64,000 bases of DNA from Arthrobacter sp. NEB 688 (GTDB taxonomy: Bacteria; Actinomycetota; Actinomycetes; Actinomycetales; Dermatophilaceae): positions 2,232,001 through 2,296,000 of the forward strand of contig NZ_CP053707.1 in assembly GCF_013201035.1 (NCBI RefSeq), read 5' to 3'. This document shows, piece by piece, positions 1 through 64,000 of this stretch. The notes below the pieces were generated by a model. It searched no databases and had not been told where the DNA came from. It saw only the letters and a list, made by a program, of their open reading frames with translations. The translations under genes and the position numbers were made by a program. Each line of letters starts with the position of its first letter. Position 1 is the first letter of the stretch.

Positions 1-251
1 TGCTCATCGACAAGCAGACCGGCGTCGCCGGCGACAAGATCCAGCTGCAGCCGCTGCTCCTCGTCGACGGTGGGACCGTCACGAGCGACGCCGCGAAGCT
101 CGCCAAGGTCACCGTGACGGCCGAGGTGGTCAAGGCCGCCAAGGGTCCGAAGATCGTCATCCTCAAGTACAAGAACAAGACCGGCTACCGGAAGCGCCAG
201 GGCCACCGCCAGCCGCTCACCCAGGTCAAGATCACCGCGATCGACGCCTGA
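1..251 (+). CDS. rplU: 50S ribosomal protein L21, 3' part only
   Basis: The 5' end lies outside the window; the visible frame begins at base 3 and ends with TGA at 249-251. The translated end is the lysine-rich C-terminal half of L21, with the family's [20 protein letters not shown] stretch followed by QPLTQVKI. L21 binds 23S rRNA in the large subunit next to L20. It is followed 37 bases later by rpmA (L27), the near-universal rplU-rpmA pair, and then obgE. Recognition is confident; only the start is missing. Confidence 0.97.
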
Positions 252-288
252 GCACCACGCTCGGACCTCACGGACAGGAACCACAGAC

Positions 289-555
289 ATGGCACACAAG
301 AAGGGTGCGTCCTCGACCCGCAACGGTCGTGACTCCAACCCCCAGTACCTGGGCGTCAAGCGCTACGGCGGCCAGGTCGTCAAGGCCGGCGAGATCATCG
401 TCCGCCAGCGCGGCACGCACTTCCACCCCGGTGACGGCGTCGGCCGTGGCGGCGACGACACGCTGTTCGCCCTCGTCCCGGGCGCGGTGACCTTCGGCAC
501 CAAGCGCGGCCGCAAGACCGTCAACATCACGCCGGTGGAGACCGTCGCGGTGTGA
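289..555 (+). CDS. rpmA: 50S ribosomal protein L27
   Basis: Eighty-eight residues beginning [20 protein letters not shown], the standard actinobacterial L27 N-terminus, with the family's [20 protein letters not shown] stretch in the middle. L27 sits at the peptidyl-transferase centre, where its N-terminal tail contacts the P-site tRNA end. There is no N-terminal extension, so none of the Firmicutes-type processing applies. ATG start follows a GGACAGGAA purine stretch. Second gene of the rplU-rpmA pair and separated from obgE by a strong hairpin. Confidence 0.98.
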
Positions 556-595
556 CGCCTCGTCGGGCCACGAGCCCGGCACCACGCACCACCGT

Positions 596-625
596 GAGGG
601 GCGGGCCGCGATCGGCCCGCCCCTC
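596..625 (+). terminator. GC-rich hairpin between rpmA and obgE
   Basis: Perfect 12-bp stem (GAGGGGCGGGCC with GGCCCGCCCCTC) and a 6-base loop, starting 41 bases after the rpmA stop and ending 31 bases before obgE. There is no T-tract, so it may stop transcription only partly, setting ribosomal protein expression above that of Obg, or may just stabilise the rpmA mRNA end. Confidence 0.6.
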
Positions 626-656
626 ATCGCATCCCACAGTCAGGAGCCCCACCGCG

Positions 657-2180
657 ATGGCGACCTTCGTCGACCGCGTCGTCCTCCACGTCTCCGCCGG
701 CAACGGCGGGCACGGGGTGGCATCCGTCAAGCGCGAGAAGTTCAAGCCGCTCGGCGGTCCCGACGGCGGCAACGGCGGCCGGGGCGGGTCCGTGGTCATC
801 GCGGTCGACCCGCAGGCCACCACGCTCCTCGACTACCACCACACCCCGCACCGGCGCGCCGACAACGGCAAGCCGGGCGCCGGTGACGAGCGCAACGGCG
901 CCGACGGCGGCGACCTCGTGCTCAACGTCCCCGAGGGCACGGTCGTCAAGACCGCCGACGGGCAGGTGCTCGCCGACCTCGTCGGGTTCGACGCGACCTA
1001 CGTCGTGGCCCGCGGCGGCCGCGGGGGCCTGGGCAACAAGGCGCTGGCCAGCGCCCGCCGCAAGGCCCCGGGGTTCGCGCTGCTCGGCGAGCCGGGCGAT
1101 TCCCTCGACGTCGTGCTCGAGCTGAAGTCGCTCGCCGACGTCGCCCTCATCGGCTTCCCGAGCGCCGGCAAGTCCTCGCTCGTCTCCGTCGTCTCGGCCG
1201 CACGGCCGAAGATCGCCGACTACCCGTTCACGACGCTCGTGCCGAACCTCGGTGTCGTGACGGCCGGTTCGGCGCGCTACACGATCGCCGACGTGCCCGG
1301 GCTCATCCCCGGCGCGAGCGAGGGCAAGGGCCTCGGCCTGGAGTTCCTGCGCCACGTCGAGCGCTGCTCGGTGCTCGTCCACGTCGTCGACTGCGCCACC
1401 CTCGAGCCCAACCGCGACCCGATGACCGACCTCGACGTCATCGAGGCCGAGCTCGCCGCGTACGTCGCGGACGACAGCCTCGGCGGGCGCCCCCTGTCCG
1501 AGCGCACCCGCATCATCGTCCTCAACAAGGCCGACGTGCCCGAGGCCCGCGACCTCGCCGAGATGGTCAAGCCGATGCTCGAGGAGCGGGGGCTCGAGGT
1601 CTTCATCGTCTCGGCCGTCGCCCACACCGGGCTCAAGGAGCTGACCTTCGCCCTGGCCCGCCACGTCGCGCAGGCCCGCGCCGAGATCGAGGCGGCGGTC
1701 GTCGAGCGCCCGCGCGTCGTCATCCGGCCGACCGCCGTCGACGACAGCGGGTTCCACGTGCGCCGCGAGGAGACGCCCGAGGGCGAGGTCTTCCGCGTCC
1801 TCGGCGAGCGGCCGACGCGCTGGGTGCACCAGACCGACTTCTCCAACGACGAGGCCGTCGGCTACCTCGCCGACCGGCTCAGCCGCCTCGGCGTCGAGGA
1901 GGCGTTGCTCAAGGCCGGCGCCGTGTCCGGCTCGACCGTCCTCATCGGCGCGGTCGACGACTCCGTCGTCTTCGACTGGGAGCCGACGATGGCGAGCGGC
2001 GCCGAGCTGCTGGCCGGCCCCCGCGGCACCGACGTGCGCTTCGAGGACTCCGGCCGCAAGAGCCGCTCCGAGAAGCGCGACGAGTTCCACGGCCGCAAGG
2101 ACGCGCAGACCGCCGCCCGCGACGAGCTCGCGGCCGAGCGCCGCGCCGGCCACTGGGCGACCGCGCGCGAGGAGGACTGA
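657..2180 (+). CDS. obgE: GTPase Obg/CgtA (ribosome assembly)
   Basis: A 507-residue P-loop GTPase acting late in 50S maturation and in stress signalling. The N-terminus ([18 protein letters not shown]) begins the glycine-rich Obg fold (about residues 1-160). The G domain follows with G1 [10 protein letters not shown]3 [10 protein letters not shown] and G4 NKAD, and a C-terminal OCT domain with an acidic/basic tail completes the actinobacterial form. An in-frame start 105 bases upstream exists, but the Obg fold begins at the ATG chosen here, which has AGGAGC just before it. Five bases separate it from proB, so the two are probably co-transcribed. Confidence 0.97.
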
Positions 2181-2185
2181 CGCCC

Positions 2186-3319
2186 GTGCCCGCCACCGCT
2201 GCCGCCGCCCTGCGTCGTGCCGTGGGGGCGGGCCGCCGGCTGGTCGTCAAGGTCGGCTCGTCGTCCCTGACGAGCGCCGACGGCGGCCGCCTCGACCTCG
2301 ACGCGCTCGGGGCCCTCGTCGACGTACTCGCCGGGCGGCGGGCGGCCGGGCACCAGGTGGTGCTCGTGTCGTCGGGCGCCATCGCCGCCGGCATCGGGCC
2401 GCTGGGGCTCGACCGGCGTCCCTCGGACCTCGCGACCCAGCAGGCCGCCGCGTCGGTCGGCCAGGGCGCGCTCGTCGCGGCCTACCAGGCGGCGTTCTCG
2501 CGGCACGGCCTGACGGTGGGGCAGGTCCTGCTCACCGCCGACGACACGACCCGGCGCAGCCACTACACCAACGCCCGGCGCACCCTCGAGCGGCTGCTCG
2601 AGCTCGGTATCGTCCCGATCGTCAACGAGAACGACACGGTCGCGACCCAGGAGATCCGCTTCGGCGACAACGACCGCCTGGCCGCGGTCGTCGCCGACCT
2701 CGTGGGCGCCGACGGGCTCGTGCTGCTCACCGACGTCGACAGCCTCTACGACGGCCCGCCCTCGAAGGGCGGCTCGCGGCGCGTCCCGCTCGTCGCGACC
2801 GACGCCGACCTCGAGGCCGTGACCATCGGCGGCACCGGCTCGGCCGTCGGCAGCGGCGGGATGGTGACCAAGGTCGAGGCCGCGGGCATCGCCGGCGCGG
2901 CGGGCATCCCGACCCTCCTGACCCGTCTCGTTGACGTCTCGTCCGCGCTCTCGGGCGCCGACGTGGGCACCGTCTTCGCGCCGGCCGCCGCGACCCGCGC
3001 CTCGCGCAAGCGCTGGCTGGCCCACGCCACCTCGGCCAAGGGGCGCCTGGTCATCGACGACGGCGCCGTCACGGCGGTGACCGAGCGGCGCACGTCGCTG
3101 CTGCCGGCCGGCATCACGGATGTCGTCGGCTCCTTCGCCGCGGGCGACCCCGTCGACGTCTGCGCGACCGACGGCCGGGTCATCGCCCGGGGGCTGGTCA
3201 CCTACGCCTCGACGGAGCTGCCGCGCCTGCTCGGCCGCTCGACGCGCGACCTGGCCCGCGAGCTCGGGCCGGGGTACGAGCGCGAGGTCGTCCACCGCGA
3301 CGACCTCGTCGTCCTCTGA
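2186..3319 (+). CDS. proB: Glutamate 5-kinase
   Basis: A 377-residue GTG-started protein catalysing ATP-dependent phosphorylation of glutamate, the first committed step of proline synthesis. It carries the amino-acid kinase fold (KVGSSSLT near residue 21, SSGAIAAG, IVNENDTV) and a C-terminal PUA domain, the long form of the enzyme. It is the kinase that proline normally feedback-inhibits. proA, its partner, lies 1.1 kb downstream in the same orientation, but pdxY is inserted on the opposite strand between them, so they cannot share one simple transcript without antisense overlap. Confidence 0.96.
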   Translation: MPATAAAALRRAVGAGRRLVVKVGSSSLTSADGGRLDLDALGALVDVLAGRRAAGHQVVLVSSGAIAAGIGPLGLDRRPSDLATQQAAASVGQGALVAAYQAAFSRHGLTVGQVLLTADDTTRRSHYTNARRTLERLLELGIVPIVNENDTVATQEIRFGDNDRLAAVVADLVGADGLVLLTDVDSLYDGPPSKGGSRRVPLVATDADLEAVTIGGTGSAVGSGGMVTKVEAAGIAGAAGIPTLLTRLVDVSSALSGADVGTVFAPAAATRASRKRWLAHATSAKGRLVIDDGAVTAVTERRTSLLPAGITDVVGSFAAGDPVDVCATDGRVIARGLVTYASTELPRLLGRSTRDLARELGPGYEREVVHRDDLVVL

Positions 3320-3349
3320 CCTCCCACGTCTGACCTCCCACGTCACACG

Positions 3350-3431
3350 CGTATCGGGTCACCCGATACGCCCGCGCCTCACCCCGGAACCGTTCCCGGG
3401 TGAGGCGCACCGGTATCGGGTCACCCGATAC
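3350..3431. repeat. Three adjacent palindromes between convergent proB and pdxY
   Basis: Two copies of the 19-bp palindrome GTATCGGGTCACCCGATAC (3351-3369 and 3413-3431) flank a 35-bp near-perfect palindrome whose outer arms are GCGCCTCACCC (3374-3384) and GGGTGAGGCGC (3398-3408). The whole block is nearly symmetrical. A 14-bp tandem duplication, TGACCTCCCACGTC twice, precedes it at 3317-3344 and includes the proB stop codon. There are no T-tracts. It may act as a two-way terminator or be a protein-binding or mobile palindromic repeat. Confidence 0.7.
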
Positions 3432-3474
3432 GCATGATGTCCGGATGCGTCGCGCGGCCGCGACGCGGGACGCG

Positions 3475-4338
3475 TCAGCCGATGCGCTCGACCTCGAACT
3501 GCATCCGCGGGTGCGCGATCTCCTCCTGGCTCTGGACGAGCTGGAGCTCGCGCCGGCCGGAGTCGAGGGTGCGCTGCAGCAGGTCGAACACCGACGAGAC
3601 GGTGCGCCCGAGGGCGACCCCGGCGTCGCCGGTCTCGAGCAGGTGCGCCGTGAACAGCGCCGCCGTCACGTCGCCCGAGCCGTTGGCCTTGAGCGGCAGG
3701 TGCGGGGTGCGGACGATCCACGCGCCGTCGTCGTGCACGGCGAGCATCTCGATGGTGTCCTGCGGCCGGTCGGGCCGCAGCACCGAGGTGACGAGCACCG
3801 TCGAGGGGCCCATCCCCCGCGCGGCCTCGACGGAGGCGAGCGTGGAGTCGAGGTCGCCCGGCTCGGTGTCGGTGAGGAACCCGAGCTCGAACTGGTTCGG
3901 GGTGATGAGGTCGGCCTGCGGGACGACCTTCTCGCGCAGCAGGACCGGGATGGCCGGGTGCACGAAGCAGCCCGACTTCGCGTTGCCCATGACCGGGTCG
4001 CAGGCGTAGATCGCCGAGGGGTTCGCGGCCTTGGTGCGGGCGACCGCGTCGAGGATGACCTCGCCGATCTGCTCGCCGCCCTGGTAGCCCGAGAGCACCG
4101 CGTCGACCTCGCCGAGGGCCTCGCGCTCCTCGATGCCGGTGACGACCTCGCGGACGTCCTCCGGCGGCATGAGCGGGCCGCGCCAGGCGCCGTACCCGGT
4201 GTGGTTCGAGAAGTGCACCGTGTGGACGGGCCACACCTCGACCCCGAGCCGCTGCAGGGGGAACACCGCCGCGGAGTTGCCGACGTGGCCGTACGCGACG
4301 GAGGACTGGATGGACAGGATCGTCGTCACGCCCACCAT
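3475..4338 (-). CDS. pdxY: Pyridoxal kinase, PdxY type
   Basis: Salvage kinase phosphorylating pyridoxal to pyridoxal 5'-phosphate, ribokinase fold, 287 residues. Visible family features are [20 protein letters not shown] at the N-terminus, YGAWRG, the GYQGG turn, CDPVMG, the ITPNQFE segment and the catalytic loop [16 protein letters not shown]. The ATG at 4338 is chosen; a GTG three codons in (4329) gives an N-terminus closer to most homologues and is equally plausible. It is convergent with proB and divergent from proA, with 66 bases between the two starts. Confidence 0.92.
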
Positions 4339-4404
4339 CCTGTCACCGTCCCGACCCCCGGAAGTGCCGCGACCCCCGTCGGCGGCCGGGCCTACCCTTG
4401 GCGC

Positions 4405-5712
4405 ATGTCCGACCGCACCGCCACCGGGGCCGACCAGGGGCCCAGCGCCGCCGACGTCGAGCAGGTCCGGGTCCTCGCCGAGGCCGCCCGCACCGCCTCC
4501 CGCCGCCTCGCCCTGCTCTCGCGCGCCGAGAAGGACGCCGCCCTCCACGCGCTCGCCGACGCCCTCGACGCCGCGACCGACGAGGTCGTCGCCTCCAACG
4601 CGCGCGACCTCGCCCGCGGGCGCGAGCACGGGATGGCCGAGAGCCTCCAGGACCGGCTGCGCCTGGACCCCCCGCGCGTCGCGGCCGTCGCCCAGGCGCT
4701 GCGCGACATCGCCGCCCTGCCGGACCCCGTCGGCGAGGTCGTGCGCGGCTCGACCCTGGCCAACGGCCTGCAGATCCGCCAGGTCCGCGTGCCGATGGGT
4801 GTCGTCGGGATGATCTACGAGGCCCGGCCCAACGTCACCGTCGACGCCGCCGGCCTCGGGCTGAAGTCCGGCAACGCGGTCATCCTGCGCGGGGGCAGCG
4901 CCGCCGCCGAGACCAACCGGGCCACCGTCGCCGTCCTGCGCGCCGCGCTCGAGCGCCAGGGCCTGCCCGCCGACGCGGTCGCGCTCCTCGACGGCGGCCA
5001 CTCCGTCGTCACCGCGCTCATGACGGCCCGCGGGCTCGTCGACCTGCTCATCCCGCGCGGCGGCGCCGACCTCATCCAGGCCGTCGTCACCGGCTCGACC
5101 GTGCCCGTCATCGAGACCGGCATCGGCAACTGCCACGTCTACGTCGACGCGGCCGCCGACCTCGACAAGGCCCTGGCCATCACGGTCAACGCCAAGACGC
5201 ACCGCCCGAGCGTCTGCAACGCGGCCGAGTCGCTGCTCGTCCACCGCGCCGTCGCCGAGGCCTTCCTGCCCAAGGCGTTGGCCGCCCTCGCCGCCGAGGG
5301 CGTGGTGCTCCACACCGACGAGCGGGCCTCCACGAGCGCGCAGGCCGCCGGGGTCACCCACGACGCCGCCACCGACGAGCACTTCGCGACCGAGTTCCAC
5401 GGTCTCGAGATGTCCGTCGGCGTCGTCGACGACCTCGATGCCGCCCTCACGCACATCCGCCGCTTCGGCTCGGGCCACACCGAGGCCATCGTCACCGAGG
5501 ACCGCGGGGCCGCGCGCCGCTTCACCGCCGAGGTCGACGCCGCCGCGGTCATGGTCAACGCGAGCACCCGCTTCACCGACGGCGGCGAGTTCGGCTTCGG
5601 CGCCGAGATCGGCATCTCGACCCAGAAGCTCCACGCCCGCGGCCCGATGGCCCTGCCCGAGCTCACCTCGACGAAATGGGTCGTCGAGGGGGACGGTCAG
5701 GTCCGGGTCTGA
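4405..5712 (+). CDS. proA: Glutamate-5-semialdehyde dehydrogenase (gamma-glutamyl phosphate reductase)
   Basis: 435 residues of the aldehyde-dehydrogenase superfamily, the NADPH-dependent second step of proline synthesis. The catalytic cysteine lies in the family motif [17 protein letters not shown], and the N-terminal half has [20 protein letters not shown]. The C-terminus reads [20 protein letters not shown], standard for ProA. ATG start chosen because ProA homology begins shortly after it; a longer upstream frame is only the shadow of pdxY. Its last 16 bases overlap the end of the opposite-strand glycosyltransferase gene. Confidence 0.96.
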
Positions 5713-6698
5713 CCCGAGGCGGCCCGGGGGAGGGGCCGCTCCTCGTCGTGGTGCGCGACCTCCTGCTCGAGGCTGTCGTGCGCGACGAAGTACGCCGGCC
5801 GCGCCTGCAGGGCCGAGTACGTCCGGCCCACGTACTCGCCGAGGATGCCGACCGCGAGCAGCTGCACGGCGCCGACCGCCGAGACGATGACGACCGTCGA
5901 GGTCCAGCCGGGGAGGGTGTTGCCGAGCAGCATCGCGACGAGCGCGTAGACGAGGACGACGACCGCGGCGAGGCCGCCGAGCAGGCCGAGCCACGTCGCG
6001 AAGCGCAGCGGGGCGATGGAGAACCCGGTGACGGCGTCGACCGAGAGCCGGACCATCTTGGCCAGCGGGTACTTCGACTCGCCGGCCGCCCGCGGCGCGC
6101 GCCGGTAGCCCACCGAGGCGCTGGGGAAGCCGAGCGCCGGCACGACGAGGCGCAGGACCCGGTTGCCCTCGGGCAGGGCGTTGACGGCCTCGACGGTCGC
6201 GCGCGACATCAGCCGGAAGTCGCCGGCGTCGACGTGGGCGTCGACGTCGGACAGGGCGCGGATGGAGCGGTAGAAGGCCCGGGCGGTGAGGCGCTTGAAG
6301 GCGGTGTCGCTCGAGCGGTCCTCGCGCACGCCGTAGACGACGTCGACGCCCTCGGCGCGTGCGACCCGGAGCATCTCGCCGATGGTCTCCGGCGGGTCCT
6401 GGAGGTCGGCGTCGATCGTCACGACGTAGTCGCCGCGGGCGAGGACGAGCCCGGCCGAGATCGCGGCCTGGTGGCCCGCGTTGGCGCGCAGCCGCACGAC
6501 CCGCAGCTGCGGCCACTCGCGGCGCAGGCGCTGGAGGAGCACCGGGGTCGCGTCGCCGGAGCCGTCGTCGACGCAGAGCACCTCGTAGGGGACCCCCCAG
6601 GACTCGGCGAGCGGGCGCAGCCGGTCGACGAAGAGGGGCAGCACCTCCTGCTCGTCGTACATCGGCACGACGACCGTGAGCACGGGGGACTCCGACAT
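5697..6698 (-). CDS. Family 2 glycosyltransferase, polyprenyl-phosphate type
   Basis: 333 residues. The N-terminal GT-A domain has [13 protein letters not shown], the nucleotide-binding VDDGSGDAT and the metal-binding DADLQDPP. Two C-terminal hydrophobic helices (around residues 230-255 and 265-290) anchor it, as in DPM1/GtrB-type enzymes that move a sugar from a nucleotide donor to a lipid phosphate at the inner face of the membrane. The substrate cannot be read from sequence. A good -10 element on the minus strand (TACCCT, 6711-6706) sits so close to the ATG that the message is probably leaderless. No partner flippase is adjacent. Confidence 0.88.
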
Positions 6699-7272
6699 GC
6701 CCCTCAGGGTAGAGGCCGCACCCGTGACGGGGCTGTGCCTCGCCGTGATCCGCCTGTGCCCGCCGCGGGGATGGCGGAGGGCCCCCGAGCATGAGATTCG
6801 GGGGCCCTTCGCCGGCGGACGTGCCGCCGGTCGGACTCGAGCCGGTCAGTCCCCACGGTGAACCGCACAGAGGTGCCACGCGACGGTGGCGCCGTCCCCG
6901 AGGGGACGGTCTTCGACTCCGGGCCGTCGGCCGCAGCACCCGCGCCGTCGCGCGCGGCATCCGTCCCCCGAGAGGTCCGGATGTTCCGACCCGGGCGGAC
7001 CCGGACCGGGAACGGCGTGCCGTTATCCGATCGACCCACCCCCGGGACGACCTCGGTCCGTCGTGCCGTGCGGCCTTCCGGACCTCCGTCGCCGAGGGGG
7101 CGTGCGACTGTTCTAGTCCCCGGAGCGGTCCGTGTGCAACCGCTCCGGGCCGGATTCGTCACCCGTCCCACCCGCGGGCCCCGTCGTCCACAGGTGGTGG
7201 TGCGGGGAGGGCCGGTCGTGCACAGGCCTGTGGACGAAATCCGTGGACAACGGGGGCGGTAGGCTGTGCCCC
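6699..7272. other. 574-base intergenic region with hairpins and DnaA-box-like sites
   Basis: No convincing gene was found. It holds an 11-bp hairpin (AGGGCCCCCGA / TCGGGGGCCCT, 6778-6808), a 7-bp hairpin (6812-6830), a 10-bp hairpin (7119-7149) and the palindrome CACAGGCCTGTG (7221-7232). Nonamers near the DnaA box TTGTCCACA occur at 7184-7192, 7229-7237 and 7242-7250, just ahead of the small membrane gene. The first hairpin looks like a terminator but no gene ends near it on either strand, so an unrecognised small RNA is possible. Confidence 0.5.
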
Positions 7273-7527
7273 ATGTCGAGCACCACGTTCCTGATCGCCG
7301 CCGAGGAAGCCCACCGCGAGCTGCCCATCCCGCCGTGGATGATCGGGATCATCGCGCTCCTGGCCTTCGCGTTCCTCCTCGGGGTCACGTGGTCCTTCCG
7401 CGGCACCCACAACAAGTACGCCCGTCCCGAGTACGGCGACGGCACCCCCGCCGGCAGCCGCACCGCGACCGGTGACGCCGGCGCGCACGAGGACTCGCAC
7501 TGGCCCGAGCACCCGGGGCACCACTGA
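7273..7527 (+). CDS. Small single-pass membrane protein
   Basis: 84 residues with one strong transmembrane helix ([19 protein letters not shown], about residues 25-43), a short N-terminal segment and a hydrophilic His- and Gly-rich tail. No catalytic motif. A small membrane protein at this place, just ahead of nadD, is common in actinobacterial genomes, but its function is not known to me. The ATG is used because the frame upstream has no compelling content. nadD starts 11 bases after its stop, so it probably heads the nadD-rsfS-phosphatase operon. Confidence 0.75.
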
Positions 7528-7538
7528 GCGACCGGCCG

Positions 7539-8123
7539 GTGCGCCTCGGGGTGATGGGCGGCACGTTCGACCCCGTCCACCACGGCCACCTCGTCGCCGC
7601 CTCCGAGGCCCAGGCCCTGCTGGGGCTCGACGAGGTCGTCTTCGTCCCGACCGGCCAGCCGTGGCAGAAGGACGAGCGCGAGGTCTCGCCCGCCGAGCAC
7701 CGCTACCTCATGACGGTCGTCGCGACCGCCTCCAACCCCCGCTTCACCGTCTCCCGCGTCGACGTCGACCGCGAGGGACCCACCTACACCGTCGACACCC
7801 TGCGCGACCTGCGGGCCCAACGACCCGACGCCGAGCTGTTCTTCATCACCGGCGCCGACGCCCTGGCCCAGATCCTGTCGTGGAAGGACGCGGACGAGCT
7901 CTTCGAGCTCGCCCACTTCGTCGGCGTGACGCGCCCCGGGTACGTCCTCAGCGAGCTGGGGCTGCCGGGGGAGCGCGTCACCCTCCAGGAGGTGCCCGCC
8001 ATGGCCATCTCCTCCACGGACTGCCGCGAGCGGGTCCGGGCCGGGGAACCGGTCTGGTACCTCGTCCCCGACGGCGTCGTCCAGTACATCAGCAAGCACC
8101 ACCTCTACCGAGGAGCACCGTGA
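7539..8123 (+). CDS. nadD: Nicotinate-nucleotide adenylyltransferase
   Basis: 194 residues; transfers AMP from ATP to nicotinate mononucleotide in NAD synthesis. Nucleotidyltransferase signatures are clear: [12 protein letters not shown] at residues 7-18 and ISSTDCRER near residue 160. GTG start, immediately at the beginning of the fold (MRLGVMGG). It overlaps rsfS by the GTGA tetranucleotide, indicating translational coupling. The nadD-rsfS-phosphatase series is the standard bacterial neighbourhood. Confidence 0.96.
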
Positions 8124-8500
8124 CCGCGTCCGACCGTTCGCTCGAGCTCGCCAGGGCGGCCGCCACCGCGGCCTCCGACAAGCTCGCGACCACCATCTCC
8201 GGCATCGACGTCTCGGAGCAGCTCGCGCTGACCGACGTCTTCGTCATCGTCTCCGCCGAGTCCGAGCGGCAGGTCGGCTCGATCGTCGACGAGGTCGAGG
8301 ACGTCCTGCGCGAGCGGGGCGTCAAGCCGATCCGCCGCGAGGGCCAGCGCGAGGGCCGCTGGGTCCTCATCGACTTCGGCGACATCGTCGTCCACGTCCA
8401 GCACGACGAGGAGCGCGAGTTCTACGAGCTCGAGCGCCTCTGGCGCGACTGCCCGGCCCTCGACCTCGGTGTCGTCGGCACCGAGCAGGGCGGGCGGTGA
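8120..8500 (+). CDS. rsfS: Ribosomal silencing factor RsfS
   Basis: 126 residues of the RsfS/Iojap family, which binds L14 on the 50S subunit and blocks subunit joining when nutrients are scarce. Family core visible: [18 protein letters not shown], then [19 protein letters not shown] and a C-terminal FYELERLW. Starts at a GTG inside the nadD stop (GTGA) and in turn overlaps the downstream phosphatase gene by GTGA, giving three genes in a row coupled by overlaps. Confidence 0.96.
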
Positions 8501-9156
8501 GCCCGGACGGGCTCGGTCCGCGTCGGCTCGTCGTGCTGCGGCACGGCGAGACGACGCACAACGCCGCCGGCATCTGGCAGGGGCAGCTCGACAGTCCCCT
8601 CTCCGAGCTCGGCGAGCAGCAGGCCGCGGCCGTGGGTCCCGCCCTCGCGTCGCTGCGACCCTCGCGGGTGGTCACCTCCGACCTCCAGCGCGCCCGGCGC
8701 ACCGGTGAGAGCGTCGCGCGCGCCTGCGGGGTCCCGCTCGTCGAGGACGCCCGCTTCCGGGAGATCCACGCCGGCGCGTGGCAGGGGCTGACCAACGCCC
8801 AGGTGACCGAGCGCTGGCCGGACGAGCGCGCGGCCGTGCTGCGCGGCGAGGACGTCCCGCGCGGCGGCGACGGCGAGTCGATGGCCGACGTCGTCACGCG
8901 CGTCGGGGAGGGCCTGCAGGCCCTCGTCGGCTCGATGGCGGCGGGGGAGTGCGTCGTCGTCTCCACCCACGGCGCCGCCGGCCGGGCGGCCGTCGCGTGG
9001 CTGCTCGGGCTCGAGCAGGAGCTCGCGTGGCGGGTGCTCGGGTCCCTCGGCAACTGCCACTGGGCCGAGCTCGTCGAGGGCCGTCAGGGCTGGCGGCTGC
9101 AGGCCTGGAACGCCTCCTCGGGGGCCCCGTCACGCCCCGGGACCTCGCCTCCGTGA
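8497..9156 (+). CDS. Histidine phosphatase family protein (phosphoglycerate-mutase-like)
   Basis: 219 residues. The catalytic histidine lies in VVLRHGETTHNAAGIWQG near residue 15; the second arginine/histidine cluster is VTSDLQRARRT, the acid/base glutamate lies in FREIHAGAWQGL and the second histidine in VVSTHGAAGR. All four elements of a branch-1 histidine phosphatase are present. Substrate unknown; neighbours of rsfS in this position are often annotated as broad-specificity phosphatases. GTG start overlapping the rsfS stop. Confidence 0.9.
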   Translation: MSPDGLGPRRLVVLRHGETTHNAAGIWQGQLDSPLSELGEQQAAAVGPALASLRPSRVVTSDLQRARRTGESVARACGVPLVEDARFREIHAGAWQGLTNAQVTERWPDERAAVLRGEDVPRGGDGESMADVVTRVGEGLQALVGSMAAGECVVVSTHGAAGRAAVAWLLGLEQELAWRVLGSLGNCHWAELVEGRQGWRLQAWNASSGAPSRPGTSPP

Positions 9157-9223
9157 GGCCGATTTGGGAGTGGGGCACCGCGTCTGTAAACTTCACGACG
9201 CCCCCTCGGGGGAACACCCACTC

Positions 9224-9299
<76 letters not shown>

Positions 9300-9479
9300 G
9301 TGGAACCAGGACGGGCCGGCGACATGCCGGCCCGTTCCTGCGTCTCCGGGGGGTGCGTCGGCGGGGCCCGTCGCGTCCCGGCTCCGCGCGACCTGCGGTG
9401 GTCCGCGTGCGACCGCACCCGCAGCCGCGCAGGTCGCCCGCAGGACACCGGGCGTTCGCCAGGGCCGAACGCGCTTGTC

Positions 9480-9508
9480 TTGACACGTTCAGGAAAAGTC
9501 GGCAGGGT
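9480..9508 (+). promoter_or_regulatory. furA promoter
   Basis: A perfect -35 TTGACA (9480-9485), a 17-base spacer and CAGGGT (9503-9508) as -10, close to actinobacterial TAGGGT. Transcription would begin only a few bases from the furA ATG at 9516, so the message would be leaderless or nearly so. No clear inverted repeat for FurA was found by eye. Confidence 0.65.
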
Positions 9509-9515
9509 GGCGGGC

Positions 9516-9947
9516 ATGGCAGCCGACGTGGACCTCCCCGGCCTGCTCCGCGATGCGGGGCTGCGGGTCACCCGGCCGCGGCTCGAGGTCCTCGCCGCCG
9601 TCCACGCCCACCCGCACGCCGACACCGGCAGCATCCTGCGGGCCGTGCGCGGGCCGCTGCCCGCCGTGTCGCACCAGGCCGTCTACGACTCGCTCCACGC
9701 GCTGACGCAGGCCCGGCTCGTCCGCGCCTTCCAGCCCGCCGGCTCCGTCGCCCGCTACGAGGCCCGCGTCGGCGACAACCACCACCACGTCGTCTGCCGC
9801 ACCTGCGGCGCCGTCGCCGACGTCGACTGCGCCGTGGGGGAGGCCCCCTGCCTCAGCGCCGCCGACGACCACGGCTTCGCGATCGACGAGGCCGAGGTCG
9901 TCTACTGGGGCACCTGCCCCGACTGCGCCGCGGCCCGGCCCGCCTGA
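9516..9947 (+). CDS. furA: Fur-family transcriptional repressor, FurA type
   Basis: 143 residues with an N-terminal winged helix ([16 protein letters not shown], then [14 protein letters not shown] as the recognition helix) and a C-terminal metal/dimer domain with [11 protein letters not shown] and a terminal CPDC pair, giving two CxxC zinc motifs. It lies 67 bases upstream of katG in the same direction, which is the mycobacterial and streptomycete furA-katG arrangement; there FurA represses katG until oxidation or metal loss releases it. ATG start; the upstream frame runs into the tRNA gene and is not coding. Confidence 0.92.
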
Positions 9948-10014
9948 CCCGACCGACCCCCCCGACCACCCGACCCGCACCAGCACCACCCACCGATACA
10001 GGAGATGGACTGAC

Positions 10015-12204
<2,190 letters not shown>

Positions 12205-12242
12205 CCTGCACCGCCGACCCCCCACGGGGTCCCGCACGAACG

Positions 12243-12281
12243 CCGCGGCCCGGTCCTCCTGTTCGGAGGGCCGGGCCGCGG
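12243..12281. terminator. Bidirectional terminator, katG / tag
   Basis: A continuous 17-bp stem with one wobble pair: CCGCGGCCCGG-T-CCTCC pairs with GGAGG-G-CCGGGCCGCGG around a TGTTC loop. It lies between convergent katG and tag. No long T-tract. Confidence 0.8.
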
Positions 12282-12302
12282 TGCGTGGTGGGGGCGTCGG
12301 GC

Positions 12303-12908
12303 TCAGTCGGGCCAGACGCCGCTCGTGCCGCGGCGGTGGCTGCCCAGCAGGTGGGTGTCGACGATGCCGACGGCCTCCATCAGCGCGTACATCGTCGTCG
12401 GGCCGACGAAGACGAACCCCTTGCGCTTCAACGCCTTCGAGAGGGCGAGGGACTCCGCGGAGCTCGTCGGCACCTCGGCGAGCGTGTGCGGGCGCGGGGT
12501 GTCGTCCGGCCGGAAGGACCAGACGAAGCGGGCGAGGTCGCCGTCGGGGTCCTCGCGCAGGTCGAGCGTCGCCCGGGCGTTGGTGATGGTCGCGAGCACC
12601 TTGGCGCGGTTGCGGACGATGCCGGCGTCGGCCATCAGCCGGGCGACGTCGTCGTCGCCGTAGCGCGCGACGACCTCGGGGTCGAAGCCGTCGAAGGCCG
12701 CCCGGAAGGCCGGCCGCTTGCGCAGGATGGTCGCCCACGACAGGCCGGACTGGAACGCCTCGAGCGACAGGCGCTCGAAGAGCCCCCGCTCGTCGCGCAC
12801 CGGCATGCCCCACTCGGTGTCGTAGTAGTGCTGCAGGAGCGGGTCGCTCGCGGCCCACACGGGGCGCGCGAGCCCGTCGTCGCCGACGACCGTGCCCGCG
12901 TCGGTCAC
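12303..12908 (-). CDS. tag: DNA-3-methyladenine glycosylase I
   Basis: A 201-residue base-excision repair enzyme removing 3-methyladenine. Family landmarks are YYDTEWGMPVRDERGLFERL, EAFQSGLSWATILRKRPAFR (the HhH-like core), IVRNRAKV, and GFVFVGPTTMYALMEAVGIVDTH toward the C-terminus. The zinc-binding cysteine and histidine near the N-terminus of the E. coli enzyme are not obvious; the C-terminal HLLGSHRR keeps part of the zinc site. Last gene of a three-gene operon with ATGA-type overlaps. Confidence 0.93.
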   Translation of the reverse strand: MTDAGTVVGDDGLARPVWAASDPLLQHYYDTEWGMPVRDERGLFERLSLEAFQSGLSWATILRKRPAFRAAFDGFDPEVVARYGDDDVARLMADAGIVRNRAKVLATITNARATLDLREDPDGDLARFVWSFRPDDTPRPHTLAEVPTSSAESLALSKALKRKGFVFVGPTTMYALMEAVGIVDTHLLGSHRRGTSGVWPD

Positions 12909-14050
12909 GAGCGCCTCAGCGTGATGACCGGGACCTCCGGCGGTGCGAGCACCCGGACGGCCGGCCCCCAGGCGCCGGCGCCGCGCGAGGTGATGACCCG
13001 CGTGCCGGCGATCGTCGCCTCGCCGTCGACCATCGGCTGCTGCACGGGCACGAGGTAGCGGATGGGCCAGAGCTGCCCGCCGTGGGTGTGCCCGGACATC
13101 TGGAGGTCGACGCCGCGGCCCTCGACGGAGAACGCCTGCCGCGGCTGGTGCGCGGCGTAGAGCGTGAAGCCCGCGGCATCGACGCCGGTGAGGGCGGCGT
13201 CCGGGTCGGGCGTGAACGGCCCGGTGCCGGAGTAGTCGTGGACGCCGGCGAGCGCGATGGACGCCCCGTCGCGCTCGAGGGTCGTGTGCTCGTTGGCGAG
13301 CACGGTCAGGCCGAGCCGGCGGAACTCGTCGACCCAGTTGGCGGTGTCGCGGTACATCTCGTGGTTGCCGGTGGTGACGTACACGCCGAGCGGCGCCTCG
13401 AGGTCGGCCAGCGGCGCGATCTCCTGGCGGTAGCGGGCGGCGGTGCCGTCGACGAGGTCACCGGCGATGACGACGACGTCGGGGCGCTGGGCGTTGACGA
13501 GGTCGACGACCTTGCGGGTGAAGCCCGCGCTGCGCACGGCGCCGGCGTGCAGGTCCGTCAGCAGGGCGACGCGCGTGCCGTCGAACTGCGCGGGCAGCTC
13601 GGCCGAGGCGACCTCGAAGGGCGTCGCCGAGGGGCGCGAGGCCTCCCACGCGCCGTAGCCGGTCAGGCCGACCGCGAGGGCGGCGACCAGGGGCGCGGCG
13701 ACCCGGTTGAACCGGCGACGGGCGTCCCGGCCGTGGTCGTGGCGCCACCGCAGCAGCCAGATCGCGCCGCTGACGAGGGCCACCGGCACGAGCCCGAGGA
13801 AGAGGTAGAGGCACGTCGCGAGGAACGCGGCGCCGGTCCAGGCGACCGGTCGCATCGTCGCGGCGCTCCACGCGCCGCCCCAGACGTCGAACTGCTCGAG
13901 CACGGCCGCGACGAGCGCCGCGAGGACGAGCGCGACGAGCCACGGCACCCAGCGCCGTCCCCAGCGTGGGGCGACGGCCAGGCGGTGCCAGACGAAGGCG
14001 AGGAAGCCGCCGAGGACGACGACCGGGACGAGCGCCGCGAGGACGCTCAT
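12905..14050 (-). CDS. Membrane-anchored metallophosphoesterase (YkuE-like)
   Basis: 381 residues. The N-terminal ~130 residues contain about four hydrophobic helices; the rest is a calcineurin-like phosphoesterase facing outside or the membrane surface: LLTDLHAGA, VIAGDLVDG, TTGNHEMY, and SGHTHGGQLWP are the metal-binding blocks in order. YkuE-type enzymes act on cell-envelope phospho-compounds; the substrate here is unknown. Overlaps tag (4 bases) and the glutathione peroxidase gene (4 bases), so the three are co-translated. Confidence 0.9.
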   Translation of the reverse strand: MSVLAALVPVVVLGGFLAFVWHRLAVAPRWGRRWVPWLVALVLAALVAAVLEQFDVWGGAWSAATMRPVAWTGAAFLATCLYLFLGLVPVALVSGAIWLLRWRHDHGRDARRRFNRVAAPLVAALAVGLTGYGAWEASRPSATPFEVASAELPAQFDGTRVALLTDLHAGAVRSAGFTRKVVDLVNAQRPDVVVIAGDLVDGTAARYRQEIAPLADLEAPLGVYVTTGNHEMYRDTANWVDEFRRLGLTVLANEHTTLERDGASIALAGVHDYSGTGPFTPDPDAALTGVDAAGFTLYAAHQPRQAFSVEGRGVDLQMSGHTHGGQLWPIRYLVPVQQPMVDGEATIAGTRVITSRGAGAWGPAVRVLAPPEVPVITLRRS

Positions 14051-14556
14051 GCGCCGTCCGGGGACGCCGGGGCGGGGGCGGCGAGGGCGGCGCGAACGTC
14101 GTCGGTGAGGGCGGCCGGCTCGGTGTTCGGGGCGTAGCGCTGGAGCACGGTGCCGTCGCGGGCGACGAGGAACTTCGTGAAGTTCCACTTGATGCGGCCG
14201 CCGAGCAGGCCCTTCTTCTCGGACTTCAGCCACTCGAAGAGCGGGTGCGCGTCGTCGCCGTTGACGTCGACCTTGCCGAACATCGGGAAGGAGACGCCGT
14301 AGTTCATCTGGCAGAACTCGCCGATCTCGTCCTCGGTCCCCGGCTCCTGCGACCCGAACTGGTTGCAGGGGAAGCCGAGCACGACGAAGCCGTCGTCCTT
14401 GAGCTCCTCGTACAGGTTTTCGAGGCCGGCGTACTGCGGGGTGAAGCCGCACTTGCTCGCGGTGTTGACGACGAGGACGACGTCGCCGGCGTAGGTCGAC
14501 AGCGGGCGCTCCTCGCCGGTGAGCGTGGTGGCGGTGAAGTCGGAGAGGGTGGTCAT
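14047..14556 (-). CDS. Glutathione peroxidase family thiol peroxidase
   Basis: 169 residues. Peroxidatic cysteine in NTASKCGFTPQY near residue 36, catalytic glutamine in GFPCNQFGSQEPG and tryptophan in IKWNFTKFLV. It has Cys rather than selenocysteine, and actinobacteria lack glutathione, so it most likely uses thioredoxin or mycothiol-linked donors (family knowledge, not visible here). ATG at 14556 preferred; a second ATG three codons upstream (14565) is possible. First gene of the operon with the phosphoesterase and tag; fits the peroxide-defence theme next to katG. Confidence 0.92.
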   Translation of the reverse strand: MTTLSDFTATTLTGEERPLSTYAGDVVLVVNTASKCGFTPQYAGLENLYEELKDDGFVVLGFPCNQFGSQEPGTEDEIGEFCQMNYGVSFPMFGKVDVNGDDAHPLFEWLKSEKKGLLGGRIKWNFTKFLVARDGTVLQRYAPNTEPAALTDDVRAALAAPAPASPDGA

Positions 14557-14648
14557 GCCTTTCATCGTCGCACGCGGTCCTGACCCCGCCCCGCGGTGCA
14601 CCGCAACCCTCGACGCCCTGCGCGGGGTGGGCGGCCTAGCCTGAGCCG

Positions 14649-16121
14649 GTGACCCGCGACCCGATGCGCCCACCCCCGCTCGACGTCGACGTCCTCGTCG
14701 TCGGGGCCGGCATCTCCGGCATCGACGCCGCGTGCCGGCTGGCGACCGAGCGGCCGGAGCTGTCGTGGGCGGTGCTCGAGGCGCGCGCGGCGACCGGCGG
14801 CACGTGGGACCTGTTCCGCTACCCCGGCATCCGCTCGGACTCGGACATGTACACGCTCGGGTTCCCGTTCCGGCCGTGGCGCGGGCGCACCTCGATCGCG
14901 CCGGCCGCGGAGATCCTCGAGTACCTCCGCGCGACGGCCGACGAGTACGGCGTGACGGAGCGGACGCACCTCGGGCAGCGGGTGACCCGGCTGGCGTGGT
15001 CCTCGGACGATGGCCGCTGGACGGTGACGGCGCGGACGGGTGACGGTGAGGTGCTCGAGCACCGGGCGCGCTTCGTGTACCTGGCGACCGGCTACTACGC
15101 GTACGACTCCGGGCACGTCGTCGACTTCCCCGGGCAGGAGAGCTTCGGCGGCGAGGTGGTGCACCCGCAGCACTGGCCGGAGGGGATGCCCGTCGCGGGC
15201 CGGCGCTTCGTCGTCGTCGGCAGCGGCGCGACGGCCATCACGCTCGTGCCGGCACTGGTCGACCAGGGCGCCGCGCACGTGACGATGCTCCAGCGCAGCC
15301 CGAGCTACGTGGCCGCGCTGCCCGGCGCCGACGCCGTGGCCGACGTGGCTCGACAGGTGCTGCCGGCGCGGGCGGCGCACCACCTCGTGCGGGGCAAGAA
15401 CGTCGCGCTCGCGACCCTCAGCTACCAGGCGCTGCGTCGCTGGCCCGCGGCCGGACGGAAGGTGCTGCGCAAGCGGCTGGAGGAGCGGCTGCCCGCGGGC
15501 TACGACCTCGACACGCACTTCTCGCCGCGCTACGACCCGTGGGACCAGCGCGTCTGCGTGGCGCCCGACGGCGACCTCCTCGACGCGCTGTCGGGGGAGC
15601 GCGCCGAGGTCGTCACCTCGACGGTCGACGCGTTCGTGCCCGAGGGTGTGCGCACCGGCGACGGGCGGGTGCTGCCGGCCGACGTCGTCGTCACGGCGAC
15701 CGGGCTGCGCCTGGAGATCGGCGGGGGAGCGGAGCTGGTCGTCGACGGGGCGGTCGTCGACGTGCCGGGGCGGCACGTCTACAAGGGCTGCATGCTGTCG
15801 GAGGTGCCCAACCTGTTCCTGTCGGTCGGCTACACGAACGCCAGCTGGACGCTGCGCGCCGACCTCACGGCGCGATGGGTGTGCCGGCTGCTCGGGCGCT
15901 TGGAGGCGCGCGGCCGGACGGTGGCGGTGCCGCGGTGGGACGGCTCCGGCGGGCAGGACCGCCCGCTGCTGGACCTGACCTCCGGCTACGTGCAGCGCGG
16001 GGCGCACCTGCTGCCGCGGCAGGGCTCGCGCCGGCCGTGGCGGGTGGTGCAGAGCTACGTGTACGACGTGGCGACGACCCGCGCCGGGCGGCTCGAGGAC
16101 GGGGTGCTCGAGCTGCGCTGA
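14649..16121 (+). CDS. EthA-like flavin-containing Baeyer-Villiger monooxygenase
   Basis: 490 residues, co-linear with mycobacterial EthA. FAD-binding VVGAGISGIDAA near residue 18, the GGTWDLFRYPGIRSDSDMYT block shared with EthA, the Baeyer-Villiger fingerprint FGGEVVHPQHWP (FxGxxxHxxxWP), the NADPH Rossmann motif VVGSGATAITL and a C-terminal GYTNASWTLRADL. These enzymes insert oxygen into ketones and oxidise thioamides and sulfides. GTG start, 92 bases from the divergent peroxidase gene; convergent with a MarR regulator that may control it. Confidence 0.9.
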   Translation: MTRDPMRPPPLDVDVLVVGAGISGIDAACRLATERPELSWAVLEARAATGGTWDLFRYPGIRSDSDMYTLGFPFRPWRGRTSIAPAAEILEYLRATADEYGVTERTHLGQRVTRLAWSSDDGRWTVTARTGDGEVLEHRARFVYLATGYYAYDSGHVVDFPGQESFGGEVVHPQHWPEGMPVAGRRFVVVGSGATAITLVPALVDQGAAHVTMLQRSPSYVAALPGADAVADVARQVLPARAAHHLVRGKNVALATLSYQALRRWPAAGRKVLRKRLEERLPAGYDLDTHFSPRYDPWDQRVCVAPDGDLLDALSGERAEVVTSTVDAFVPEGVRTGDGRVLPADVVVTATGLRLEIGGGAELVVDGAVVDVPGRHVYKGCMLSEVPNLFLSVGYTNASWTLRADLTARWVCRLLGRLEARGRTVAVPRWDGSGGQDRPLLDLTSGYVQRGAHLLPRQGSRRPWRVVQSYVYDVATTRAGRLEDGVLELR

Positions 16122-16133
16122 GGGTGCTGGCCC

Positions 16134-16823
16134 TCAGGCGGCGCCCGCCGCGTCCGTCGCGGGCGCCGCGCCCGCCGCGGGCGGGGTCCGCGGGGTGCGG
16201 CGCCTGGCCCGGGTGGGGCGCTTGACCGGGCGGTCGGCGAGCTCGCGCAGGAGCACGCGCAGGTGGTGGCACTCGTCGTCCTCGAGACCGAGCAGCGCGT
16301 CGCCCAGGAGCCGTGCAACGGGCTCCTCGACCCGGGCCAGCAGGTCCCGCCCTTCGTCGGTGACGAGCGTGCGCCGGGTGCGGAAGTCACGCCAACCGGG
16401 CTCGCGGACGACGAGTCCTCGGGCCGCGAGAACGCCGAGGATGCGTCCGGCGCTGCTCTCGGAGCGGCCGAGGTACTCGGCGACGTTGACCCCGTCGGAG
16501 GGCTTGACCGCGACCCGGCGCAGGACGTCGAGGCCGTCGGGGGTCAGGCCTGGGGCGAGCTCGTCGAGGAGGCGGGCGAGGTCGCGGTCCAGCTGCCGGC
16601 CGGCCTGGCGCAGGAGGGCGGGCAGGTGGAGCGGGTCGTCCGCATCGGGTCGCTCCCAGCGTCGCGGCCCGTCGGCCCGCACCCCGTGCCGGACGGCGAG
16701 GTGCTCGTGCAGACGCAGCCAGGGGGAGTGCTCCGCGGCGTCCTCGGGCGGGATGCCCCGACGGCTCGTCCACGAGAGCCGCCGCGGGGCGGCGTCGCCG
16801 TGGGTGGCGGGTGGCTCGTCCAT
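16134..16823 (-). CDS. MarR-family winged-helix regulator
   Basis: 229 residues. A poorly conserved N-terminal 90 residues precede the MarR core: LDVLRRVAVKPSDGVNVAEY, recognition helix SESSAGRILGVLAARGLVVR, and the wing DFRTRRTLVTDEGRDLL. A basic, Pro/Ala-rich tail ends the protein. GGAGG lies 6 bases before the ATG. It faces away from the repeat array at 16.9-17.2 kb and is convergent with the EthA-like gene (12 bases between stops). MarR proteins bind short palindromes near their own promoters, so the array is a candidate target. Ligand unknown. Confidence 0.85.
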   Translation of the reverse strand: MDEPPATHGDAAPRRLSWTSRRGIPPEDAAEHSPWLRLHEHLAVRHGVRADGPRRWERPDADDPLHLPALLRQAGRQLDRDLARLLDELAPGLTPDGLDVLRRVAVKPSDGVNVAEYLGRSESSAGRILGVLAARGLVVREPGWRDFRTRRTLVTDEGRDLLARVEEPVARLLGDALLGLEDDECHHLRVLLRELADRPVKRPTRARRRTPRTPPAAGAAPATDAAGAA

Positions 16824-16924
16824 CGGGTGCCTCCGATCGGTGGGGGGTGGAGGAGATCCTGCTCCTGTCGCGCCGGTCGTCGCCGGCGTCATCCACAGGC
16901 CCCCGCCCGCCGGCGGAATGTGTG

Positions 16925-17173
16925 CTCTCCCAGCCTCCACGCACCCGGGGAGGTTTACCTCCCACCCTGCAACCACTCCTGCCCGCCGACGACGGATACC
17001 TCGCGCCGTGGGAGGGAAACGGTGCGCGGTGGGATGAGTCGCTTGCGGCGTGGGAGGTAAACCTCGCGGCGCGGCAGGGATTCCTCCCGGGGTGGGAGGT
17101 AAACCTCCGGGGTGGGAGGAATCGCTCTCGGGGTGGCAGGTAAACCTCCCGGGGGTTGTGGAGGCTGGGGGAG
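16925..17173. repeat. 20-21 bp period repeat array bounded by 42-bp inverted repeats
   Basis: Eight degenerate units begin at 16988, 17009, 17029, 17050, 17071, 17092, 17112 and 17133, spaced 20-21 bp, about two helical turns. The best units read GTGGGAGGTAAACCTC; the core GGAGGT-AA-ACCTCC is palindromic. The ends, 16925-16966 and 17132-17173, are imperfect inverted copies of each other, including the exact 12-mer CCCAGCCTCCAC at 16929-16940 and its complement at 17158-17169. The mixed 20/21 spacing breaks any reading frame. This fills most of the 406-base gap between the MarR gene and the YhhN gene. Confidence 0.8.
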
Positions 17174-17229
17174 GGGTGTGTCGGGGGAGGCAGGACCCCG
17201 CGCGTCCTCGGCGCTGGCAGGATGCGGCC

Positions 17230-17862
17230 GTGCTCGTCGTCGCCGCCGTTCTCACCGCCGCGCTCGCGCTCGCCGACTGGTGGGCGGTCGGCACCCGGCG
17301 CCCCGGCGTCGAGCGGTGGGCGAAGCCGGCCGTCATGGTCGACCTGCTCGCCGTCGCCCTCGCGGCCGGCGCGCTCGACCACCCCGCCGGCCCGGCCCTC
17401 GTCGCCGCCCTGGTCCTCGGCGGCGTCGGCGACGTCTTCCTCCTCGGTGACTCCGAGCCGCGCTTCGTCGCCGGCCTCGCCGCCTTCCTCGTCGGGCACC
17501 TCGCGTACGTCGTCGCGTTCGTCCGCGACGGGCTCGACCATCCGGCGCTCGCGGCCGTCGGCGCCGCCACCGTGCTCGTCGCGCTCGCTGCGGGGCGGCG
17601 CATCCTGCCCGCTGCTGCCCGGGACGGGGGAGCACCCCTCGGCTCCGCCGTGGCCGTCTACATGCTCGTCATCGCCGCGATGGCCGTCACCGGCTGGGCG
17701 ACCGGCCACCCGCTCGTCGCCGCTGGGGTCACCCTGTTCGTCGTCAGCGACACCCTCCTCGCGCTCGACCGCTTCGTCGCCCCCCGACCCCGGGCGCGCC
17801 TCGCGGTCATCGTCACCTACCACGCGGCGCAGGCCCTCATCGTCGCCGGGCTGCTCGCGTAG
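17230..17862 (+). CDS. YhhN-family membrane protein (lysoplasmalogenase-like)
   Basis: 210 residues, almost entirely hydrophobic with about eight predicted helices. Family landmarks: KPAVMVDLLAVALAAG after helix 1, GGVGDVFLLGD, and LFVVSDTLLALDRF near the C-terminus; the acidic residues in these two blocks are the conserved YhhN positions. Eukaryotic TMEM86 relatives hydrolyse the vinyl-ether bond of lysoplasmalogens; bacterial substrates are largely untested. GTG start chosen because the first helix begins there; the longer frame upstream would translate the repeat array. Confidence 0.85.
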   Translation: MLVVAAVLTAALALADWWAVGTRRPGVERWAKPAVMVDLLAVALAAGALDHPAGPALVAALVLGGVGDVFLLGDSEPRFVAGLAAFLVGHLAYVVAFVRDGLDHPALAAVGAATVLVALAAGRRILPAAARDGGAPLGSAVAVYMLVIAAMAVTGWATGHPLVAAGVTLFVVSDTLLALDRFVAPRPRARLAVIVTYHAAQALIVAGLLA

Positions 17863-17864
17863 GA

Positions 17865-17881
17865 ATACCCACCGGGGGTAT
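17865..17881. promoter_or_regulatory. CsoR/CstR-type operator upstream of the DUF4396 gene
   Basis: ATACCCACCGGGGGTAT has 6-bp arms ATACCC/GGGTAT around a G/C centre, the layout of operators bound by the CsoR family of copper or persulfide sensors. It ends 15 bases before the ATG, where a bound repressor would block initiation. No csoR-like gene is in the window. Confidence 0.65.
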
Positions 17882-17896
17882 CTGGTCGTCGCGACC

Positions 17897-18361
17897 ATGA
17901 GCGCCCACCCCCACGCCCACCACGGCCCCACGAGCTGGCGCGAGGCCTCCGCCGCGACGCTGCACTGCCTCACCGGCTGCGCCATCGGGGAGGTCGCCGG
18001 GATGGTCATCGGCACGGCGCTCGGGCTCGGCACGGACGCGGTGGTCCTCCTCTCGGTCGTGCTCGCCTTCGCCGCCGGCTACGCCCTGACCGTCGGCTCG
18101 GTCCGCCGGGCCGGTCTCGCGCTCGGCGCCGCCCTCGGGGTGGCCTTCGCCGCCGACACCGTCTCGATCCTCGTCATGGAGGTCATCGACAACTCGGCGA
18201 TGGTCCTCGTCCCCGGGGCGATGGACGCCGGTCTCGGCACCGTCCTCTTCCGGGCCTCGCTCGCCGGGTCGCTGGCGCTCGCGTTCGTCGTCACGGTCCC
18301 CGTCAACCGGTGGCTCATGAGCCGGGGCCGCGGCCACGCCGTCGTCCACGCGATGCACTGA
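17897..18361 (+). CDS. DUF4396 membrane protein
   Basis: 154 residues with a His-rich N-terminus (MSAHPHAHHGP) and four hydrophobic helices. The family motif LHCLTGCAIGEVAGMVIGTA, with two cysteines three residues apart plus a preceding histidine, sits at the first helix; VNRWLMSRGRGHAVVHAMH ends the protein with more histidines. Cys and His at the membrane together with a CsoR-type operator suggest a role with copper or sulfane sulfur. DUF4396 has no established function that I know of. The gene starts 34 bases after the YhhN stop and ends at a strong hairpin, so it may also form its own unit. Confidence 0.8.
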   Translation: MSAHPHAHHGPTSWREASAATLHCLTGCAIGEVAGMVIGTALGLGTDAVVLLSVVLAFAAGYALTVGSVRRAGLALGAALGVAFAADTVSILVMEVIDNSAMVLVPGAMDAGLGTVLFRASLAGSLALAFVVTVPVNRWLMSRGRGHAVVHAMH

Positions 18362-18390
18362 CGCCCGGGCGTCCCGGCGACGCCCGGGCG
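18362..18390 (+). terminator. Hairpin after the DUF4396 gene
   Basis: Self-complementary CGCCCGGGCG occurs at 18362-18371 and 18381-18390 with a 9-base loop, beginning at the base after the stop codon. It isolates DUF4396 transcription from the leuS leader promoter just downstream. Confidence 0.7.
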
Positions 18391-18398
18391 CCCTGCGG

Positions 18399-18404
18399 TA
18401 CCCT
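18399..18404 (+). promoter_or_regulatory. -10 element of the leuS leader
   Basis: TACCCT, a common actinobacterial -10 form, placed so that transcription should begin at or next to the GTG of the leader peptide at 18411. No good -35 was seen. The leader ORF would then be translated from a leaderless end. Confidence 0.55.
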
Positions 18405-18410
18405 GAGCGC

Positions 18411-18437
18411 GTGCCGAGGCTCCTGCTCCTTCCGTAG
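18411..18437 (+). CDS. leuS leader peptide (attenuation)
   Basis: An eight-codon ORF, GTG CCG AGG CTC CTG CTC CTT CCG then TAG, encoding MPRLLLLP: four consecutive leucine codons out of eight, in a transcript for leucyl-tRNA synthetase. A run of the cognate codons just upstream of a terminator is the hallmark of ribosome-mediated attenuation: when charged tRNA-Leu is scarce a ribosome should stall here. There is no Shine-Dalgarno, consistent with a leaderless start. Stop codon lies directly at the base of the first hairpin. Confidence 0.8.
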   Translation: MPRLLLLP

Positions 18438-18490
18438 CCGCGCGGCCCACCCGGCCCGCGCGGCGACCCCTCCTGTGCGAGGGGTTTTTT
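18438..18490 (+). promoter_or_regulatory. leuS transcription attenuator (two hairpins, T-tract)
   Basis: Hairpin A pairs CCGCGCGG (18438-18445) with its copy at 18456-18463, extended inward by CC/GG after one mismatch. It is followed by an intrinsic terminator: CCCCTC (18467-18472), loop CTGTGC, GAGGGG (18479-18484) and six T residues (18485-18490). leuS begins right after. A stalled ribosome on the Leu codons would cover the 5' arm of hairpin A. The exact antiterminator pairing is not obvious by eye and needs a folding calculation. Confidence 0.75.
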
Positions 18491-18524
18491 CATGGCTGCA
18501 GGACACGACGACGACGAGGACGAG

Positions 18525-21428
18525 ATGAGCGACACCCCGTACCGCTACACCGCCGAGCTGGCCGGCCGCATCGAGGTCGCCTGGCAGGACCGCTGGGCCG
18601 AGCGTGGCACCTTCCACGCCCCCAACCCCGCCGGCCCGTGGGCCGAGCCCGAGGCCGTCGCCGGCTACGAGGGCGGGCACCTCCTCGTCCTCGACATGTT
18701 CCCCTACCCGAGCGGCGCGGGGCTGCACGTCGGCCACCCGCTCGGCTACATCGCCACCGACGTCTTCGCCCGCTACAACAGGATGCTCGGCAAGAACGTC
18801 CTGCACTGCCTCGGCTACGACGCCTTCGGTCTGCCCGCCGAGCAGTACGCGGTCCAGACGGGGCAGCACCCCCGCAAGACGACCGAGGAGAACATCGCCA
18901 TCATGGCGCGCCAGCTGCGCCGCCTGGGCCTCGGCCACGACGACCGCCGCGCCATCCGGACGATCGACCCGGACTACTACCGCTGGACGCAGTGGATCTT
19001 CCTGCAGATCTTCAACTCCTGGTACGACCACGACGCCCCTCGCGAGGACGGCGGCACCGGCCGCGCCCGCCCCATCGAGGAGCTCGTCGCCGAGTACCGC
19101 GACGGCACCCGCCCGCTGCCCGCCGACGACGGCCGCGGGTGGGACGACCTCTCGCACACCGAGCGGGCCGACCTGCTCGACGCCCAGCGCCTCGTGCAGT
19201 CGGTCGAGGCCACCGTCAACTGGTGCCCCGGCCTCGGCACGGTGCTGGCCAACGAGGAGGTCACGAACGAGGGCCGCTCCGACCGCGGCAACTACCCGGT
19301 CTTCAAGCGCCAGCTGCGCCAGTGGGTCATGCGGATCACCGAGTACGCCGACCGGCTCGCGGACGACCTCGACGGCGTCGAGTGGCCCGAGAAGGTCAAG
19401 ACGATGCAGCGCAACTGGATCGGCCGCAGCCAGGGCGCCCACGTGACGTTCCTGCTCGACGCCGCGCCGGACGCGCTGGGCATCGAGGTCTTCACGACCC
19501 GCCCCGACACCCTCTTCGGCGCGACCTTCATGGTGCTCGCGCCCGAGCACCCGCTCGTCGACACCCTCGTCCCGGCCGACGGCTGGCCCGAGGGCACCCG
19601 CGACGCCTGGACCGGCGGTCACGCCACGCCCGCCGAGGCGGTCGCCGCCTACCGCGCCGAGGCCGGCGCGAAGACCGACCTCGAGCGCCAGGCCGAGGGC
19701 AAGACCAAGACCGGCGTCTTCACCGGCGGGTACGCGACCAACCCGGTCAACGGCGCCCGCGTGCCGGTGTTCGTCGCCGACTACGTCCTCATGGGCTACG
19801 GCACCGGCGCGATCATGGCCGTCCCCGCGCAGGACGAGCGCGACTGGGACTTCGCGACGACCTACGAGCTGCCGATCGTCCGCACCGTGCAGCCGGGCGC
19901 CGACCACGACGAGTCGACCGCGTTCACCGGCGACGGCCCGGCGATCAACTCGGCCAACGACGAGATCAGCCTCGACGGCCTCGGTGTCGCCGACGCCAAG
20001 GAGCGGATGACCGCCTGGCTCGAGGAGAAGGGGTACGGCCGCGGCGCCGTCACCTACAAGCTGCGCGACTGGCTCTTCGCGCGCCAGCGCTACTGGGGCG
20101 AGCCCTTCCCCGTGCTCTTCGACGAGGACGGCATCGCGTACGGCGTGCCCACCGACCAGCTGCCCGTCGAGCTGCCGGACGTGCCGGACTACTCGCCCAA
20201 GGTCTACGACCCCGAGGACGCCGCCAGCGAGCCCGAGCCGCCGCTGGCGCGCGACACGGACTGGGTCGAGGTCGAGCTCGACCTCGACGACGGCCGCGGT
20301 GCCCGCCGCTTCCGCCGCGACACCAACGTCATGCCGCAGTGGGCCGGCTCCTGCTGGTACTACCTGCGCTACCTCGACCCGGCCAACGGCGACGCCCTCG
20401 TCGACCCGGCGAACGAGGACTACTGGATGGGCCCGCGCGAGACCCCCGTCGCCGGCGCACCGGCAGGCACGCGCGACCCCGGCGGCGTCGACCTCTACGT
20501 CGGCGGCGTCGAGCACGCGGTGCTGCACCTGCTCTACGCGCGCTTCTGGCACAAGGTCCTCCACGACCTCGGCCACCTGCGCTCGAGCGAGCCCTTCCGG
20601 ACGTACTTCGCGCAGGGCTACATCCAGGCCCCGGCCTACCGCGACGCGCGCGACCAGCCGGTCGAGGCCAAGGAGGTCGTCGAGGGTCCCGACGGCACCT
20701 TCACCTGGAACGGCGAGCCGGTCACCCGCGAGTTCGGGAAGATCGGCAAGTCGCTCAAGAACATGGTCAGCCCGGACGAGATGTACGAGATGTACGGGGC
20801 CGACACCTTCCGCCTGTACGAGATGGGCCTCGGTCCGCTCGAGCAGAGCAAGCCGTGGGACACCCGGGCCGTCGTCGGCAGCCAGCGCTTCCTCCAGCGG
20901 CTGTGGCGCAACGTGGTCGACGAGGAGACCGGTGAGGTCGTCGTCACCGACGCCGCCCCGGACGACGCGACCAACCGCGTCCTGCACCGGACCATCGACG
21001 CCGTCCGCACCGACTACGCCTCGCTCGGCTTCAACACGGCCATCGCGCGGCTGACCGAGCTGAACAACGCGCTGACCAAGCTCGAGGGCGGTGTGCCGCG
21101 CGCGGCCGCCGAGGCCCTCGTGCTCATGGTCGCGCCGATGGCCCCGCACCTCGCCGAGGAGCTGTGGATGCGGCTGGGGCACACCGAGTCCCTGACGCAC
21201 GAGGCGTTCCCGGTCGCCGACCCCGCGCTGCTCGTGGACGACACCGTGACCTGCGTCGTCCAGGTCCGCGGCAAGGTCAAGGACCGCCTCGAGGTGCCGA
21301 GCGACATCACCGAGGACGCCCTGCGCGAGCTCGCCCTCGCGAGGCCCAAGGTGCAGGCGAGCCTCGAGAACGGCGTGCGGACGGTCATCGTCCGCGCCCC
21401 GAAGCTCGTCAACGTCGTCCCCGCCTGA
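18525..21428 (+). CDS. leuS: Leucyl-tRNA synthetase
   Basis: 967 residues, class Ia synthetase charging tRNA-Leu. The HIGH motif appears as [15 protein letters not shown] near residue 57; the KMSKS loop as [15 protein letters not shown] near residue 748, with Ile and Gly as commonly seen in this group. A CP1 editing domain with [20 protein letters not shown] lies between. The ATG at 18525 has GAGGACGAG before it and matches usual N-termini ([11 protein letters not shown]); an in-frame ATG at 18492 abuts the terminator T-tract and is less likely. Expression is apparently controlled by the upstream leader peptide and attenuator. Confidence 0.97.
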
Positions 21429-21511
21429 CCCCGGGCGGCCCGGCCGCCGTGGCGCTACGGAATCCGTGGCGCCACGGCGCCGGCTCGACGGAACGAAACA
21501 CGATCGTCACG

Positions 21512-21524
21512 CGCAACCGTTGCG
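21512..21524. promoter_or_regulatory. Operator-like palindrome upstream of the ABC transporter operon
   Basis: CGCAACCGTTGCG, a perfect 13-bp palindrome (6-bp arms about a single C) 55 bases before the potA-like start. Length and symmetry suit a repressor site; the regulator is not in the window. A weaker 8-bp hairpin (CGTGGCGC/GCGCCACG, 21448-21476) after leuS may be its terminator. Confidence 0.45.
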
Positions 21525-21578
21525 AACCGGCGTCGGGTCCGGTTGAATCGCCGGAACCCGCGCGAGGAGCGACGACAC

Positions 21579-22742
21579 GTGACGACACCGGCGACGACGG
21601 CAGCACCCCCGACGAGCGCGGAGTCGGCCGACGCCGTCGTGCTCACCCGGGTCAGCAAGCTCTACGGTGACGTCGCCGCGGTCGACGACCTGACCCTCAC
21701 GGTGCGGCGCGGCGAGTTCCTCTCGCTGCTCGGCCCGTCCGGCTGCGGCAAGACGACGACGTTGCGGATGATCGCCGGCTTCGAGCACCCGGACACCGGC
21801 GACATCCTCGTCGACGGCCGCAGCGTCCTCGGGGTGCCGCCGCACCGGCGCCAGGTCAACACCGTCTTCCAGGCGTACGCGCTCTTCCCGCACATGTCGG
21901 TCGCCGAGAACGTCGCCTACGGCCTGGAGCAGAAGCGCACGCCCAAGGCCGAGATCCGCACCCAGGTCGCCGAGGCGCTCGACATGGTGCAGATGCGCGG
22001 CTACGCCAACCGCCGTCCGTCGCAGCTCTCCGGCGGCCAGCAGCAGCGGGTCGCGCTCGCCCGCGCCCTCGTCAACCGGCCGAGCGTCCTCCTGCTCGAC
22101 GAGCCGCTCGGGGCGCTGGACCGCCAGCTGCGCGAGGAGATGCAGGTCGAGCTCAAGCTGCTCCAGTCGCGGCTCGGCATCAGCTTCGTCTTCGTCACCC
22201 ACGACCAGGGCGAGGCGCTCTCGATGAGCGACCGCATCGCGATCATGCGCGAGGGGCGTGTCGAGCAGCTGGGCGACGCCGACGCCATCTACTCGACGCC
22301 CGTGTCGGCCTACGTCGCGGGCTTCGTCGGGCAGCAGAACTTCCTCGACGGCCGGGTCACCGACACCGGCGGGGTCGAGACCGACCTCGGCCCGGTGCGC
22401 TCCACCCGCGCGGCCGGCGTCCGCCCGGGGGAGCGCGTGCGAGTCGCCGTGCGCCCCGAGCTCGTCCGCCTGGGCGCCGACGAGCCGAGCGGCACGAGCG
22501 AGAACCGGTTGCGCGGCACCGTGATCGGCGTCGCGCACCAGGGCGAGACGCGGCAGTTCCTCGTCGACGCCGGCCACGGCCACACCGTGCTCGCGCGCGT
22601 CCCGACCCCCGCGGCCCCGCGCCTTTCCGTCGGCGACACCGCGTGGTGCCGCTGGGAGGCCGACGACGTCCACCTCTTCCCCCACGACGGCGAGCACTCG
22701 GCGCCGCCCCCGACCTCCGTGCCCGACGAGCACGCCGGCTGA
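21579..22742 (+). CDS. potA: Polyamine-type ABC transporter ATPase
   Basis: 387 residues. Walker A GPSGCGKTT near residue 60, Q-loop VFQAYALFPHMSVAENV, signature LSGGQQQR, Walker B LLLDEPLGALD and switch histidine FVTHDQGEA, followed by a C-terminal TOBE regulatory domain (about residues 280-360). It energises import by the two permeases encoded downstream. The GTG start has GAGGAG 7 bases upstream; an in-frame ATG at 21543 would add 12 unsupported residues. First gene of a five-gene operon. Confidence 0.92.
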   Translation: MTTPATTAAPPTSAESADAVVLTRVSKLYGDVAAVDDLTLTVRRGEFLSLLGPSGCGKTTTLRMIAGFEHPDTGDILVDGRSVLGVPPHRRQVNTVFQAYALFPHMSVAENVAYGLEQKRTPKAEIRTQVAEALDMVQMRGYANRRPSQLSGGQQQRVALARALVNRPSVLLLDEPLGALDRQLREEMQVELKLLQSRLGISFVFVTHDQGEALSMSDRIAIMREGRVEQLGDADAIYSTPVSAYVAGFVGQQNFLDGRVTDTGGVETDLGPVRSTRAAGVRPGERVRVAVRPELVRLGADEPSGTSENRLRGTVIGVAHQGETRQFLVDAGHGHTVLARVPTPAAPRLSVGDTAWCRWEADDVHLFPHDGEHSAPPPTSVPDEHAG

Positions 22743-22765
22743 CCCCGTCCACGAGGAGACCCACG

Positions 22766-23989
22766 ATGAGCCGTCCCGAGCAGCCCCTGCGCATCCTCGC
22801 CCACACCTCGGCGGTGCCCCGCATCCGCCGCGAGCTGACCCGTCGCGGGCTGCTCGGCCTCGCGGCCGCCGGGGGAGCCGGGCTGCTCTCCGCGTGCGGT
22901 GGGGGAGGCGGCGGCACCGGTGGCGGGGGCAACTCCACGTCGGTGCCGACGGCCGCGCCGCCGAGCCAGGTCGCGACCGGCGGCGCGCTCGAGGGCTCGA
23001 TCTCGATGTACTCGTGGGGCGACTACGACGCGCCCGAGGTGCTCGAGGCCTTCACGAAGGCCGAGGGCCCGACGATCACGACCGACTCGTTCGGGTCCAA
23101 CGAGGAGCTGATCTCCAAGCTCGTCGCGGGCAAGGGCACCGGCGGCTACGACATCGTCGTCCCGACCGGCGCGTTCATCCCGCAGATGGTGCAGAACGGC
23201 CTCCTCGCCCCCATCAACAAGGAGCTCGTGCCCAACCTCCGGCACATGGACCCGCAGTTCCTCGGGCAGGCGTGGGACCCGGCGAACAACTACTCGATCT
23301 GCAAGGCGTGGGGCACGACCGGCTTCGTCTACGACCGCACGAAGATCACCCGCGAGCTGAAGACCTGGACCGACTTCGCCGACTGCGCCGCCAAGGAGGC
23401 CAGCGGCAAGGTGTCGCTCCTCGACGACCCGGCCGAGATCACGGGGATCTACTACTGGGCCAACGGGATCGACTGGAACACCACCGACTCGGCGCAGATC
23501 GACGCGGCCGAGAAGTTCGTCGTCGGCACCCTCGCCCCGCACGTCGCGGCCTTCGACTCCTACCCCGGCGGGCAGGCCATCCCGCAGGGCACCCAGTGGC
23601 TCATGCAGTGCTGGAACGGCGACGCGCGCATCGGCATCCAGAACAGCAAGGACCCCGAGAAGTGGCAGTGGGTGCTCGGCTCGCCGACGACCGAGCTGTG
23701 GATGGACAACTGGGCCATCGCGGCCGGCGCGCCCCACCCCGAGGCGGCGCACGCGTTCATCGACTACGTGCTGACCCCCGAGAACCAGCTGAAGAACGTC
23801 GACTACATCGGGTACCACACGGGCGCCAAGGACATCGAGGACGCGGCGAAGCAGGCCGGCCTGGACATGCTCGACATGGTGTTCTTCACGCCCGAGCAGA
23901 TCGCGACGATGAAGACCGGCGAGGTCAACGAGGCCCAGCAGCGGACGGTCGACATCTGGAACAAGGCCAAGGCGGCGGCCGGTGCCTGA
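22766..23989 (+). CDS. potD: Polyamine-type extracellular solute-binding lipoprotein
   Basis: 407 residues. The N-terminus carries a twin-arginine-like RRELTRRGLLGLAAAGG segment and a lipobox LLSACG, so it is probably exported by Tat and lipid-anchored on the outside. A Gly-rich linker then leads to the PotD/PotF fold: ISMYSWGDYDAPEVLEAF, GGYDIVVPTGAFIPQMVQNG, LWMDNWAIAAGAPHPEAAHA and FIDYVLTPENQLKNVDYIGY. Captures spermidine, putrescine or a similar cation for the transporter. Ligand residues were not checked. Overlaps the next permease gene by 8 bases. Confidence 0.9.
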   Translation: MSRPEQPLRILAHTSAVPRIRRELTRRGLLGLAAAGGAGLLSACGGGGGGTGGGGNSTSVPTAAPPSQVATGGALEGSISMYSWGDYDAPEVLEAFTKAEGPTITTDSFGSNEELISKLVAGKGTGGYDIVVPTGAFIPQMVQNGLLAPINKELVPNLRHMDPQFLGQAWDPANNYSICKAWGTTGFVYDRTKITRELKTWTDFADCAAKEASGKVSLLDDPAEITGIYYWANGIDWNTTDSAQIDAAEKFVVGTLAPHVAAFDSYPGGQAIPQGTQWLMQCWNGDARIGIQNSKDPEKWQWVLGSPTTELWMDNWAIAAGAPHPEAAHAFIDYVLTPENQLKNVDYIGYHTGAKDIEDAAKQAGLDMLDMVFFTPEQIATMKTGEVNEAQQRTVDIWNKAKAAAGA

Positions 23990-24917
23990 CGGCGCCCTCG
24001 CCGCGCCGCCGCCGACGCCCACGACCCGTCGTCTGCGCGCCCCGCGCTTCACCCTGGCGCTGCCGGCGGGGCTCTGGCTCGTCCTGTTCTTCGTCGTGCC
24101 GATCGGCACCGTCGTGTGGTTCAGCTTCGGCTACAAGCCGGGGCTGTTCGGCACCCACGCCAACGACGTGCTCTCGCTCGACCGCTACCGGGAGGCCCTG
24201 TCTCCCACCTTCTTCGCGACGTTCCAGAACACGCTCTGGGTCGGCGTCGCGGGCACCCTGCTGTGCCTGGTCATCGGGATGCCGGCTGCCTACTGGATGG
24301 CGGTCAAGGCGCCCCCGAGCCGCCGCGGGCTGCTCATCGCGCTCGTCATGGTCCCGTACTGGACCAACTTCCTCGTCCGCACGATCGGCTGGCAGGTCAT
24401 CCTCGCCCCGCAGGGCTGGCTCTCGGAGCTGCTGCAGACGCTGCACCTGACCGCCGGCCCGCTCGAGGTCCTCTACACGCGCACCGCCGTGCTCATCGGC
24501 GTCGTCTACAACTACCTGCCGCTGATGATCCTGCCGCTGTTCGTCGCCTTCGACCGCGTCGGCGGGTCGCTGCGCGAGGCGAGCAAGGACCTCGGGGCCA
24601 CCCGGTGGCGGACCTTCACCCGGGTCACGCTGCCGCTCGCCCGCCCCGGGATCATCGCCGGCACCGTGCTCGTGTTCATCCCGCTCATGGGCGACTACGT
24701 GACGGCCACGGTGCTCGGCGGCGCGAAGGGCAACATGGTCGGGCAGCTCGTGGCCAGCCAGTTCCAGACCGCGCAGAACTGGGCGCTCGGGTCGGCGATG
24801 GCCGTCGTGCTCGTCCTCGTCATCAGCCTGACGGTCGCGGTCATCGCGGGCCTCGTGTGGCTCGTCGGGCTGCCGCTGCGCGCCCGGCACCGGCTCGTCC
24901 TCGAGGAGGTGGCATGA
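23982..24917 (+). CDS. potB: ABC transporter permease, PotB type
   Basis: 311 residues with six hydrophobic helices. The cytoplasmic coupling loop has the EAA signature, SLREASKDLGATRWRTFTRV, followed by TLPLARPGIIAG, which docks onto the ATPase. The N-terminal first helix ALPAGLWLVLFFVVPIGTVV and the large periplasmic loop are typical of PotB. GTG start within the end of the binding-protein gene, suggesting translational coupling; overlaps the next permease by ATGA. Confidence 0.9.
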   Translation: MPDGALAAPPPTPTTRRLRAPRFTLALPAGLWLVLFFVVPIGTVVWFSFGYKPGLFGTHANDVLSLDRYREALSPTFFATFQNTLWVGVAGTLLCLVIGMPAAYWMAVKAPPSRRGLLIALVMVPYWTNFLVRTIGWQVILAPQGWLSELLQTLHLTAGPLEVLYTRTAVLIGVVYNYLPLMILPLFVAFDRVGGSLREASKDLGATRWRTFTRVTLPLARPGIIAGTVLVFIPLMGDYVTATVLGGAKGNMVGQLVASQFQTAQNWALGSAMAVVLVLVISLTVAVIAGLVWLVGLPLRARHRLVLEEVA

Positions 24918-25786
24918 GCCCCGACGGGCCGCCGCCGCCCGCGCCGCGTCCGCGCTCGTGGACCGACCGCGCCCTGACCGCCGTCGGGGTCCTCGTCCTG
25001 CTCTTCCTCTTCGCGCCGATCGTCGTGGTCGTCGTCTACTCGTTCAACGAGGGCCGGCTGCTCATCGCCTGGGACCACTTCGGGTTCGGCTCCTTCCGCG
25101 CGCTCGTCGAGCGGCCCGCAGTCCGCAGCGCCGTCGTCGTGTCGCTCCAGGTCGCCGTGCTGTCCGCGCTCCTCGCGACGTTGCTCGGCACGATGGCCGG
25201 GGTGGCCCTCGCGCGCCGGCCGGGCCGGTGGACGTGGTGGTTCATCGGCCTCCTGCTCCTCGTGTCGGTGACGCCCGAGATCGTCGACGCCGTCTCGCTC
25301 CTGCCGTGGCTGGTCTACCTCGGCTCGGACGCCGGCCTCACGGTCTTCAACGGCGGCATCGTCCGGCTCGTCGTCGGGCACTCGCTCTTCTCGACCGCGG
25401 TCGTCGCGTACATCGTCCGCGCCCGGCTGGTCGGCCTCGACGAGTCGCTCGAGGAGGCATCGGGGGACCTGTACGCACCGCCGGGCCGGACCTTCCGGCG
25501 GGTCACCGTCCCGCTCGCGATGCCCGCCGTCCTCGCGGGCTCGCTGCTCTCCTTCACGCTGAGCCTCGACAACACGATCGTCTCGGCGTTCGTCCAGGTC
25601 TCGGGCACGACCCCGTGGCCGGTCTACGTCCTCTCGGCGCTGCGCTCCGGCCTGCGCCCCGAGATCGCCGCCGTCTCGACGGTGATGCTCGTCCTCACCC
25701 TGCTCGCCCTCGGTCTCGTCGCGTGGGTGCTCCGGCGCTCGGGCGACTCGGCCACCGACATCGCACGCACCATGGGAGGTGGATGA
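24914..25786 (+). CDS. potC: ABC transporter permease, PotC type
   Basis: 290 residues, six helices, second permease of the polyamine-type importer. YSFNEGRLLIAWDHFGFGSF after helix 1 resembles the PotC N-terminal loop; the EAA-type loop is DESLEEASGDLYAPPGRTFR with TVPLAMPAVLAG. Note that the usual Gly-Ala after D-L is replaced by Tyr-Ala, a small divergence in the coupling loop. It overlaps the upstream permease by ATGA and the amidohydrolase gene downstream by ATGA. Confidence 0.9.
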   Translation: MSPDGPPPPAPRPRSWTDRALTAVGVLVLLFLFAPIVVVVVYSFNEGRLLIAWDHFGFGSFRALVERPAVRSAVVVSLQVAVLSALLATLLGTMAGVALARRPGRWTWWFIGLLLLVSVTPEIVDAVSLLPWLVYLGSDAGLTVFNGGIVRLVVGHSLFSTAVVAYIVRARLVGLDESLEEASGDLYAPPGRTFRRVTVPLAMPAVLAGSLLSFTLSLDNTIVSAFVQVSGTTPWPVYVLSALRSGLRPEIAAVSTVMLVLTLLALGLVAWVLRRSGDSATDIARTMGGG

Positions 25787-27441
25787 CCGTGGTCGACATG
25801 GTCTTCTCCGGCGGACCGGTCTTCACGTCGCGGGCGGTGCGCTCGCGCCCGACCGCCGTCGCCGTCGACGGGGGGAGGGTCGTCGCCGTCGGGCACGACG
25901 AGGTCCTCGACCTCGCGACGTCGCGCACCGAGCACGTCGACCTGCGCGGGCGGATGCTCCTGCCCGGGTTCCAGGACGCGCACGTGCACCCGGTGTGGGC
26001 GGGCGTCGACATGCTGCGCTGCGACCTCACCGAGCTCTCGGGCGCCGACGCCTACCTCGAGCGGATCGGGCGGTACGTCCGCGAGAACCCGGACGAGGAG
26101 TGGGTGCTCGGCGCCGGCTGGTCGATGGCCGCCTTCCCCGGCGGGACGCCGACGGCCGCGGCCATCGACGCCGTCGTGGGCGGTCGGCCGGCCTTCCTGC
26201 CCAACCGCGACGGGCACGGCGCGTGGGTGTCGTCCGAGGCGCTGCGCCGGGCGGGCATCGACCGCGACACCCCGGACCCGCGCGACGGGCGCATCGAGCG
26301 CGACGCCGACGGCAACCCCTCGGGCACGCTCCACGAGGGCGCGATGGCCCTCGTCGGGAGCATCGCCCCGGAGACGACCGACGAGCAGCGCCTCGAGGGG
26401 CTGCTGCGCGCCCAGGCGCACCTCCACGCGCTCGGCGTGACGGCGTGGCAGGACGCGATCATCGGCGACTACGGCGACGGCGGGAACCCGGCGCGGGCGT
26501 ACCGGGCGGCGGACGCGTCCGGGCGGCTGACCGGACGCGTCGTCGGCGCGCTCTGGTGGGACCGCAACTCCGGTCTGGAGCAGGTACCCGACATCATCGA
26601 GCGGCGGGATGCCCTGTCCACCAGCCGGTTCCGTGCGACGAGCGTGAAGATCATGCAGGACGGCGTGCCCGAGAACTTCACCGCGGCGATGCTCGACCCG
26701 TACTGCGACGGCCACGGCCGGTACACCGACAACTCGGGCATCTCGTTCGTCCCCGTCGAGACCCTGATGCCGGCCGCCGTGCAGCTCGACGCCGCGGGCT
26801 TCCAGCTGCACTTCCACGCCATCGGCGACCGCGCCGTGCGCGAGTGCCTCGACGCCGTCGAGGGGGCGGTCGCCGCCAACGGCCGCCGCGACGCGCGCCA
26901 CCACATCGCGCACGTGCAGGTCATCCACCCCGACGACGTCCACCGCTTCCGCGAGCTCGGCGTCGTCGCCAACCTCCAGGCGTTCTGGGCCGCGCTCGAG
27001 GCGCAGATGGTCGAGCTGACCATCCCGTTCCTCGGCGAGCCGCGCACGTCGTGGCAGTACCCCTTCGGCGACCTGCACCGCTCCGGCGCGACGCTGGCGA
27101 TGGGCTCGGACTGGGCGGTCTCGACGGCCGACCCGCTCGCGGCCGTCCACGTCGCGGTGACACGGCAGATCCCCGAGGCGCACCGCGAGGGGGAGCCCGA
27201 GCACCCGGTGTTCCTCCCCGAGCAGCGGCTCGACCTCGCGACCGCGCTCACCGCCTACACCGCCGGCTCGGCGTTCGTGAACCGCCACGAGGGCACGGGC
27301 AGCATCCGGGAGGGGGCGCTGGCCGACCTCGTCGTCCTCGACCGCGACCCGTTCGCCGGGCCGCCCGAGGAGATCGGCGCGACGCGCGTGCTGCAGACCT
27401 TCGTCGACGGCGCTCGCGTGCACGCCGCCGACGACGCCTGA
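25783..27441 (+). CDS. Amidohydrolase family 3 (YtcJ-like)
   Basis: 552 residues, metal-dependent amidohydrolase. Metal-binding DAHVHP near residue 66, the second-shell HFHAIGDRAVRECLDA and ARHHIAHVQVIHPDD, and the catalytic aspartate in MGSDWAVSTADPLAAVHVAV. The C-terminal composite sandwich ends with GALADLVVLDRDPF. YtcJ relatives act on N-acylated amines, formamides and similar compounds. Its start overlaps the PotC-type stop (ATGA), so it is made with the transporter: an imported substrate is probably hydrolysed here. The exact substrate cannot be deduced. Confidence 0.88.
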   Translation: MTVVDMVFSGGPVFTSRAVRSRPTAVAVDGGRVVAVGHDEVLDLATSRTEHVDLRGRMLLPGFQDAHVHPVWAGVDMLRCDLTELSGADAYLERIGRYVRENPDEEWVLGAGWSMAAFPGGTPTAAAIDAVVGGRPAFLPNRDGHGAWVSSEALRRAGIDRDTPDPRDGRIERDADGNPSGTLHEGAMALVGSIAPETTDEQRLEGLLRAQAHLHALGVTAWQDAIIGDYGDGGNPARAYRAADASGRLTGRVVGALWWDRNSGLEQVPDIIERRDALSTSRFRATSVKIMQDGVPENFTAAMLDPYCDGHGRYTDNSGISFVPVETLMPAAVQLDAAGFQLHFHAIGDRAVRECLDAVEGAVAANGRRDARHHIAHVQVIHPDDVHRFRELGVVANLQAFWAALEAQMVELTIPFLGEPRTSWQYPFGDLHRSGATLAMGSDWAVSTADPLAAVHVAVTRQIPEAHREGEPEHPVFLPEQRLDLATALTAYTAGSAFVNRHEGTGSIREGALADLVVLDRDPFAGPPEEIGATRVLQTFVDGARVHAADDA

Positions 27442-27533
27442 GGCCGGGGGAGCGGGCGGGGCGGCGGGCGCCGTCCCACGTCGTGGACCCCGGATGACGG
27501 GGCCCGCGCGGCCTTGTCACACTCGTCGGCGTA

Positions 27534-27648
27534 GGTCATGAGTGCCAGTGACAAGCCCCGGCTCGCTGGCCGGCAACCCTCCTCCGCGGTGGGGTGCCCC
27601 GGGTGACGACCTGGTCGGCGCCGCCGTGGCGTCGGCAAGCGCGGGTCC
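27534..27648 (+). ncRNA. SAM-IV riboswitch
   Basis: Begins GGTCATGAGTGCCAG and continues with CAAGCCCCGGCT, GCTGGCCGGCAACCCTCC, the GCGGTGGGGTGCCCCGGGTG segment and closing GACGACCTGG, then the 3' GGCAAGCGCGGGTC that takes part in the SAM-IV pseudoknot. This matches the actinobacterial SAM-IV consensus (as in mycobacteria) nearly base for base. It senses S-adenosylmethionine. The downstream ribosome-binding site AGGAGG (27682-27687) sits within GGCC...GGCC (27674-27677/27686-27689), so control may be at translation. Confidence 0.92.
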
Positions 27649-27692
27649 CGGGGCCGTCCCCGAGGGTCCACGAGGCCCTCCAGGAGGCCCCG

Positions 27693-29066
27693 ATGTCCAC
27701 GCACCACACCGCCACGCACCTCACCACCCCCGTCGCCGCGGTCCATGCCGGCCCCGCGCGCCCGGCCCGCCGCCTGCCCGCGGTGGTGACGCCCGACCCC
27801 GTGCCCGTCGTCTCCGGCGCGCTCGTCGAGTACGCCCAGCTCGACCACGCCGCCTCGACGCCCGCGCTGGAGTCCGTGGCCCGCGCGGTCGTGACGGCCA
27901 CCCGCGGCTACAGCTCGGTCCACCGCGGCACCGGATGGCTCTCGCGGGTCACCAGCGCCCACTACGAGGCGGCCCGCGAGGAGGTCGCGCGCTTCGTCGG
28001 GGCGCGCGCCGACGACCTCGTCGTCTTCGTGCGCACGACGACCGAGGCGACCAACCTCCTGGCCCGCGCGCTGCCCGCGGGGACGCCGGTCGTCGTGTTC
28101 GACACCGAGCACCACGCGTCGCTCCTGCCGTGGCCGGCCGCCGACACGCACCGCCTGCCGGTGCCCGCCTCGCCCGAGGAGGCCCTCGGCCGCCTGGAGT
28201 CGACGCTCGCCGGGCTGGCCGACGGGCCCGCGCCGCTCGTCGTCGTCACCGGCGCCTCGAACGTCACCGGCGAGCTCTGGCCGCTCGAGCGCGTCGTCGC
28301 CGTCGCGCGGCGGCACGGCGCGCGCGTCCTCGTCGACGCCGCCCAGCTCGTCGCCCACCGGCCGGTCGACCTCGCCGCGCTCGGCGCGGACTGGGTCGTG
28401 TTCTCGGGGCACAAGCTGCACGCCCCGTACGGCGCGGGCGTGCTCGTCGGCCGGGCCGACTGGCTGGACGCCGCCGAGCCCCACCTCGCTGGTGGAGGGG
28501 CCAGCGCGGCGGTCTCGGCGGAGGCGGTGACGTGGGCGACGGGGGCCGCCCGCCACGAGGGTGGCAGCCCGAACGTCCTCGGGGCGGTGGCGCTCGCCGC
28601 CGCGTGCGCCGCCGTCCGCACCCACCGGGCGGCCGTCGAGGCGCACGAGGCGCGGCTCGGGCACCGGCTGCTCGAGGGCCTCGCGGGCATCCCCGGCGTG
28701 CGCGTGCACTCGCTCTTCGGTCCGGAGCACCCGCGGGTCCCGGTCGTGGCCTTCACCGTCGACGGGCTCGACAGCCACCTCGTCGCCGCGGCCCTCAGCG
28801 CCGAGCACGGCATCGGGGTGCGGGCGGGCAAGTTCTGCGCGCACCGGCTCGTCGACACGCTGCTGACCCGGGACGGGGTCGGGGCCGTGACGGCGGTGCG
28901 GGCGAGCGCCGGCCTCGCGACGACCGACGAGCACGTCGAGCGGCTGCTCGCCGCCGTCGCGTCGCTGGCCGCGGAGGGCCCGGGCGTCGCCTACGTCGAG
29001 GAGCCGGGCCGTGGCTGGGTGCCGGCGGACGACCCGCGCGACCTCGACGTCGCCCTGCCCTGGTGA
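27693..29066 (+). CDS. Class V aminotransferase / cysteine-desulfurase-like PLP enzyme
   Basis: 457 residues, fold-type I PLP enzyme. PLP-lysine in VFSGHKLHAPYGAGVLVG, the phosphate/aspartate region in RVLVDAAQLVAHRPVD, HHASLLPW with the ring-stacking His, and a C-terminal GKFCAHRLVDTLL with a cysteine near the active-site loop. It starts YAQLDHAASTP, the usual SufS/CsdB-like opening. Control by SAM-IV places it in sulfur or methionine metabolism; whether it is a desulfurase, a C-S lyase or an aminotransferase is open. ATG with a perfect AGGAGG. Confidence 0.88.
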   Translation: MSTHHTATHLTTPVAAVHAGPARPARRLPAVVTPDPVPVVSGALVEYAQLDHAASTPALESVARAVVTATRGYSSVHRGTGWLSRVTSAHYEAAREEVARFVGARADDLVVFVRTTTEATNLLARALPAGTPVVVFDTEHHASLLPWPAADTHRLPVPASPEEALGRLESTLAGLADGPAPLVVVTGASNVTGELWPLERVVAVARRHGARVLVDAAQLVAHRPVDLAALGADWVVFSGHKLHAPYGAGVLVGRADWLDAAEPHLAGGGASAAVSAEAVTWATGAARHEGGSPNVLGAVALAAACAAVRTHRAAVEAHEARLGHRLLEGLAGIPGVRVHSLFGPEHPRVPVVAFTVDGLDSHLVAAALSAEHGIGVRAGKFCAHRLVDTLLTRDGVGAVTAVRASAGLATTDEHVERLLAAVASLAAEGPGVAYVEEPGRGWVPADDPRDLDVALPW

Positions 29067-29079
29067 GGGTGGGCCGCGC

Positions 29080-29304
29080 TCAGGGCCTGCGAGGGACGAG
29101 GTGCAGCGCCCGGCGCGGGCAGGCCGTCACGGCCTCGCGGGCGAGCGTCAGCTCGTCGGCGGGCACCGGACCGAGGAGGACCGGGTAGCCCCACTCGTCG
29201 AGGGCGATGCGCTCGGGCAGCAGCTCGGCGCACAGGCCCCGGGCCCGGCAGTCCGGCCAGTCGACGCGCAGCTCGTGGCGCGCCGCCGGCGTCCCCGCGC
29301 TCAC
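29080..29304 (-). CDS. Small ferredoxin (single Fe-S cluster)
   Basis: 74 residues with DCRARGLCAELLP near the N-terminus and TACPRRAL near the C-terminus: three cysteines (C-x5-C...CP) in the pattern of the P450-type 3Fe-4S / 4Fe-4S ferredoxins. No fourth cluster cysteine is seen, favouring 3Fe-4S. Starts at GTG overlapping the NuoF-like gene's stop (GTGA). Last gene of the redox operon, so it is probably the soluble electron carrier between the flavoprotein and the membrane component. Confidence 0.85.
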   Translation of the reverse strand: MSAGTPAARHELRVDWPDCRARGLCAELLPERIALDEWGYPVLLGPVPADELTLAREAVTACPRRALHLVPRRP

Positions 29305-30563
29305 GCGACCCTCACCGGGACGTGCGCCGCGCAGCCGCAGCCGCCGGCCAGGTGCTCGTCGACGTGGTCGGCGAGCGTGGTGAGCAGGCTGCGGACCAGC
29401 CGCGAGGTGCCGTCCGGGTGGGCGCACGCGCCGCGGCCGGTCACGAGGCCGGTCAGCTCCTGCACCCGGCGCCGGGTGTCGGCGCCCTCGGCGAGGCCGC
29501 GCACCTCCTCGGCGAGGGCCGGCAGCCCGTTGCGGCAGGGGCCGCAGCGGCCCGCGGTCTCGTCGGCGAGGTAGGTCGTCCACTGCGCGGTCCGGGCGAC
29601 CGGGCACGAGCCGTCGCCGAGCGAGACGACCGCCCCGGCGCCGAGGCTCGCCCCGAGCGAGCGCAGGTGGGCCTGCGACCACGTGAGCGAGGGCAGGTCG
29701 CGGGGGTGCAGCCACGCGCCGTGGAAGCCGCCGACGAGCAGCGGCGCCGCGAGGGCGGCGGCGTCGAGGGCGCGGGCGGCGCGGGCCCCGTGCTCGACCT
29801 CGACGACCGTCGCGACGTCGATGCGTCCGCGGTGGTCGGCCGGGCGGGTGAGCGTCAGCAGCGTCGTGCCGGGCTCGTCCGCGGTGCCGAGCGCGGCGTA
29901 GCGCTGCGGCCCGACGAGCGCTGCGGCGGCGAGGTGGGCCCACGACTCGGCGTTCGACAGGAGGGTCGGGCGGCCCTTGTGGCCGTCGACGGCCTCGGGC
30001 GCCCACGCGGTGACCGGCAGCCCGGGGCGGCCGGCCATCAGCTCGAGGACGGCCCGGGCCTGGCCGGCCACGAAGCGTCCCTCGGCGACGTGCGTCGTCC
30101 AGGTGACCCGGGAGTCGCCGCGCTCCGCGACGGCGTCGAGCACGGCCCGCCCGATGAGCGGCCGGTCCTCGGAGGTGACGACGTGGACCCGGCGGGCCCC
30201 GAGCGCGCGGGCGGCGAGCTCGGCGCCGTCGAGGACGAGGTGCGGCGCGATGCCGAGCAGCGCCTCGTCCTTGGCGCTCGCGGGCTCGCCCTCGGCCGCG
30301 TTGACGACGACGACCGGGCGCCGGGACGGACGCAGCCCGCGGCCGTCGGCGACGGTGCGCAGCTTGCGGGACAGGGGGAAGCCGGCGCCGCCGCGACCGC
30401 GCACCGACCCCGACTCGGCGAGCCGGACGAGGGCGTCGAGGTCGTGACGCGGCAGGTCGCCGAAGCGGGCGCGGTGGGCCCGCAGCGAGAGGCCGTCGTC
30501 GACCCCCGAGAGCAGGAGCGGGCCGGGCCGGACGTGGACGCGGGCCGGGGGGCGGATGGTCAT
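29301..30563 (-). CDS. NuoF-like NADH-binding flavoprotein
   Basis: 420 residues related to NADH:quinone oxidoreductase chain F. GRGGAGFPLSRKL is the FMN/NADH glycine loop and NAAEGEPASAKDEALL corresponds to NuoF NGDEGEPGTFKDR. The C-terminus has SLGDGSCPVARTAQW, CGPCRNGLPALAEE and GRGACAHPDG, the cysteines for a 4Fe-4S cluster. No complex I partners are nearby; instead it overlaps ferredoxin and ferric-reductase-like genes, so it likely feeds electrons from NAD(P)H into that pair. Confidence 0.85.
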   Translation of the reverse strand: MTIRPPARVHVRPGPLLLSGVDDGLSLRAHRARFGDLPRHDLDALVRLAESGSVRGRGGAGFPLSRKLRTVADGRGLRPSRRPVVVVNAAEGEPASAKDEALLGIAPHLVLDGAELAARALGARRVHVVTSEDRPLIGRAVLDAVAERGDSRVTWTTHVAEGRFVAGQARAVLELMAGRPGLPVTAWAPEAVDGHKGRPTLLSNAESWAHLAAAALVGPQRYAALGTADEPGTTLLTLTRPADHRGRIDVATVVEVEHGARAARALDAAALAAPLLVGGFHGAWLHPRDLPSLTWSQAHLRSLGASLGAGAVVSLGDGSCPVARTAQWTTYLADETAGRCGPCRNGLPALAEEVRGLAEGADTRRRVQELTGLVTGRGACAHPDGTSRLVRSLLTTLADHVDEHLAGGCGCAAHVPVRVA

Positions 30564-31165
30564 CGCCGGCCCCCGTCGACCGTGAGGGTGCGGGTCGGTG
30601 CGGCGACCACGCGACGCTCGCGGGAGGTCCGACGGCGGGCTCGGAGGACCGCGACGACCCGCCCGAGGCCGGCGAGGACGACGACCCCGACGCAGGCCGT
30701 GGTGATGACGAGCGACCACCCGACCCGGGCGTCGGTGCCGATGCCCAGGCCGTGCGCGACGCCGGCCACCCACGCGAGGTACGTCGTGAGGTGGAGGACG
30801 AACCAGAGGCGGTGCGGCAGGCGGGAGCGGGCCAGCGAGGTGGCGACGACGACGACCGTGAGGTCGAGCGCGAGGGTGCCGAGGCCGAGCCAGAGCGGCT
30901 CGTAGGTCGCGCCGAAGGGCACGACCGCCTGCCACCACCGGATGTCGACGAACTCGTCGACGACCGCGACGACGGCGTGCGCGAGGAGCAGCAGGACGGA
31001 GACGGCGGCGAGCCCGCGGTGCAGCCCCTGGGTCACGAAGCGCGGCCACCAGCGCGAGACCCCGCGGCCGGTCGCGAGCACGCCGAGCAGGACGGTCAGG
31101 GTGAAGACGACGACGAGCACGATCCCGGTCCCGCGGTTGAGGTACCAGAGCAGCGGCGAGGTCAT
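30560..31165 (-). CDS. Ferric-reductase-like transmembrane protein
   Basis: 201 residues, about six hydrophobic helices. Histidines spaced for b-type haem occur in FVTQGLHRGLAAVSVLLLLAH and in SRLPHRLWFVLHLTTYLAWV followed by GVAHGLGIGTD, the pattern of ferric-reductase/MsrQ/NOX membrane domains. A short basic cytoplasmic tail replaces the FAD/NAD module, which in this operon is supplied by the NuoF-like protein. Overlaps both neighbours by ATGA. Confidence 0.85.
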   Translation of the reverse strand: MTSPLLWYLNRGTGIVLVVVFTLTVLLGVLATGRGVSRWWPRFVTQGLHRGLAAVSVLLLLAHAVVAVVDEFVDIRWWQAVVPFGATYEPLWLGLGTLALDLTVVVVATSLARSRLPHRLWFVLHLTTYLAWVAGVAHGLGIGTDARVGWSLVITTACVGVVVLAGLGRVVAVLRARRRTSRERRVVAAPTRTLTVDGGRR

Positions 31166-32133
31166 CGGGGGTCCTCCAGGTGGGCGGCCCGCCAGGCGGG
31201 CGTGGTGGTGACGGAGCCGTCGTGGGCGACGAGCCGGGCGGCGACCGCGTGGTCGGTGAGCCAGGCCTCGGCGTCGTCCCCGAGGACGACGGACGCGGTC
31301 GAGGCGGTGTTCGCGGCGCACGCGGTGTGCCCGAGGGCGGTGACGGTGCGCCACGGCCCGCCTGCGGGGGCGCCCGTGCGCGGGTCGACGATGTGGTGCC
31401 ACTGCCGGCCGCCGCGGCGCCAGCAGCGGGCCGAGACGCTCGAGGTGGCGACGCCCCCCGCGCCGACGTGGACGGTCAGGGTGTCGCCCCCGGCGTCGAG
31501 GTCGGCGAGGTTGTGCCCGAGGCGGATCGGCTGCGCGGGCATCGTGGACGGGTCGGGGGAGTGCAGGCGCACGTCGCCACCGACGCTCACGAGCACGGGC
31601 ACCTCGAGCTCGTCGACGACGGTGAGCGCGGCGAGGTCGGCGGCCCAGGCCTTGCCGGTGGCGCCGAGGTCGAGCGAGGCGCCGGGGGGCACGGTGAGGG
31701 TGGTCTCGCCGACGACGACGTCGCGCCACGAGCCGGGCCGCGTCGGGAGGGTGGCGGGCCCGGGGGCCTCGCCCGGGACGAGCGCGAACGTGCGGTCGTA
31801 GCCGGCGCCGACGAGCACCTCGCCGAGCGTCGGGTCGACGAGGCCGTCGGTGCCGCGAGCCGCCTCGAGGGCGACGCGGACGGCGCCGAGGAGCACGGGG
31901 GAGGCGGGCACCGGACGGCCCGGGCTCGCGTTGGCCAGCGAGAGGTCGCTGTCGGCCCGGAAGCGGCTGCAGGTCTCGTCGACCTCGTCGATGACCCCGG
32001 CCACGAGCTCGACGACCGCCTCGAGGGCGGCCGGCGTCGTGCGGACGTCGACGTAGGTGCCGATGGCGCGCCAGGAGGCCGCCCCGTGCTCCGGGTGGAG
32101 CCGCAGGGCGTCCGGTGCCTCCACCGTGGTCAC
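31162..32133 (-). CDS. apbE: ApbE family FAD:protein FMN transferase
   Basis: 323 residues. ApbE blocks are visible in order: AIGTYVDVRTT, EVDETCSRFRADSDLSLAN, VDPTLGEVLV, LDLGATGKAWAADLAA (Mg/FAD site), VSVGGDVRL and HHIVDPRTGAP, with the C-terminal ANTASTASVVLGD. ApbE attaches FMN covalently to Ser/Thr of partner proteins. The GTG at 32133 is used since the ApbE fold begins soon after; the longer frame upstream reads antisense-like through the Gly/Ser repeats of the neighbour. No classical FMN-binding domain protein was recognised nearby, so its target is unclear. Confidence 0.88.
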   Translation of the reverse strand: MTTVEAPDALRLHPEHGAASWRAIGTYVDVRTTPAALEAVVELVAGVIDEVDETCSRFRADSDLSLANASPGRPVPASPVLLGAVRVALEAARGTDGLVDPTLGEVLVGAGYDRTFALVPGEAPGPATLPTRPGSWRDVVVGETTLTVPPGASLDLGATGKAWAADLAALTVVDELEVPVLVSVGGDVRLHSPDPSTMPAQPIRLGHNLADLDAGGDTLTVHVGAGGVATSSVSARCWRRGGRQWHHIVDPRTGAPAGGPWRTVTALGHTACAANTASTASVVLGDDAEAWLTDHAVAARLVAHDGSVTTTPAWRAAHLEDPR

Positions 32134-32648
32134 GACCCGGTGCTCGGCGGCGGGGGCGGGGGCGGGGGGGGAGCCGGTGCGGGAGCGGGCGCGGAGGACC
32201 CACCGCCCGAGGAGGAGCCACCACCGCCACCGGAGGACGAGCCGCCGCCCGACGACGAGCCACCGCCGGAGGAGCTGCCGCCACCGCCGGAGGAGGAGCC
32301 GCCGCCCGAGGGGGCGCTCCACCCGCCGCCGACCCCGGCGCTGCCGGTGGCCGCGGCCCGGACGATGGTCTTCTTCCCGACGACCGTCTTGTGCTTGCGC
32401 TGCTTCTGGACGACGACCGGGTGGTCCTTGGCCCAGGCGACCAGCTGGTCGTGGTACTCCTGCGCGGCCTTGGCGTCGGCCTCGGCCTGGTGCTGCGCCT
32501 TGACCGCGTCGGTGGCGGCGCTCTCGCGGGCGACGGCGGCCGTCGCGGCGCCGGTCGCCGCGACCGCGGCCGTCGCGAGCGCTCCGCTGAAGAGCGTGAG
32601 GAGGGCGCGGGACCGGTCACGTTGTCCACGGCTGAGCAGGGGTTTCAC
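32130..32648 (-). CDS. Gly/Ser-repeat secreted or membrane-anchored protein
   Basis: 172 residues: basic N-terminus, one hydrophobic helix (LLTLFSGALATAAVAATGAA), an Ala/Gln-rich helical stretch, a basic KQRKHKTVVGKKT, then tandem SSGGGGS/SSGGGS repeats and a C-terminal Ala-Pro tract ending in nine prolines. GTG start follows CAGGAGA. Its 3' end contains a run of eight C on the coding strand (G8 at 32164-32171) and overlaps apbE by GTGA. Function unknown; first gene of the redox operon. The Ser/Thr-rich tail could be a substrate for flavinylation, which is speculative. Confidence 0.75.
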   Translation of the reverse strand: MKPLLSRGQRDRSRALLTLFSGALATAAVAATGAATAAVARESAATDAVKAQHQAEADAKAAQEYHDQLVAWAKDHPVVVQKQRKHKTVVGKKTIVRAAATGSAGVGGGWSAPSGGGSSSGGGGSSSGGGSSSGGGSSSGGGGGSSSGGGSSAPAPAPAPPPPPPPPPSTGS

Positions 32649-32735
32649 CGGGGTCTCCTGGGGTCGTCGGCAGGGGCAGGGGTGCTCGCTGCCTCCACGA
32701 TCCCGCAGCCCGCCGCAAGCGGGGGTCATCCCGGT

Positions 32736-32799
32736 GTTAAGGGAGGGTCATGTGGCCGACCGGCCGATGCCCGGCCTCCTCCCTTAACCCCCTCTTATC
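32736..32799. promoter_or_regulatory. Candidate response-regulator operator in the divergent redox promoter
   Basis: GTTAAGGGAGG (32736-32746) and its exact complement CCTCCCTTAAC (32778-32788) face each other. The second is followed in phase by CCCCTCTTATC (11 bases on), giving an 11-bp direct repeat typical of OmpR-family sites. It sits between the redox operon (minus) and the acidic secreted protein gene (plus), 1.9 kb from an OmpR-type regulator gene. Confidence 0.55.
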
Positions 32800-32888
32800 C
32801 CCCGGACGACCCGGGCTTGACGCGGGCCGCGCGACGATGGAGGCGCAGCACCGGCTGCGCTCCGCACCCCTGCCCCGGAGGTCCCCTC

Positions 32889-33341
32889 GTGTCCCTCTCG
32901 ACCACCATCGCCACCGGCACCCTCGTCGGCGGGCTCCTCGCCGTCGGCGTGTACGCCGCCACGGCGCCGTCGGGCCAGGTCGCCGCGTCCGTCAAGGTCG
33001 CGCCGTCCTCCGCGCCGGTCCCCACGCCGACCGTCACGCACCTCGCCGGCTGCCGCAAGCCCGCGAAGCTCGAGCACGGCGTCTGCGTGACGCACGTGCC
33101 CGGCCCGACGGTCACCCTGCCCGCCGCCGTCCCCGCGGCCGCCCCCGCCCGGACCGTCGCACTGCGCACGAGCGCCCCGACGACCGGCCCGACCCGGCGC
33201 CCCGCGACGACCCAGGCGCCGACGACCGGCCCCACGGCCGCCGACGACGGCGACGAGGACGAGGGCGAGGACCACGGCGACGACGAGCACGACGACGAGG
33301 ACCACGGCGACGAGGACCACGGCGGCGAGCACGACGACTGA
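32889..33341 (+). CDS. Secreted/anchored protein with acidic, His-rich tail
   Basis: 150 residues. An N-terminal hydrophobic segment (TTIATGTLVGGLLAVGVYAA) acts as signal peptide or anchor, followed by an Ala/Pro/Thr-rich linker with two cysteines (GCRKP...GVCVTH) and a C-terminal block made almost only of Asp, Glu, His and Gly. Such tails bind divalent metals. GTG start after GGAGG. Divergent from the redox operon and sharing the inverted repeat, so probably co-regulated. Not a family I recognise. Confidence 0.7.
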   Translation: MSLSTTIATGTLVGGLLAVGVYAATAPSGQVAASVKVAPSSAPVPTPTVTHLAGCRKPAKLEHGVCVTHVPGPTVTLPAAVPAAAPARTVALRTSAPTTGPTRRPATTQAPTTGPTAADDGDEDEGEDHGDDEHDDEDHGDEDHGGEHDD

Positions 33342-33346
33342 GCCCG

Positions 33347-33369
33347 CGTCCTCCCCGACGGGGAGGACG
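33347..33369. terminator. Bidirectional terminator hairpin
   Basis: CGTCCTCCCC / GGGGAGGACG, 10 bp with a GAC loop, between the convergent secreted-protein gene and the histidine kinase gene. Confidence 0.75.
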
Positions 33370-33375
33370 GGCGCG

Positions 33376-34668
33376 TCAGGCGCGCTCGGCGGTGGGCAGG
33401 GCCACCGTCACGCGCAGGCCGCCGAGGGCGGAGCGCCCGAGGTCGACGGCGCCGCCGGCCTGCTCGGCGAGCCGGTGCACGATGGCCAGGCCGAGCCCGG
33501 TCGAGCCGCCCTCGCTGTGCCCCCGGCCGCGCCACGGCAGCGGCATCCCCGGGCCGGCGTCCTCGACGGTGACGACGACCCGGTCGGCGCCCTCGCGCGT
33601 CACCGACACCCGCACGTCGCTGCCCTCCGGGGTGTGCGCGAAGACGTTGTCCAGCAAGGTGTCGACGAGCTCGGCGAGGTCGGCGTCGGCCATCCGCACC
33701 GGCGGCGCCGACGACGTGCCGACCAGCTCGAGCCGGCGGTCCTGGTCCTCGGCGAGCGGCTCCCAGAACGCCACCCGCGCGGCGACGACCGGGTGCGGCG
33801 AGGTCCTCGCGTCGAGCTCGGTGGTCACCGAGCGCCGCGCCTCGCGCACGACGTCGTCGATGCTGCGCTGCAGGTGGGCGACGTGCTCGCGCAGGCGCTC
33901 GGCGACCTCGGGGTCGGAGACGAGGTCGGTGTCGAGCCGCAGCGCGGTGACCGGCGTGCGCAGCCGGTGACCGAGGTCGGCGACGACCTCGCGCTCGGCG
34001 TCGACGAGGTCGTGGATGCGGTCGGCCAGCGCGTTGAGCGCCCGACCGAGCTCGGCGGTCTCGGGCGGCCCGCCGGGCACCGCGCGGGCGCTCGCGTCGC
34101 CCTCGCGCAGCCGGTGCGCGACCTCGGCGACCTCGACGACGGGCACGCTGACCCGGCGGCCGAGGTTCCAGGCCGCCGCGACCGACAGGGCGACGAGCGC
34201 GACCCCGAGGGCGCCGATCGTCAGCCACGCCTCGGACACGCCGGCGCGCAGCTCGTCGCCGGTGACGCTCGCGACGACGACGTCCAGCCCGCCGGCGGTC
34301 GCGACGGGGGCGAGGGCGTCGAGCCCGCCGTCGCGCGCGACCGTGAAGGCCGCCTTCTGCTGCCGCGCCCGCTCGACCGAGGCCAGGGTCGTCCCGGGGG
34401 CCAGCGAGCTCTCGCCGACGAGGGCCCCGTCGGGCTCGACGACGACGACCCGCGGCCCCTGCGCCGAGACGTCGGCGACGGTGCGCTCGAGCGTCGCCGG
34501 GTCGGCCAGCGTCGCGACGAGCCGGGCGACGCTCTGCGCCTGCTCGCGCGCCCGGGTCGTCGCACGGTCCGAGGCGATGTTCGCCACGAGGAAGCACAGC
34601 GGCACGACGAACGCCACGACGACGGCCGACGTCGTGGCGGCCACGAGCCACGCGATGCGTCGGGTCAT
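33376..34668 (-). CDS. Sensor histidine kinase
   Basis: 430 residues. Two transmembrane helices (about residues 6-30 and 148-168) bracket a ~115-residue extracellular sensor; a HAMP domain follows (to about 225), then the phospho-acceptor His234 in DLGHRLRTPVTAL. The ATP-binding domain has DTLLDNVFAHTPEGSDV (N box), DAGPGMP (G1) and GGSTGLGLAIVHRL (G2). Overlaps the regulator gene by ATGA. It has no input domain that I can name. Confidence 0.9.
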   Translation of the reverse strand: MTRRIAWLVAATTSAVVVAFVVPLCFLVANIASDRATTRAREQAQSVARLVATLADPATLERTVADVSAQGPRVVVVEPDGALVGESSLAPGTTLASVERARQQKAAFTVARDGGLDALAPVATAGGLDVVVASVTGDELRAGVSEAWLTIGALGVALVALSVAAAWNLGRRVSVPVVEVAEVAHRLREGDASARAVPGGPPETAELGRALNALADRIHDLVDAEREVVADLGHRLRTPVTALRLDTDLVSDPEVAERLREHVAHLQRSIDDVVREARRSVTTELDARTSPHPVVAARVAFWEPLAEDQDRRLELVGTSSAPPVRMADADLAELVDTLLDNVFAHTPEGSDVRVSVTREGADRVVVTVEDAGPGMPLPWRGRGHSEGGSTGLGLAIVHRLAEQAGGAVDLGRSALGGLRVTVALPTAERA

Positions 34669-35372
34669 CAGCCCTCGTCGGCCGGCACGGCGTCCGCGGG
34701 CGGCGCGAGCCGGATGCCGACGCCGCGCACGCTGTGGAGGTACCCGGGATGAGCCGCGCTCTCGCCGAGCTTGCGCCGCAGCCACGACAGGTGCACGTCG
34801 ACGGTGCGCTCGCCGCCGCCGTAGGGCTGGTTCCAGACGTCCGCGAGGACGTCGCGCTTGCTCACGACCTCGCCGGCGTGCTGCGCGAGGTAGTGCAGGA
34901 GGTCGAACTCGCGCCGCGACAGCTCGAGCGCCGTGCCGTCGAGGGTCACCTCGCGCGAGGCCGGGTCGATGGTCAGCCCGCCGACCTCGAGGACCGCCTC
35001 GCCGGCGTCGGGCCCGCTGCGCCGCAGGACGGCCCGCATCCGCGCGTCGAGCTGGTCCATCCCGAACGGCTTGACGACGTAGTCGTCGGCGCCGGCGTCG
35101 AGGGCGCGCACGACGGACGGGTCGTCGTCGCGGGCGGTGACGACGATGACCGGGGTGCGGCGGACGGCGCGCAGCATCGTCAGGAGGCTGTGGCCGTCGA
35201 GGTCGGGCAGCCCGAGGTCGAGCAGCACGACGTCGTAGTCCTCGGCGAGGGCCTGCTGGAGGCCGTCGAGCCCGGTGCGGGAGCTCGAGACGGCGTGCCC
35301 GCGGTCGGTGAGCGACCGGAGGAGCGAGGAGCGGATCGAGGGGTCGTCCTCGATGACGAGCACGTGTGCCAC
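34668..35372 (-). CDS. OmpR-family response regulator
   Basis: 234 residues. Receiver domain with acidic pair EDD (residues 8-10), phospho-acceptor Asp52 in VVLLDLGLPDLDG, Thr in VIVVTARDDD and Lys in YVVKPFG; then a C-terminal winged helix ending in ERTVDVHLSWLRRKLGE and VRGVGIRL. GTG start. Expressed before its kinase in one unit. Probably acts on the inverted/direct repeats at 32736-32799. Confidence 0.93.
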   Translation of the reverse strand: MAHVLVIEDDPSIRSSLLRSLTDRGHAVSSSRTGLDGLQQALAEDYDVVLLDLGLPDLDGHSLLTMLRAVRRTPVIVVTARDDDPSVVRALDAGADDYVVKPFGMDQLDARMRAVLRRSGPDAGEAVLEVGGLTIDPASREVTLDGTALELSRREFDLLHYLAQHAGEVVSKRDVLADVWNQPYGGGERTVDVHLSWLRRKLGESAAHPGYLHSVRGVGIRLAPPADAVPADEG

Positions 35373-35398
35373 AGTGAGCACGGTAGAGCAGGGACGGG

Positions 35399-36010
35399 GT
35401 GACGCGCGTGGGCACCACACGACGCCAGCTGGTGGCGATGGTCACGGGCTGGCTCCTCGTCGTCCTCGTCGTCGGGGGCGTGACGTTCGCCGTCGTCTCG
35501 CGCGCGGGGGACGAGGTCGGCCAGGCCTCCGCGCTGCGCACGATGGCCACGAGTGCGCCGGAGCCGTCGGGCACCGGCTCCGGGCGGCCCACCCGCACAG
35601 CCGGTTCCGCGTCGCCGTCACCCGACGGGTCGGAGGACCCCGAGCCGCCGGATCCGTCCGCGTCGCCGGAGGGGCCCACGTCGTCACCGACCCGCACGTC
35701 CGGCCCGACGCGGACGACCCGCCCGCCGTCGACGCCCTCGGCCCAGACCCGCACCGCGTCGTTCACGACGATCGGCGGCACCGTCGTCGCGTCGTGCACC
35801 GGCTCGAGCATCCGGCGCGAGTCGATCACCGCCCGCGACGGCTGGCGCTTCGAGGACGAGGTCGAGCGCGGCCGGCTCGAGGTGCACTTCGCGCGGGCCG
35901 GTGGTGAGGGCTCGGAGGGCGAGCCGGGGGAGAGCGAGTCGGACGACGACGACGAGGTCGAGCTGAGCGTCGTCTGCGTCGACGGTGCCCCCACCCGTCG
36001 TTCGCACTAG
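35399..36010 (+). CDS. Membrane-anchored hypothetical protein
   Basis: 203 residues: one transmembrane helix (GWLLVVLVVGGVTFAVVSRA) near the N-terminus, a long Ser/Pro/Thr-rich low-complexity stretch (about residues 50-115), then a small globular end with VVASCTGSSIRRESITARDG and a terminal VVCVDG that leaves two cysteines, possibly a disulfide. The short C-terminal domain suggests an extracytoplasmic role. GTG start 26 bases from the divergent regulator gene; ends 9 bases before degV. Family not recognised. Confidence 0.7.
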   Translation: MTRVGTTRRQLVAMVTGWLLVVLVVGGVTFAVVSRAGDEVGQASALRTMATSAPEPSGTGSGRPTRTAGSASPSPDGSEDPEPPDPSASPEGPTSSPTRTSGPTRTTRPPSTPSAQTRTASFTTIGGTVVASCTGSSIRRESITARDGWRFEDEVERGRLEVHFARAGGEGSEGEPGESESDDDDEVELSVVCVDGAPTRRSH

Positions 36011-36019
36011 CCTGCGCAC

Positions 36020-36883
36020 GTGACCACCGCGATCGTCACCGACTCCACCGCGTACCTCTCGCCGGGCGACCTCGAGGGGCTCCCGGTGCGGGTCGTGCCG
36101 CTCCACGTCGTCATCGGCGGGCACGAGCACCGCGAGGGGGTCGACGTGCGGTCCGACGAGGTCGCGGCCGCCCTGCACTCCTTCACCCCGGTCTCGACCT
36201 CGCGGCCCGCGCCGGCCGCCTTCGCGCAGGCCTACGAGGCGTCGGCGCGCGACGGGGCGGACGGCATCGTGTCGGTCCACCTCTCCGGCGAGCTGTCGAG
36301 CACCGTCGCCGGCGCCGGGCTCGCGGCCGGGGTCTCGCCCATCCCGGTGCGCGTCGTCGACTCCCGCGCGCTCGGGATGGTCATGGGCGAGGCCGTGCTG
36401 GCCGGCGCCCGGGCCGCGCTCGACGGCGCGACGCTCGACGAGGTCACCGACGTCGTGCAGCGCACGTGCGAGGGCGCGAGCGTCGTCTTCTACGTCGACA
36501 CCCTCGAGTACCTGCGCCGTGGCGGACGCATCGGGCGGGCCGGGGCGCTCCTGGGGTCGGCGCTCTCCATCAAGCCGATCCTCGGCCTGCGCGACGGGCA
36601 CATCGTCCCGCTCGAGAGGGTTCGTACCTCGAGCCGGGCCATCGCCCGCCTCGAGGAGATCGCCGTCGAGGCCGCCGAGTCCGCCCTCGCCGCAGGGGCA
36701 CCCGGCATCGACCTCGCCGTGCACCACCTCGACTCCGCCGAGCGGGCCGAGAGCCTCGCCGAGCGCCTGCGCGGCCGGATGCCCACCGCCGCCGTGCGCG
36801 TCGTCGAGCTCGGGGCCGTCGTCGGGGCGCACGTCGGGCCCGGCACCCTCGCCGTCGCCGTCGTGCCCCGCGTCGCCCGATGA
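36020..36883 (+). CDS. DegV family fatty-acid-binding protein
   Basis: 287 residues. Opening AIVTDSTAYLSPGDLEGLPV, then TSRPAPAAFAQAYEA, HLSGELSSTV and YLRRGGRIGRAGALLGSALSIKPIL are the DegV/FakB blocks that bind a fatty acid head group. In Firmicutes such proteins present fatty acids to the FakA kinase; no fakA is visible here. GTG start. It overlaps plsY, an acyltransferase of phospholipid synthesis that uses acyl-phosphate, which fits a lipid role. Confidence 0.9.
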   Translation: MTTAIVTDSTAYLSPGDLEGLPVRVVPLHVVIGGHEHREGVDVRSDEVAAALHSFTPVSTSRPAPAAFAQAYEASARDGADGIVSVHLSGELSSTVAGAGLAAGVSPIPVRVVDSRALGMVMGEAVLAGARAALDGATLDEVTDVVQRTCEGASVVFYVDTLEYLRRGGRIGRAGALLGSALSIKPILGLRDGHIVPLERVRTSSRAIARLEEIAVEAAESALAAGAPGIDLAVHHLDSAERAESLAERLRGRMPTAAVRVVELGAVVGAHVGPGTLAVAVVPRVAR

Positions 36884-37503
36884 CGCTGCTCGCCGGGCCG
36901 CTGCTGCTCGTCGCGCTCGCGGCCCTCGGCTTCCTGATCGGCTCGGCCAACGTCGCGACCGTCGTGGCCCGGGCCCTGGGTGCCGACCTGCGGCACGCCG
37001 GCTCCGGCAACCCGGGGGCGACGAACGCCGGGCGCGTGCTCGGCCGCCGGTGGGGCGCGCTCGTGCTCGTGCTCGACGTCCTCAAGGCCTTCGTCCCGAC
37101 GCTCGTCGTGCTCCTGTGGCTCGGCACCCTGCCGGCGCTCGTCGTCGCGAGCGGCGTCGTGCTGGGGCACGTCTTCAGCCCCTTCCTCAAGGGGCGCGGA
37201 GGCAAGGGGGTGGCCTGCGCGCTCGGCGGCATCCTCGCCGTCGCCCCGTGGGTGGCCCTGGCGGCGCTCGTGGTGTTCGCGCTGGCGCTGACCGGGCTGC
37301 GCAAGGTGGGGGAGGCGTCGGTCGTCGCCACGGGGTTCCTCGCGGTGCTCGGGGTCGTCGGGGCGCTCGGCGCCGGCGGCGTGCCCGGGCTGGGCCGCGA
37401 CGAGGGCGTGTGGCTGGTGCTCGTGTCGGTGCTCGTCCTCGCCCGGCACGCGCGCAACATCCGGGCGGCGTGGGGTCGGCTGCGGGGTGGCGCGACCGGC
37501 TGA
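36880..37503 (+). CDS. plsY: Acyl-phosphate:glycerol-3-phosphate acyltransferase
   Basis: 207 residues, about six helices. The three PlsY motifs are present: LRHAGSGNPGATNAGRVLG after helix 1, VLGHVFSPFLKGRGGKGVAC (phosphate and glycerol-phosphate binding), and GEASVVATG. It makes lysophosphatidic acid at the membrane. Start ATG overlaps the degV stop. A short run after it (37504-37603) has two TCGTCCACA nonamers but no gene. Confidence 0.92.
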   Translation: MTLLAGPLLLVALAALGFLIGSANVATVVARALGADLRHAGSGNPGATNAGRVLGRRWGALVLVLDVLKAFVPTLVVLLWLGTLPALVVASGVVLGHVFSPFLKGRGGKGVACALGGILAVAPWVALAALVVFALALTGLRKVGEASVVATGFLAVLGVVGALGAGGVPGLGRDEGVWLVLVSVLVLARHARNIRAAWGRLRGGATG

Positions 37504-37603
37504 CCAGGGCTTGGTCGTCCACAGGTCGCCCGGGCGGCGGTCGTCGTCCACAGATCGTCGGAGGGCCGGTGCCGGGCGGCGCGCGGCTGCCTAGCGTCGG
37601 GGG

Positions 37604-38506
37604 ATGCGCGAGCGACCCGACCCCACGGCCCTCTCCCCCCGGGCGAGCGCCTGGCTGCGCTCCCGCTCGCGCTCGGCGGGATGGGTGCCCGAGCCGGCGC
37701 AGGGAGTGGACGTGCCGGACGACGAGCCGGAGGAGGTGTCGGAGCCCGAGGAGTGGGTGCCGGACCGGCCACGGGTACGCCTGCCCGCGACGGTGGCGGG
37801 GGCGCGCTGGCAGCCGGGGCGCTCGGCCGTGCTCGGGGTGGTCGTCCTCGCCGTGCTCGCGGCCCTCGTCCTCGGGCTGCGGGTGGCGAGCGCCTCCTCC
37901 GACGGCGACGTCGTGGCACCGGGCGGGGGCGCGCGGGCCGGACCGGTCGGGGTGTCGGCGGGCGCCGTCGACGTGGGGGTGCCGACGGACTCCGCTCCGG
38001 CCTCCTCCGGTCCTGCCGCGTCGCCGTCCGTCTCGCCGTCGCCGTCGGCGCAGGTCGTCGTCCACGTCGTCGGGCGGGTCCGGCGCCCGGGGGTGCGGAC
38101 GCTGCCGGCCGGCTCCCGCGTGGCCGACGCGGTGCGGGCCGCCGGGGGTGTGAGCGGCGGCGCCGACCTCGCGGCGCTCAACCTGGCGCGAGTGCTCGTC
38201 GACGGCGAGCAGGTGCGGGTCCCGGCGCCGGGGGAGGTACCGACGACGCCGCCCACCGCCCCGGGCGGCAGTGGCAGTGGCAGCGGCGGCGGTGGGGCGT
38301 CGGCCGGTCCCGCCACGCCGGTGTCGCTGAGCACCGCCGACGTCGGCGCGCTCGACGGCCTGCCCGGCATCGGGCCCGTGCTCGCCCAGCGCATCGTCGA
38401 CTGGCGCACGGCGCACGGGCGGTTCACGAGCGTCGACGAGCTCACCGAGGTCAGCGGCATCGGCGACCGGCTGCTCGAGCAGCTCCGGCCGCTCGTCGTG
38501 CCGTGA
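37604..38506 (+). CDS. comEA: ComEA competence protein (DNA-binding receptor)
   Basis: 300 residues. Basic/acidic cytoplasmic N-terminus, one transmembrane helix (SAVLGVVVLAVLAALVLGLR), an external SLBB domain (VVVHVVGRVRRPGVRTLPAG), a Gly/Ser-rich linker and C-terminal helix-hairpin-helix DNA-binding repeats (LDGLPGIGPVLAQRIVDWR and LTEVSGIGDRLLEQL). Binds incoming double-stranded DNA at the cell surface. Overlaps comEC by GTGA. Confidence 0.94.
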   Translation: MRERPDPTALSPRASAWLRSRSRSAGWVPEPAQGVDVPDDEPEEVSEPEEWVPDRPRVRLPATVAGARWQPGRSAVLGVVVLAVLAALVLGLRVASASSDGDVVAPGGGARAGPVGVSAGAVDVGVPTDSAPASSGPAASPSVSPSPSAQVVVHVVGRVRRPGVRTLPAGSRVADAVRAAGGVSGGADLAALNLARVLVDGEQVRVPAPGEVPTTPPTAPGGSGSGSGGGGASAGPATPVSLSTADVGALDGLPGIGPVLAQRIVDWRTAHGRFTSVDELTEVSGIGDRLLEQLRPLVVP

Positions 38507-40887
38507 CGTCCGCGGCCGCCGGGAAGCGCGCGGCCGAGCCGGGCGACCTGCGCCTGCTCGGTCCCGCGGTGATCGCGTGGGTCGTCGCCGCCGCGACGCT
38601 CGGGTTCGGTTGGGGCGCACGGCTGGTCGTCGTCGGGTCGGTCCTGGTGGCCGCCGCCGCGCTGCAGGCCTGGGTTCGCGGCGGCCGGCGGGACGGCAGC
38701 CGGGCGGCCGCCTGGCGCTGGCCGGTCACCCTCGCGGTCGTCCTCGTCGCGCTCCTCCAGGTCGCGGCGCTCGCGGGAATGCTCTCGCGCGAGCGGGGCG
38801 GGGTGCGCGCGCTCGCGGCCGAGCGGGCCGTCGTCACCGCGGACGTGCTCGTCACGGGTGAGCCGGTGCGGGTCGCCTCACGCGACGGGGCCGTCCGCCT
38901 CGTCCGGGCCGGCACCGTGCAGCGGCTGACCGGGCGGGGGCGCACCGTCACCGCGGCCGCTCCCGTCCTCCTCGTCGGGGGCGAGGTCCTCGCCGGCCCG
39001 CGGTGGCACGAGACGGTGCGGGTCCGCGGCCGGCTGGGCCCGATGGAGACCGCCGACGACCGCGTCGCCAGCCTCGCGGTGTCCGGCCGCCCCCTGTCGC
39101 TCGCCCCGCCGGGGGCCGTCGCCCGGGGCGCCGAGCGGCTGCGCAACGGGTTGCGGCACGCCGTCGACGACGCCCCCGCGGACGCGCGTGGCCTGCTGCC
39201 CGGCCTCGTCATCGGCGACACGAGCCGCACCCCGCAGGACCTCACCGAGGCGATGCGGGCGACCGGGATGACCCACCTGACCGCGGTCTCCGGCAGCAAC
39301 GTCGCGGTCGTCACCGGGCTGGTCCTCGGCCTGTGCGCCGTCGTCGGGGTCCCGCGCCGGCTGCGCCCGGTGCTCGCCGGGCTGGCGCTCGCCGGCTTCG
39401 TCGTCCTCGCCCGTCCCGAGCCGAGCGTCGTGCGCGCGGCGGCGATGGGCGCCATCGGGCTGCTCGGGCTGAGCCGCTCACGGCGCTCGGCCGGGCTGCC
39501 CGTGCTCGGCGGAGCGGTGGTCGTCGTGCTCGTGCTCGACCCGTGGCTGGCCCGCTCGTACGGCTTCGTCCTCTCGACGCTCGCGACCCTCGGGCTGCTC
39601 CTCTTCACCCGGCCGTGGGGCGAGGCGGTCGGCCGCCACCTGCCCCGCCGCGTCGCGCCGCTCGGGCCGGCCCTCGCCGTGCCGCTCGCCGCGCAGGTGA
39701 TGACCGCGCCGGTCGTCGTCCTGCTCCAGGGCTCGGTCAGCGTCATCGGGGTGCTCGCCAACCTCCTCGCGGCGCCGCTCGTGCCGCCGGCGACCGTCGC
39801 CGGCGTCACGGCCGCGCTCGTGTCGCTGGTCTGGGCGCGGGGCGCCGAGCTCGTCGCGTGGGTCGGCGTCGTGCCCACGACCGGCATCGCCCGGGTCGCG
39901 CGGGTGGCGGCCGAGGTGCCGGGCGGGACGCTGCCCTGGCCGGACGGCGCGCCCGGGGCGCTGCTGCTCGCCGGGCTGCTCCTGCTCGTCGTCCTCACGG
40001 GGCGGGCGCTCGTCGCCGGGGTCGCGCGCCGGCCGGTGGCCGCGTTCGGGGTCGTCGTCCTCGCGGTCGCGTCGCTCCTGCCGACGCGGGTCGTCACGTG
40101 GCCGCCCGACGGCTGGCGGGTCGTGGTCTGCGACGTCGGCCAGGGGGACGCCGTCGTCCTGCGCAGCGGCCCCGGCCGCGGGGTGCTCGTCGACGTCGGG
40201 CCCGACCCGGCCCTCGTCGACGGCTGCCTCGACCGGCTCGGGGTCACGACCCTCGACGCCCTCGTCCTCACGCACTTCCACGCCGACCACGTCGACGGTC
40301 TGGCCGGCGCCCTGCGCGGCCGCACCGTCCGGCAGGTGCTCGTCGGCCCGGTCGCCGAGCCTGCCGCCGCCGCCGCGCTCGTCGGGCGGACGGCGGCCGC
40401 TGCGGGCATCCCCGTCGCGGTCCTCCACGCGGGGGACCGGCTGACCGTCGGTGAGGTCGACGCCGTCGTCTGGAGCCCGTGGCGGCGGATCGCCGAGGGG
40501 TCGGTGCCCAACAACGGCAGCGTCGTCCTCGCGGCCCGGACCGGTGACGTCGACGCCCTGCTCCTCGGCGACGTCGAGCGCGAGGCCGCCCACGACCTCC
40601 TGCTGCGCCTGCGCCGCGACCCGGCGATGGCGGCCACCGCCCGCGGCTTCGAGCTCGTCAAGACCCCGCACCACGGGTCGGCCAACCTCGACGCCGACCT
40701 CATGGCCGCCGTGCGCGCCCCCGTCGCGGTCATCAGCGTCGGCGCCGACAACGACTACGGGCACCCGGCCCCGGCGCACCTCGCGCTGCTCCGCCGTCTC
40801 GGGTCTGCGACCTACCGCACCGACCAGCGCGGTGACGTCGCGCTCGTGCAGCGGCGCGACGGGCTGCGGGTCGTCACCTCCCGCTGA
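38503..40887 (+). CDS. comEC: ComEC/Rec2 DNA-uptake channel
   Basis: 794 residues. An N-terminal helix region and OB-like domain are followed by the Competence domain (LLPGLVIGDTSRTPQDLTEA, THLTAVSGSNVAVVTG) with many helices, and a C-terminal metallo-beta-lactamase domain (DVGQGDAVVL, LTHFHADHVDG, VKTPHHGSANLD) that may degrade one strand. It forms the inner-membrane channel for transforming DNA. In many actinobacteria holA follows comEC; here a LysR gene faces it after 7 bases and holA is absent from the window. Confidence 0.94.
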   Translation: MTSAAAGKRAAEPGDLRLLGPAVIAWVVAAATLGFGWGARLVVVGSVLVAAAALQAWVRGGRRDGSRAAAWRWPVTLAVVLVALLQVAALAGMLSRERGGVRALAAERAVVTADVLVTGEPVRVASRDGAVRLVRAGTVQRLTGRGRTVTAAAPVLLVGGEVLAGPRWHETVRVRGRLGPMETADDRVASLAVSGRPLSLAPPGAVARGAERLRNGLRHAVDDAPADARGLLPGLVIGDTSRTPQDLTEAMRATGMTHLTAVSGSNVAVVTGLVLGLCAVVGVPRRLRPVLAGLALAGFVVLARPEPSVVRAAAMGAIGLLGLSRSRRSAGLPVLGGAVVVVLVLDPWLARSYGFVLSTLATLGLLLFTRPWGEAVGRHLPRRVAPLGPALAVPLAAQVMTAPVVVLLQGSVSVIGVLANLLAAPLVPPATVAGVTAALVSLVWARGAELVAWVGVVPTTGIARVARVAAEVPGGTLPWPDGAPGALLLAGLLLLVVLTGRALVAGVARRPVAAFGVVVLAVASLLPTRVVTWPPDGWRVVVCDVGQGDAVVLRSGPGRGVLVDVGPDPALVDGCLDRLGVTTLDALVLTHFHADHVDGLAGALRGRTVRQVLVGPVAEPAAAAALVGRTAAAAGIPVAVLHAGDRLTVGEVDAVVWSPWRRIAEGSVPNNGSVVLAARTGDVDALLLGDVEREAAHDLLLRLRRDPAMAATARGFELVKTPHHGSANLDADLMAAVRAPVAVISVGADNDYGHPAPAHLALLRRLGSATYRTDQRGDVALVQRRDGLRVVTSR

Positions 40888-40894
40888 GGCGGCC

Positions 40895-41848
40895 TCAGAT
40901 CGAGAAGGTGGGCTCCGGCTGGCGGGTCGTCGGCGCGGTCGACTGCGACCCGGCGCTCTCGATGAGCGCCTCGAGCGTGGCCCTGACGGCCGGCACCCGG
41001 CCGAGGTCGGGGGTCGTCAGCGCGGTGATCGTGCGGCGCGAGGCCGGCTCCATCGGCAGGGCCACGACCTCGTCGTGGTGCACCGTGCGCAGGATGAGGT
41101 CGGGGATGAGCGCGACGCCGAGCCCCTCGGCGACCAGGCCCATGACCGCGACGTAGTCCTCGGTCTCGTAGGCGACGTCCGGGCGGAAGCCCGCCGCGTC
41201 GGCGAGCTGCACGAGGTGCCCCCGGCAGCGCGGGCAGCCCGCGATCCACGGGTCCGTGGCGAGCTCGGCCAGGTGTGCCGTCGGCTGGGTCGACGCCGGG
41301 TGGCTGCGCGGCATCGCGAGGCGCACCTCGTCCTCGAGCAGCGGGGTGATGACGAACGCGTCGAGGTCCTCCTCGCCGCGGGCGACGTCGGTGCCCTCGT
41401 AGGCGAAGGCGATGGCCAGGTCGCACTCGCCGGCGCGCAGCGCGGCGATGCTCTCGGGCGGCTCGGCCTCGGTGAAGGTGATGTGCACGTCGGGGAAGCG
41501 CTTCTTGACGAGCGAGAGCGCCCGCGGCACGAGCGTCGCCGAGGCCGACGGGAAGGCCATGAGCCGCACCCGGCCGCTGCGCAGCCCGGCGATCGCGGCG
41601 ACCTCCTCCTCCGCGGCGTCGAGCGCGGCGAGCACCGGCCCGGCGTGGCGCGCGAGGACGCGGCCGGCCTCGGTGAGGCGGACGTTGCGGCCGACGCGCT
41701 CGACGAGCACGGTGCCGGTGCGCTGCTCGAGCCGGCGGACCATCTGCGAGATGGCCGGCTGGGTGTAGCCCAGCGAGGCGGCGGCGGCGGTGAAGCTGCC
41801 CTGCTCGGAGATGGCCCGCATGACGCGGAGGCCGGCGGCGTCGATCAT
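40895..41848 (-). CDS. LysR-family transcriptional regulator
   Basis: 317 residues. N-terminal winged helix: MRAISEQGSFTAAAASLGYT, QPAISQMVRRLEQRTGTVLV, and LTEAGRVLARHA, then a LysR substrate-binding domain (SGRVRLMAFPSASATLVPRA, AGECDLAIAF, EGLGVALIPDLILR). CPRCRGH within the effector domain gives two close cysteines, which might sense redox or metal. Target unknown; an ATAA...TTAT element lies just upstream of its start and its divergent neighbour is the sirtuin gene. Confidence 0.9.
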   Translation of the reverse strand: MIDAAGLRVMRAISEQGSFTAAAASLGYTQPAISQMVRRLEQRTGTVLVERVGRNVRLTEAGRVLARHAGPVLAALDAAEEEVAAIAGLRSGRVRLMAFPSASATLVPRALSLVKKRFPDVHITFTEAEPPESIAALRAGECDLAIAFAYEGTDVARGEEDLDAFVITPLLEDEVRLAMPRSHPASTQPTAHLAELATDPWIAGCPRCRGHLVQLADAAGFRPDVAYETEDYVAVMGLVAEGLGVALIPDLILRTVHHDEVVALPMEPASRRTITALTTPDLGRVPAVRATLEALIESAGSQSTAPTTRQPEPTFSI

Positions 41849-41859
41849 CGGCCCATCCT

Positions 41860-41874
41860 ATAAGCCGGCGTTAT
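41860..41874. promoter_or_regulatory. LysR-type operator
   Basis: ATAAGCCGGCGTTAT, arms ATAA/TTAT with a G/C centre, 12 bases upstream of the lysR start in the gap to the divergent sirtuin gene. It fits the T-N11-A rule for LysR sites and suggests autoregulation. Confidence 0.55.
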
Positions 41875-41957
41875 CGACGTCGCGGAACTCGCAACACGGC
41901 GTCATCGCGCGGGAGCCGGCCCCGGCGGGTGTCGGCGCCGCGGGGGATACTGCCTCC

Positions 41958-42932
41958 ATGCCGGACCGCCCCACCCCGCCGCCCGTCGCGACGCTGCGGC
42001 TCGCCGGTCGCGACGAGGTCGGCCGCACCCCCGACTGGGCCACCCGGCCGCTGCCGCCCGAGGCGAGCGACCCCGCCGCGGTCGACCGGCTGGCCGGCCT
42101 CCTGCGCGCTCACCCCGGGACCCTCGTGCTGTCCGGGGCCGGGATGTCGACCGACTCCGGCATCCCCGACTACCGCGGGCACGACGGCACCCGCCGGGTC
42201 ATGCCGATGCAGCACGGCGAGTTCTGCGCCTCGAGCGAGAACCGGCAGCGCTACTGGGCCCGCTCGTACGTCGGCTGGCAGCGCTTCTCGCGGGCCGAGC
42301 CCAACCGGGGCCACCACGCCGTCGCCGCGCTCCAGGAGGCCGGGCTGCTCGGGGCGGTCATCACCCAGAACGTCGACGGCCTGCACCAGGCGGCCGGGTC
42401 GAGCGACGTCACCGAGCTGCACGGCACCCTCGCCGAGGTCGTGTGCCTCACCTGCGGCGACCGCACCGGCCGCGAGGAGCTCCAGGCCCGGATGTCCGCG
42501 GCCAACCCCGGCTTCGAGGAGCGGGTGCGCGGCGAGGCGCCGGACGGCTCGCAGGTGAGCAGCCAGATCCGCCCCGACGGCGACGTCGTGCTGCCCGAGG
42601 ACGCCGTCGCCGGGTTCCGGCTGCCGCTCTGCCTCGTCTGCGGCGCCGACACCCTCAAGCCCGACGTCGTGTTCTTCGGCGGCTCGGTGCCGCGCGAGCG
42701 GGTCGACGCCTGCTTCGCCCTCACCGACGCCGCGCCCGCGCTGCTCGTCCTCGGCTCCTCGCTCGCCGTGATGTCGGGGCTGCGCTTCGTCCGTCACGCC
42801 GCGCGCAGGGGCATCCCGGTGGCGGCGGTCACGCGGGGGCCGACCCGCGGCGACGAGCACATGGCCCTGCGGGTCGACGCGCCCCTCGCGCCGACGCTCG
42901 AGCAGCTCGTGCGCGGTGGCGCCGCCGCGTGA
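41958..42932 (+). CDS. Sir2-family NAD-dependent protein deacylase
   Basis: 324 residues. NAD site GAGMSTDSGIPDYRG near residue 55, catalytic TQNVDGLHQAAG with the following ELHG histidine, and a zinc ribbon made by CLTCGD and CLVCGAD about 60 residues apart. The insert between the cysteine pairs (EERVRGEAPDGSQV and following) is long, as in the class found in plants and actinobacteria (SIRT4-like). NAD-consuming removal of acyl groups from lysines. Overlaps the GNAT gene by GTGA, pairing a deacylase with an acetyltransferase. Confidence 0.9.
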   Translation: MPDRPTPPPVATLRLAGRDEVGRTPDWATRPLPPEASDPAAVDRLAGLLRAHPGTLVLSGAGMSTDSGIPDYRGHDGTRRVMPMQHGEFCASSENRQRYWARSYVGWQRFSRAEPNRGHHAVAALQEAGLLGAVITQNVDGLHQAAGSSDVTELHGTLAEVVCLTCGDRTGREELQARMSAANPGFEERVRGEAPDGSQVSSQIRPDGDVVLPEDAVAGFRLPLCLVCGADTLKPDVVFFGGSVPRERVDACFALTDAAPALLVLGSSLAVMSGLRFVRHAARRGIPVAAVTRGPTRGDEHMALRVDAPLAPTLEQLVRGGAAA

Positions 42933-43438
42933 CCGAGCCCGAGATCCGTTCCGCCACAGCCGATGACCTGCGCGGGATGGTCGCCATCTACAACGAGGCC
43001 GTCCGGCACACCGTGTCGACCTTCGACCTCGAGACCCGCCCCGACGACCACTACGCCGGCCACGTCGCCTCGACCCGCCCCGGCGACCACGTGCTCGTCG
43101 CGGTCGCGCCCGACGGCGGCGTCCTCGGCTACGCCTACTCCGGCACCTACCGCCCCCGCGCCGCCTACGACGGCACCCGCGAGGTGTCGGTCTACCTCGC
43201 CGAGGCCGCCCGCGGGAAGGGCCTCGGGAAGCGTCTCTACGACGAGCTGCTGCGCCGGGTCGACGCCGACGGCGTGCACACGTGCGTCGCCGTCATCGCC
43301 CAGCCGAACCCCGCGAGCGCGGCGCTGCACCGCGCCCACGGGTTCGAGCACGTCGGCACGCTGCGCGAGGTCGGGTTCAAGCTCGGGCGCCGCGTCGACA
43401 CCGCGTTCTGGCAGCGCCCGCACCCCGACGGGCGCTGA
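42929..43438 (+). CDS. GNAT acetyltransferase (phosphinothricin-type)
   Basis: 169 residues. Starts IRSATADDLRGMVAIYNEAV, with the acetyl-CoA loop VSVYLAEAARGKGLGKRLYD (R/Q-x-x-G-x-G/A) and the PAT-like VIAQPNPASAALHRAHGFEH. Enzymes of this subfamily acetylate small amines such as phosphinothricin or methionine sulfoximine. GTG start inside the sirtuin stop. Its stop is 9 bases from that of rimK, convergent. Confidence 0.88.
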   Translation: MTEPEIRSATADDLRGMVAIYNEAVRHTVSTFDLETRPDDHYAGHVASTRPGDHVLVAVAPDGGVLGYAYSGTYRPRAAYDGTREVSVYLAEAARGKGLGKRLYDELLRRVDADGVHTCVAVIAQPNPASAALHRAHGFEHVGTLREVGFKLGRRVDTAFWQRPHPDGR

Positions 43439-43447
43439 CGCCCGACC

Positions 43448-44647
43448 TCACTCGGGGCGCGCGTCGTGGATCGGCTCCTTCGGCAGGCGCTTGACCTTGC
43501 GCGTGCGGCGGCGACGGCTCGGGATCATCGAGCGCATCTCCTCGAGCTTGCCGAAGCAGAGCATCCGGTCGCCGGACTCCAGCACGTGGTGGGTGTTGGG
43601 GTTCGGGATGACCATCGTCCCGCGGTGCAGCGTGAGCGCGGTGATGTCGCGCTCGCGAAGACCGCTGTCGCCCAGCGACTTACCCACGAGGTCGGACGCT
43701 TCGTGCACCGCGATCTCGGCGACGCCGTAGCCCGTCGAGACGGTGAGGCGCTGGCGCACGTCGATCTCGGGGAAGGCGACCTGGTTGTCGATGTGGTCGA
43801 TGATCGCGCCGGCGACGTCGAGCTTGGTCGCCGTCTCGATGCCCTCGAGGCCGGGGGAGGAGTTGACCTCCATGACCTGCGGTCCCTCGTCGCTCTCGAG
43901 CATGTCGACACCGGCGACCCGCAGGCCCATGATCTGGGCCGAGCGGACGGCCGCGCGCTCGAACTCGGGGTCGAGCTCGACCGGCTCGACCGACCCGCCG
44001 CGGTGCACGTTGGACCGGAACTCGTCGCCCTTGGCGACCCGGCGCATCGCGGCGACGACGCGGTCGCCGACGACGAGCGCGCGGATGTCGCGGCCCTTGC
44101 TCTCCTTGACGAAGCGCTGGATGAGCACGTTCTGCTTCGTCGACTGCAGCGTCTCGATGATCGCCTCGGCGGTCTTCATCTCCGGGGCGAGGATGACCCC
44201 GATGCCCTGGGTGCCCTCGAGCAGCTTGATGACGACCGGCGCGCCGCCGACCCGCTCGATGGCGGGGATGACGTCGGCCCGGTCGCGGACGAAGGTCGTC
44301 GGCGGCATCCCGATGTTGTGCCGCGAGAGGATCTGCGTCGCGCGCAGCTTGTCGCGCGAGTTGGCGATGCCCCACGAGGTGTTCGGCGTGTAGACGTCCA
44401 TCTGCTCGAACTGCCGCACGACGGCGGTGCCGAAGTAGGTGATGGAGTTGCCGATCCGCGGCAGGATCGCGTCGTAGGTCGACAGCCGCTTGCCCCGGAA
44501 CTGCAGGTCGGGCTCGTCCCCGGACAGGTCGATGCCGAAGCGGAGGGTGTTGAGGACCTTGACCTGGTGGCCACGGTCCTGGGCGGCGGTGCGCAGGCGC
44601 TGCGTACTGTACGAGCGAGGCGCGCGGGAGAGGATCGCGAGCTTCAT
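43448..44647 (-). CDS. rimK: RimK-type ATP-grasp ligase with C-terminal TrkA-C domain
   Basis: 399 residues. MKLAILSRAPRSYSTQRL is the RimK N-domain, followed by the ATP-grasp fold with KLLEGTQGIGVILA (P-loop), VKESKGRDIRALVVGDRVVA and the metal-binding VMEVNSSPGLEGIE. From about residue 305 a TrkA-C/RCK-C domain follows (VAEIAVHEASDLVGKSLGDS, NPNTHHVLESGDRMLCFG), normally found in potassium transport regulators. RimK adds glutamates to ribosomal protein S6 or to peptide targets. The start is only 23 bases from the divergent zinc protease gene, so the two promoters must overlap their neighbours' coding ends. Confidence 0.9.
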   Translation of the reverse strand: MKLAILSRAPRSYSTQRLRTAAQDRGHQVKVLNTLRFGIDLSGDEPDLQFRGKRLSTYDAILPRIGNSITYFGTAVVRQFEQMDVYTPNTSWGIANSRDKLRATQILSRHNIGMPPTTFVRDRADVIPAIERVGGAPVVIKLLEGTQGIGVILAPEMKTAEAIIETLQSTKQNVLIQRFVKESKGRDIRALVVGDRVVAAMRRVAKGDEFRSNVHRGGSVEPVELDPEFERAAVRSAQIMGLRVAGVDMLESDEGPQVMEVNSSPGLEGIETATKLDVAGAIIDHIDNQVAFPEIDVRQRLTVSTGYGVAEIAVHEASDLVGKSLGDSGLRERDITALTLHRGTMVIPNPNTHHVLESGDRMLCFGKLEEMRSMIPSRRRRTRKVKRLPKEPIHDARPE

Positions 44648-44670
44648 GGTTTCCCGGCGGGAGAGGACGG

Positions 44671-45147
44671 ATGACGGACAGCCATTCCTACACCCTCGCA
44701 GGCTGGCGTGAGTGGGTGAGCCTCCCGACGATCGGCGTGCCGTGGGTCAAGGCCAAGCTCGACACCGGCGCGCGGTCCTCGTCGATCCACGCCTTCGACC
44801 TCGAGGACCTCGAGCGCGACGGCGAGCGGTGGGCCCGCTTCCGCCTCCAGCCGTGGCAGCGCTCGGACGCCGACGCGGTGCGGTGCGAGTGCCCGGTGCT
44901 CGACGTGCGCGAGGTGCGCTCGTCCTCCGGCCACTCCGAGGAGCGCCTCGTCGTCGCGATGGACCTCGTCCTCATGGGCCGCACGGTCGCGGCCGAGATG
45001 ACGCTGGCCAACCGCGACGAGATGGGCTTCCGGATGCTCGTCGGCCGCGAGGCGCTGCGCCAGGGCTTCGCCGTCGACCCCGGGCGCTCCTACCTCGGGG
45101 GCCGGCCGCCGCTCGCGATGCGCCGGCGCAACCGGGGGAGGGCCTGA
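44671..45147 (+). CDS. RimB-like ATP-dependent zinc protease family (DUF785)
   Basis: 158 residues. Retropepsin-like fold with KAKLDTGARSSSIHAFDLED (D-T-G active site) and EMGFRMLVGREALRQGF near the C-terminus. Family name says zinc protease but the D-T-G triad is aspartic-like. It follows and pairs with rimK in many bacteria, and probably trims the modified target. Stop overlaps the next ATG by one base. RBS GAGAGG before ATG. Confidence 0.88.
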   Translation: MTDSHSYTLAGWREWVSLPTIGVPWVKAKLDTGARSSSIHAFDLEDLERDGERWARFRLQPWQRSDADAVRCECPVLDVREVRSSSGHSEERLVVAMDLVLMGRTVAAEMTLANRDEMGFRMLVGREALRQGFAVDPGRSYLGGRPPLAMRRRNRGRA

Positions 45148-46115
45148 TGCCCCGGCGCACCCCGCGCCCCTCGTTCGAGATCGGCCACGTCCGCGTGCGG
45201 GCCGGCCGGACGCAGTCGGTGTCGCTGCCGATCACGCGGCTCGTCACGGGCGCCGACGTCGAGCTGCCCGTACGCGTCGTCCACGGGCGCGAGGAGGGGC
45301 CGACCGTCTGGGTCGACGCCGCCATCCACGGCGACGAGGCCGTCGGGGTCGAGGTCGTGCGGCAGGTCGTCGCCGGGCTCGACCCGAAGACGTTCTGCGG
45401 CACCCTGATCGCCGTCCCCATCGTCAACGTCCTCGGCTTCTCGGCCGGCCAGCGCTACCTGCCGGACCGGCGCGACCTCAACCGGTCCTTCCCGGGCTCG
45501 CCGCGCGGCTCGCTCGCCGGCCGCATCGCGCACCTGTTCATGACCGAGGTCGTCGACAAGTGCGAGGTCGGCATCGACCTGCACACCGGCTCGGACCGGC
45601 GCACGAACCTGCCGCAGGTGCGGGCCGATCTCGAGGACCCGCGCACCCGTGCCCTGGCCGAGGCCTTCGCGGCGCCCGTGATGCTCAACGCGCGGCTGCG
45701 CGACGGCTCGCTGCGGTACGCCGCACGCGAGCGGGGCGCGACGGTGCTGCTCTACGAGGCGGGCGAGGCGTGGCGGATGGACCGCTGGGCGGTCGACGCC
45801 GGCGTGCTCGGCGTGCGCCGGGTCCTCGCCGCGCTCGGGATGACCGACCCGGTGGCCGAGGACCCGCCGGCGCCGTCGGCGGTGTCGTTCCGCAGCGGGT
45901 GGGTCCGCGCCCGCGGCACCGGGATGCTGCACCTCGAGGTCGGGCTGGGGGAGCGGGTCGAGCGCGGCGCGCGCCTGGGCGGCCTCTTCGACTCGCTCGG
46001 CAAGCGGGTGCGCCTCGTGCACGCCGACCGCTCCGGGATCGTCGTCGGGCGCACCGAGGCGCCCCTGGTCAACTCCGGCGACGCCGTCGTGCACATCGCC
46101 GAGGTCGAGGACTGA
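45147..46115 (+). CDS. Succinylglutamate desuccinylase / aspartoacylase family (RimK-linked)
   Basis: 322 residues. Zinc carboxypeptidase-like fold: VWVDAAIHGDEAVGVEVVRQ (H-x2-E), SAGQRYLPDRRDLNRSFPG and VGIDLHTGSDRRTNLPQVRA give the zinc ligands and arginine; a C-terminal beta-barrel ends the protein. Substrates are N-acyl amino acids or peptide ends. It overlaps the protease gene, and together with rimK forms a three-component add-and-remove cassette around an amino-acid ligase. Ends 12 bases from convergent lexA. Confidence 0.88.
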   Translation: MPRRTPRPSFEIGHVRVRAGRTQSVSLPITRLVTGADVELPVRVVHGREEGPTVWVDAAIHGDEAVGVEVVRQVVAGLDPKTFCGTLIAVPIVNVLGFSAGQRYLPDRRDLNRSFPGSPRGSLAGRIAHLFMTEVVDKCEVGIDLHTGSDRRTNLPQVRADLEDPRTRALAEAFAAPVMLNARLRDGSLRYAARERGATVLLYEAGEAWRMDRWAVDAGVLGVRRVLAALGMTDPVAEDPPAPSAVSFRSGWVRARGTGMLHLEVGLGERVERGARLGGLFDSLGKRVRLVHADRSGIVVGRTEAPLVNSGDAVVHIAEVED

Positions 46116-46127
46116 CGCCGGGCGGGG

Positions 46128-46841
46128 TCAGACGCGGCGCAGGACCGCGGTGACCTTGCCGAGGATCGTCGCGTGGTCGCCGTCGATCGGCTCGAAGGCC
46201 GGGTTGTGCGGCATGAGCCAGACCTTGCCGTCGCGCCGCTTGAAGGTCTTGACGGTCGCCTCGTTGTCGAGCATCGCCGCGACGATGTCGCCGTTCTCGG
46301 CGGTCGGCTGCTGGCGCACGACGACCCAGTCGCCGTCGCAGATGGCGGCGTCGACCATCGACTCGCCGACGACCTTGAGGAGGAACAGGCTGCCCTCGCC
46401 GACGATCTGCTTGGGCAGCGGGAAGACGTCCTCGACGACCTCCTCGGCGGTGATCGGGACACCGGCGGCGATCTGGCCGAGGACCGGCACGTAGGAGGCC
46501 TCGGGGCGGGAGTCGCCGATGCCGGTCACGTCGCCCTCGTCCTGCTCGGGCCGGCGGTAGCCGCTGCCCTGGCGGTCGGGGGAGACGACCTCGATGGCGC
46601 GCGGGCGGTTGGGGTCGCGCCGCAGGAAGCCCTTGCGCTCGAGCGCGGAGAGCTGGTGGGCGACCGAGCTGGGGGAGGTGAGGCCGACGGCCTCGCCGAT
46701 CTCGCGCATGCTCGGCGGGTACCCGTGCCGGTCGACGGCGTTGCGGATGACCTCGAGGATCTTGCGCTGGCGGTGGGTGAGGTCCCCGCCGTCGCCGCGG
46801 TCGGGCATCTCGTGGATGTCGGCGTTCCTCGGACGTGCCAT
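46128..46841 (-). CDS. lexA: SOS repressor LexA
   Basis: 237 residues. Winged helix [40 protein letters not shown]; self-cleavage site Ala126-Gly127 in [14 protein letters not shown]; catalytic Ser161 in [11 protein letters not shown] and Lys198 in EATVKTF. The ATG at 46841 has AAAGGGG upstream; a further in-frame ATG at 46943 would add 34 unsupported residues. Represses DNA-damage genes until RecA filaments trigger cleavage. The control region contains two SOS boxes shared with the divergent LysM gene. Confidence 0.97.
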
Positions 46842-46949
46842 CTCGACCCCTTTGCTGAGGCCACCCCGTACGACGGGGTGTCCTGACCGGTGTTTGTGCA
46901 GGTCAGACGGCTTGTCGGTGGTGCCGTGCAGTCTGACCTGCATGCGGAC

Positions 46950-46990
46950 ATCCTACGAGCGGGCGGCCCCGAACTCAAACAGGTGTTCGA
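46950..46990 (-). promoter_or_regulatory. lexA promoter with SOS box
   Basis: On the minus strand, -35 TTGAGT (46978-46973), a 17-base spacer and -10 TAGGAT (46955-46950). The SOS box TCAAACAGGTGTTCGA (46975-46990), one change from arms TCGAAC/GTTCGA, covers the -35, giving LexA autorepression. Confidence 0.8.
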
Positions 46991-46998
46991 CGCGTGTC

Positions 46999-47059
46999 TT
47001 GTCCGCCTCGAACACGCGTGCTATAACTCGTACAGACGTTCTATCGAACACCGGTTCGA
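46999..47059 (+). promoter_or_regulatory. Promoter of the LysM gene with SOS boxes
   Basis: -35 TTGTCC (46999-47004), 17-base spacer, -10 TATAAC (47022-47027). A perfect SOS box TCGAACACCGGTTCGA lies at 47044-47059, around the likely start point, and a half-site TCGAACACGCGTG (47008-47020) lies in the spacer. Confidence 0.8.
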
Positions 47060-47091
47060 CGGTGGCCCTGGCCGCCGGGATGGAGGACATG

Positions 47092-47493
47092 ATGAGCGCG
47101 ATCGCCTGGCACCCCACCGACCTCGGCAGCACCCACCCGGTGGCTCCCCGCCGCCCGCGGCTGGTCGTCATCGACGGCGCCGGCCAGGGCGGCCGCGCCG
47201 CCGCGGTCGCCGAGCCCGCGCTGCGCATCACGCGCCGCGGCCGCCTCGTGCTGCTCGTGATGGCGACGCTCGCCCTCGCCACCGTCCTCGGCCTGCGGGG
47301 TCTCGGCGGGGCCGGCGCGGCCGAGCCGGCGCACACCGTCTCGGTCACCGGTGGCCAGACCCTCTCCGAGATCGCGGCCACCGAGCTTCCCTCGATGTCG
47401 ATCAGCGACGGCATCGTCGCCATCCAGCTCGCCAACGACCTGAGCACCGCCCAGGTGCGCGCCGGCCAGCAGCTGGTCATCCCCGCGGGCTGA
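47092..47493 (+). CDS. LysM protein, SOS-linked division inhibitor candidate
   Basis: 133 residues: cytoplasmic N-terminus, one transmembrane helix (RLVLLVMATLALATVLGLRG), and an external LysM domain (HTVSVTGGQTLSEIAATELP through AGQQLVIPAG). GGAGG precedes the ATG at 47092; ATGs at 47080 and 47089 are alternatives. A LysM membrane protein divergent from lexA is the layout of mycobacterial ChiZ (Rv2719c) and of DivS/YneA-type division inhibitors, which block septation during DNA damage. The SOS boxes support this. No hydrolase residues are evident. Confidence 0.85.
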   Translation: MSAIAWHPTDLGSTHPVAPRRPRLVVIDGAGQGGRAAAVAEPALRITRRGRLVLLVMATLALATVLGLRGLGGAGAAEPAHTVSVTGGQTLSEIAATELPSMSISDGIVAIQLANDLSTAQVRAGQQLVIPAG

Positions 47494-47555
47494 GCCCCGC
47501 GCACGCGCCCCCGGGCGCGTCACGATCCCCGAGTCCCTCGACCCGACTCGGACGC

Positions 47556-47597
47556 CGGAGGGCGTCGTCTCCCGTGCAGGGAAGGCGACGCCCTCCG
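47556..47597 (+). terminator. Terminator after the LysM gene
   Basis: CGGAGGGCGTCG (47556-47567) and CGACGCCCTCCG (47586-47597), a perfect 12-bp stem; the 18-base loop has a further CTCCC/GGGA pairing. The 47598-47772 stretch after it holds no recognised gene but contains the CGGCCGAACGG element seen also near the paralogous miniprotein. Confidence 0.8.
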
Positions 47598-47772
47598 TGC
47601 TGTCCGCCCCGCTCGTGCGGGTGGGTCCTGCGGGCGGTCGGTGTCAACCGCGCCACACTCGGCCGAACGGGGGAGGGAGCATCCGCCGACCTGTCGGACC
47701 TCGCGGGCCCATCGGCCCGCCGGCGCCGTCCTGCCCTGCGCGACAGGGCTGTGCACCAACAGACTTCAGGGC

Positions 47773-47952
47773 ATGCGGACACGTCGGCGCAGCTCCTCCC
47801 GCCACTCCCACCACCCGGTCGTCCAGTGCGGCGGCCAGGGCCGGTGGCACTGGTCGTGCGGATGCGGCGCCCGCGGGTCCGACACCTCGGGAGGCTGGCA
47901 CGGCGCCTACACGGCGGCACTCGTGCACCACAGCCAGAGCCCCGGGGAATGA
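47773..47952 (+). CDS. Cys/His/Trp-rich miniprotein, copy A
   Basis: 59 residues: basic N-terminus (MRTRRRSSSRHS), then HHPVVQCGGQGRWHWSCGCG, a short Gly/Ser spacer, WHGAYTAALVHHSQSPGE. It matches copy B (50019-50204) over nearly all its length, including all three cysteines of the C...CGC pattern, both central tryptophans, and the C-terminal WHGA-TAALVH-S--PGE. A strong hairpin starts 4 bases after its stop, as expected for a real transcript. Three Cys plus His suggest a metal-binding (zinc-ribbon-like) or nucleic-acid-binding peptide; the basic start favours the latter. No known family comes to mind. Confidence 0.72.
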   Translation: MRTRRRSSSRHSHHPVVQCGGQGRWHWSCGCGARGSDTSGGWHGAYTAALVHHSQSPGE

Positions 47953-47955
47953 GAC

Positions 47956-47994
47956 GTGCGGCCCGGGGATACACAGAGGGTCCCCGGGCCGCAC
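47956..47994 (+). terminator. Terminator of miniprotein A
   Basis: GTGCGGCCCGGGGA / TCCCCGGGCCGCAC, 14 perfect bp with an 11-base loop, right behind the stop codon. Confidence 0.8.
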
Positions 47995-48095
47995 CCTCGT
48001 CGTCGCTGGCTCTCCACCGAACCGACGACGAGAGCGAAGCGGCCCCGGCCGTCGCCTCCCCGGGAGGCCACGGCCCCGCGCCGCTGGGGTACGCA

Positions 48096-48141
48096 GGTCC
48101 CCTCACCCCTGACCCCCGACCGGGTCAGGGGTGGGGGGACC
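48096..48141. terminator. Long bidirectional hairpin before the GNAT gene end
   Basis: GGTCCCCTCACCCCTGACCC (48096-48115) pairs with the segment 48122-48141 over 20 bp with one wobble, loop CCGACC. Separates miniprotein A (plus) from the acetyltransferase (minus). Confidence 0.8.
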
Positions 48142-48148
48142 AGTGCGT

Positions 48149-48739
48149 TCACCCGCCGCCGGGGAGCGTGCGGCGCAGGACGAGCCGCGGCATCCTGCTG
48201 GCCACCGCGTCGGTGACGCCGACCTCCTCGAAGCCGGCCCGCTCGAACATCTTTCGCGTGCCGACGAAGGCCATCGTCAGGTCCATCCGCCCCTCGCCGG
48301 GGTCGACCGGGTGGGCCTCGACCGCCGGCGCCCCCTGCGCGGCCGCCCACGCCACGGCCCCCTCGATGAGGTGGGACGTCACGCCCTGGCGCCGGTGGCC
48401 GCCGCGCACGACGAGGCAGACGATGCTCCACACCGGCACGTCGTCGACCGGGTGGATCTTCGTCGAGTGCACGAGGCGAGGGATGTCGCTGCGGGCGCCG
48501 ATGTTGCACCAGCCGACCGGGACGCCGTCGCGGTAGGTGACGACCCCGGGCGGGACCTCGCGCGCGCAGAGGCGACGGGCGGCCTGCTCGCGGCTGCCCT
48601 CGCCGAGCTCGTCGATCTCGCGCTGTCGCAGCCGGTGCGAGAGGCACCAGCAGTGCGTGGCGCGCCGGTTCGGGTTGACGACGTCGGCGAAGTCCTCGAA
48701 CCGGTCCGGCGTGACGGGGTGGGTCTCCCAGGTGGTCAT
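48149..48739 (-). CDS. GNAT family N-acetyltransferase
   Basis: 196 residues. The acetyl-CoA site is VVRGGHRRQGVTSHLIEGAV near residue 115 (R/Q-x-x-G-x-x/A) and the C-terminus has FVGTRKMFERAGFEEVG. N-terminal RRATHCWCLSHRLRQREIDE is rich in Cys and His, typical of a subgroup of actinobacterial GNATs. ATG at 48739 preferred over one 36 bases upstream. Substrate unknown. Divergent from the BtuF-like gene. Confidence 0.85.
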   Translation of the reverse strand: MTTWETHPVTPDRFEDFADVVNPNRRATHCWCLSHRLRQREIDELGEGSREQAARRLCAREVPPGVVTYRDGVPVGWCNIGARSDIPRLVHSTKIHPVDDVPVWSIVCLVVRGGHRRQGVTSHLIEGAVAWAAAQGAPAVEAHPVDPGEGRMDLTMAFVGTRKMFERAGFEEVGVTDAVASRMPRLVLRRTLPGGG

Positions 48740-48795
48740 GCCGCAGCCAAGCACCGACGACCGACAGCGCGCCACCGCCTCCGTAGGGTCGGGGC

Positions 48796-49647
48796 GTGCG
48801 CATCGTCAGCCTGATCCCCTCGGCCACCGAGATCCTCTTCGCGCTCGGCGCGGGCGACGAGGTCGTCGGGGTCACCTTCGAGTGCGACTTCCCCGCGCAG
48901 GCCCGTGCGCGCCGGGTCGTCTCGACGTCGGCCCTGCCCGAGGGGCTGGAGCCGGGCGAGATCGACGCGGCCGTGTGCGCGGCGGTCGAGCGCGGCGAGG
49001 ACCTCTACCACCTCGACGCCGGCGCCCTGGCCGACCTCGACGCCGACCTCGTCGTCACGCAGGACCTCTGCGCGGTGTGCGCCCTCGACGTCTCCACCGT
49101 CGACGCGGCGCTGCGCCACCTCGGCTGCCGCGCCGAGGTGCTCACCGTCGACCCGCACACCCTCGAGGAGGTGCTGGCCTCCGTCAGCGCCGTGGGGGAG
49201 GCGGTCGGACGACCGGCCGAGGCGGCGGCGCTCGTCGCCGACCTGCGGCGGCGCCTCGACGCGGTGCGCGAGCGGGTGGCCGGGCGGGCGCGCCCGCGGG
49301 TCGCGGTCCTCGAGTGGACCGACCCGCCGTTCGCGCCGGGGCACTGGATCCCCGAGATGGTCGATCTCGCCGGCGGCGAGAACGTGCTCGGGGCGGCGGG
49401 GGAGCGCTCGGTGGCCATCGGCTGGGAGGACCTGGCCGCGTCGTCCCCCGAGGTGGTCGTCGTCGCGCCGTGCGGCTACGACCGCGCCGGGGCGCAGCGC
49501 CAGGCCGACGCGCTCCTGGCCGCCGGGGTGCTGCCAGACGGGGTCGCCGTGCACGCGGTCGACGCCGACGGGCTGTGGGCGCGACCGGGGCCGCGGCTCG
49601 TCGACGGCGTCGAGGAGCTGGCGGCCTTCCTCCATCCCCTCGGGTGA
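48796..49647 (+). CDS. BtuF-like cobalamin/haem-binding protein
   Basis: 283 residues beginning directly with the periplasmic binding fold: IVSLIPSATEILFALGAGDE, VVGVTFECDFP, then LVVTQDLCAVCALD and FAPGHWIPEMVDLAGGENVL. It lacks a signal peptide, so it should be cytoplasmic, unlike a transporter component; similar orphan proteins are annotated as cobalamin-binding. GTG start. B12-dependent nrdJ lies 1.4 kb downstream of its end, which would make a cobalamin-handling role sensible, but that is inference from position. Confidence 0.8.
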   Translation: MRIVSLIPSATEILFALGAGDEVVGVTFECDFPAQARARRVVSTSALPEGLEPGEIDAAVCAAVERGEDLYHLDAGALADLDADLVVTQDLCAVCALDVSTVDAALRHLGCRAEVLTVDPHTLEEVLASVSAVGEAVGRPAEAAALVADLRRRLDAVRERVAGRARPRVAVLEWTDPPFAPGHWIPEMVDLAGGENVLGAAGERSVAIGWEDLAASSPEVVVVAPCGYDRAGAQRQADALLAAGVLPDGVAVHAVDADGLWARPGPRLVDGVEELAAFLHPLG

Positions 49648-49669
49648 GCGGGCGGGGGAGCGGCGGGGG

Positions 49670-49846
49670 TCAGTGCCGGCGCAGGCGGTGGTCCTCGTCG
49701 TCGTGCATCGCCTGGGCGCGGCGGCCCAGGGCGGCGAAGCCGACGAGGAGGAGGTCGAGCAGCGGCGAGGCGGGCCCGAGCCCGGGCTCGCGGCGCGAGG
49801 CCCCTTCGGTGTAGCGGCCCAGAGGACCTTCCATGGTGTAACCCAT
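49670..49846 (-). CDS. Small hypothetical protein, 58 residues
   Basis: ATG with a good Shine-Dalgarno (GGGAGGACACGTG just before it). Residues MGYTMEGPLGRYTEGASRRE lead to a hydrophobic stretch ASPLLDLLLVGFAALGRR and a charged end with HDDEDHRLRRH. GC3 use looks coding. Its 3' end is convergent with the BtuF-like gene, 22 bases away. Function not recognised; it could be a small membrane-associated peptide. Confidence 0.6.
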   Translation of the reverse strand: MGYTMEGPLGRYTEGASRREPGLGPASPLLDLLLVGFAALGRRAQAMHDDEDHRLRRH

Positions 49847-50018
49847 CACGTGTCCTCCCAGACGCGTTGCCCCCGACTTTTCCCTGACATTGACCAGAGT
49901 CGCATCAGGGTTTGGTCAAGGAATGGCAAAGACGGCCCGTGCCGGGTGTTCGGCGGCGCAGTGCTGGCCGAACGGACGATGCTCGTATCAGCGGCGGCGG
50001 CGGGTCCTCCTGAGGTCC

Positions 50019-50204
50019 ATGAGCACCTCGCGCCGGCGGACCGCCCGCCGCACCCACCACCCGGTCGTCGGCTGCGACGCCCTCGGCCGGTGGCACTGGG
50101 AGTGCGGCTGCGGGGCCGGGGCGCGGGGCAGCCTCGGGCGCGGGGACTGGCACGGGGCGCTCACCGCGGCCCTGGTCCACCAGAGCACGGCTCCGGGGGA
50201 GTAG
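50019..50204 (+). CDS. Cys/His/Trp-rich miniprotein, copy B
   Basis: 61 residues: MSTSRRRTARR, then THHPVVGCDALGRWHWECGC, a Gly/Arg spacer, WHGALTAALVHQSTAPGE. Paralogue of copy A 2 kb upstream in the same orientation: identical cysteine, tryptophan and terminal motifs, different linkers. A GGGGG/CCCCC hairpin (50195-50210) spans the stop codon, and palindrome CCAGATCTGG (50209-50218) follows. A 16-bp repeat TGGCCGAACGGACGAT flanks the gene at 49965-49980 and 50312-50327. Conservation between copies is the main evidence that these ORFs are real. Confidence 0.72.
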   Translation: MSTSRRRTARRTHHPVVGCDALGRWHWECGCGAGARGSLGRGDWHGALTAALVHQSTAPGE

Positions 50205-50375
50205 ACCCCCAGATCTGGTGCCTCGGCCGGCGGATGCGTCCACCGGTGGTGGTGCGACACGCCGCCGTCCGGCCCTCCTGAAGGGGTTGCACCCCCGCTG
50301 ACCTGCGCAGATGGCCGAACGGACGATCTTCGGCCTCCCCCTGTTGCGTCGCGGGTCACACGGGTGGCACGATGG

Positions 50376-50391
50376 CCACAACATCTAGTGG
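50376..50391 (+). promoter_or_regulatory. NrdR box
   Basis: CCACAACATCTAGTGG resembles the NrdR consensus (ACAC-W-ATATAT-W-GTGT type) and lies 108 bases before nrdR. A weaker partner may overlap 50410-50425. It implies autoregulation of nrdR and control of nrdJ. Confidence 0.6.
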
Positions 50392-50406
50392 TTACACCGC
50401 TGTAGT

Positions 50407-50481
50407 TCGTCCACATCTTGTGCACACGAAATGCGGGTTCTCCACAGGTTGTTCACACTCGAGTCCACCGTTTCGTCCACA
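50407..50481 (+). promoter_or_regulatory. Cluster of DnaA-box-like nonamers upstream of nrdR
   Basis: Five nonamers in one orientation, each one change from TTGTCCACA: TCGTCCACA (50407), TTGTGCACA (50418), TTCTCCACA (50438), TTGTTCACA (50449), TCGTCCACA (50473). They fill the leader region of nrdR. Confidence 0.5.
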
Positions 50482-50498
50482 GGGGGAGGTCCGCCGTC

Positions 50499-50996
50499 AT
50501 GCACTGTCCGTTCTGCCGGCACACCGACTCCCGGGTCATGGACTCCCGCACGACCGACGACGGCACGGCCATCCGCCGCCGTCGTCAGTGCCCGGAGTGC
50601 GGCCGCCGGTTCACCACCGTCGAGACCGCCAGCCTGAGCGTCGTCAAGCGCTCCGGCACCACCGAGCCGTTCAGCCGGGCGAAGGTCCTCGTCGGTGTCC
50701 GCAAGGCCTGCCAGGGCCGCCCGGTCACCGAGGACGACCTCGCCGTCCTCGCCCAGAAGGTGGAGGAGTCGATCCGCAGCGCGGGCTCGGCCGAGATCGA
50801 CGCGCACGAGGTCGGCCTGGCCGTCCTCGGGCCGCTGCGCGAGCTCGACGAGGTCGCCTACCTGCGCTTCGCCTCCGTCTACCAGGCCTTCGAGTCCCTC
50901 GAGGACTTCGAGTCGGCCATCACCCTCCTGCGCGCCGAACGCGAGGCGACCGCCCAGGAACCGCAGGCCACCGCGCCTGTCACACCCCAGCAGTAG
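50499..50996 (+). CDS. nrdR: Transcriptional repressor NrdR
   Basis: 165 residues. N-terminal zinc ribbon with Cys3, Cys6, Cys31 and Cys34 ([10 protein letters not shown] and [12 protein letters not shown]), then an ATP-cone (about residues 49-139: [40 protein letters not shown]). It senses dATP/ATP and represses ribonucleotide reductase genes. ATG follows GGGGGAGG. The target nrdJ lies 59 bases downstream, in the usual actinobacterial order. Confidence 0.96.
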
Positions 50997-51055
50997 AACA
51001 GCACCACCAGGTCACCACCGCCCCCGCCAGAGGGGGCAGAACGAAGGGAAGAGGC

Positions 51056-54028
51056 ATGACCGATGTCGCCGGAGCACGTGCAGGTGCCCGCAAGGCCGCC
51101 AAGGGCAAGGGGGTGAAGATCGAGCGGATCTACACCACCCCGGGCGTGCACCCCTACGACGAGGTGACCTGGGAGAAGCGCGACGTCGTCCAGCAGAACT
51201 GGAAGACCGGCGCGACGATCTTCGAGCAGCGCGGGGTCGAGTACCCCGACTTCTGGAGCGTCAACGCCTCCACCATCGTCACGACGAAGTACTTCCGCGG
51301 CGCGGTCGGCACCCCCGAGCGCGAGACCGGGCTCAAGCAGCTCATCGACCGCGTCGTCCTCACCTACGTCAAGGCGGGCAAGGACTTCGACTACTTCTCG
51401 AACGCCGAGGACGCCGAGATCTTCGAGCACGAGCTGACCTACGCCCTGCTGCACCAGGTGTTCAGCTTCAACTCGCCGGTCTGGTTCAACGTCGGCACCA
51501 AGAGCCCGCAGCAGGTCAGCGCCTGCTTCATCCTCTCGGTCGACGACTCGATGGACTCCATCCTCAACTGGTACAAGGAGGAGGGCTTCATCTTCAAGGG
51601 CGGCTCGGGCGCGGGCCTGAACCTCTCGCGCATCCGCTCGTCCAAGGAGCTCCTCTCCTCCGGCGGCACCGCCTCCGGCCCGGTCTCCTTCATGCGCGGC
51701 GCCGACGCGTCCGCGGGCACCATCAAGTCCGGTGGCGCCACCCGCCGCGCGGCCAAGATGGTCGTCCTCGACGTCGACCACCCGGACATCGTCGAGTTCG
51801 TCGAGACCAAGGCGCGCGAGGAGGACAAGATCCGCGCGCTGCGCGACGCCGGCTTCGACATGGACCTCGGCGGCAAGGACATCACCTCCGTCCAGTACCA
51901 GAACGCGAACAACTCGGTCCGCGTCAACGACGCCTTCATGCGCGCCGTCCAGGACGGCACCGAGTTCGGCCTCACCTCCCGGATGGACGGCTCGGTCATC
52001 GAGACCGTCGACGCCCGCGAGCTGATGGGCAAGATCGCCACGGCCGCGTGGGAGTGCGCCGACCCGGGCATCCAGTACGACGACACGATCAACGACTGGC
52101 ACACCAACCCCGAGACCGGCCGCATCACCGCGTCCAACCCGTGCTCGGAGTACATGTCGCTCGACAACTCCTCGTGCAACCTCGCCTCGCTCAACCTCCT
52201 GAAGTTCCTCAAGGACGACGACACCTTCGACGCCGTCACCTTCCAGAAGGTCGTCGAGCTCGTCATCACGGCGATGGACATCTCGATCTGCTTCGCGGAC
52301 TTCCCGACCGAGCCGATCGGCAAGACCACGCGCGACTACCGTCAGCTGGGCATCGGCTACGCCAACCTCGGCGCGCTGCTCATGGCCACCGGCCACGGGT
52401 ACGACTCCGACGGTGGCCGGGCGATCGCCGCGACCATCACCTCGCTGCTCACCGGCGCCGCCTACAAGCGCTCCGCCGAGATGGCCGCGGTCGTCGGCCC
52501 GTACGCCGGCTACGCCCGCAACGCCGACGCGCACAACCGCGTCATGCGCAAGCACGCCGCCGCCAACGACGCGGTCCGCACCCTCTCGACGATGGACAAG
52601 GACATCCACCGGGTCGCCACCAAGGCCTGGGACGACGTCGTCAAGCTCGGCGAGAAGAACGGCTACCGCAACGCGCAGGCCTCCGTGCTCGCGCCGACCG
52701 GGACCATCGGCTTCATGATGGACTGCGACACGACCGGCATCGAGCCGGACTTCTCGCTCGTCAAGTTCAAGAAGCTCGTCGGCGGTGGCTCGATGCAGAT
52801 CGTCAACCTGACGATCCCGCGCGCGCTGCGCAAGCTCGGCTACACCGAGGAGACCGTCGAGGCGATCGTCGAGTACATCGCCGACAAGGGTCACGTCATC
52901 GACGCCCCCGGCCTGAAGACCGAGCACTACGAGGTCTTCGACACCGCGATGGGTGCGCGCGCCATCTCCCCGATGGGCCACGTCCGGATGATGGCCGCCA
53001 CGCAGCCGTTCCTCTCCGGCGCGATCTCGAAGACGGTGAACCTGCCGGAGACGGCGACCGTCGAGGAGATCGAGGAGGTCTACGTCCAGGGCTGGAAGAT
53101 GGGCCTCAAGGCGCTGGCCGTCTACCGCGACAACTGCAAGGTCGGTCAGCCGCTGTCCGACGGTGGCTCGACCGCCAAGGACGCTGCCGCTGACAAGGCC
53201 TCTGCTGCCGTCGCCGCCGCCACGACCGAGATCGTCGAGAAGGTCGTCTACCGGCCGACGCGTGAGCGCCTGCCGAAGCGCCGCAGCTCGCAGACGACGT
53301 CGTTCGCCGTGGGCGGGGCCGAGGGCTACCTCACCGCCGGCACGTACGAGGACGGGCGCCTCGGTGAGGTGTTCCTCAAGTTCGGCAAGCAGGGCTCCAC
53401 GCTCGCCGGAGTCATGGACGCCTTCTCGATCGTCACCTCGGTCGCGCTGCAGTACGGCGTGCCGCTGGAGACGTTCGTCGAGAAGTTCACGAACATGCGC
53501 TTCGAGCCGGCCGGCATGACGGACGACCCGGACGTGCGGATGGCGCAGTCGCTCATGGACTACGTGTTCCGCCGGCTGGCCCTGGACCACCTGGACTTCG
53601 ACACCCGCTCGTACATGGGCATCCACACCGCGGAGGAGCGCGCTCGCCAGCTCGAGACCGGTTCGTACGCACCGGAGTCCGGCGAGTCCGACGAGGAGCT
53701 CGTCGAGGAGATCGAGTCCCTCTCGGTCGGCATCGGCGCCTCGTCGAAGAAGCACGAGGAGCCCGCGGCCGCCACCACGTCCGCTCCGGCCCCGGCCACC
53801 GAGCACTCGGCCGACGCGACCTCCGCGGCGACCGTCGCCTCGGGCTCGGGTGCGGCCTCGGCGCGTGAGGTCTCCTCGGAGATCCACTCCTCGGCCGACC
53901 TCCTCGCGGCGTTCGGCAACTCCAAGGCCGCCGACGCCCCGATGTGCATGACCTGCGGCACGAAGATGCGCCCCGCCGGCTCCTGCTACGTCTGCGAGGG
54001 CTGCGGCTCCACCAGCGGCTGCAGCTGA
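51056..54028 (+). CDS. nrdJ: Vitamin B12-dependent (class II) ribonucleotide reductase
   Basis: 990 residues; makes deoxyribonucleotides using adenosylcobalamin and needs no oxygen. Active-site features: QQVSACFILSVDDSMDS, ASNPCSEYMSLDNSSCNLAS, GIGYANLGALL, and LAPTGTIGFMMDCDTTGIEP, then MAATQPFLSGAISKTVNLPE. The C-terminus after a low-complexity Ala/Ser linker carries MCMTCGTKMRPAGSCYVCEG, the zinc-ribbon/thioredoxin-accepting tail. ATG with GAAGAGG before it. Under NrdR control; probably the main RNR, but class I genes outside the window cannot be excluded. Confidence 0.97.
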   Translation: MTDVAGARAGARKAAKGKGVKIERIYTTPGVHPYDEVTWEKRDVVQQNWKTGATIFEQRGVEYPDFWSVNASTIVTTKYFRGAVGTPERETGLKQLIDRVVLTYVKAGKDFDYFSNAEDAEIFEHELTYALLHQVFSFNSPVWFNVGTKSPQQVSACFILSVDDSMDSILNWYKEEGFIFKGGSGAGLNLSRIRSSKELLSSGGTASGPVSFMRGADASAGTIKSGGATRRAAKMVVLDVDHPDIVEFVETKAREEDKIRALRDAGFDMDLGGKDITSVQYQNANNSVRVNDAFMRAVQDGTEFGLTSRMDGSVIETVDARELMGKIATAAWECADPGIQYDDTINDWHTNPETGRITASNPCSEYMSLDNSSCNLASLNLLKFLKDDDTFDAVTFQKVVELVITAMDISICFADFPTEPIGKTTRDYRQLGIGYANLGALLMATGHGYDSDGGRAIAATITSLLTGAAYKRSAEMAAVVGPYAGYARNADAHNRVMRKHAAANDAVRTLSTMDKDIHRVATKAWDDVVKLGEKNGYRNAQASVLAPTGTIGFMMDCDTTGIEPDFSLVKFKKLVGGGSMQIVNLTIPRALRKLGYTEETVEAIVEYIADKGHVIDAPGLKTEHYEVFDTAMGARAISPMGHVRMMAATQPFLSGAISKTVNLPETATVEEIEEVYVQGWKMGLKALAVYRDNCKVGQPLSDGGSTAKDAAADKASAAVAAATTEIVEKVVYRPTRERLPKRRSSQTTSFAVGGAEGYLTAGTYEDGRLGEVFLKFGKQGSTLAGVMDAFSIVTSVALQYGVPLETFVEKFTNMRFEPAGMTDDPDVRMAQSLMDYVFRRLALDHLDFDTRSYMGIHTAEERARQLETGSYAPESGESDEELVEEIESLSVGIGASSKKHEEPAAATTSAPAPATEHSADATSAATVASGSGAASAREVSSEIHSSADLLAAFGNSKAADAPMCMTCGTKMRPAGSCYVCEGCGSTSGCS

Positions 54029-54048
54029 CGCACCAGCCACACGACGAG

Positions 54049-54078
54049 GGCCCGGGCGGAGACCACTCCGCCCGGGCC
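54049..54078 (+). terminator. nrdJ terminator
   Basis: GGCCCGGGCGGAG / CTCCGCCCGGGCC, 13 perfect bp with an ACCA loop, then TTCGTTGG. It marks the end of the conserved block; the sequence after it is visibly less GC-rich. Confidence 0.85.
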
Positions 54079-54372
54079 TTCGTTGGTCCCAAGGCTCAAC
54101 GCGCGAACCTCGAAAACACGGCACCCGCGTGATCGCAATGGCTTCAATTTCGGCGCACTGCGTCGGGAGGCTGTCAGGAAAGAACTTGTGCTGATTGAGT
54201 TCCCGATCGCATTGAGTCACAAGCGGAACGGCGGCCCTCGGCGCGAACGACGCCCGGTGCACAGTGAATGGCAGTTCACGCCCAAGGGATAGATGAGCGT
54301 TTCGTTTCCGCAAACCGGATCGCGTGGTACAACGTTCGCTGACGACTTGAAACGCCGGGAGCGGGGATAGCC
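54079..54372. other. 294-base gap with no recognised gene
   Basis: Sequence becomes less GC-rich here. A 69-codon open frame at 54083-54292 has no start signal or family resemblance. The stretch ends with a GGGAGCGGGG purine tract upstream of the next gene. Confidence 0.5.
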
Positions 54373-54672
54373 ATGGGAATCATTGCGAATGCGCGCAATG
54401 CGTGGAAGATGCTTGAAGTGCTGGAGCCCATGGCACAGGCACCCACTGAGGCTGAGTTCCGTGCTCTCCTTCCCCAAGCGCGTACTGTGGGGAAGGCGAT
54501 CTGGGGGGACGGTCGAAAACTTGTCCGGCAGGGCTCGGCGAAGGACTCGGTCCTCAGTGCTGCAGCCATACATCTGGCTGTGACGCAGCTCTTGGATCGG
54601 GGCATGTTCTACGAGGCTCAAGCGCTCGTCAGAGAGTCCGTGGTGGAGTTGCGAACTCTTTATCAACGCTGA
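54373..54672 (+). CDS. Hypothetical protein, 99 residues
   Basis: MGIIANARNAWKMLEVLEPM then an all-helical-looking protein, ending ALVRESVVELRTLYQR. No membrane segment, no cysteines and no recognised family. Codon third positions include many A/T, unlike the core genes, pointing to recent acquisition. GGGAGCGGGGATAGCC precedes the ATG. First gene of the accessory region, isolated on both sides by roughly 300 bases. Confidence 0.65.
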   Translation: MGIIANARNAWKMLEVLEPMAQAPTEAEFRALLPQARTVGKAIWGDGRKLVRQGSAKDSVLSAAAIHLAVTQLLDRGMFYEAQALVRESVVELRTLYQR

Positions 54673-54973
54673 GTCGAGCACCCTGAGGGCGGATTCGCGT
54701 CAGGTTGTGCTTATAGGTGCGGGTGGACGGCTCGTTCAGAAGTTCCGAGAGCCTGGCTCCTCCCGGAATCACATGGCTCGGCCCGACGATCGCTCGTGGC
54801 GATCCGGACCCGGCTGACTCACCCGATATGTCGCGAGATGCCGAAGGCGGGACGCGAGGGACATGAAGCCGTCGTCGATGCTTGCCACATCAACTTGAAG
54901 CATCAGGGCGACGGGGCCTTCTGGGGGGCCACGTCGGCGCCCTGGCGTTCGGCGGTTCTGCTTTACTCCCGAG
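54673..54973. other. 301-base gap with no recognised gene
   Basis: No ORF with convincing start or family, no tRNA and no strong hairpin were seen. Confidence 0.45.
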
Positions 54974-55765
54974 GTGAACGACCTCAACACGGGACATGCC
55001 GGGGAGCTGCACGGCGCCGACAACCCAATCGGTTGCCGCTTGCTCGACGCCGCATCGTGGGCACTCGCCGCTCGACTGGCCCGCCGTCATCCTCATCGCC
55101 TTCGGATCTTCCACGGCCGACCCGGTGGGGGCCAGAGCGATGTCCTTTGGCTCCGCGATCCCGCCCTGCGCAGTGACGGCGGAGATGTTCGCCTGAACCG
55201 GGTCGGACGCATCAACGTGATGCGGCGCTTCGACGCCCTCGGCGACGCCCGTGAGCCTCGTTCCATCCACTACACGTGGCAGCAGGCGCTCGCCCCTCGT
55301 TGCCAAGAAGCGTCGTTCGCCCTCGAGCTGGAACGAGCCGCCGGCTTGCCCGCTCTGCCGCGCACGCCGGCGGCCACGGGGCCGACGCTGACTTGGCGCG
55401 TCATCGCCTGTCTCCTCTCGGCGGCGGCCACCACCGATGTTGGGGTCACGGTTGAACCGGGCTTCTACGACGACGACTGGAGTGGTCCATCGCCGCACTT
55501 CGCGCGTTTCCCTGCTGTGGACAGCAGTGCAACGGACGTGCGTGCAGAGGACCCCTTGGGTCAGAGCGGCTACCGCTTCTGGTTCGTCCTACACCAGCAA
55601 CGTCCGGTCATCGCCTTCGAGCAGACAGCCGCCGTGGCTTGGATTGCGGGTGGTCGGGCTGAGGTCATCGACATGATGAAGGCTTACAGACAGCAGGGTG
55701 GTGCCGCGGGGGTGTTGGCAGTCACCGGCGCTGTCGCGCAGCGCGCCGGCCTCCGCCTCCACTGA
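54974..55765 (+). CDS. Possible TY-Chap2-type putative peptide chaperone
   Basis: 263 residues. The start LLDAASWALAARLARRHPHR, followed by IFHGRPGGGQSDVLWLRDP and RLNRVGRINVMRRFD, resembles proteins annotated TY-Chap2 (putative peptide chaperones of bacterial conflict or secretion loci); this identification is from memory and moderate at best. A C-terminal GYRFWFVLHQQRPVIAFEQT follows. No signal peptide. GTG start with only a weak ribosome site. Standing alone between two gaps; third-position GC is lower than in core genes. Confidence 0.55.
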   Translation: MNDLNTGHAGELHGADNPIGCRLLDAASWALAARLARRHPHRLRIFHGRPGGGQSDVLWLRDPALRSDGGDVRLNRVGRINVMRRFDALGDAREPRSIHYTWQQALAPRCQEASFALELERAAGLPALPRTPAATGPTLTWRVIACLLSAAATTDVGVTVEPGFYDDDWSGPSPHFARFPAVDSSATDVRAEDPLGQSGYRFWFVLHQQRPVIAFEQTAAVAWIAGGRAEVIDMMKAYRQQGGAAGVLAVTGAVAQRAGLRLH

Positions 55766-55920
55766 CGTATCAGTGCGCCGACCGTTGGAAGGCAGGCGCT
55801 ATTCCTGACGCCCCTTTTCGCCTCGACATCGTGCAAACGACAGTGGTCAAAGGGCGATCGACACGTGGGCTCCGCGCCGAGGGTCGAGAGGTCGTCCGAT
55901 CTGCTCTCGGTCTGTGCGTG

Positions 55921-56457
55921 TCAGCGGTTCAGCGCTGCTGCGTACTTCTCGGCCACGGACGGCTTGAGCTGCTTGCCATCGACGCGGAGGAGGACCGGGC
56001 CGTCGAGGGTGTGGAACTCGCTGCCCAGCATCGGCGACGCCTTCAGGATGCCTTGGATGTAGTCGGAGCGGGTCTTGGCGGCAGCCTCGTCCGGCCAGAC
56101 CTCGACGGTGGCTCCGCACTCGACACCGAGGTCGCCACAGGTGGCGTTGGAGTCGTAGATCACCGCCGCGCTGACGTAGCCGTTGGGCCGGCCGATCAGG
56201 TCGTTCGGGTCGTTGTCCTCGGTCAGGACCACGACCTCCGTCGTGGAGGGCTGCTCGAGACCGCGGGCGACGTCGGCCGCCTCCGGAGGAGACGAAGGGC
56301 CGGTCGGGCCGGATGCGGTGTCTGCGGGGGCCGGCGCCGCGCTGGAGGTGGCCGCACTGATCGCGGGTACGGGCTCTGGGCTCGGGGCGCTGCTGCAGGC
56401 GGACAGCAGGAGACTGACGGCGAGTGCGCTGACGACGGTCGGCTTGTGAAGACGCAT
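55921..56457 (-). CDS. Secreted lipoprotein
   Basis: 178 residues with signal peptide and lipobox (VVSALAVSLLLSACSS), a Ser/Ala/Pro-rich linker to about residue 65, and a small domain TEVVVLTEDNDPNDLIGRPN, GYVSAAVIYDSNATCGDLGV, ECGATVEVWPDEAAAKTRSD ending EKYAAALNR. Two cysteines of the domain may form a disulfide. A lipid-anchored surface protein with no named function. Divergent from the next gene (99 bases between starts). Confidence 0.75.
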   Translation of the reverse strand: MRLHKPTVVSALAVSLLLSACSSAPSPEPVPAISAATSSAAPAPADTASGPTGPSSPPEAADVARGLEQPSTTEVVVLTEDNDPNDLIGRPNGYVSAAVIYDSNATCGDLGVECGATVEVWPDEAAAKTRSDYIQGILKASPMLGSEFHTLDGPVLLRVDGKQLKPSVAEKYAAALNR

Positions 56458-56556
56458 GAGAGCAGCAGAGCATCGGGGTCCAACACGCGCCCGGCGTCTC
56501 GTCGCACCCGCAGACGGCGGCGCCCCGGCACAGGCGCGGCGAGGTAACCTCGCGCG

Positions 56557-57549
56557 GTGTCCACGCAGACGTCGCCGGGTTGGTTCCCGGACCCGTTCCG
56601 CCGCTTCGAGATGCGGTACTGGGACGGGGCCTGGACCGAGCACGTGTCGACGCGCGGCGCCCGGGCGGTCGACTCCGCGGCCCTGACTCCGCCGGTGCGC
56701 ACCCCGACTGCGCCGACGTTTCCCCAGGGATGGCACCCGGACCCTTTCGGGCGGTTCGACCACCGTCTCTGGGACGGCCAGAGGTGGACAGAGCGCGTGT
56801 CCTTCCGCGGCCGTGAGATGGAGGACCCTCCGGTACCTCATCGCCCCCAGGCGGCTCTCGCCCCTGTCGCCGACCACCGTGTCCAGCAGCAGCTCCACAC
56901 CGCAGGTGTACCTCAGGCCATCCCGGGTCCGGAGTCACCCATGCTGACCACGTCGGTGCTCGTCGTCAACCAGAAAGCGAAGCTCTTCGAGCGGCGTGCC
57001 GAGTACGCCGTGTTCGACGAGTATGGCCGGCGCATCGGTGCCGTCCACGAGGTGGACCGGAACCTGCGGCGAAGGGCTACCGGTGGGTCGAGCAACGGCA
57101 CGTACCGCTTCAACGTCGTCGATGCCGAGGGTCGGGTGGTGTTGGCCCTGCGGCGGCCCAGCAAGGTCTTCAAGTCGACGATGACCGTGCTCGGGGCCAA
57201 CGGCGTCACGGGCGAGATCGTCCAGAGGAACGTCGGCGTCTTCAAGGGAGTCCGCTTCGCACTGGTGTCCGCCGGTCATGACCTCGGCATGATCGTCCCC
57301 GACAACCGTCGGGAGTGGGACTTCGCCATCAACGACAGTGCGGGCCACGAGATCGCCCGCATCACCAAGACGTGGGCGGGCTGGGCGAAGGAGCGGTTCA
57401 CGAAGGCCGACAACTACGTCGTGCAGATGCATCGCCCTCTCGAGGACCCTCTGCGCAGCCTCGTCGTCGCTGCGGCCCTTGCCATCGACACCGCCTTGAA
57501 GCAGGATGCGCCCACGACCGGCAAGGGACGAACGCGGCGCTACAAGTGA
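56557..57549 (+). CDS. Tandem DUF2510 plus LURP-one/scramblase-like protein
   Basis: 330 residues. Two DUF2510 domains in tandem: GWFPDPFRRFEMRYWDGAWT (about residues 8-32) and GWHPDPFGRFDHRLWDGQRW (about 58-82). After a linker, residues ~128-315 form a Tubby/LURP-one-type domain (LVVNQKAKLFERRAEYAVFD, GRRIGAVHEV, VFKGVRFALVS, AINDSAGHEIARITKTWAGW). Such proteins are thought to bind membrane lipid. The combination is an actinobacterial theme. GTG start. Twenty-nine bases upstream of the DUF6994-like gene, so the two probably form an operon. Confidence 0.8.
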   Translation: MSTQTSPGWFPDPFRRFEMRYWDGAWTEHVSTRGARAVDSAALTPPVRTPTAPTFPQGWHPDPFGRFDHRLWDGQRWTERVSFRGREMEDPPVPHRPQAALAPVADHRVQQQLHTAGVPQAIPGPESPMLTTSVLVVNQKAKLFERRAEYAVFDEYGRRIGAVHEVDRNLRRRATGGSSNGTYRFNVVDAEGRVVLALRRPSKVFKSTMTVLGANGVTGEIVQRNVGVFKGVRFALVSAGHDLGMIVPDNRREWDFAINDSAGHEIARITKTWAGWAKERFTKADNYVVQMHRPLEDPLRSLVVAAALAIDTALKQDAPTTGKGRTRRYK

Positions 57550-57578
57550 GTCGGCCGTCCACGACTGGAGGACTTCAA

Positions 57579-58340
57579 ATGAGGGAGTCGGACGACGAGA
57601 TGATCGACACGTCGTTCGACGTGCGCTCGGACACCCCTGCGCGCAAGGACCCCGACTCCCACAGCGCGACGTTGCGGCGCTACCACCGCATGCTGTGGAG
57701 CAAGCCGCTGCCGGACGGCCGGCCGTTCGAGCTCGCCACCACCAGGTCCCGCGCCTACCTCCATCACGACTCGGAGCTCGGCGAGTTCTTCCTGGGGAGC
57801 GACTCGGTCGTCCCCAGCTTCAAGAGCTGGCTGGTGGCCGCGCCGGTGCTCGATCAACTGGATGACGGGGAGCTCGAGGCCTTCCGGGACGTCGCGTACA
57901 CGATCGGCGCGTTCATGGTCTTCCCGGGCAACCAGATCGAGCGCAAGTGGACGATCAACACCGCCCGCGGGCTGAACCGACGGATCGCCGACCGCATGGA
58001 CCTCACGCTCGAGTGCATCCGTCGCTTCTACGACGGTGACATCGACACCCCGCTCGGCCCGGCGCTGCAGCGCTACGCCGACTTCTTCGCACTGTTCGGG
58101 TCCTTCGACGGCTACGTCGAGTTCTTCCTCCTGCAGGACCTGCTGGAGGAGCGGACCGGCGTCGTGAAGTTCTTCACGCCTTTCCACGAGTTCGCCTCGC
58201 CGGCCATCCCGCAGGACGTGGACGCCTATCGCAGCTACCGCGACCACAGTGTCGCGTTCGTCGAGGCACGCAACGCGCGCATCGACGCCTGGGCGCGACA
58301 GGCCTTCGACCAGGACGGGTCGGGCGTTCTTCCCTCCTGA
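57579..58340 (+). CDS. DUF6994-like protein
   Basis: 253 residues. DTSFDVRSDTPARKDPDSHS, ATLRRYHRMLWSKPLPDGRP, then AYLHHDSELGEFFLGSDSVV and GAFMVFPGNQIERKWTINTA: I believe this is the DUF6994 family (recalled, not searched). Proteins of this group are cytoplasmic and uncharacterised. A TGGAGGACTTCAA ribosome site is present. Ends 128 bases before the giant helicase gene. Confidence 0.65.
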   Translation: MRESDDEMIDTSFDVRSDTPARKDPDSHSATLRRYHRMLWSKPLPDGRPFELATTRSRAYLHHDSELGEFFLGSDSVVPSFKSWLVAAPVLDQLDDGELEAFRDVAYTIGAFMVFPGNQIERKWTINTARGLNRRIADRMDLTLECIRRFYDGDIDTPLGPALQRYADFFALFGSFDGYVEFFLLQDLLEERTGVVKFFTPFHEFASPAIPQDVDAYRSYRDHSVAFVEARNARIDAWARQAFDQDGSGVLPS

Positions 58341-58468
58341 CCTGCGCCGACGCGCGGGGATGCGCAGACGCGTGTCGGGGGTGTCGGCTAGGTTGTGGCC
58401 AGCACGGGGGACGCACGTAGGGCGCTTCTCGCTGCCCGACATCTCCGCTCCACCTCCGAGGACCGCCC

Positions 58469-61400
58469 GTGCCCGACGTCGACCTCCGCATCGACTGCCT
58501 CCCGATCATCAGCTACGCCCTGGCGCACAACCGGATGTCTGTGGTCAGGCGCTCCGGGATCGTCAACCGTGGGCCGGAGCTGCGTGGTGCCACTGTCGCC
58601 GTCACCATCAGTGACGACACGGGAGCTCTCAGCCAGGACTTCGAGGTCCTCATCGACGTCCCCACCGATGGTGAGGTCGTGCTCGACGACCTCGGGGTCC
58701 GGCTGGACGGCCCGGCGATGTACCGGGTCACCGACCTGCGCCGGGGCCGGGTCGAGGCCGTCGTCCGGGTCGATGGGGAGGTCCTCGCCGAGACGTCGGC
58801 ACCGGTCGACGTCCTGCCCGCCACGCACTGGATGAAGGCTGAGCCCGAGCGTCTCTTCCTCGAGCTCCTGGCAGCCCACGTCATGCCCAACAGCCCGGAG
58901 GTCACCGAGCTGCTCAAGGACACCAGCGAGCGGCTGCGGGTCGCCACGGGAAGCCCCTCGCTGGAGGGCTACCAGTCCGGCCCGGACCGCGTGGTCGAGA
59001 TCGCGAAGGCCCTCTACGAGTCCCTGCAGGCACGCCGGGTCCGGTACGCGGAGCCCGCCGCCGGGTGGGGCGTGCGGGGGCAGAAGGTGCGCACGCCCGC
59101 CGAGGTCCTCGGCGACTCCGTCGGGACCTGCCTGGACACCACGGTCCTGTACGCCGCCTGCCTGGAGCAGTGCGGCATCCGCCCGCTGCTGTGGGTCGTG
59201 CCCGGCCACGCGTTCTGCGGCTACTGGCTCGAGGAGGTCGACGGAGGCGGCATCGTCACGTCCGACCCCAGGGAGCTGGTGAACTTCGTCGACCTGGGAG
59301 TCATGAAGCTGGTCGAGACCACCGCCTTCACCGACCGGCAGCACGACGTCGGCTTCGAGGCGGCCTCGGCATCGCCGTACCGCTCGCACCTCCGTGGAGA
59401 CCTAGACGACGTTCACGCCGTCGACGTGTACCTGGCGAGGCACAACGACGTCTTCCCCATCCCCGCGCGCGCCACCGACGAGCAGGGGCGGTCGGTGGTC
59501 GTCGAATACAGGCCGACCGAGCACAGCCGGCCACCCCTCGTGATCCAGGGGGGGCGTCAGGCCCAGACCACGGCGAGCGCCTCGAACCTTCCTCCGCGAG
59601 TTGTCCAGTGGAAGAACGCCCTTCTCGACCTCTCGCTGCGCAACAAGCTGATCAACTTCACACCGCGGCACACCGTCAACCTGTCCGTCCCTTCCGCATC
59701 GCTGGGGACGATGGAGGACCTGCTGAGCGCCCAGCGACCCGTCTCGCTGCTGCCGGCGGACCGGATGGACGACATCGTGAAGGCTCGTGGCGTCCGGTAC
59801 GGCCGGGATCTGCCCGAGGACGCGCGGGCGGCTCTCATCGAGGGGCGGAACGCGGCCGTGTACTGCGACGTCTCCGAGCAGGCCTACCAGTCCCGGCTGC
59901 GCAGCCTCGCGTACCGGGCCCGGACGATCGTCGAGGAGTCCGGGGCGAACAACCTCTACCTCGCCCTCGGCACCCTGTCCTGGACGCTCGACGGGAAGGC
60001 ACTCCGATCGCCGCTGGTCCTCGTCCCGGTCACGCTCGTGACCCGCGGGCGCCAGTCCCTGTACCGCGTCGAGATCGACGAGGCCGGCCAGAGCACGCCC
60101 AACTTCTGCCTCCTCGAGAAGCTCAAGCAGTCGGTCGGGCTCAGCCTGCCCGGACTCACCGAACCGGCCACCGACAGCTCGGGCATCGACCTGGACGCCG
60201 TGTTCATGTCCGTGCGGAGGTCCATCGCGGAGAAGGGTCTGGACTTCCGCGTCGAGGCCAGCGCCGATCTGGCGATCCTGCAGTTCGCGAAGTTCCGGCT
60301 GTGGAAGGACCTGGACGAGAACTGGGAGGAGTTCGGCAAGAACGGACTTGTCGAGCACCTCACCCACCGGCCGGCCGAGCCGTTCCCCGACTCGCGTGAC
60401 GTGCAGGCCGGCAGCGCCGACCTCGATGCCCTGGCCGCCCAGTGCCCGATCCCGGCGGACGCGTCCCAGCTCACCGCCGTGGCGGACGCGCTCTCCGGTC
60501 GCACGTTCGTGCTCGAGGGCCCGCCCGGTACCGGCAAGTCGCAGACGATCACGAACATGCTGGCGCGAGCGATGGCCGACGGCCGGCGCGTCCTCTTCGT
60601 CGCCGAGAAGCGTGCCGCTCTGGATGTGGTCAAGGACCGGCTCGACCGGGTGGGCATGGGTCCGTTCGCGCTGGACCTCCACGACAAGGGCAGCAAGCCC
60701 GTGGCCGTGCGTGAACAGCTGCTCTCGGCCATCGAGCACTCGGTCGGCGTCGACGAGCAGGGCCTGAAGGCGCGCACCGACGAGACGACGAGCGCGGCGC
60801 GGCAGCTCTCGAGGTACGCGACCAGGCTGCACGAGGTCAACGGCGCCGGCCTGTCGTTGTACTCGGCCACGACCCAGCTCCTCACCCTTCGCTCCGACGT
60901 CCCGTCGATGGTCGTCCCTCCCCGCCTGTTGGGCGACGACGCGACCACTCGGGTGGACGCCGTTCGCTCCTTGCTGCGCACCCTGCCCGAGATCGCCGAC
61001 CCGGCGAGACCGAGCGAGCGCCACCCGTGGGCGTTCGTGACGATCGACCAGCTCGACGCGGCAGGTGTGGAGAGCGTCGCCCGTCCTGCGCAACGCGCCG
61101 ATGCCCACCTCGAGCGGCTGAGGCAGGTGGCGGCACTCCGCGAGGTGCTCGACTCCGTCGCCAACCTCGAGCAGCTCGACGCGACGGTCGGCCTCCTGAG
61201 GTCGCCCGGTGTCACGCTGCAGACCCTCGACCGAACGCGGTCCTCCGACTGGCGCGCCCGCAGCACCTCGATGCGCCAGGAGATCCACGCGTTCGTCGCC
61301 GCCGCGCACCCGGGGCTCGACCAGGCCACCCCGGCTGCGCTGGACCTGCCGCTGGCCGACATTCACGCGATGGCCCAGCAGGCTGCCTCGTCGGGCTGGT

Positions 61401-64000
61401 GGGGCCGCAAGAAGCGACTGCGCGCGGTGCTCGCGCAGCTCGAGCCCGGTCTCCGCCCGGGGCACTCGGTCGAGCTCAAGGAGCTGCCGACCCTCACGGG
61501 GGCGCTGGTCCAGCTGCACGGGGCGGTCAACCACCTGGGCTCGCGGTCGCGCGACCTCGACGGCGTGTCCGTCCCGGAGCGGTGGAACCCGCTGACGCCC
61601 GAGGGGGAGCGCGTCGTAGCCGCGCAGCTCGACTGGCTCGAGTGGGCCGGCTCGGTCGTCGAAGAGCGGGCTGACCCCACGGGCTTCACCGCCGCCCTGC
61701 GAACGATGATGGCCTCTACGTCGAGCATCCCCGTCGAGGCGGCCGACGACCTCGAAGGGCTGTCCGTCGCCCTGCGCGAGCTGTTCGCCGCGACCGGTGC
61801 CGGTGCGGCGTCGGTTGAACGTTGGCGGGGCGACGTCGGAGCGCTGGTTCGGTGGGAGCAGACAGCGTCGATGCGCGCCTCGGGCGACCCGCGACTCGGG
61901 TCCCTCGTGAGGTGGCTCGAGCTCCGCCGCGCGCTCGCCCTGCTGGACGAGCAGGGGATGGGGGAGGCGAAGACGGCGATCCTCGCGGGCCACCTGAACG
62001 CCGACGACGCCGCGGACGCGTTCGAGCGCGGCGTGGCCGAGGCCTCCGTCCTCGAGCGTCGTCTGGCGTCGGGGCTGGACGCCTTCGACGGCGCGAGCCA
62101 CGAGAAGAGCATCCAGCGCTTCCGGCACGGTCTGCACGGGGTCCAGGAGATCCTCCGCGACGCGCTGCCTACTCAGGTGGCGTCGAACCGCGGGTTCGAC
62201 GCGGAGGGGCAACTCGGCCGTATCGGCCTGCTGCGCCGAGAGCTGACGAAGACCCGTCGCGGCCTCGGGGTCCGCGCACTCATGGAGCAGTACGGCGACC
62301 TGGTCACCCAGCTGACGCCGTGCGTCCTCGTCAGCCCCGACTCGCTCGCGAGGTTCTTCCCGCCGAAGGCCGGGATCTTCGACCTGGTGGTGTTCGACGA
62401 GGCCTCACAGATCCGCGTCGCGGACGCGATCGGGGCGATGGGGCGAGCCACGTCCGTCGTGGTCGTCGGGGACTCGAAGCAGATGCCGCCCACCTCGTTC
62501 GCGGAGGCGAGCCTGGACGTCGACTCCGAGGAGGCGGAGGTCGACCTCGTCGTCGAGGACCAGGAGAGCATCCTCACCGAGGCGGTCCAGGCCGGGGTTC
62601 CGCAGCACTGGCTCTCGTGGCACTACCGGAGCCAGGACGAGTCGCTGATCTCGTTCAGCAACACGCACTACTACGAAGGGCGGCTCTCGTCGTTCCCCGC
62701 CCCACGGCACGGGGCCGCCGACGCGGGGGTGGGTGGCTACGGCGTGGCACTCGTCCGCGTCCTGGGCGAGTTCCACCGGTCCGCACGCGGGAAGCTGATG
62801 CGCACCAACCCGGTCGAGGCCGAGGCGATCGTCGCCGACCTTCGTCGTCGTTTCGACGCGGCGACCGGGGGAGACACGCCGTCGGTCGGGGTGGTGACCT
62901 TCAACCAGCAGCAGCGGGCCTACATCGAGGCGTTGATCCGCGACGACGTGGACCAGCGGATGGCGGAGGCGCTCGACGACCGCGAGTCGGAAGGGCTGTT
63001 CGTCAAGAACCTCGAGAACGTCCAGGGCGACGAGCGTGACGTCATCCTCTTCTCGACGGCCTTCGGGGTCAACGACAAGGGCGTGCTCCCGCTCAACTTC
63101 GGGCCGCTCAACCGGGGTGGCGGGGAACGCCGGCTCAACGTGGCCGTCACGCGCGCGCGCCGTCAGGTGGTGGTCTACAGCTCCTTCGAGCCGAGCCAGC
63201 TGCGAGCCGAGGAGACGAGCTCCGTCGGGATCAAGCACCTGCGGGCCTACCTCGACCTCGCCGCGCTCGGTGCCGAGACGCTGGCGAGGCGTGTGTCCCG
63301 CACGCGTGCCCCGGACCGCCACCGGGAACAGGTGGCCGATGCCCTCCGTGACCGCGGATGGGTCGTGCGCACCGACGTCGGTCTGTCGGACTTCCGCGTC
63401 GACCTCGTCGTGGCTCCTCCGGAGTCGCCCGAGCAGCCGGTGGCCGCGGTCCTGCTCGACGGCCCCGAGTGGGCCACCCGACGCACGGTGGGGGATCGTG
63501 ACGGGCTGCCCTCGGACGTCCTGGGCGGGATGATGCGGTGGCCGGTCGTCGCTCGTCTGTGGTTGCCGGCATGGCTGGACGACCCGCAAGGTGCCCTCGA
63601 CCGGCTCGAGGAGCAGCTACAGGCACCGGTCGCGAACAGTGGCTCGACCGTGCACGCGGCCGATGACGCGCCACACCTCGCTGACACCGCCCCGGTGGTG
63701 GAGGGCCGGTCGACCGCCCCCGCGCCTTTCGACGTCCGACCGACGGAGACGATGGACGCTGCGCTCAGGTCCATCGGGGCCGCGCCAGCCCTTGCCGCCC
63801 CGTCGTCGCAGCGTTCGGGCGTGGTCGGCGGCACGCTGTTCCGGCCCTTCGAGGCCGGGTGGCGTGGGTCCAGGGACCAGCTGAACGCTCTCGAGTGGTC
63901 GCGGTCCGCGCGGACGCAGGTCCGTGACGCCATCCTCGACGTCGTGGAGGCGGAGGGGCCGGTCCACGAGGAGCGCGCAGCGCGCCTGGCCGCAACCTGT
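58469..64000 (+). CDS. DUF4011-type SF1 helicase with transglutaminase-like and REase domains (3' end missing)
   Basis: An uninterrupted frame of 1,844 codons running off the window. In order: an N-terminal beta-rich region (1-200); a transglutaminase-like domain with Cys221, His247 and Asp266; DUF4011 (about 379-680, starting WKNALLDLSLRNKLINFT); an SF1 helicase with Walker A GPPGTGKS (684-691), Walker B VFDEASQ (about 1308), GDSKQMPP (1334) and RLNVAVTRARR (about 1555); an MTES_1575-like REase domain with Asp1645 and Asp1664 (DLVV, LLDGPEW); and the start of a DUF3320-like end (VVEAEGPVHEERAARLA). GTG start at 58469. Similar large helicases occur in antiphage loci. Confidence 0.85.
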   Translation, partial: MPDVDLRIDCLPIISYALAHNRMSVVRRSGIVNRGPELRGATVAVTISDDTGALSQDFEVLIDVPTDGEVVLDDLGVRLDGPAMYRVTDLRRGRVEAVVRVDGEVLAETSAPVDVLPATHWMKAEPERLFLELLAAHVMPNSPEVTELLKDTSERLRVATGSPSLEGYQSGPDRVVEIAKALYESLQARRVRYAEPAAGWGVRGQKVRTPAEVLGDSVGTCLDTTVLYAACLEQCGIRPLLWVVPGHAFCGYWLEEVDGGGIVTSDPRELVNFVDLGVMKLVETTAFTDRQHDVGFEAASASPYRSHLRGDLDDVHAVDVYLARHNDVFPIPARATDEQGRSVVVEYRPTEHSRPPLVIQGGRQAQTTASASNLPPRVVQWKNALLDLSLRNKLINFTPRHTVNLSVPSASLGTMEDLLSAQRPVSLLPADRMDDIVKARGVRYGRDLPEDARAALIEGRNAAVYCDVSEQAYQSRLRSLAYRARTIVEESGANNLYLALGTLSWTLDGKALRSPLVLVPVTLVTRGRQSLYRVEIDEAGQSTPNFCLLEKLKQSVGLSLPGLTEPATDSSGIDLDAVFMSVRRSIAEKGLDFRVEASADLAILQFAKFRLWKDLDENWEEFGKNGLVEHLTHRPAEPFPDSRDVQAGSADLDALAAQCPIPADASQLTAVADALSGRTFVLEGPPGTGKSQTITNMLARAMADGRRVLFVAEKRAALDVVKDRLDRVGMGPFALDLHDKGSKPVAVREQLLSAIEHSVGVDEQGLKARTDETTSAARQLSRYATRLHEVNGAGLSLYSATTQLLTLRSDVPSMVVPPRLLGDDATTRVDAVRSLLRTLPEIADPARPSERHPWAFVTIDQLDAAGVESVARPAQRADAHLERLRQVAALREVLDSVANLEQLDATVGLLRSPGVTLQTLDRTRSSDWRARSTSMRQEIHAFVAAAHPGLDQATPAALDLPLADIHAMAQQAASSGWWGRKKRLRAVLAQLEPGLRPGHSVELKELPTLTGALVQLHGAVNHLGSRSRDLDGVSVPERWNPLTPEGERVVAAQLDWLEWAGSVVEERADPTGFTAALRTMMASTSSIPVEAADDLEGLSVALRELFAATGAGAASVERWRGDVGALVRWEQTASMRASGDPRLGSLVRWLELRRALALLDEQGMGEAKTAILAGHLNADDAADAFERGVAEASVLERRLASGLDAFDGASHEKSIQRFRHGLHGVQEILRDALPTQVASNRGFDAEGQLGRIGLLRRELTKTRRGLGVRALMEQYGDLVTQLTPCVLVSPDSLARFFPPKAGIFDLVVFDEASQIRVADAIGAMGRATSVVVVGDSKQMPPTSFAEASLDVDSEEAEVDLVVEDQESILTEAVQAGVPQHWLSWHYRSQDESLISFSNTHYYEGRLSSFPAPRHGAADAGVGGYGVALVRVLGEFHRSARGKLMRTNPVEAEAIVADLRRRFDAATGGDTPSVGVVTFNQQQRAYIEALIRDDVDQRMAEALDDRESEGLFVKNLENVQGDERDVILFSTAFGVNDKGVLPLNFGPLNRGGGERRLNVAVTRARRQVVVYSSFEPSQLRAEETSSVGIKHLRAYLDLAALGAETLARRVSRTRAPDRHREQVADALRDRGWVVRTDVGLSDFRVDLVVAPPESPEQPVAAVLLDGPEWATRRTVGDRDGLPSDVLGGMMRWPVVARLWLPAWLDDPQGALDRLEEQLQAPVANSGSTVHAADDAPHLADTAPVVEGRSTAPAPFDVRPTETMDAALRSIGAAPALAAPSSQRSGVVGGTLFRPFEAGWRGSRDQLNALEWSRSARTQVRDAILDVVEAEGPVHEERAARLAATC

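Follow-up and report, generated by a model that had tools for sequence, protein, structure and literature searches.

A leaderless leucine-codon leader, hairpin and terminator ahead of leuS: a very probable ribosome-mediated attenuator in Arthrobacter sp. NEB 688 and its relatives

Introduction

Attenuation of aminoacyl-tRNA synthetase genes is not new, an older case being pheST of the gamma-proteobacteria (PMC1262725). For leuS, a prediction of 2005 assigned attenuators built of a leader peptide, an antiterminator and a terminator hairpin to Streptomyces coelicolor and S. avermitilis (PMC1262725). In 2021 leuL2, a leaderless leader followed by a hairpin and a uridine stretch, was described ahead of leuS of S. 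lividans TK24 (PMC8079986), the same work reporting a TAnnnT -10 motif for that organism. The original prediction for the DNA studied here, which set a synthetase gene apart from the biosynthetic operons best known for attenuation, is weaker on this point than it implied. In the accessible part of the 2005 paper Streptomyces alone is named for leuS, and the leaderless start, the CTT codon and the fixed spacing discussed below are not mentioned there. Among the literature matches listed, we found no description of leuS attenuation outside Streptomyces.

Related designs are found at branched-chain amino acid genes. The ilvBNC attenuator of Corynebacterium glutamicum has three hairpins, and its transcript begins beside the start codon of the leader (PMC11857589); judging from the available text, its anti-antiterminator, antiterminator, terminator and adjoining start have proposed counterparts at the present locus, but it serves another gene and other amino acids and was tested there by mutation, whereas our locus is known from sequence. 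The ilvB1NC attenuator of Mycobacterium tuberculosis is similar in that it has a branched-chain uORF, a Rho-independent terminator and a switch set by the position of the ribosome (PMC13236596). The LEU element is different: it is a pseudoknot that brings Leu codons together with the Shine-Dalgarno sequence of leuA (PMC1262725), while the gene considered here is leuS.

Results and Discussion

The leuS locus and its place among known leaders

The window, i.e. the whole stretch of 64,000 nucleotides that was analysed, is part of a 4.08-Mb contig. The elements at leuS are the following:

18399-18404, + strand: -10-like box TACCCT, read from the sequence; predicted transcription start at about 18411
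18411-18437, + strand: leaderless leader ORF MPRLLLLP, GTG 18411-18413 to TAG 18435-18437, read from the sequence
18429-18431, + strand: CTT, the final Leu codon, 8 bases 5' of the hairpin; likely stall codon, from codon position counts
18437-18464, + strand: hairpin A:B (GCCGCGCGG...CCGCGCGGC), proposed anti-antiterminator; folding, -22.7 kcal/mol alone
18458-18478, + strand: candidate antiterminator B:C, GCGCGG.GA with TC.CUGUGC, which excludes the terminator; folding
18465-18490, + strand: intrinsic terminator, 8-bp stem, 6-base loop, six T; folding, -13.2 kcal/mol
18525-21428, + strand: leuS, leucine--tRNA ligase, 967 aa; TIGR00396 853 bits, cutoff 548

The leader reads directly as GTG CCG AGG CTC CTG CTC CTT CCG TAG, with the four Leu codons at 18420-18431, and is the peptide that had been proposed originally. 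Its placement at a predicted transcription start is likewise supported: the TACCCT box, which begins 12 bases 5' of the GTG with six bases between, fits the TAnnnT -10 of S. lividans, so that the transcript would start at or adjoining the GTG. A scan with the sigma-70 consensus returned no promoter here; we judge that consensus uninformative for this bacterial group. The fold of 18412-18491 reaches -41.3 kcal/mol (z -3.58), and none of 200 shuffles is as stable, in agreement with the earlier claim of a GC-rich hairpin and a six-T intrinsic terminator. Hairpin A:B consists of a 9-bp GC stem with a 2-bp inner extension, the terminator stem-loop spans 18465-18486 and the T run 18485-18490. What had been described as a ribosome-size gap before the terminator is not empty: it is occupied by A:B, a conserved hairpin.

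As to the gene itself, leuS more likely starts at ATG 18525 than at the in-frame ATG 18492, to judge from a GAGG at 18516-18519 and from relatives that begin with MSETPHRYTAEL or similar at the equivalent place. Three other matches in the genome cover part of the query with no more than 40% identity, and this gene is by far the best. Two further features of the window may be mentioned. A perfect 11-bp inverted repeat with a 5-base loop (18363-18389) directly follows the stop of an upstream DUF4396 gene and ends nine bases 5' of the leader's -10 box; it is possibly the terminator of that gene, overlapping the -35 region of the leader. An Rfam scan also located a SAM-IV riboswitch at 27534-27647 (+ strand, 110 bits).

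The element fits the actinobacterial leuS leader type, with a leaderless Leu leader (the start deduced from the box), a hairpin and a U-run. It has the leader peptide and terminator predicted for S. coelicolor and S. avermitilis and a candidate for their antiterminator, and it resembles leuL2 in its leaderless short Leu-run ORF (MRAVRLLLSEPR in leuL2), its hairpin and its uridines ahead of leuS. It differs from leuL2 in that the leader has 8 codons, MPRLLLLP, and a TAG that overlaps the first base of the hairpin, and in that it belongs to another family of the class. The window would thus contain a well-supported further case of the leuS attenuators already described.

Conservation in the family

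Upstream regions of leuS were obtained from 146 of 149 genomes of the family (three had no match at the cutoff, and a few regions are shortened by contig ends). A leader was counted where TANNNT starts 11-16 bases before a start codon and at least 3 of 4 codons specify Leu. By this rule 96 of the 146 regions have a leaderless Leu-run ORF, a count of related genomes and not of independent events, and each of ten dinucleotide-shuffled sets has 0/146. Other amino acids put through the same rule give one region for P, two each for Q and R and none for the rest. The Leu leader ahead of leuS is therefore real and far above chance. It is present in all ten genomes sampled from the genus of the window, the box begins 12 or 13 bases ahead of the start codon in most of the 96 leaders, and by the rule used a T-tract terminator follows in 83 of them.

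Loss of these features in relatives had been named originally as an argument against attenuation, and the picture is a mixed one. The Leu run is kept in the 96 regions above. The 50 that fail the rule were inspected by eye: 20 are degenerate, with fewer Leu codons and often Gln but with hairpin and terminator kept, and 30 are without the module. In two Phycicoccus elongatus loci (L006, L121) the leader, hairpin and terminator are gone, and a -10-like box and a short TTTCATG are left ahead of leuS, an arrangement that looks as after a deletion.

The codon-level conservation bears on two simple explanations. One could regard the terminator as an ordinary one belonging to the DUF4396 gene, which ends at 18361 on the same strand, and the short ORF as incidental. 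We give this very little credence, since a -10 box lies in between and the DUF4396 protein has a tblastn match in 7 of 47 leuS loci, the window's own included (a few loci are short upstream), the module being more widespread than that. Equally hard to credit is a tRNA- or metabolite-binding RNA with an untranslated ORF: T-boxes do govern most synthetase genes of Firmicutes (PMC1262725), but no Rfam family reaches its gathering score at the leader, the four matches with E<=1 in 18340-18560 lie far below gathering and none is a T-box, and the element is only about 80 bases long. That the Leu run is conserved as codons speaks against both.

Hairpin alignment and wider distribution

We aligned 63 leaders, 47 from the family (thinned for redundancy from the 83 with a recognised terminator) and 16 from named actinobacteria. 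The outer six pairs of A:B are kept in 63/63, and compensatory changes occur at two outer pairs, both sides being changed in 2 and 8 sequences, respectively. The leaders of Streptomyces pathocidini (L017) and S. durbertensis (L021) align with those of the family.

A covariance model built from this alignment has 25 matches at E<=0.01 in a phylum sample, in 23 of its 246 genomes: 15 at leuS, 6 near ilvB and 4 at neither. At the same threshold it matches 146 of the 296 genomes in the class sample, other genes included, and at E<=1e-7 there are 115 matches in 114 of the 296 genomes, all 115 at leuS (114 placed by coordinates or tblastn, and L280 by eye because of contig ends). Among the weaker matches are other branched-chain genes. 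Within the genome of the window the model makes one significant match, that at leuS; six more, with E of 2 to 10, are at chance level.

The leuS query at E<=1e-40 found just 140 of the 296 class genomes, because many carry a divergent leuS; for genomes matched by the model at E<=1e-7 the check was therefore made on the loci themselves. The divergent gene that stands behind many of the class matches is about 35-47% identical and scores above the TIGR00396 cutoff in 3/3 tested. The Leu leader was also seen ahead of this kind (L283-L285, L290, L291, L293, L295, L296, L304-L308, L310-L314, L243, L244), in genes about 35-45% identical to that of the window. Its presence at two kinds of leuS implies that the leader was retained, or gained anew, although the gene is not the same. 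Genome G553 contains both kinds of leuS, a single gene of each, and immediately 5' of each gene the model matches at E<=1e-12 (L279; C5:472928-473045).

A rare codon at a fixed distance from the hairpin

A CTT codon begins 8 bases 5' of the hairpin arm in 87 of the 96 family leaders, this position being in frame in 94 of them, and CTT is the last Leu codon in 87/96. The class and phylum set, to which the window and two more family genomes belong, has 87 leuS-adjacent loci. Of these, 75 pass when 2 or more of 4 codons must be Leu, and most of the 12 missed have a leader by eye. CTT is the last Leu codon in 67 of these 75 leaders and occupies the -8 position in 65 of 72, three of the 75 not being placeable; 12 of the 75 have exactly the leuL2 peptide. 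In coding sequence the codon is rare. It makes up 7 of 997 Leu codons (0.7%) in leuS coding sequence of 30 family loci, 15 of 1601 in 44 class loci (frames from tblastn) and 1 of 196 in four ORFs of the window. Among the earlier Leu codons of the family leaders it accounts for 50 of 236. In longer Leu runs (L101, L107, L109, L145 and L174, by eye) CTT stays in place and a further Leu codon comes after it.

Two other counts were put aside. A class coding background of 46 CTT in 1800 was discarded, as the longest forward frame can mislead in GC-rich DNA, and a spacing of 8 bases in 73/74 was biased, since the arm had been sought from six bases beyond the last Leu codon onwards.

Ribosome position and a candidate antiterminator

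In the fold of the window, A:B forms without a ribosome and also when the A site holds any of the first three Leu codons, seven of the nine outer pairs remaining for the third; with CTT in the A site it is opened. The same calculation over 82 leaders, with assumed footprint sizes, gave a similar outcome. The outer stem is kept in 78 leaders without a ribosome and in 76-82 with the ribosome two codons before the last Leu codon, and at the last Leu codon 0/82 keep it for all four footprints (+11 to +14). One codon earlier the result depends on the footprint (76/82 at +11, 0-1/82 at +12 to +14), and this codon may work as a stall site too. For comparison, a 26-base footprint centred on the codon is taken in PMC13236596. 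According to these computations, the rare CTT sits where, or adjoining where, a stalled ribosome would free arm B.

A stop codon in the A site frees arm B of the window as well. A ribosome resting there would do the same, and the model consequently needs fast release; in M. tuberculosis ilvB1NC, by contrast, the ribosome at the stop is reported to prevent the antiterminator (PMC13236596).

It had been suggested originally that a competing antiterminator should be sought by folding with stalled ribosomes. Such a structure is found: with CTT in the A site and the 3' arm of the terminator not yet made, the minimum-energy structure holds B:C at 18458-18478, which excludes the terminator. The pairing is nevertheless no better than expected from composition. 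When the 5' part of the window's terminator is shuffled, 1007 of 2000 versions fold as well and 451 of 2000 reach as many B:C pairs. Over 74 of the 83 leaders (nine failed the motif rule, seven of them for want of the arm motif) the observed energies are weaker than those of shuffles, with a mean z of +0.77; the B:C pairs number 3.69 against 3.41. B:C is computed at -7.6, weaker than the terminator at -13.2 and A:B at -22.7, and in full-length RNA of the window the terminator is favoured even when a ribosome sits at CTT. B:C would therefore need to act while the RNA is still being made.

These results leave some room for a variant in which leucyl-tRNA is sensed by stalling but B:C plays no part, the ribosome acting, for example, on RNA polymerase, by holding on to it or pushing it beyond the terminator, via Rho or on leuS translation. 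The shuffle tests give B:C no statistical support, and in L194 and L044 changes in A:B are accompanied by no matching change of the terminator loop that could be seen by eye. We still consider this variant improbable, because by the rule used a T-tract terminator follows 83 of the 96 family leaders and because the outer stem is opened by a ribosome held at the last Leu codon, just as a B:C switch needs.

Counterparts at cimA and ilvB

For the model matches that coordinates left unsettled, weak ones included, 74 loci were fetched. They comprise 44 leuS loci and 30 others, i.e. 26 cimA, 3 ilvB and one unidentified on a short contig (L297). The cimA loci (59-76% identity to CimA of the window's genome by tblastn) have leaders with ATT/ATC runs, a GC hairpin and a T-tract terminator. 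These Ile leaders are in the class sample (L286-L289, L298-L303, L309, L315-L322, L349-L352, L354-L356). The window's genome has one too (L357, G000:C1, upstream of 2063324), with VTFRDAATTAIIIV, ATC ATC ATC GTG TAG, a hairpin and a terminator; it was located through the gene and was not picked out by the covariance model. The distance from the last Ile codon to the GC hairpin is 8 bases in 14 of 26 leaders (L357 counted, L303 left out), 9 in five, and 6, 7 or 10 in the others. The boxes that can be made out by eye mostly read CANNNT, as against TANNNT at leuS. In the literature matches listed, 'citramalate synthase' and 'leader peptide' co-occur only off-topic, and the cimA leader may be less known than that of leuS.

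A leader of the same architecture with branched-chain codons precedes ilvB. Outside the class, five loci of the phylum sample (L245-L248, L250) have ..LVLIT or a similar run, a hairpin and a T-tract, with ilvB about 400 bases downstream and a small ORF between; in L248 this ORF has two candidate frames, with no Pfam match. The amino acid of the leader thus follows the gene, being Leu at leuS, Ile at cimA and branched-chain at ilvB, which supports sensing by codon.

Proposed mechanism

The conserved Leu run, the hairpin with compensatory changes, the terminator, the leaderless start and the Ile version at an isoleucine-pathway gene make attenuation the best reading. The original prediction of leucine attenuation of leuS is upheld by the same features, and we are rather confident that the element is a leucine-responsive, ribosome-mediated transcription attenuator. 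What the sequences themselves show is the parts with their conservation, the bias in codon use and the spacing, and the hairpin-opening stall position is computed; from these we infer the transcription start, the antitermination and the response to leucine.

The switch may be pictured as follows. The transcript would begin at the leader GTG and a ribosome could start at once. With leucyl-tRNA plentiful, it would pass the Leu run and be released; A:B (18437-18464) and then the terminator (18465-18490) would form, and leuS would not be transcribed. When charged leucine tRNA is short, the ribosome would stall, above all at the rare CTT (18429), and would mask the outer part of arm A. Arm B, freed in this way, would pair with the 5' arm and loop of the terminator, and RNA polymerase would continue into leuS.

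More broadly, we speculate, at about even chances, that the class has an attenuator chassis consisting of a leader ORF at the transcript start, sensing codons that end about 8 bases before a GC hairpin, and a terminator. Its codons would be retuned from gene to gene (Leu for leuS, Ile for cimA, branched-chain mixtures for ilvB), it would serve two divergent kinds of leuS, and the rare CTT at the hairpin-opening position would set the leucine threshold.

Conclusions

To specialists a leuS leader on its own is an expected finding. Attenuation of leuS, described for Streptomyces in the literature matches listed, appears to be widespread in the class, in accordance with the 114 of 296 sampled genomes that match at E<=1e-7. 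The leuS leaders also offer a rule that can be tested, namely that a single rare codon stands a set number of bases ahead of the hairpin, and the presence of the leuS (Leu) and cimA (Ile) designs in one genome would allow two pathway genes to be compared in a single organism.
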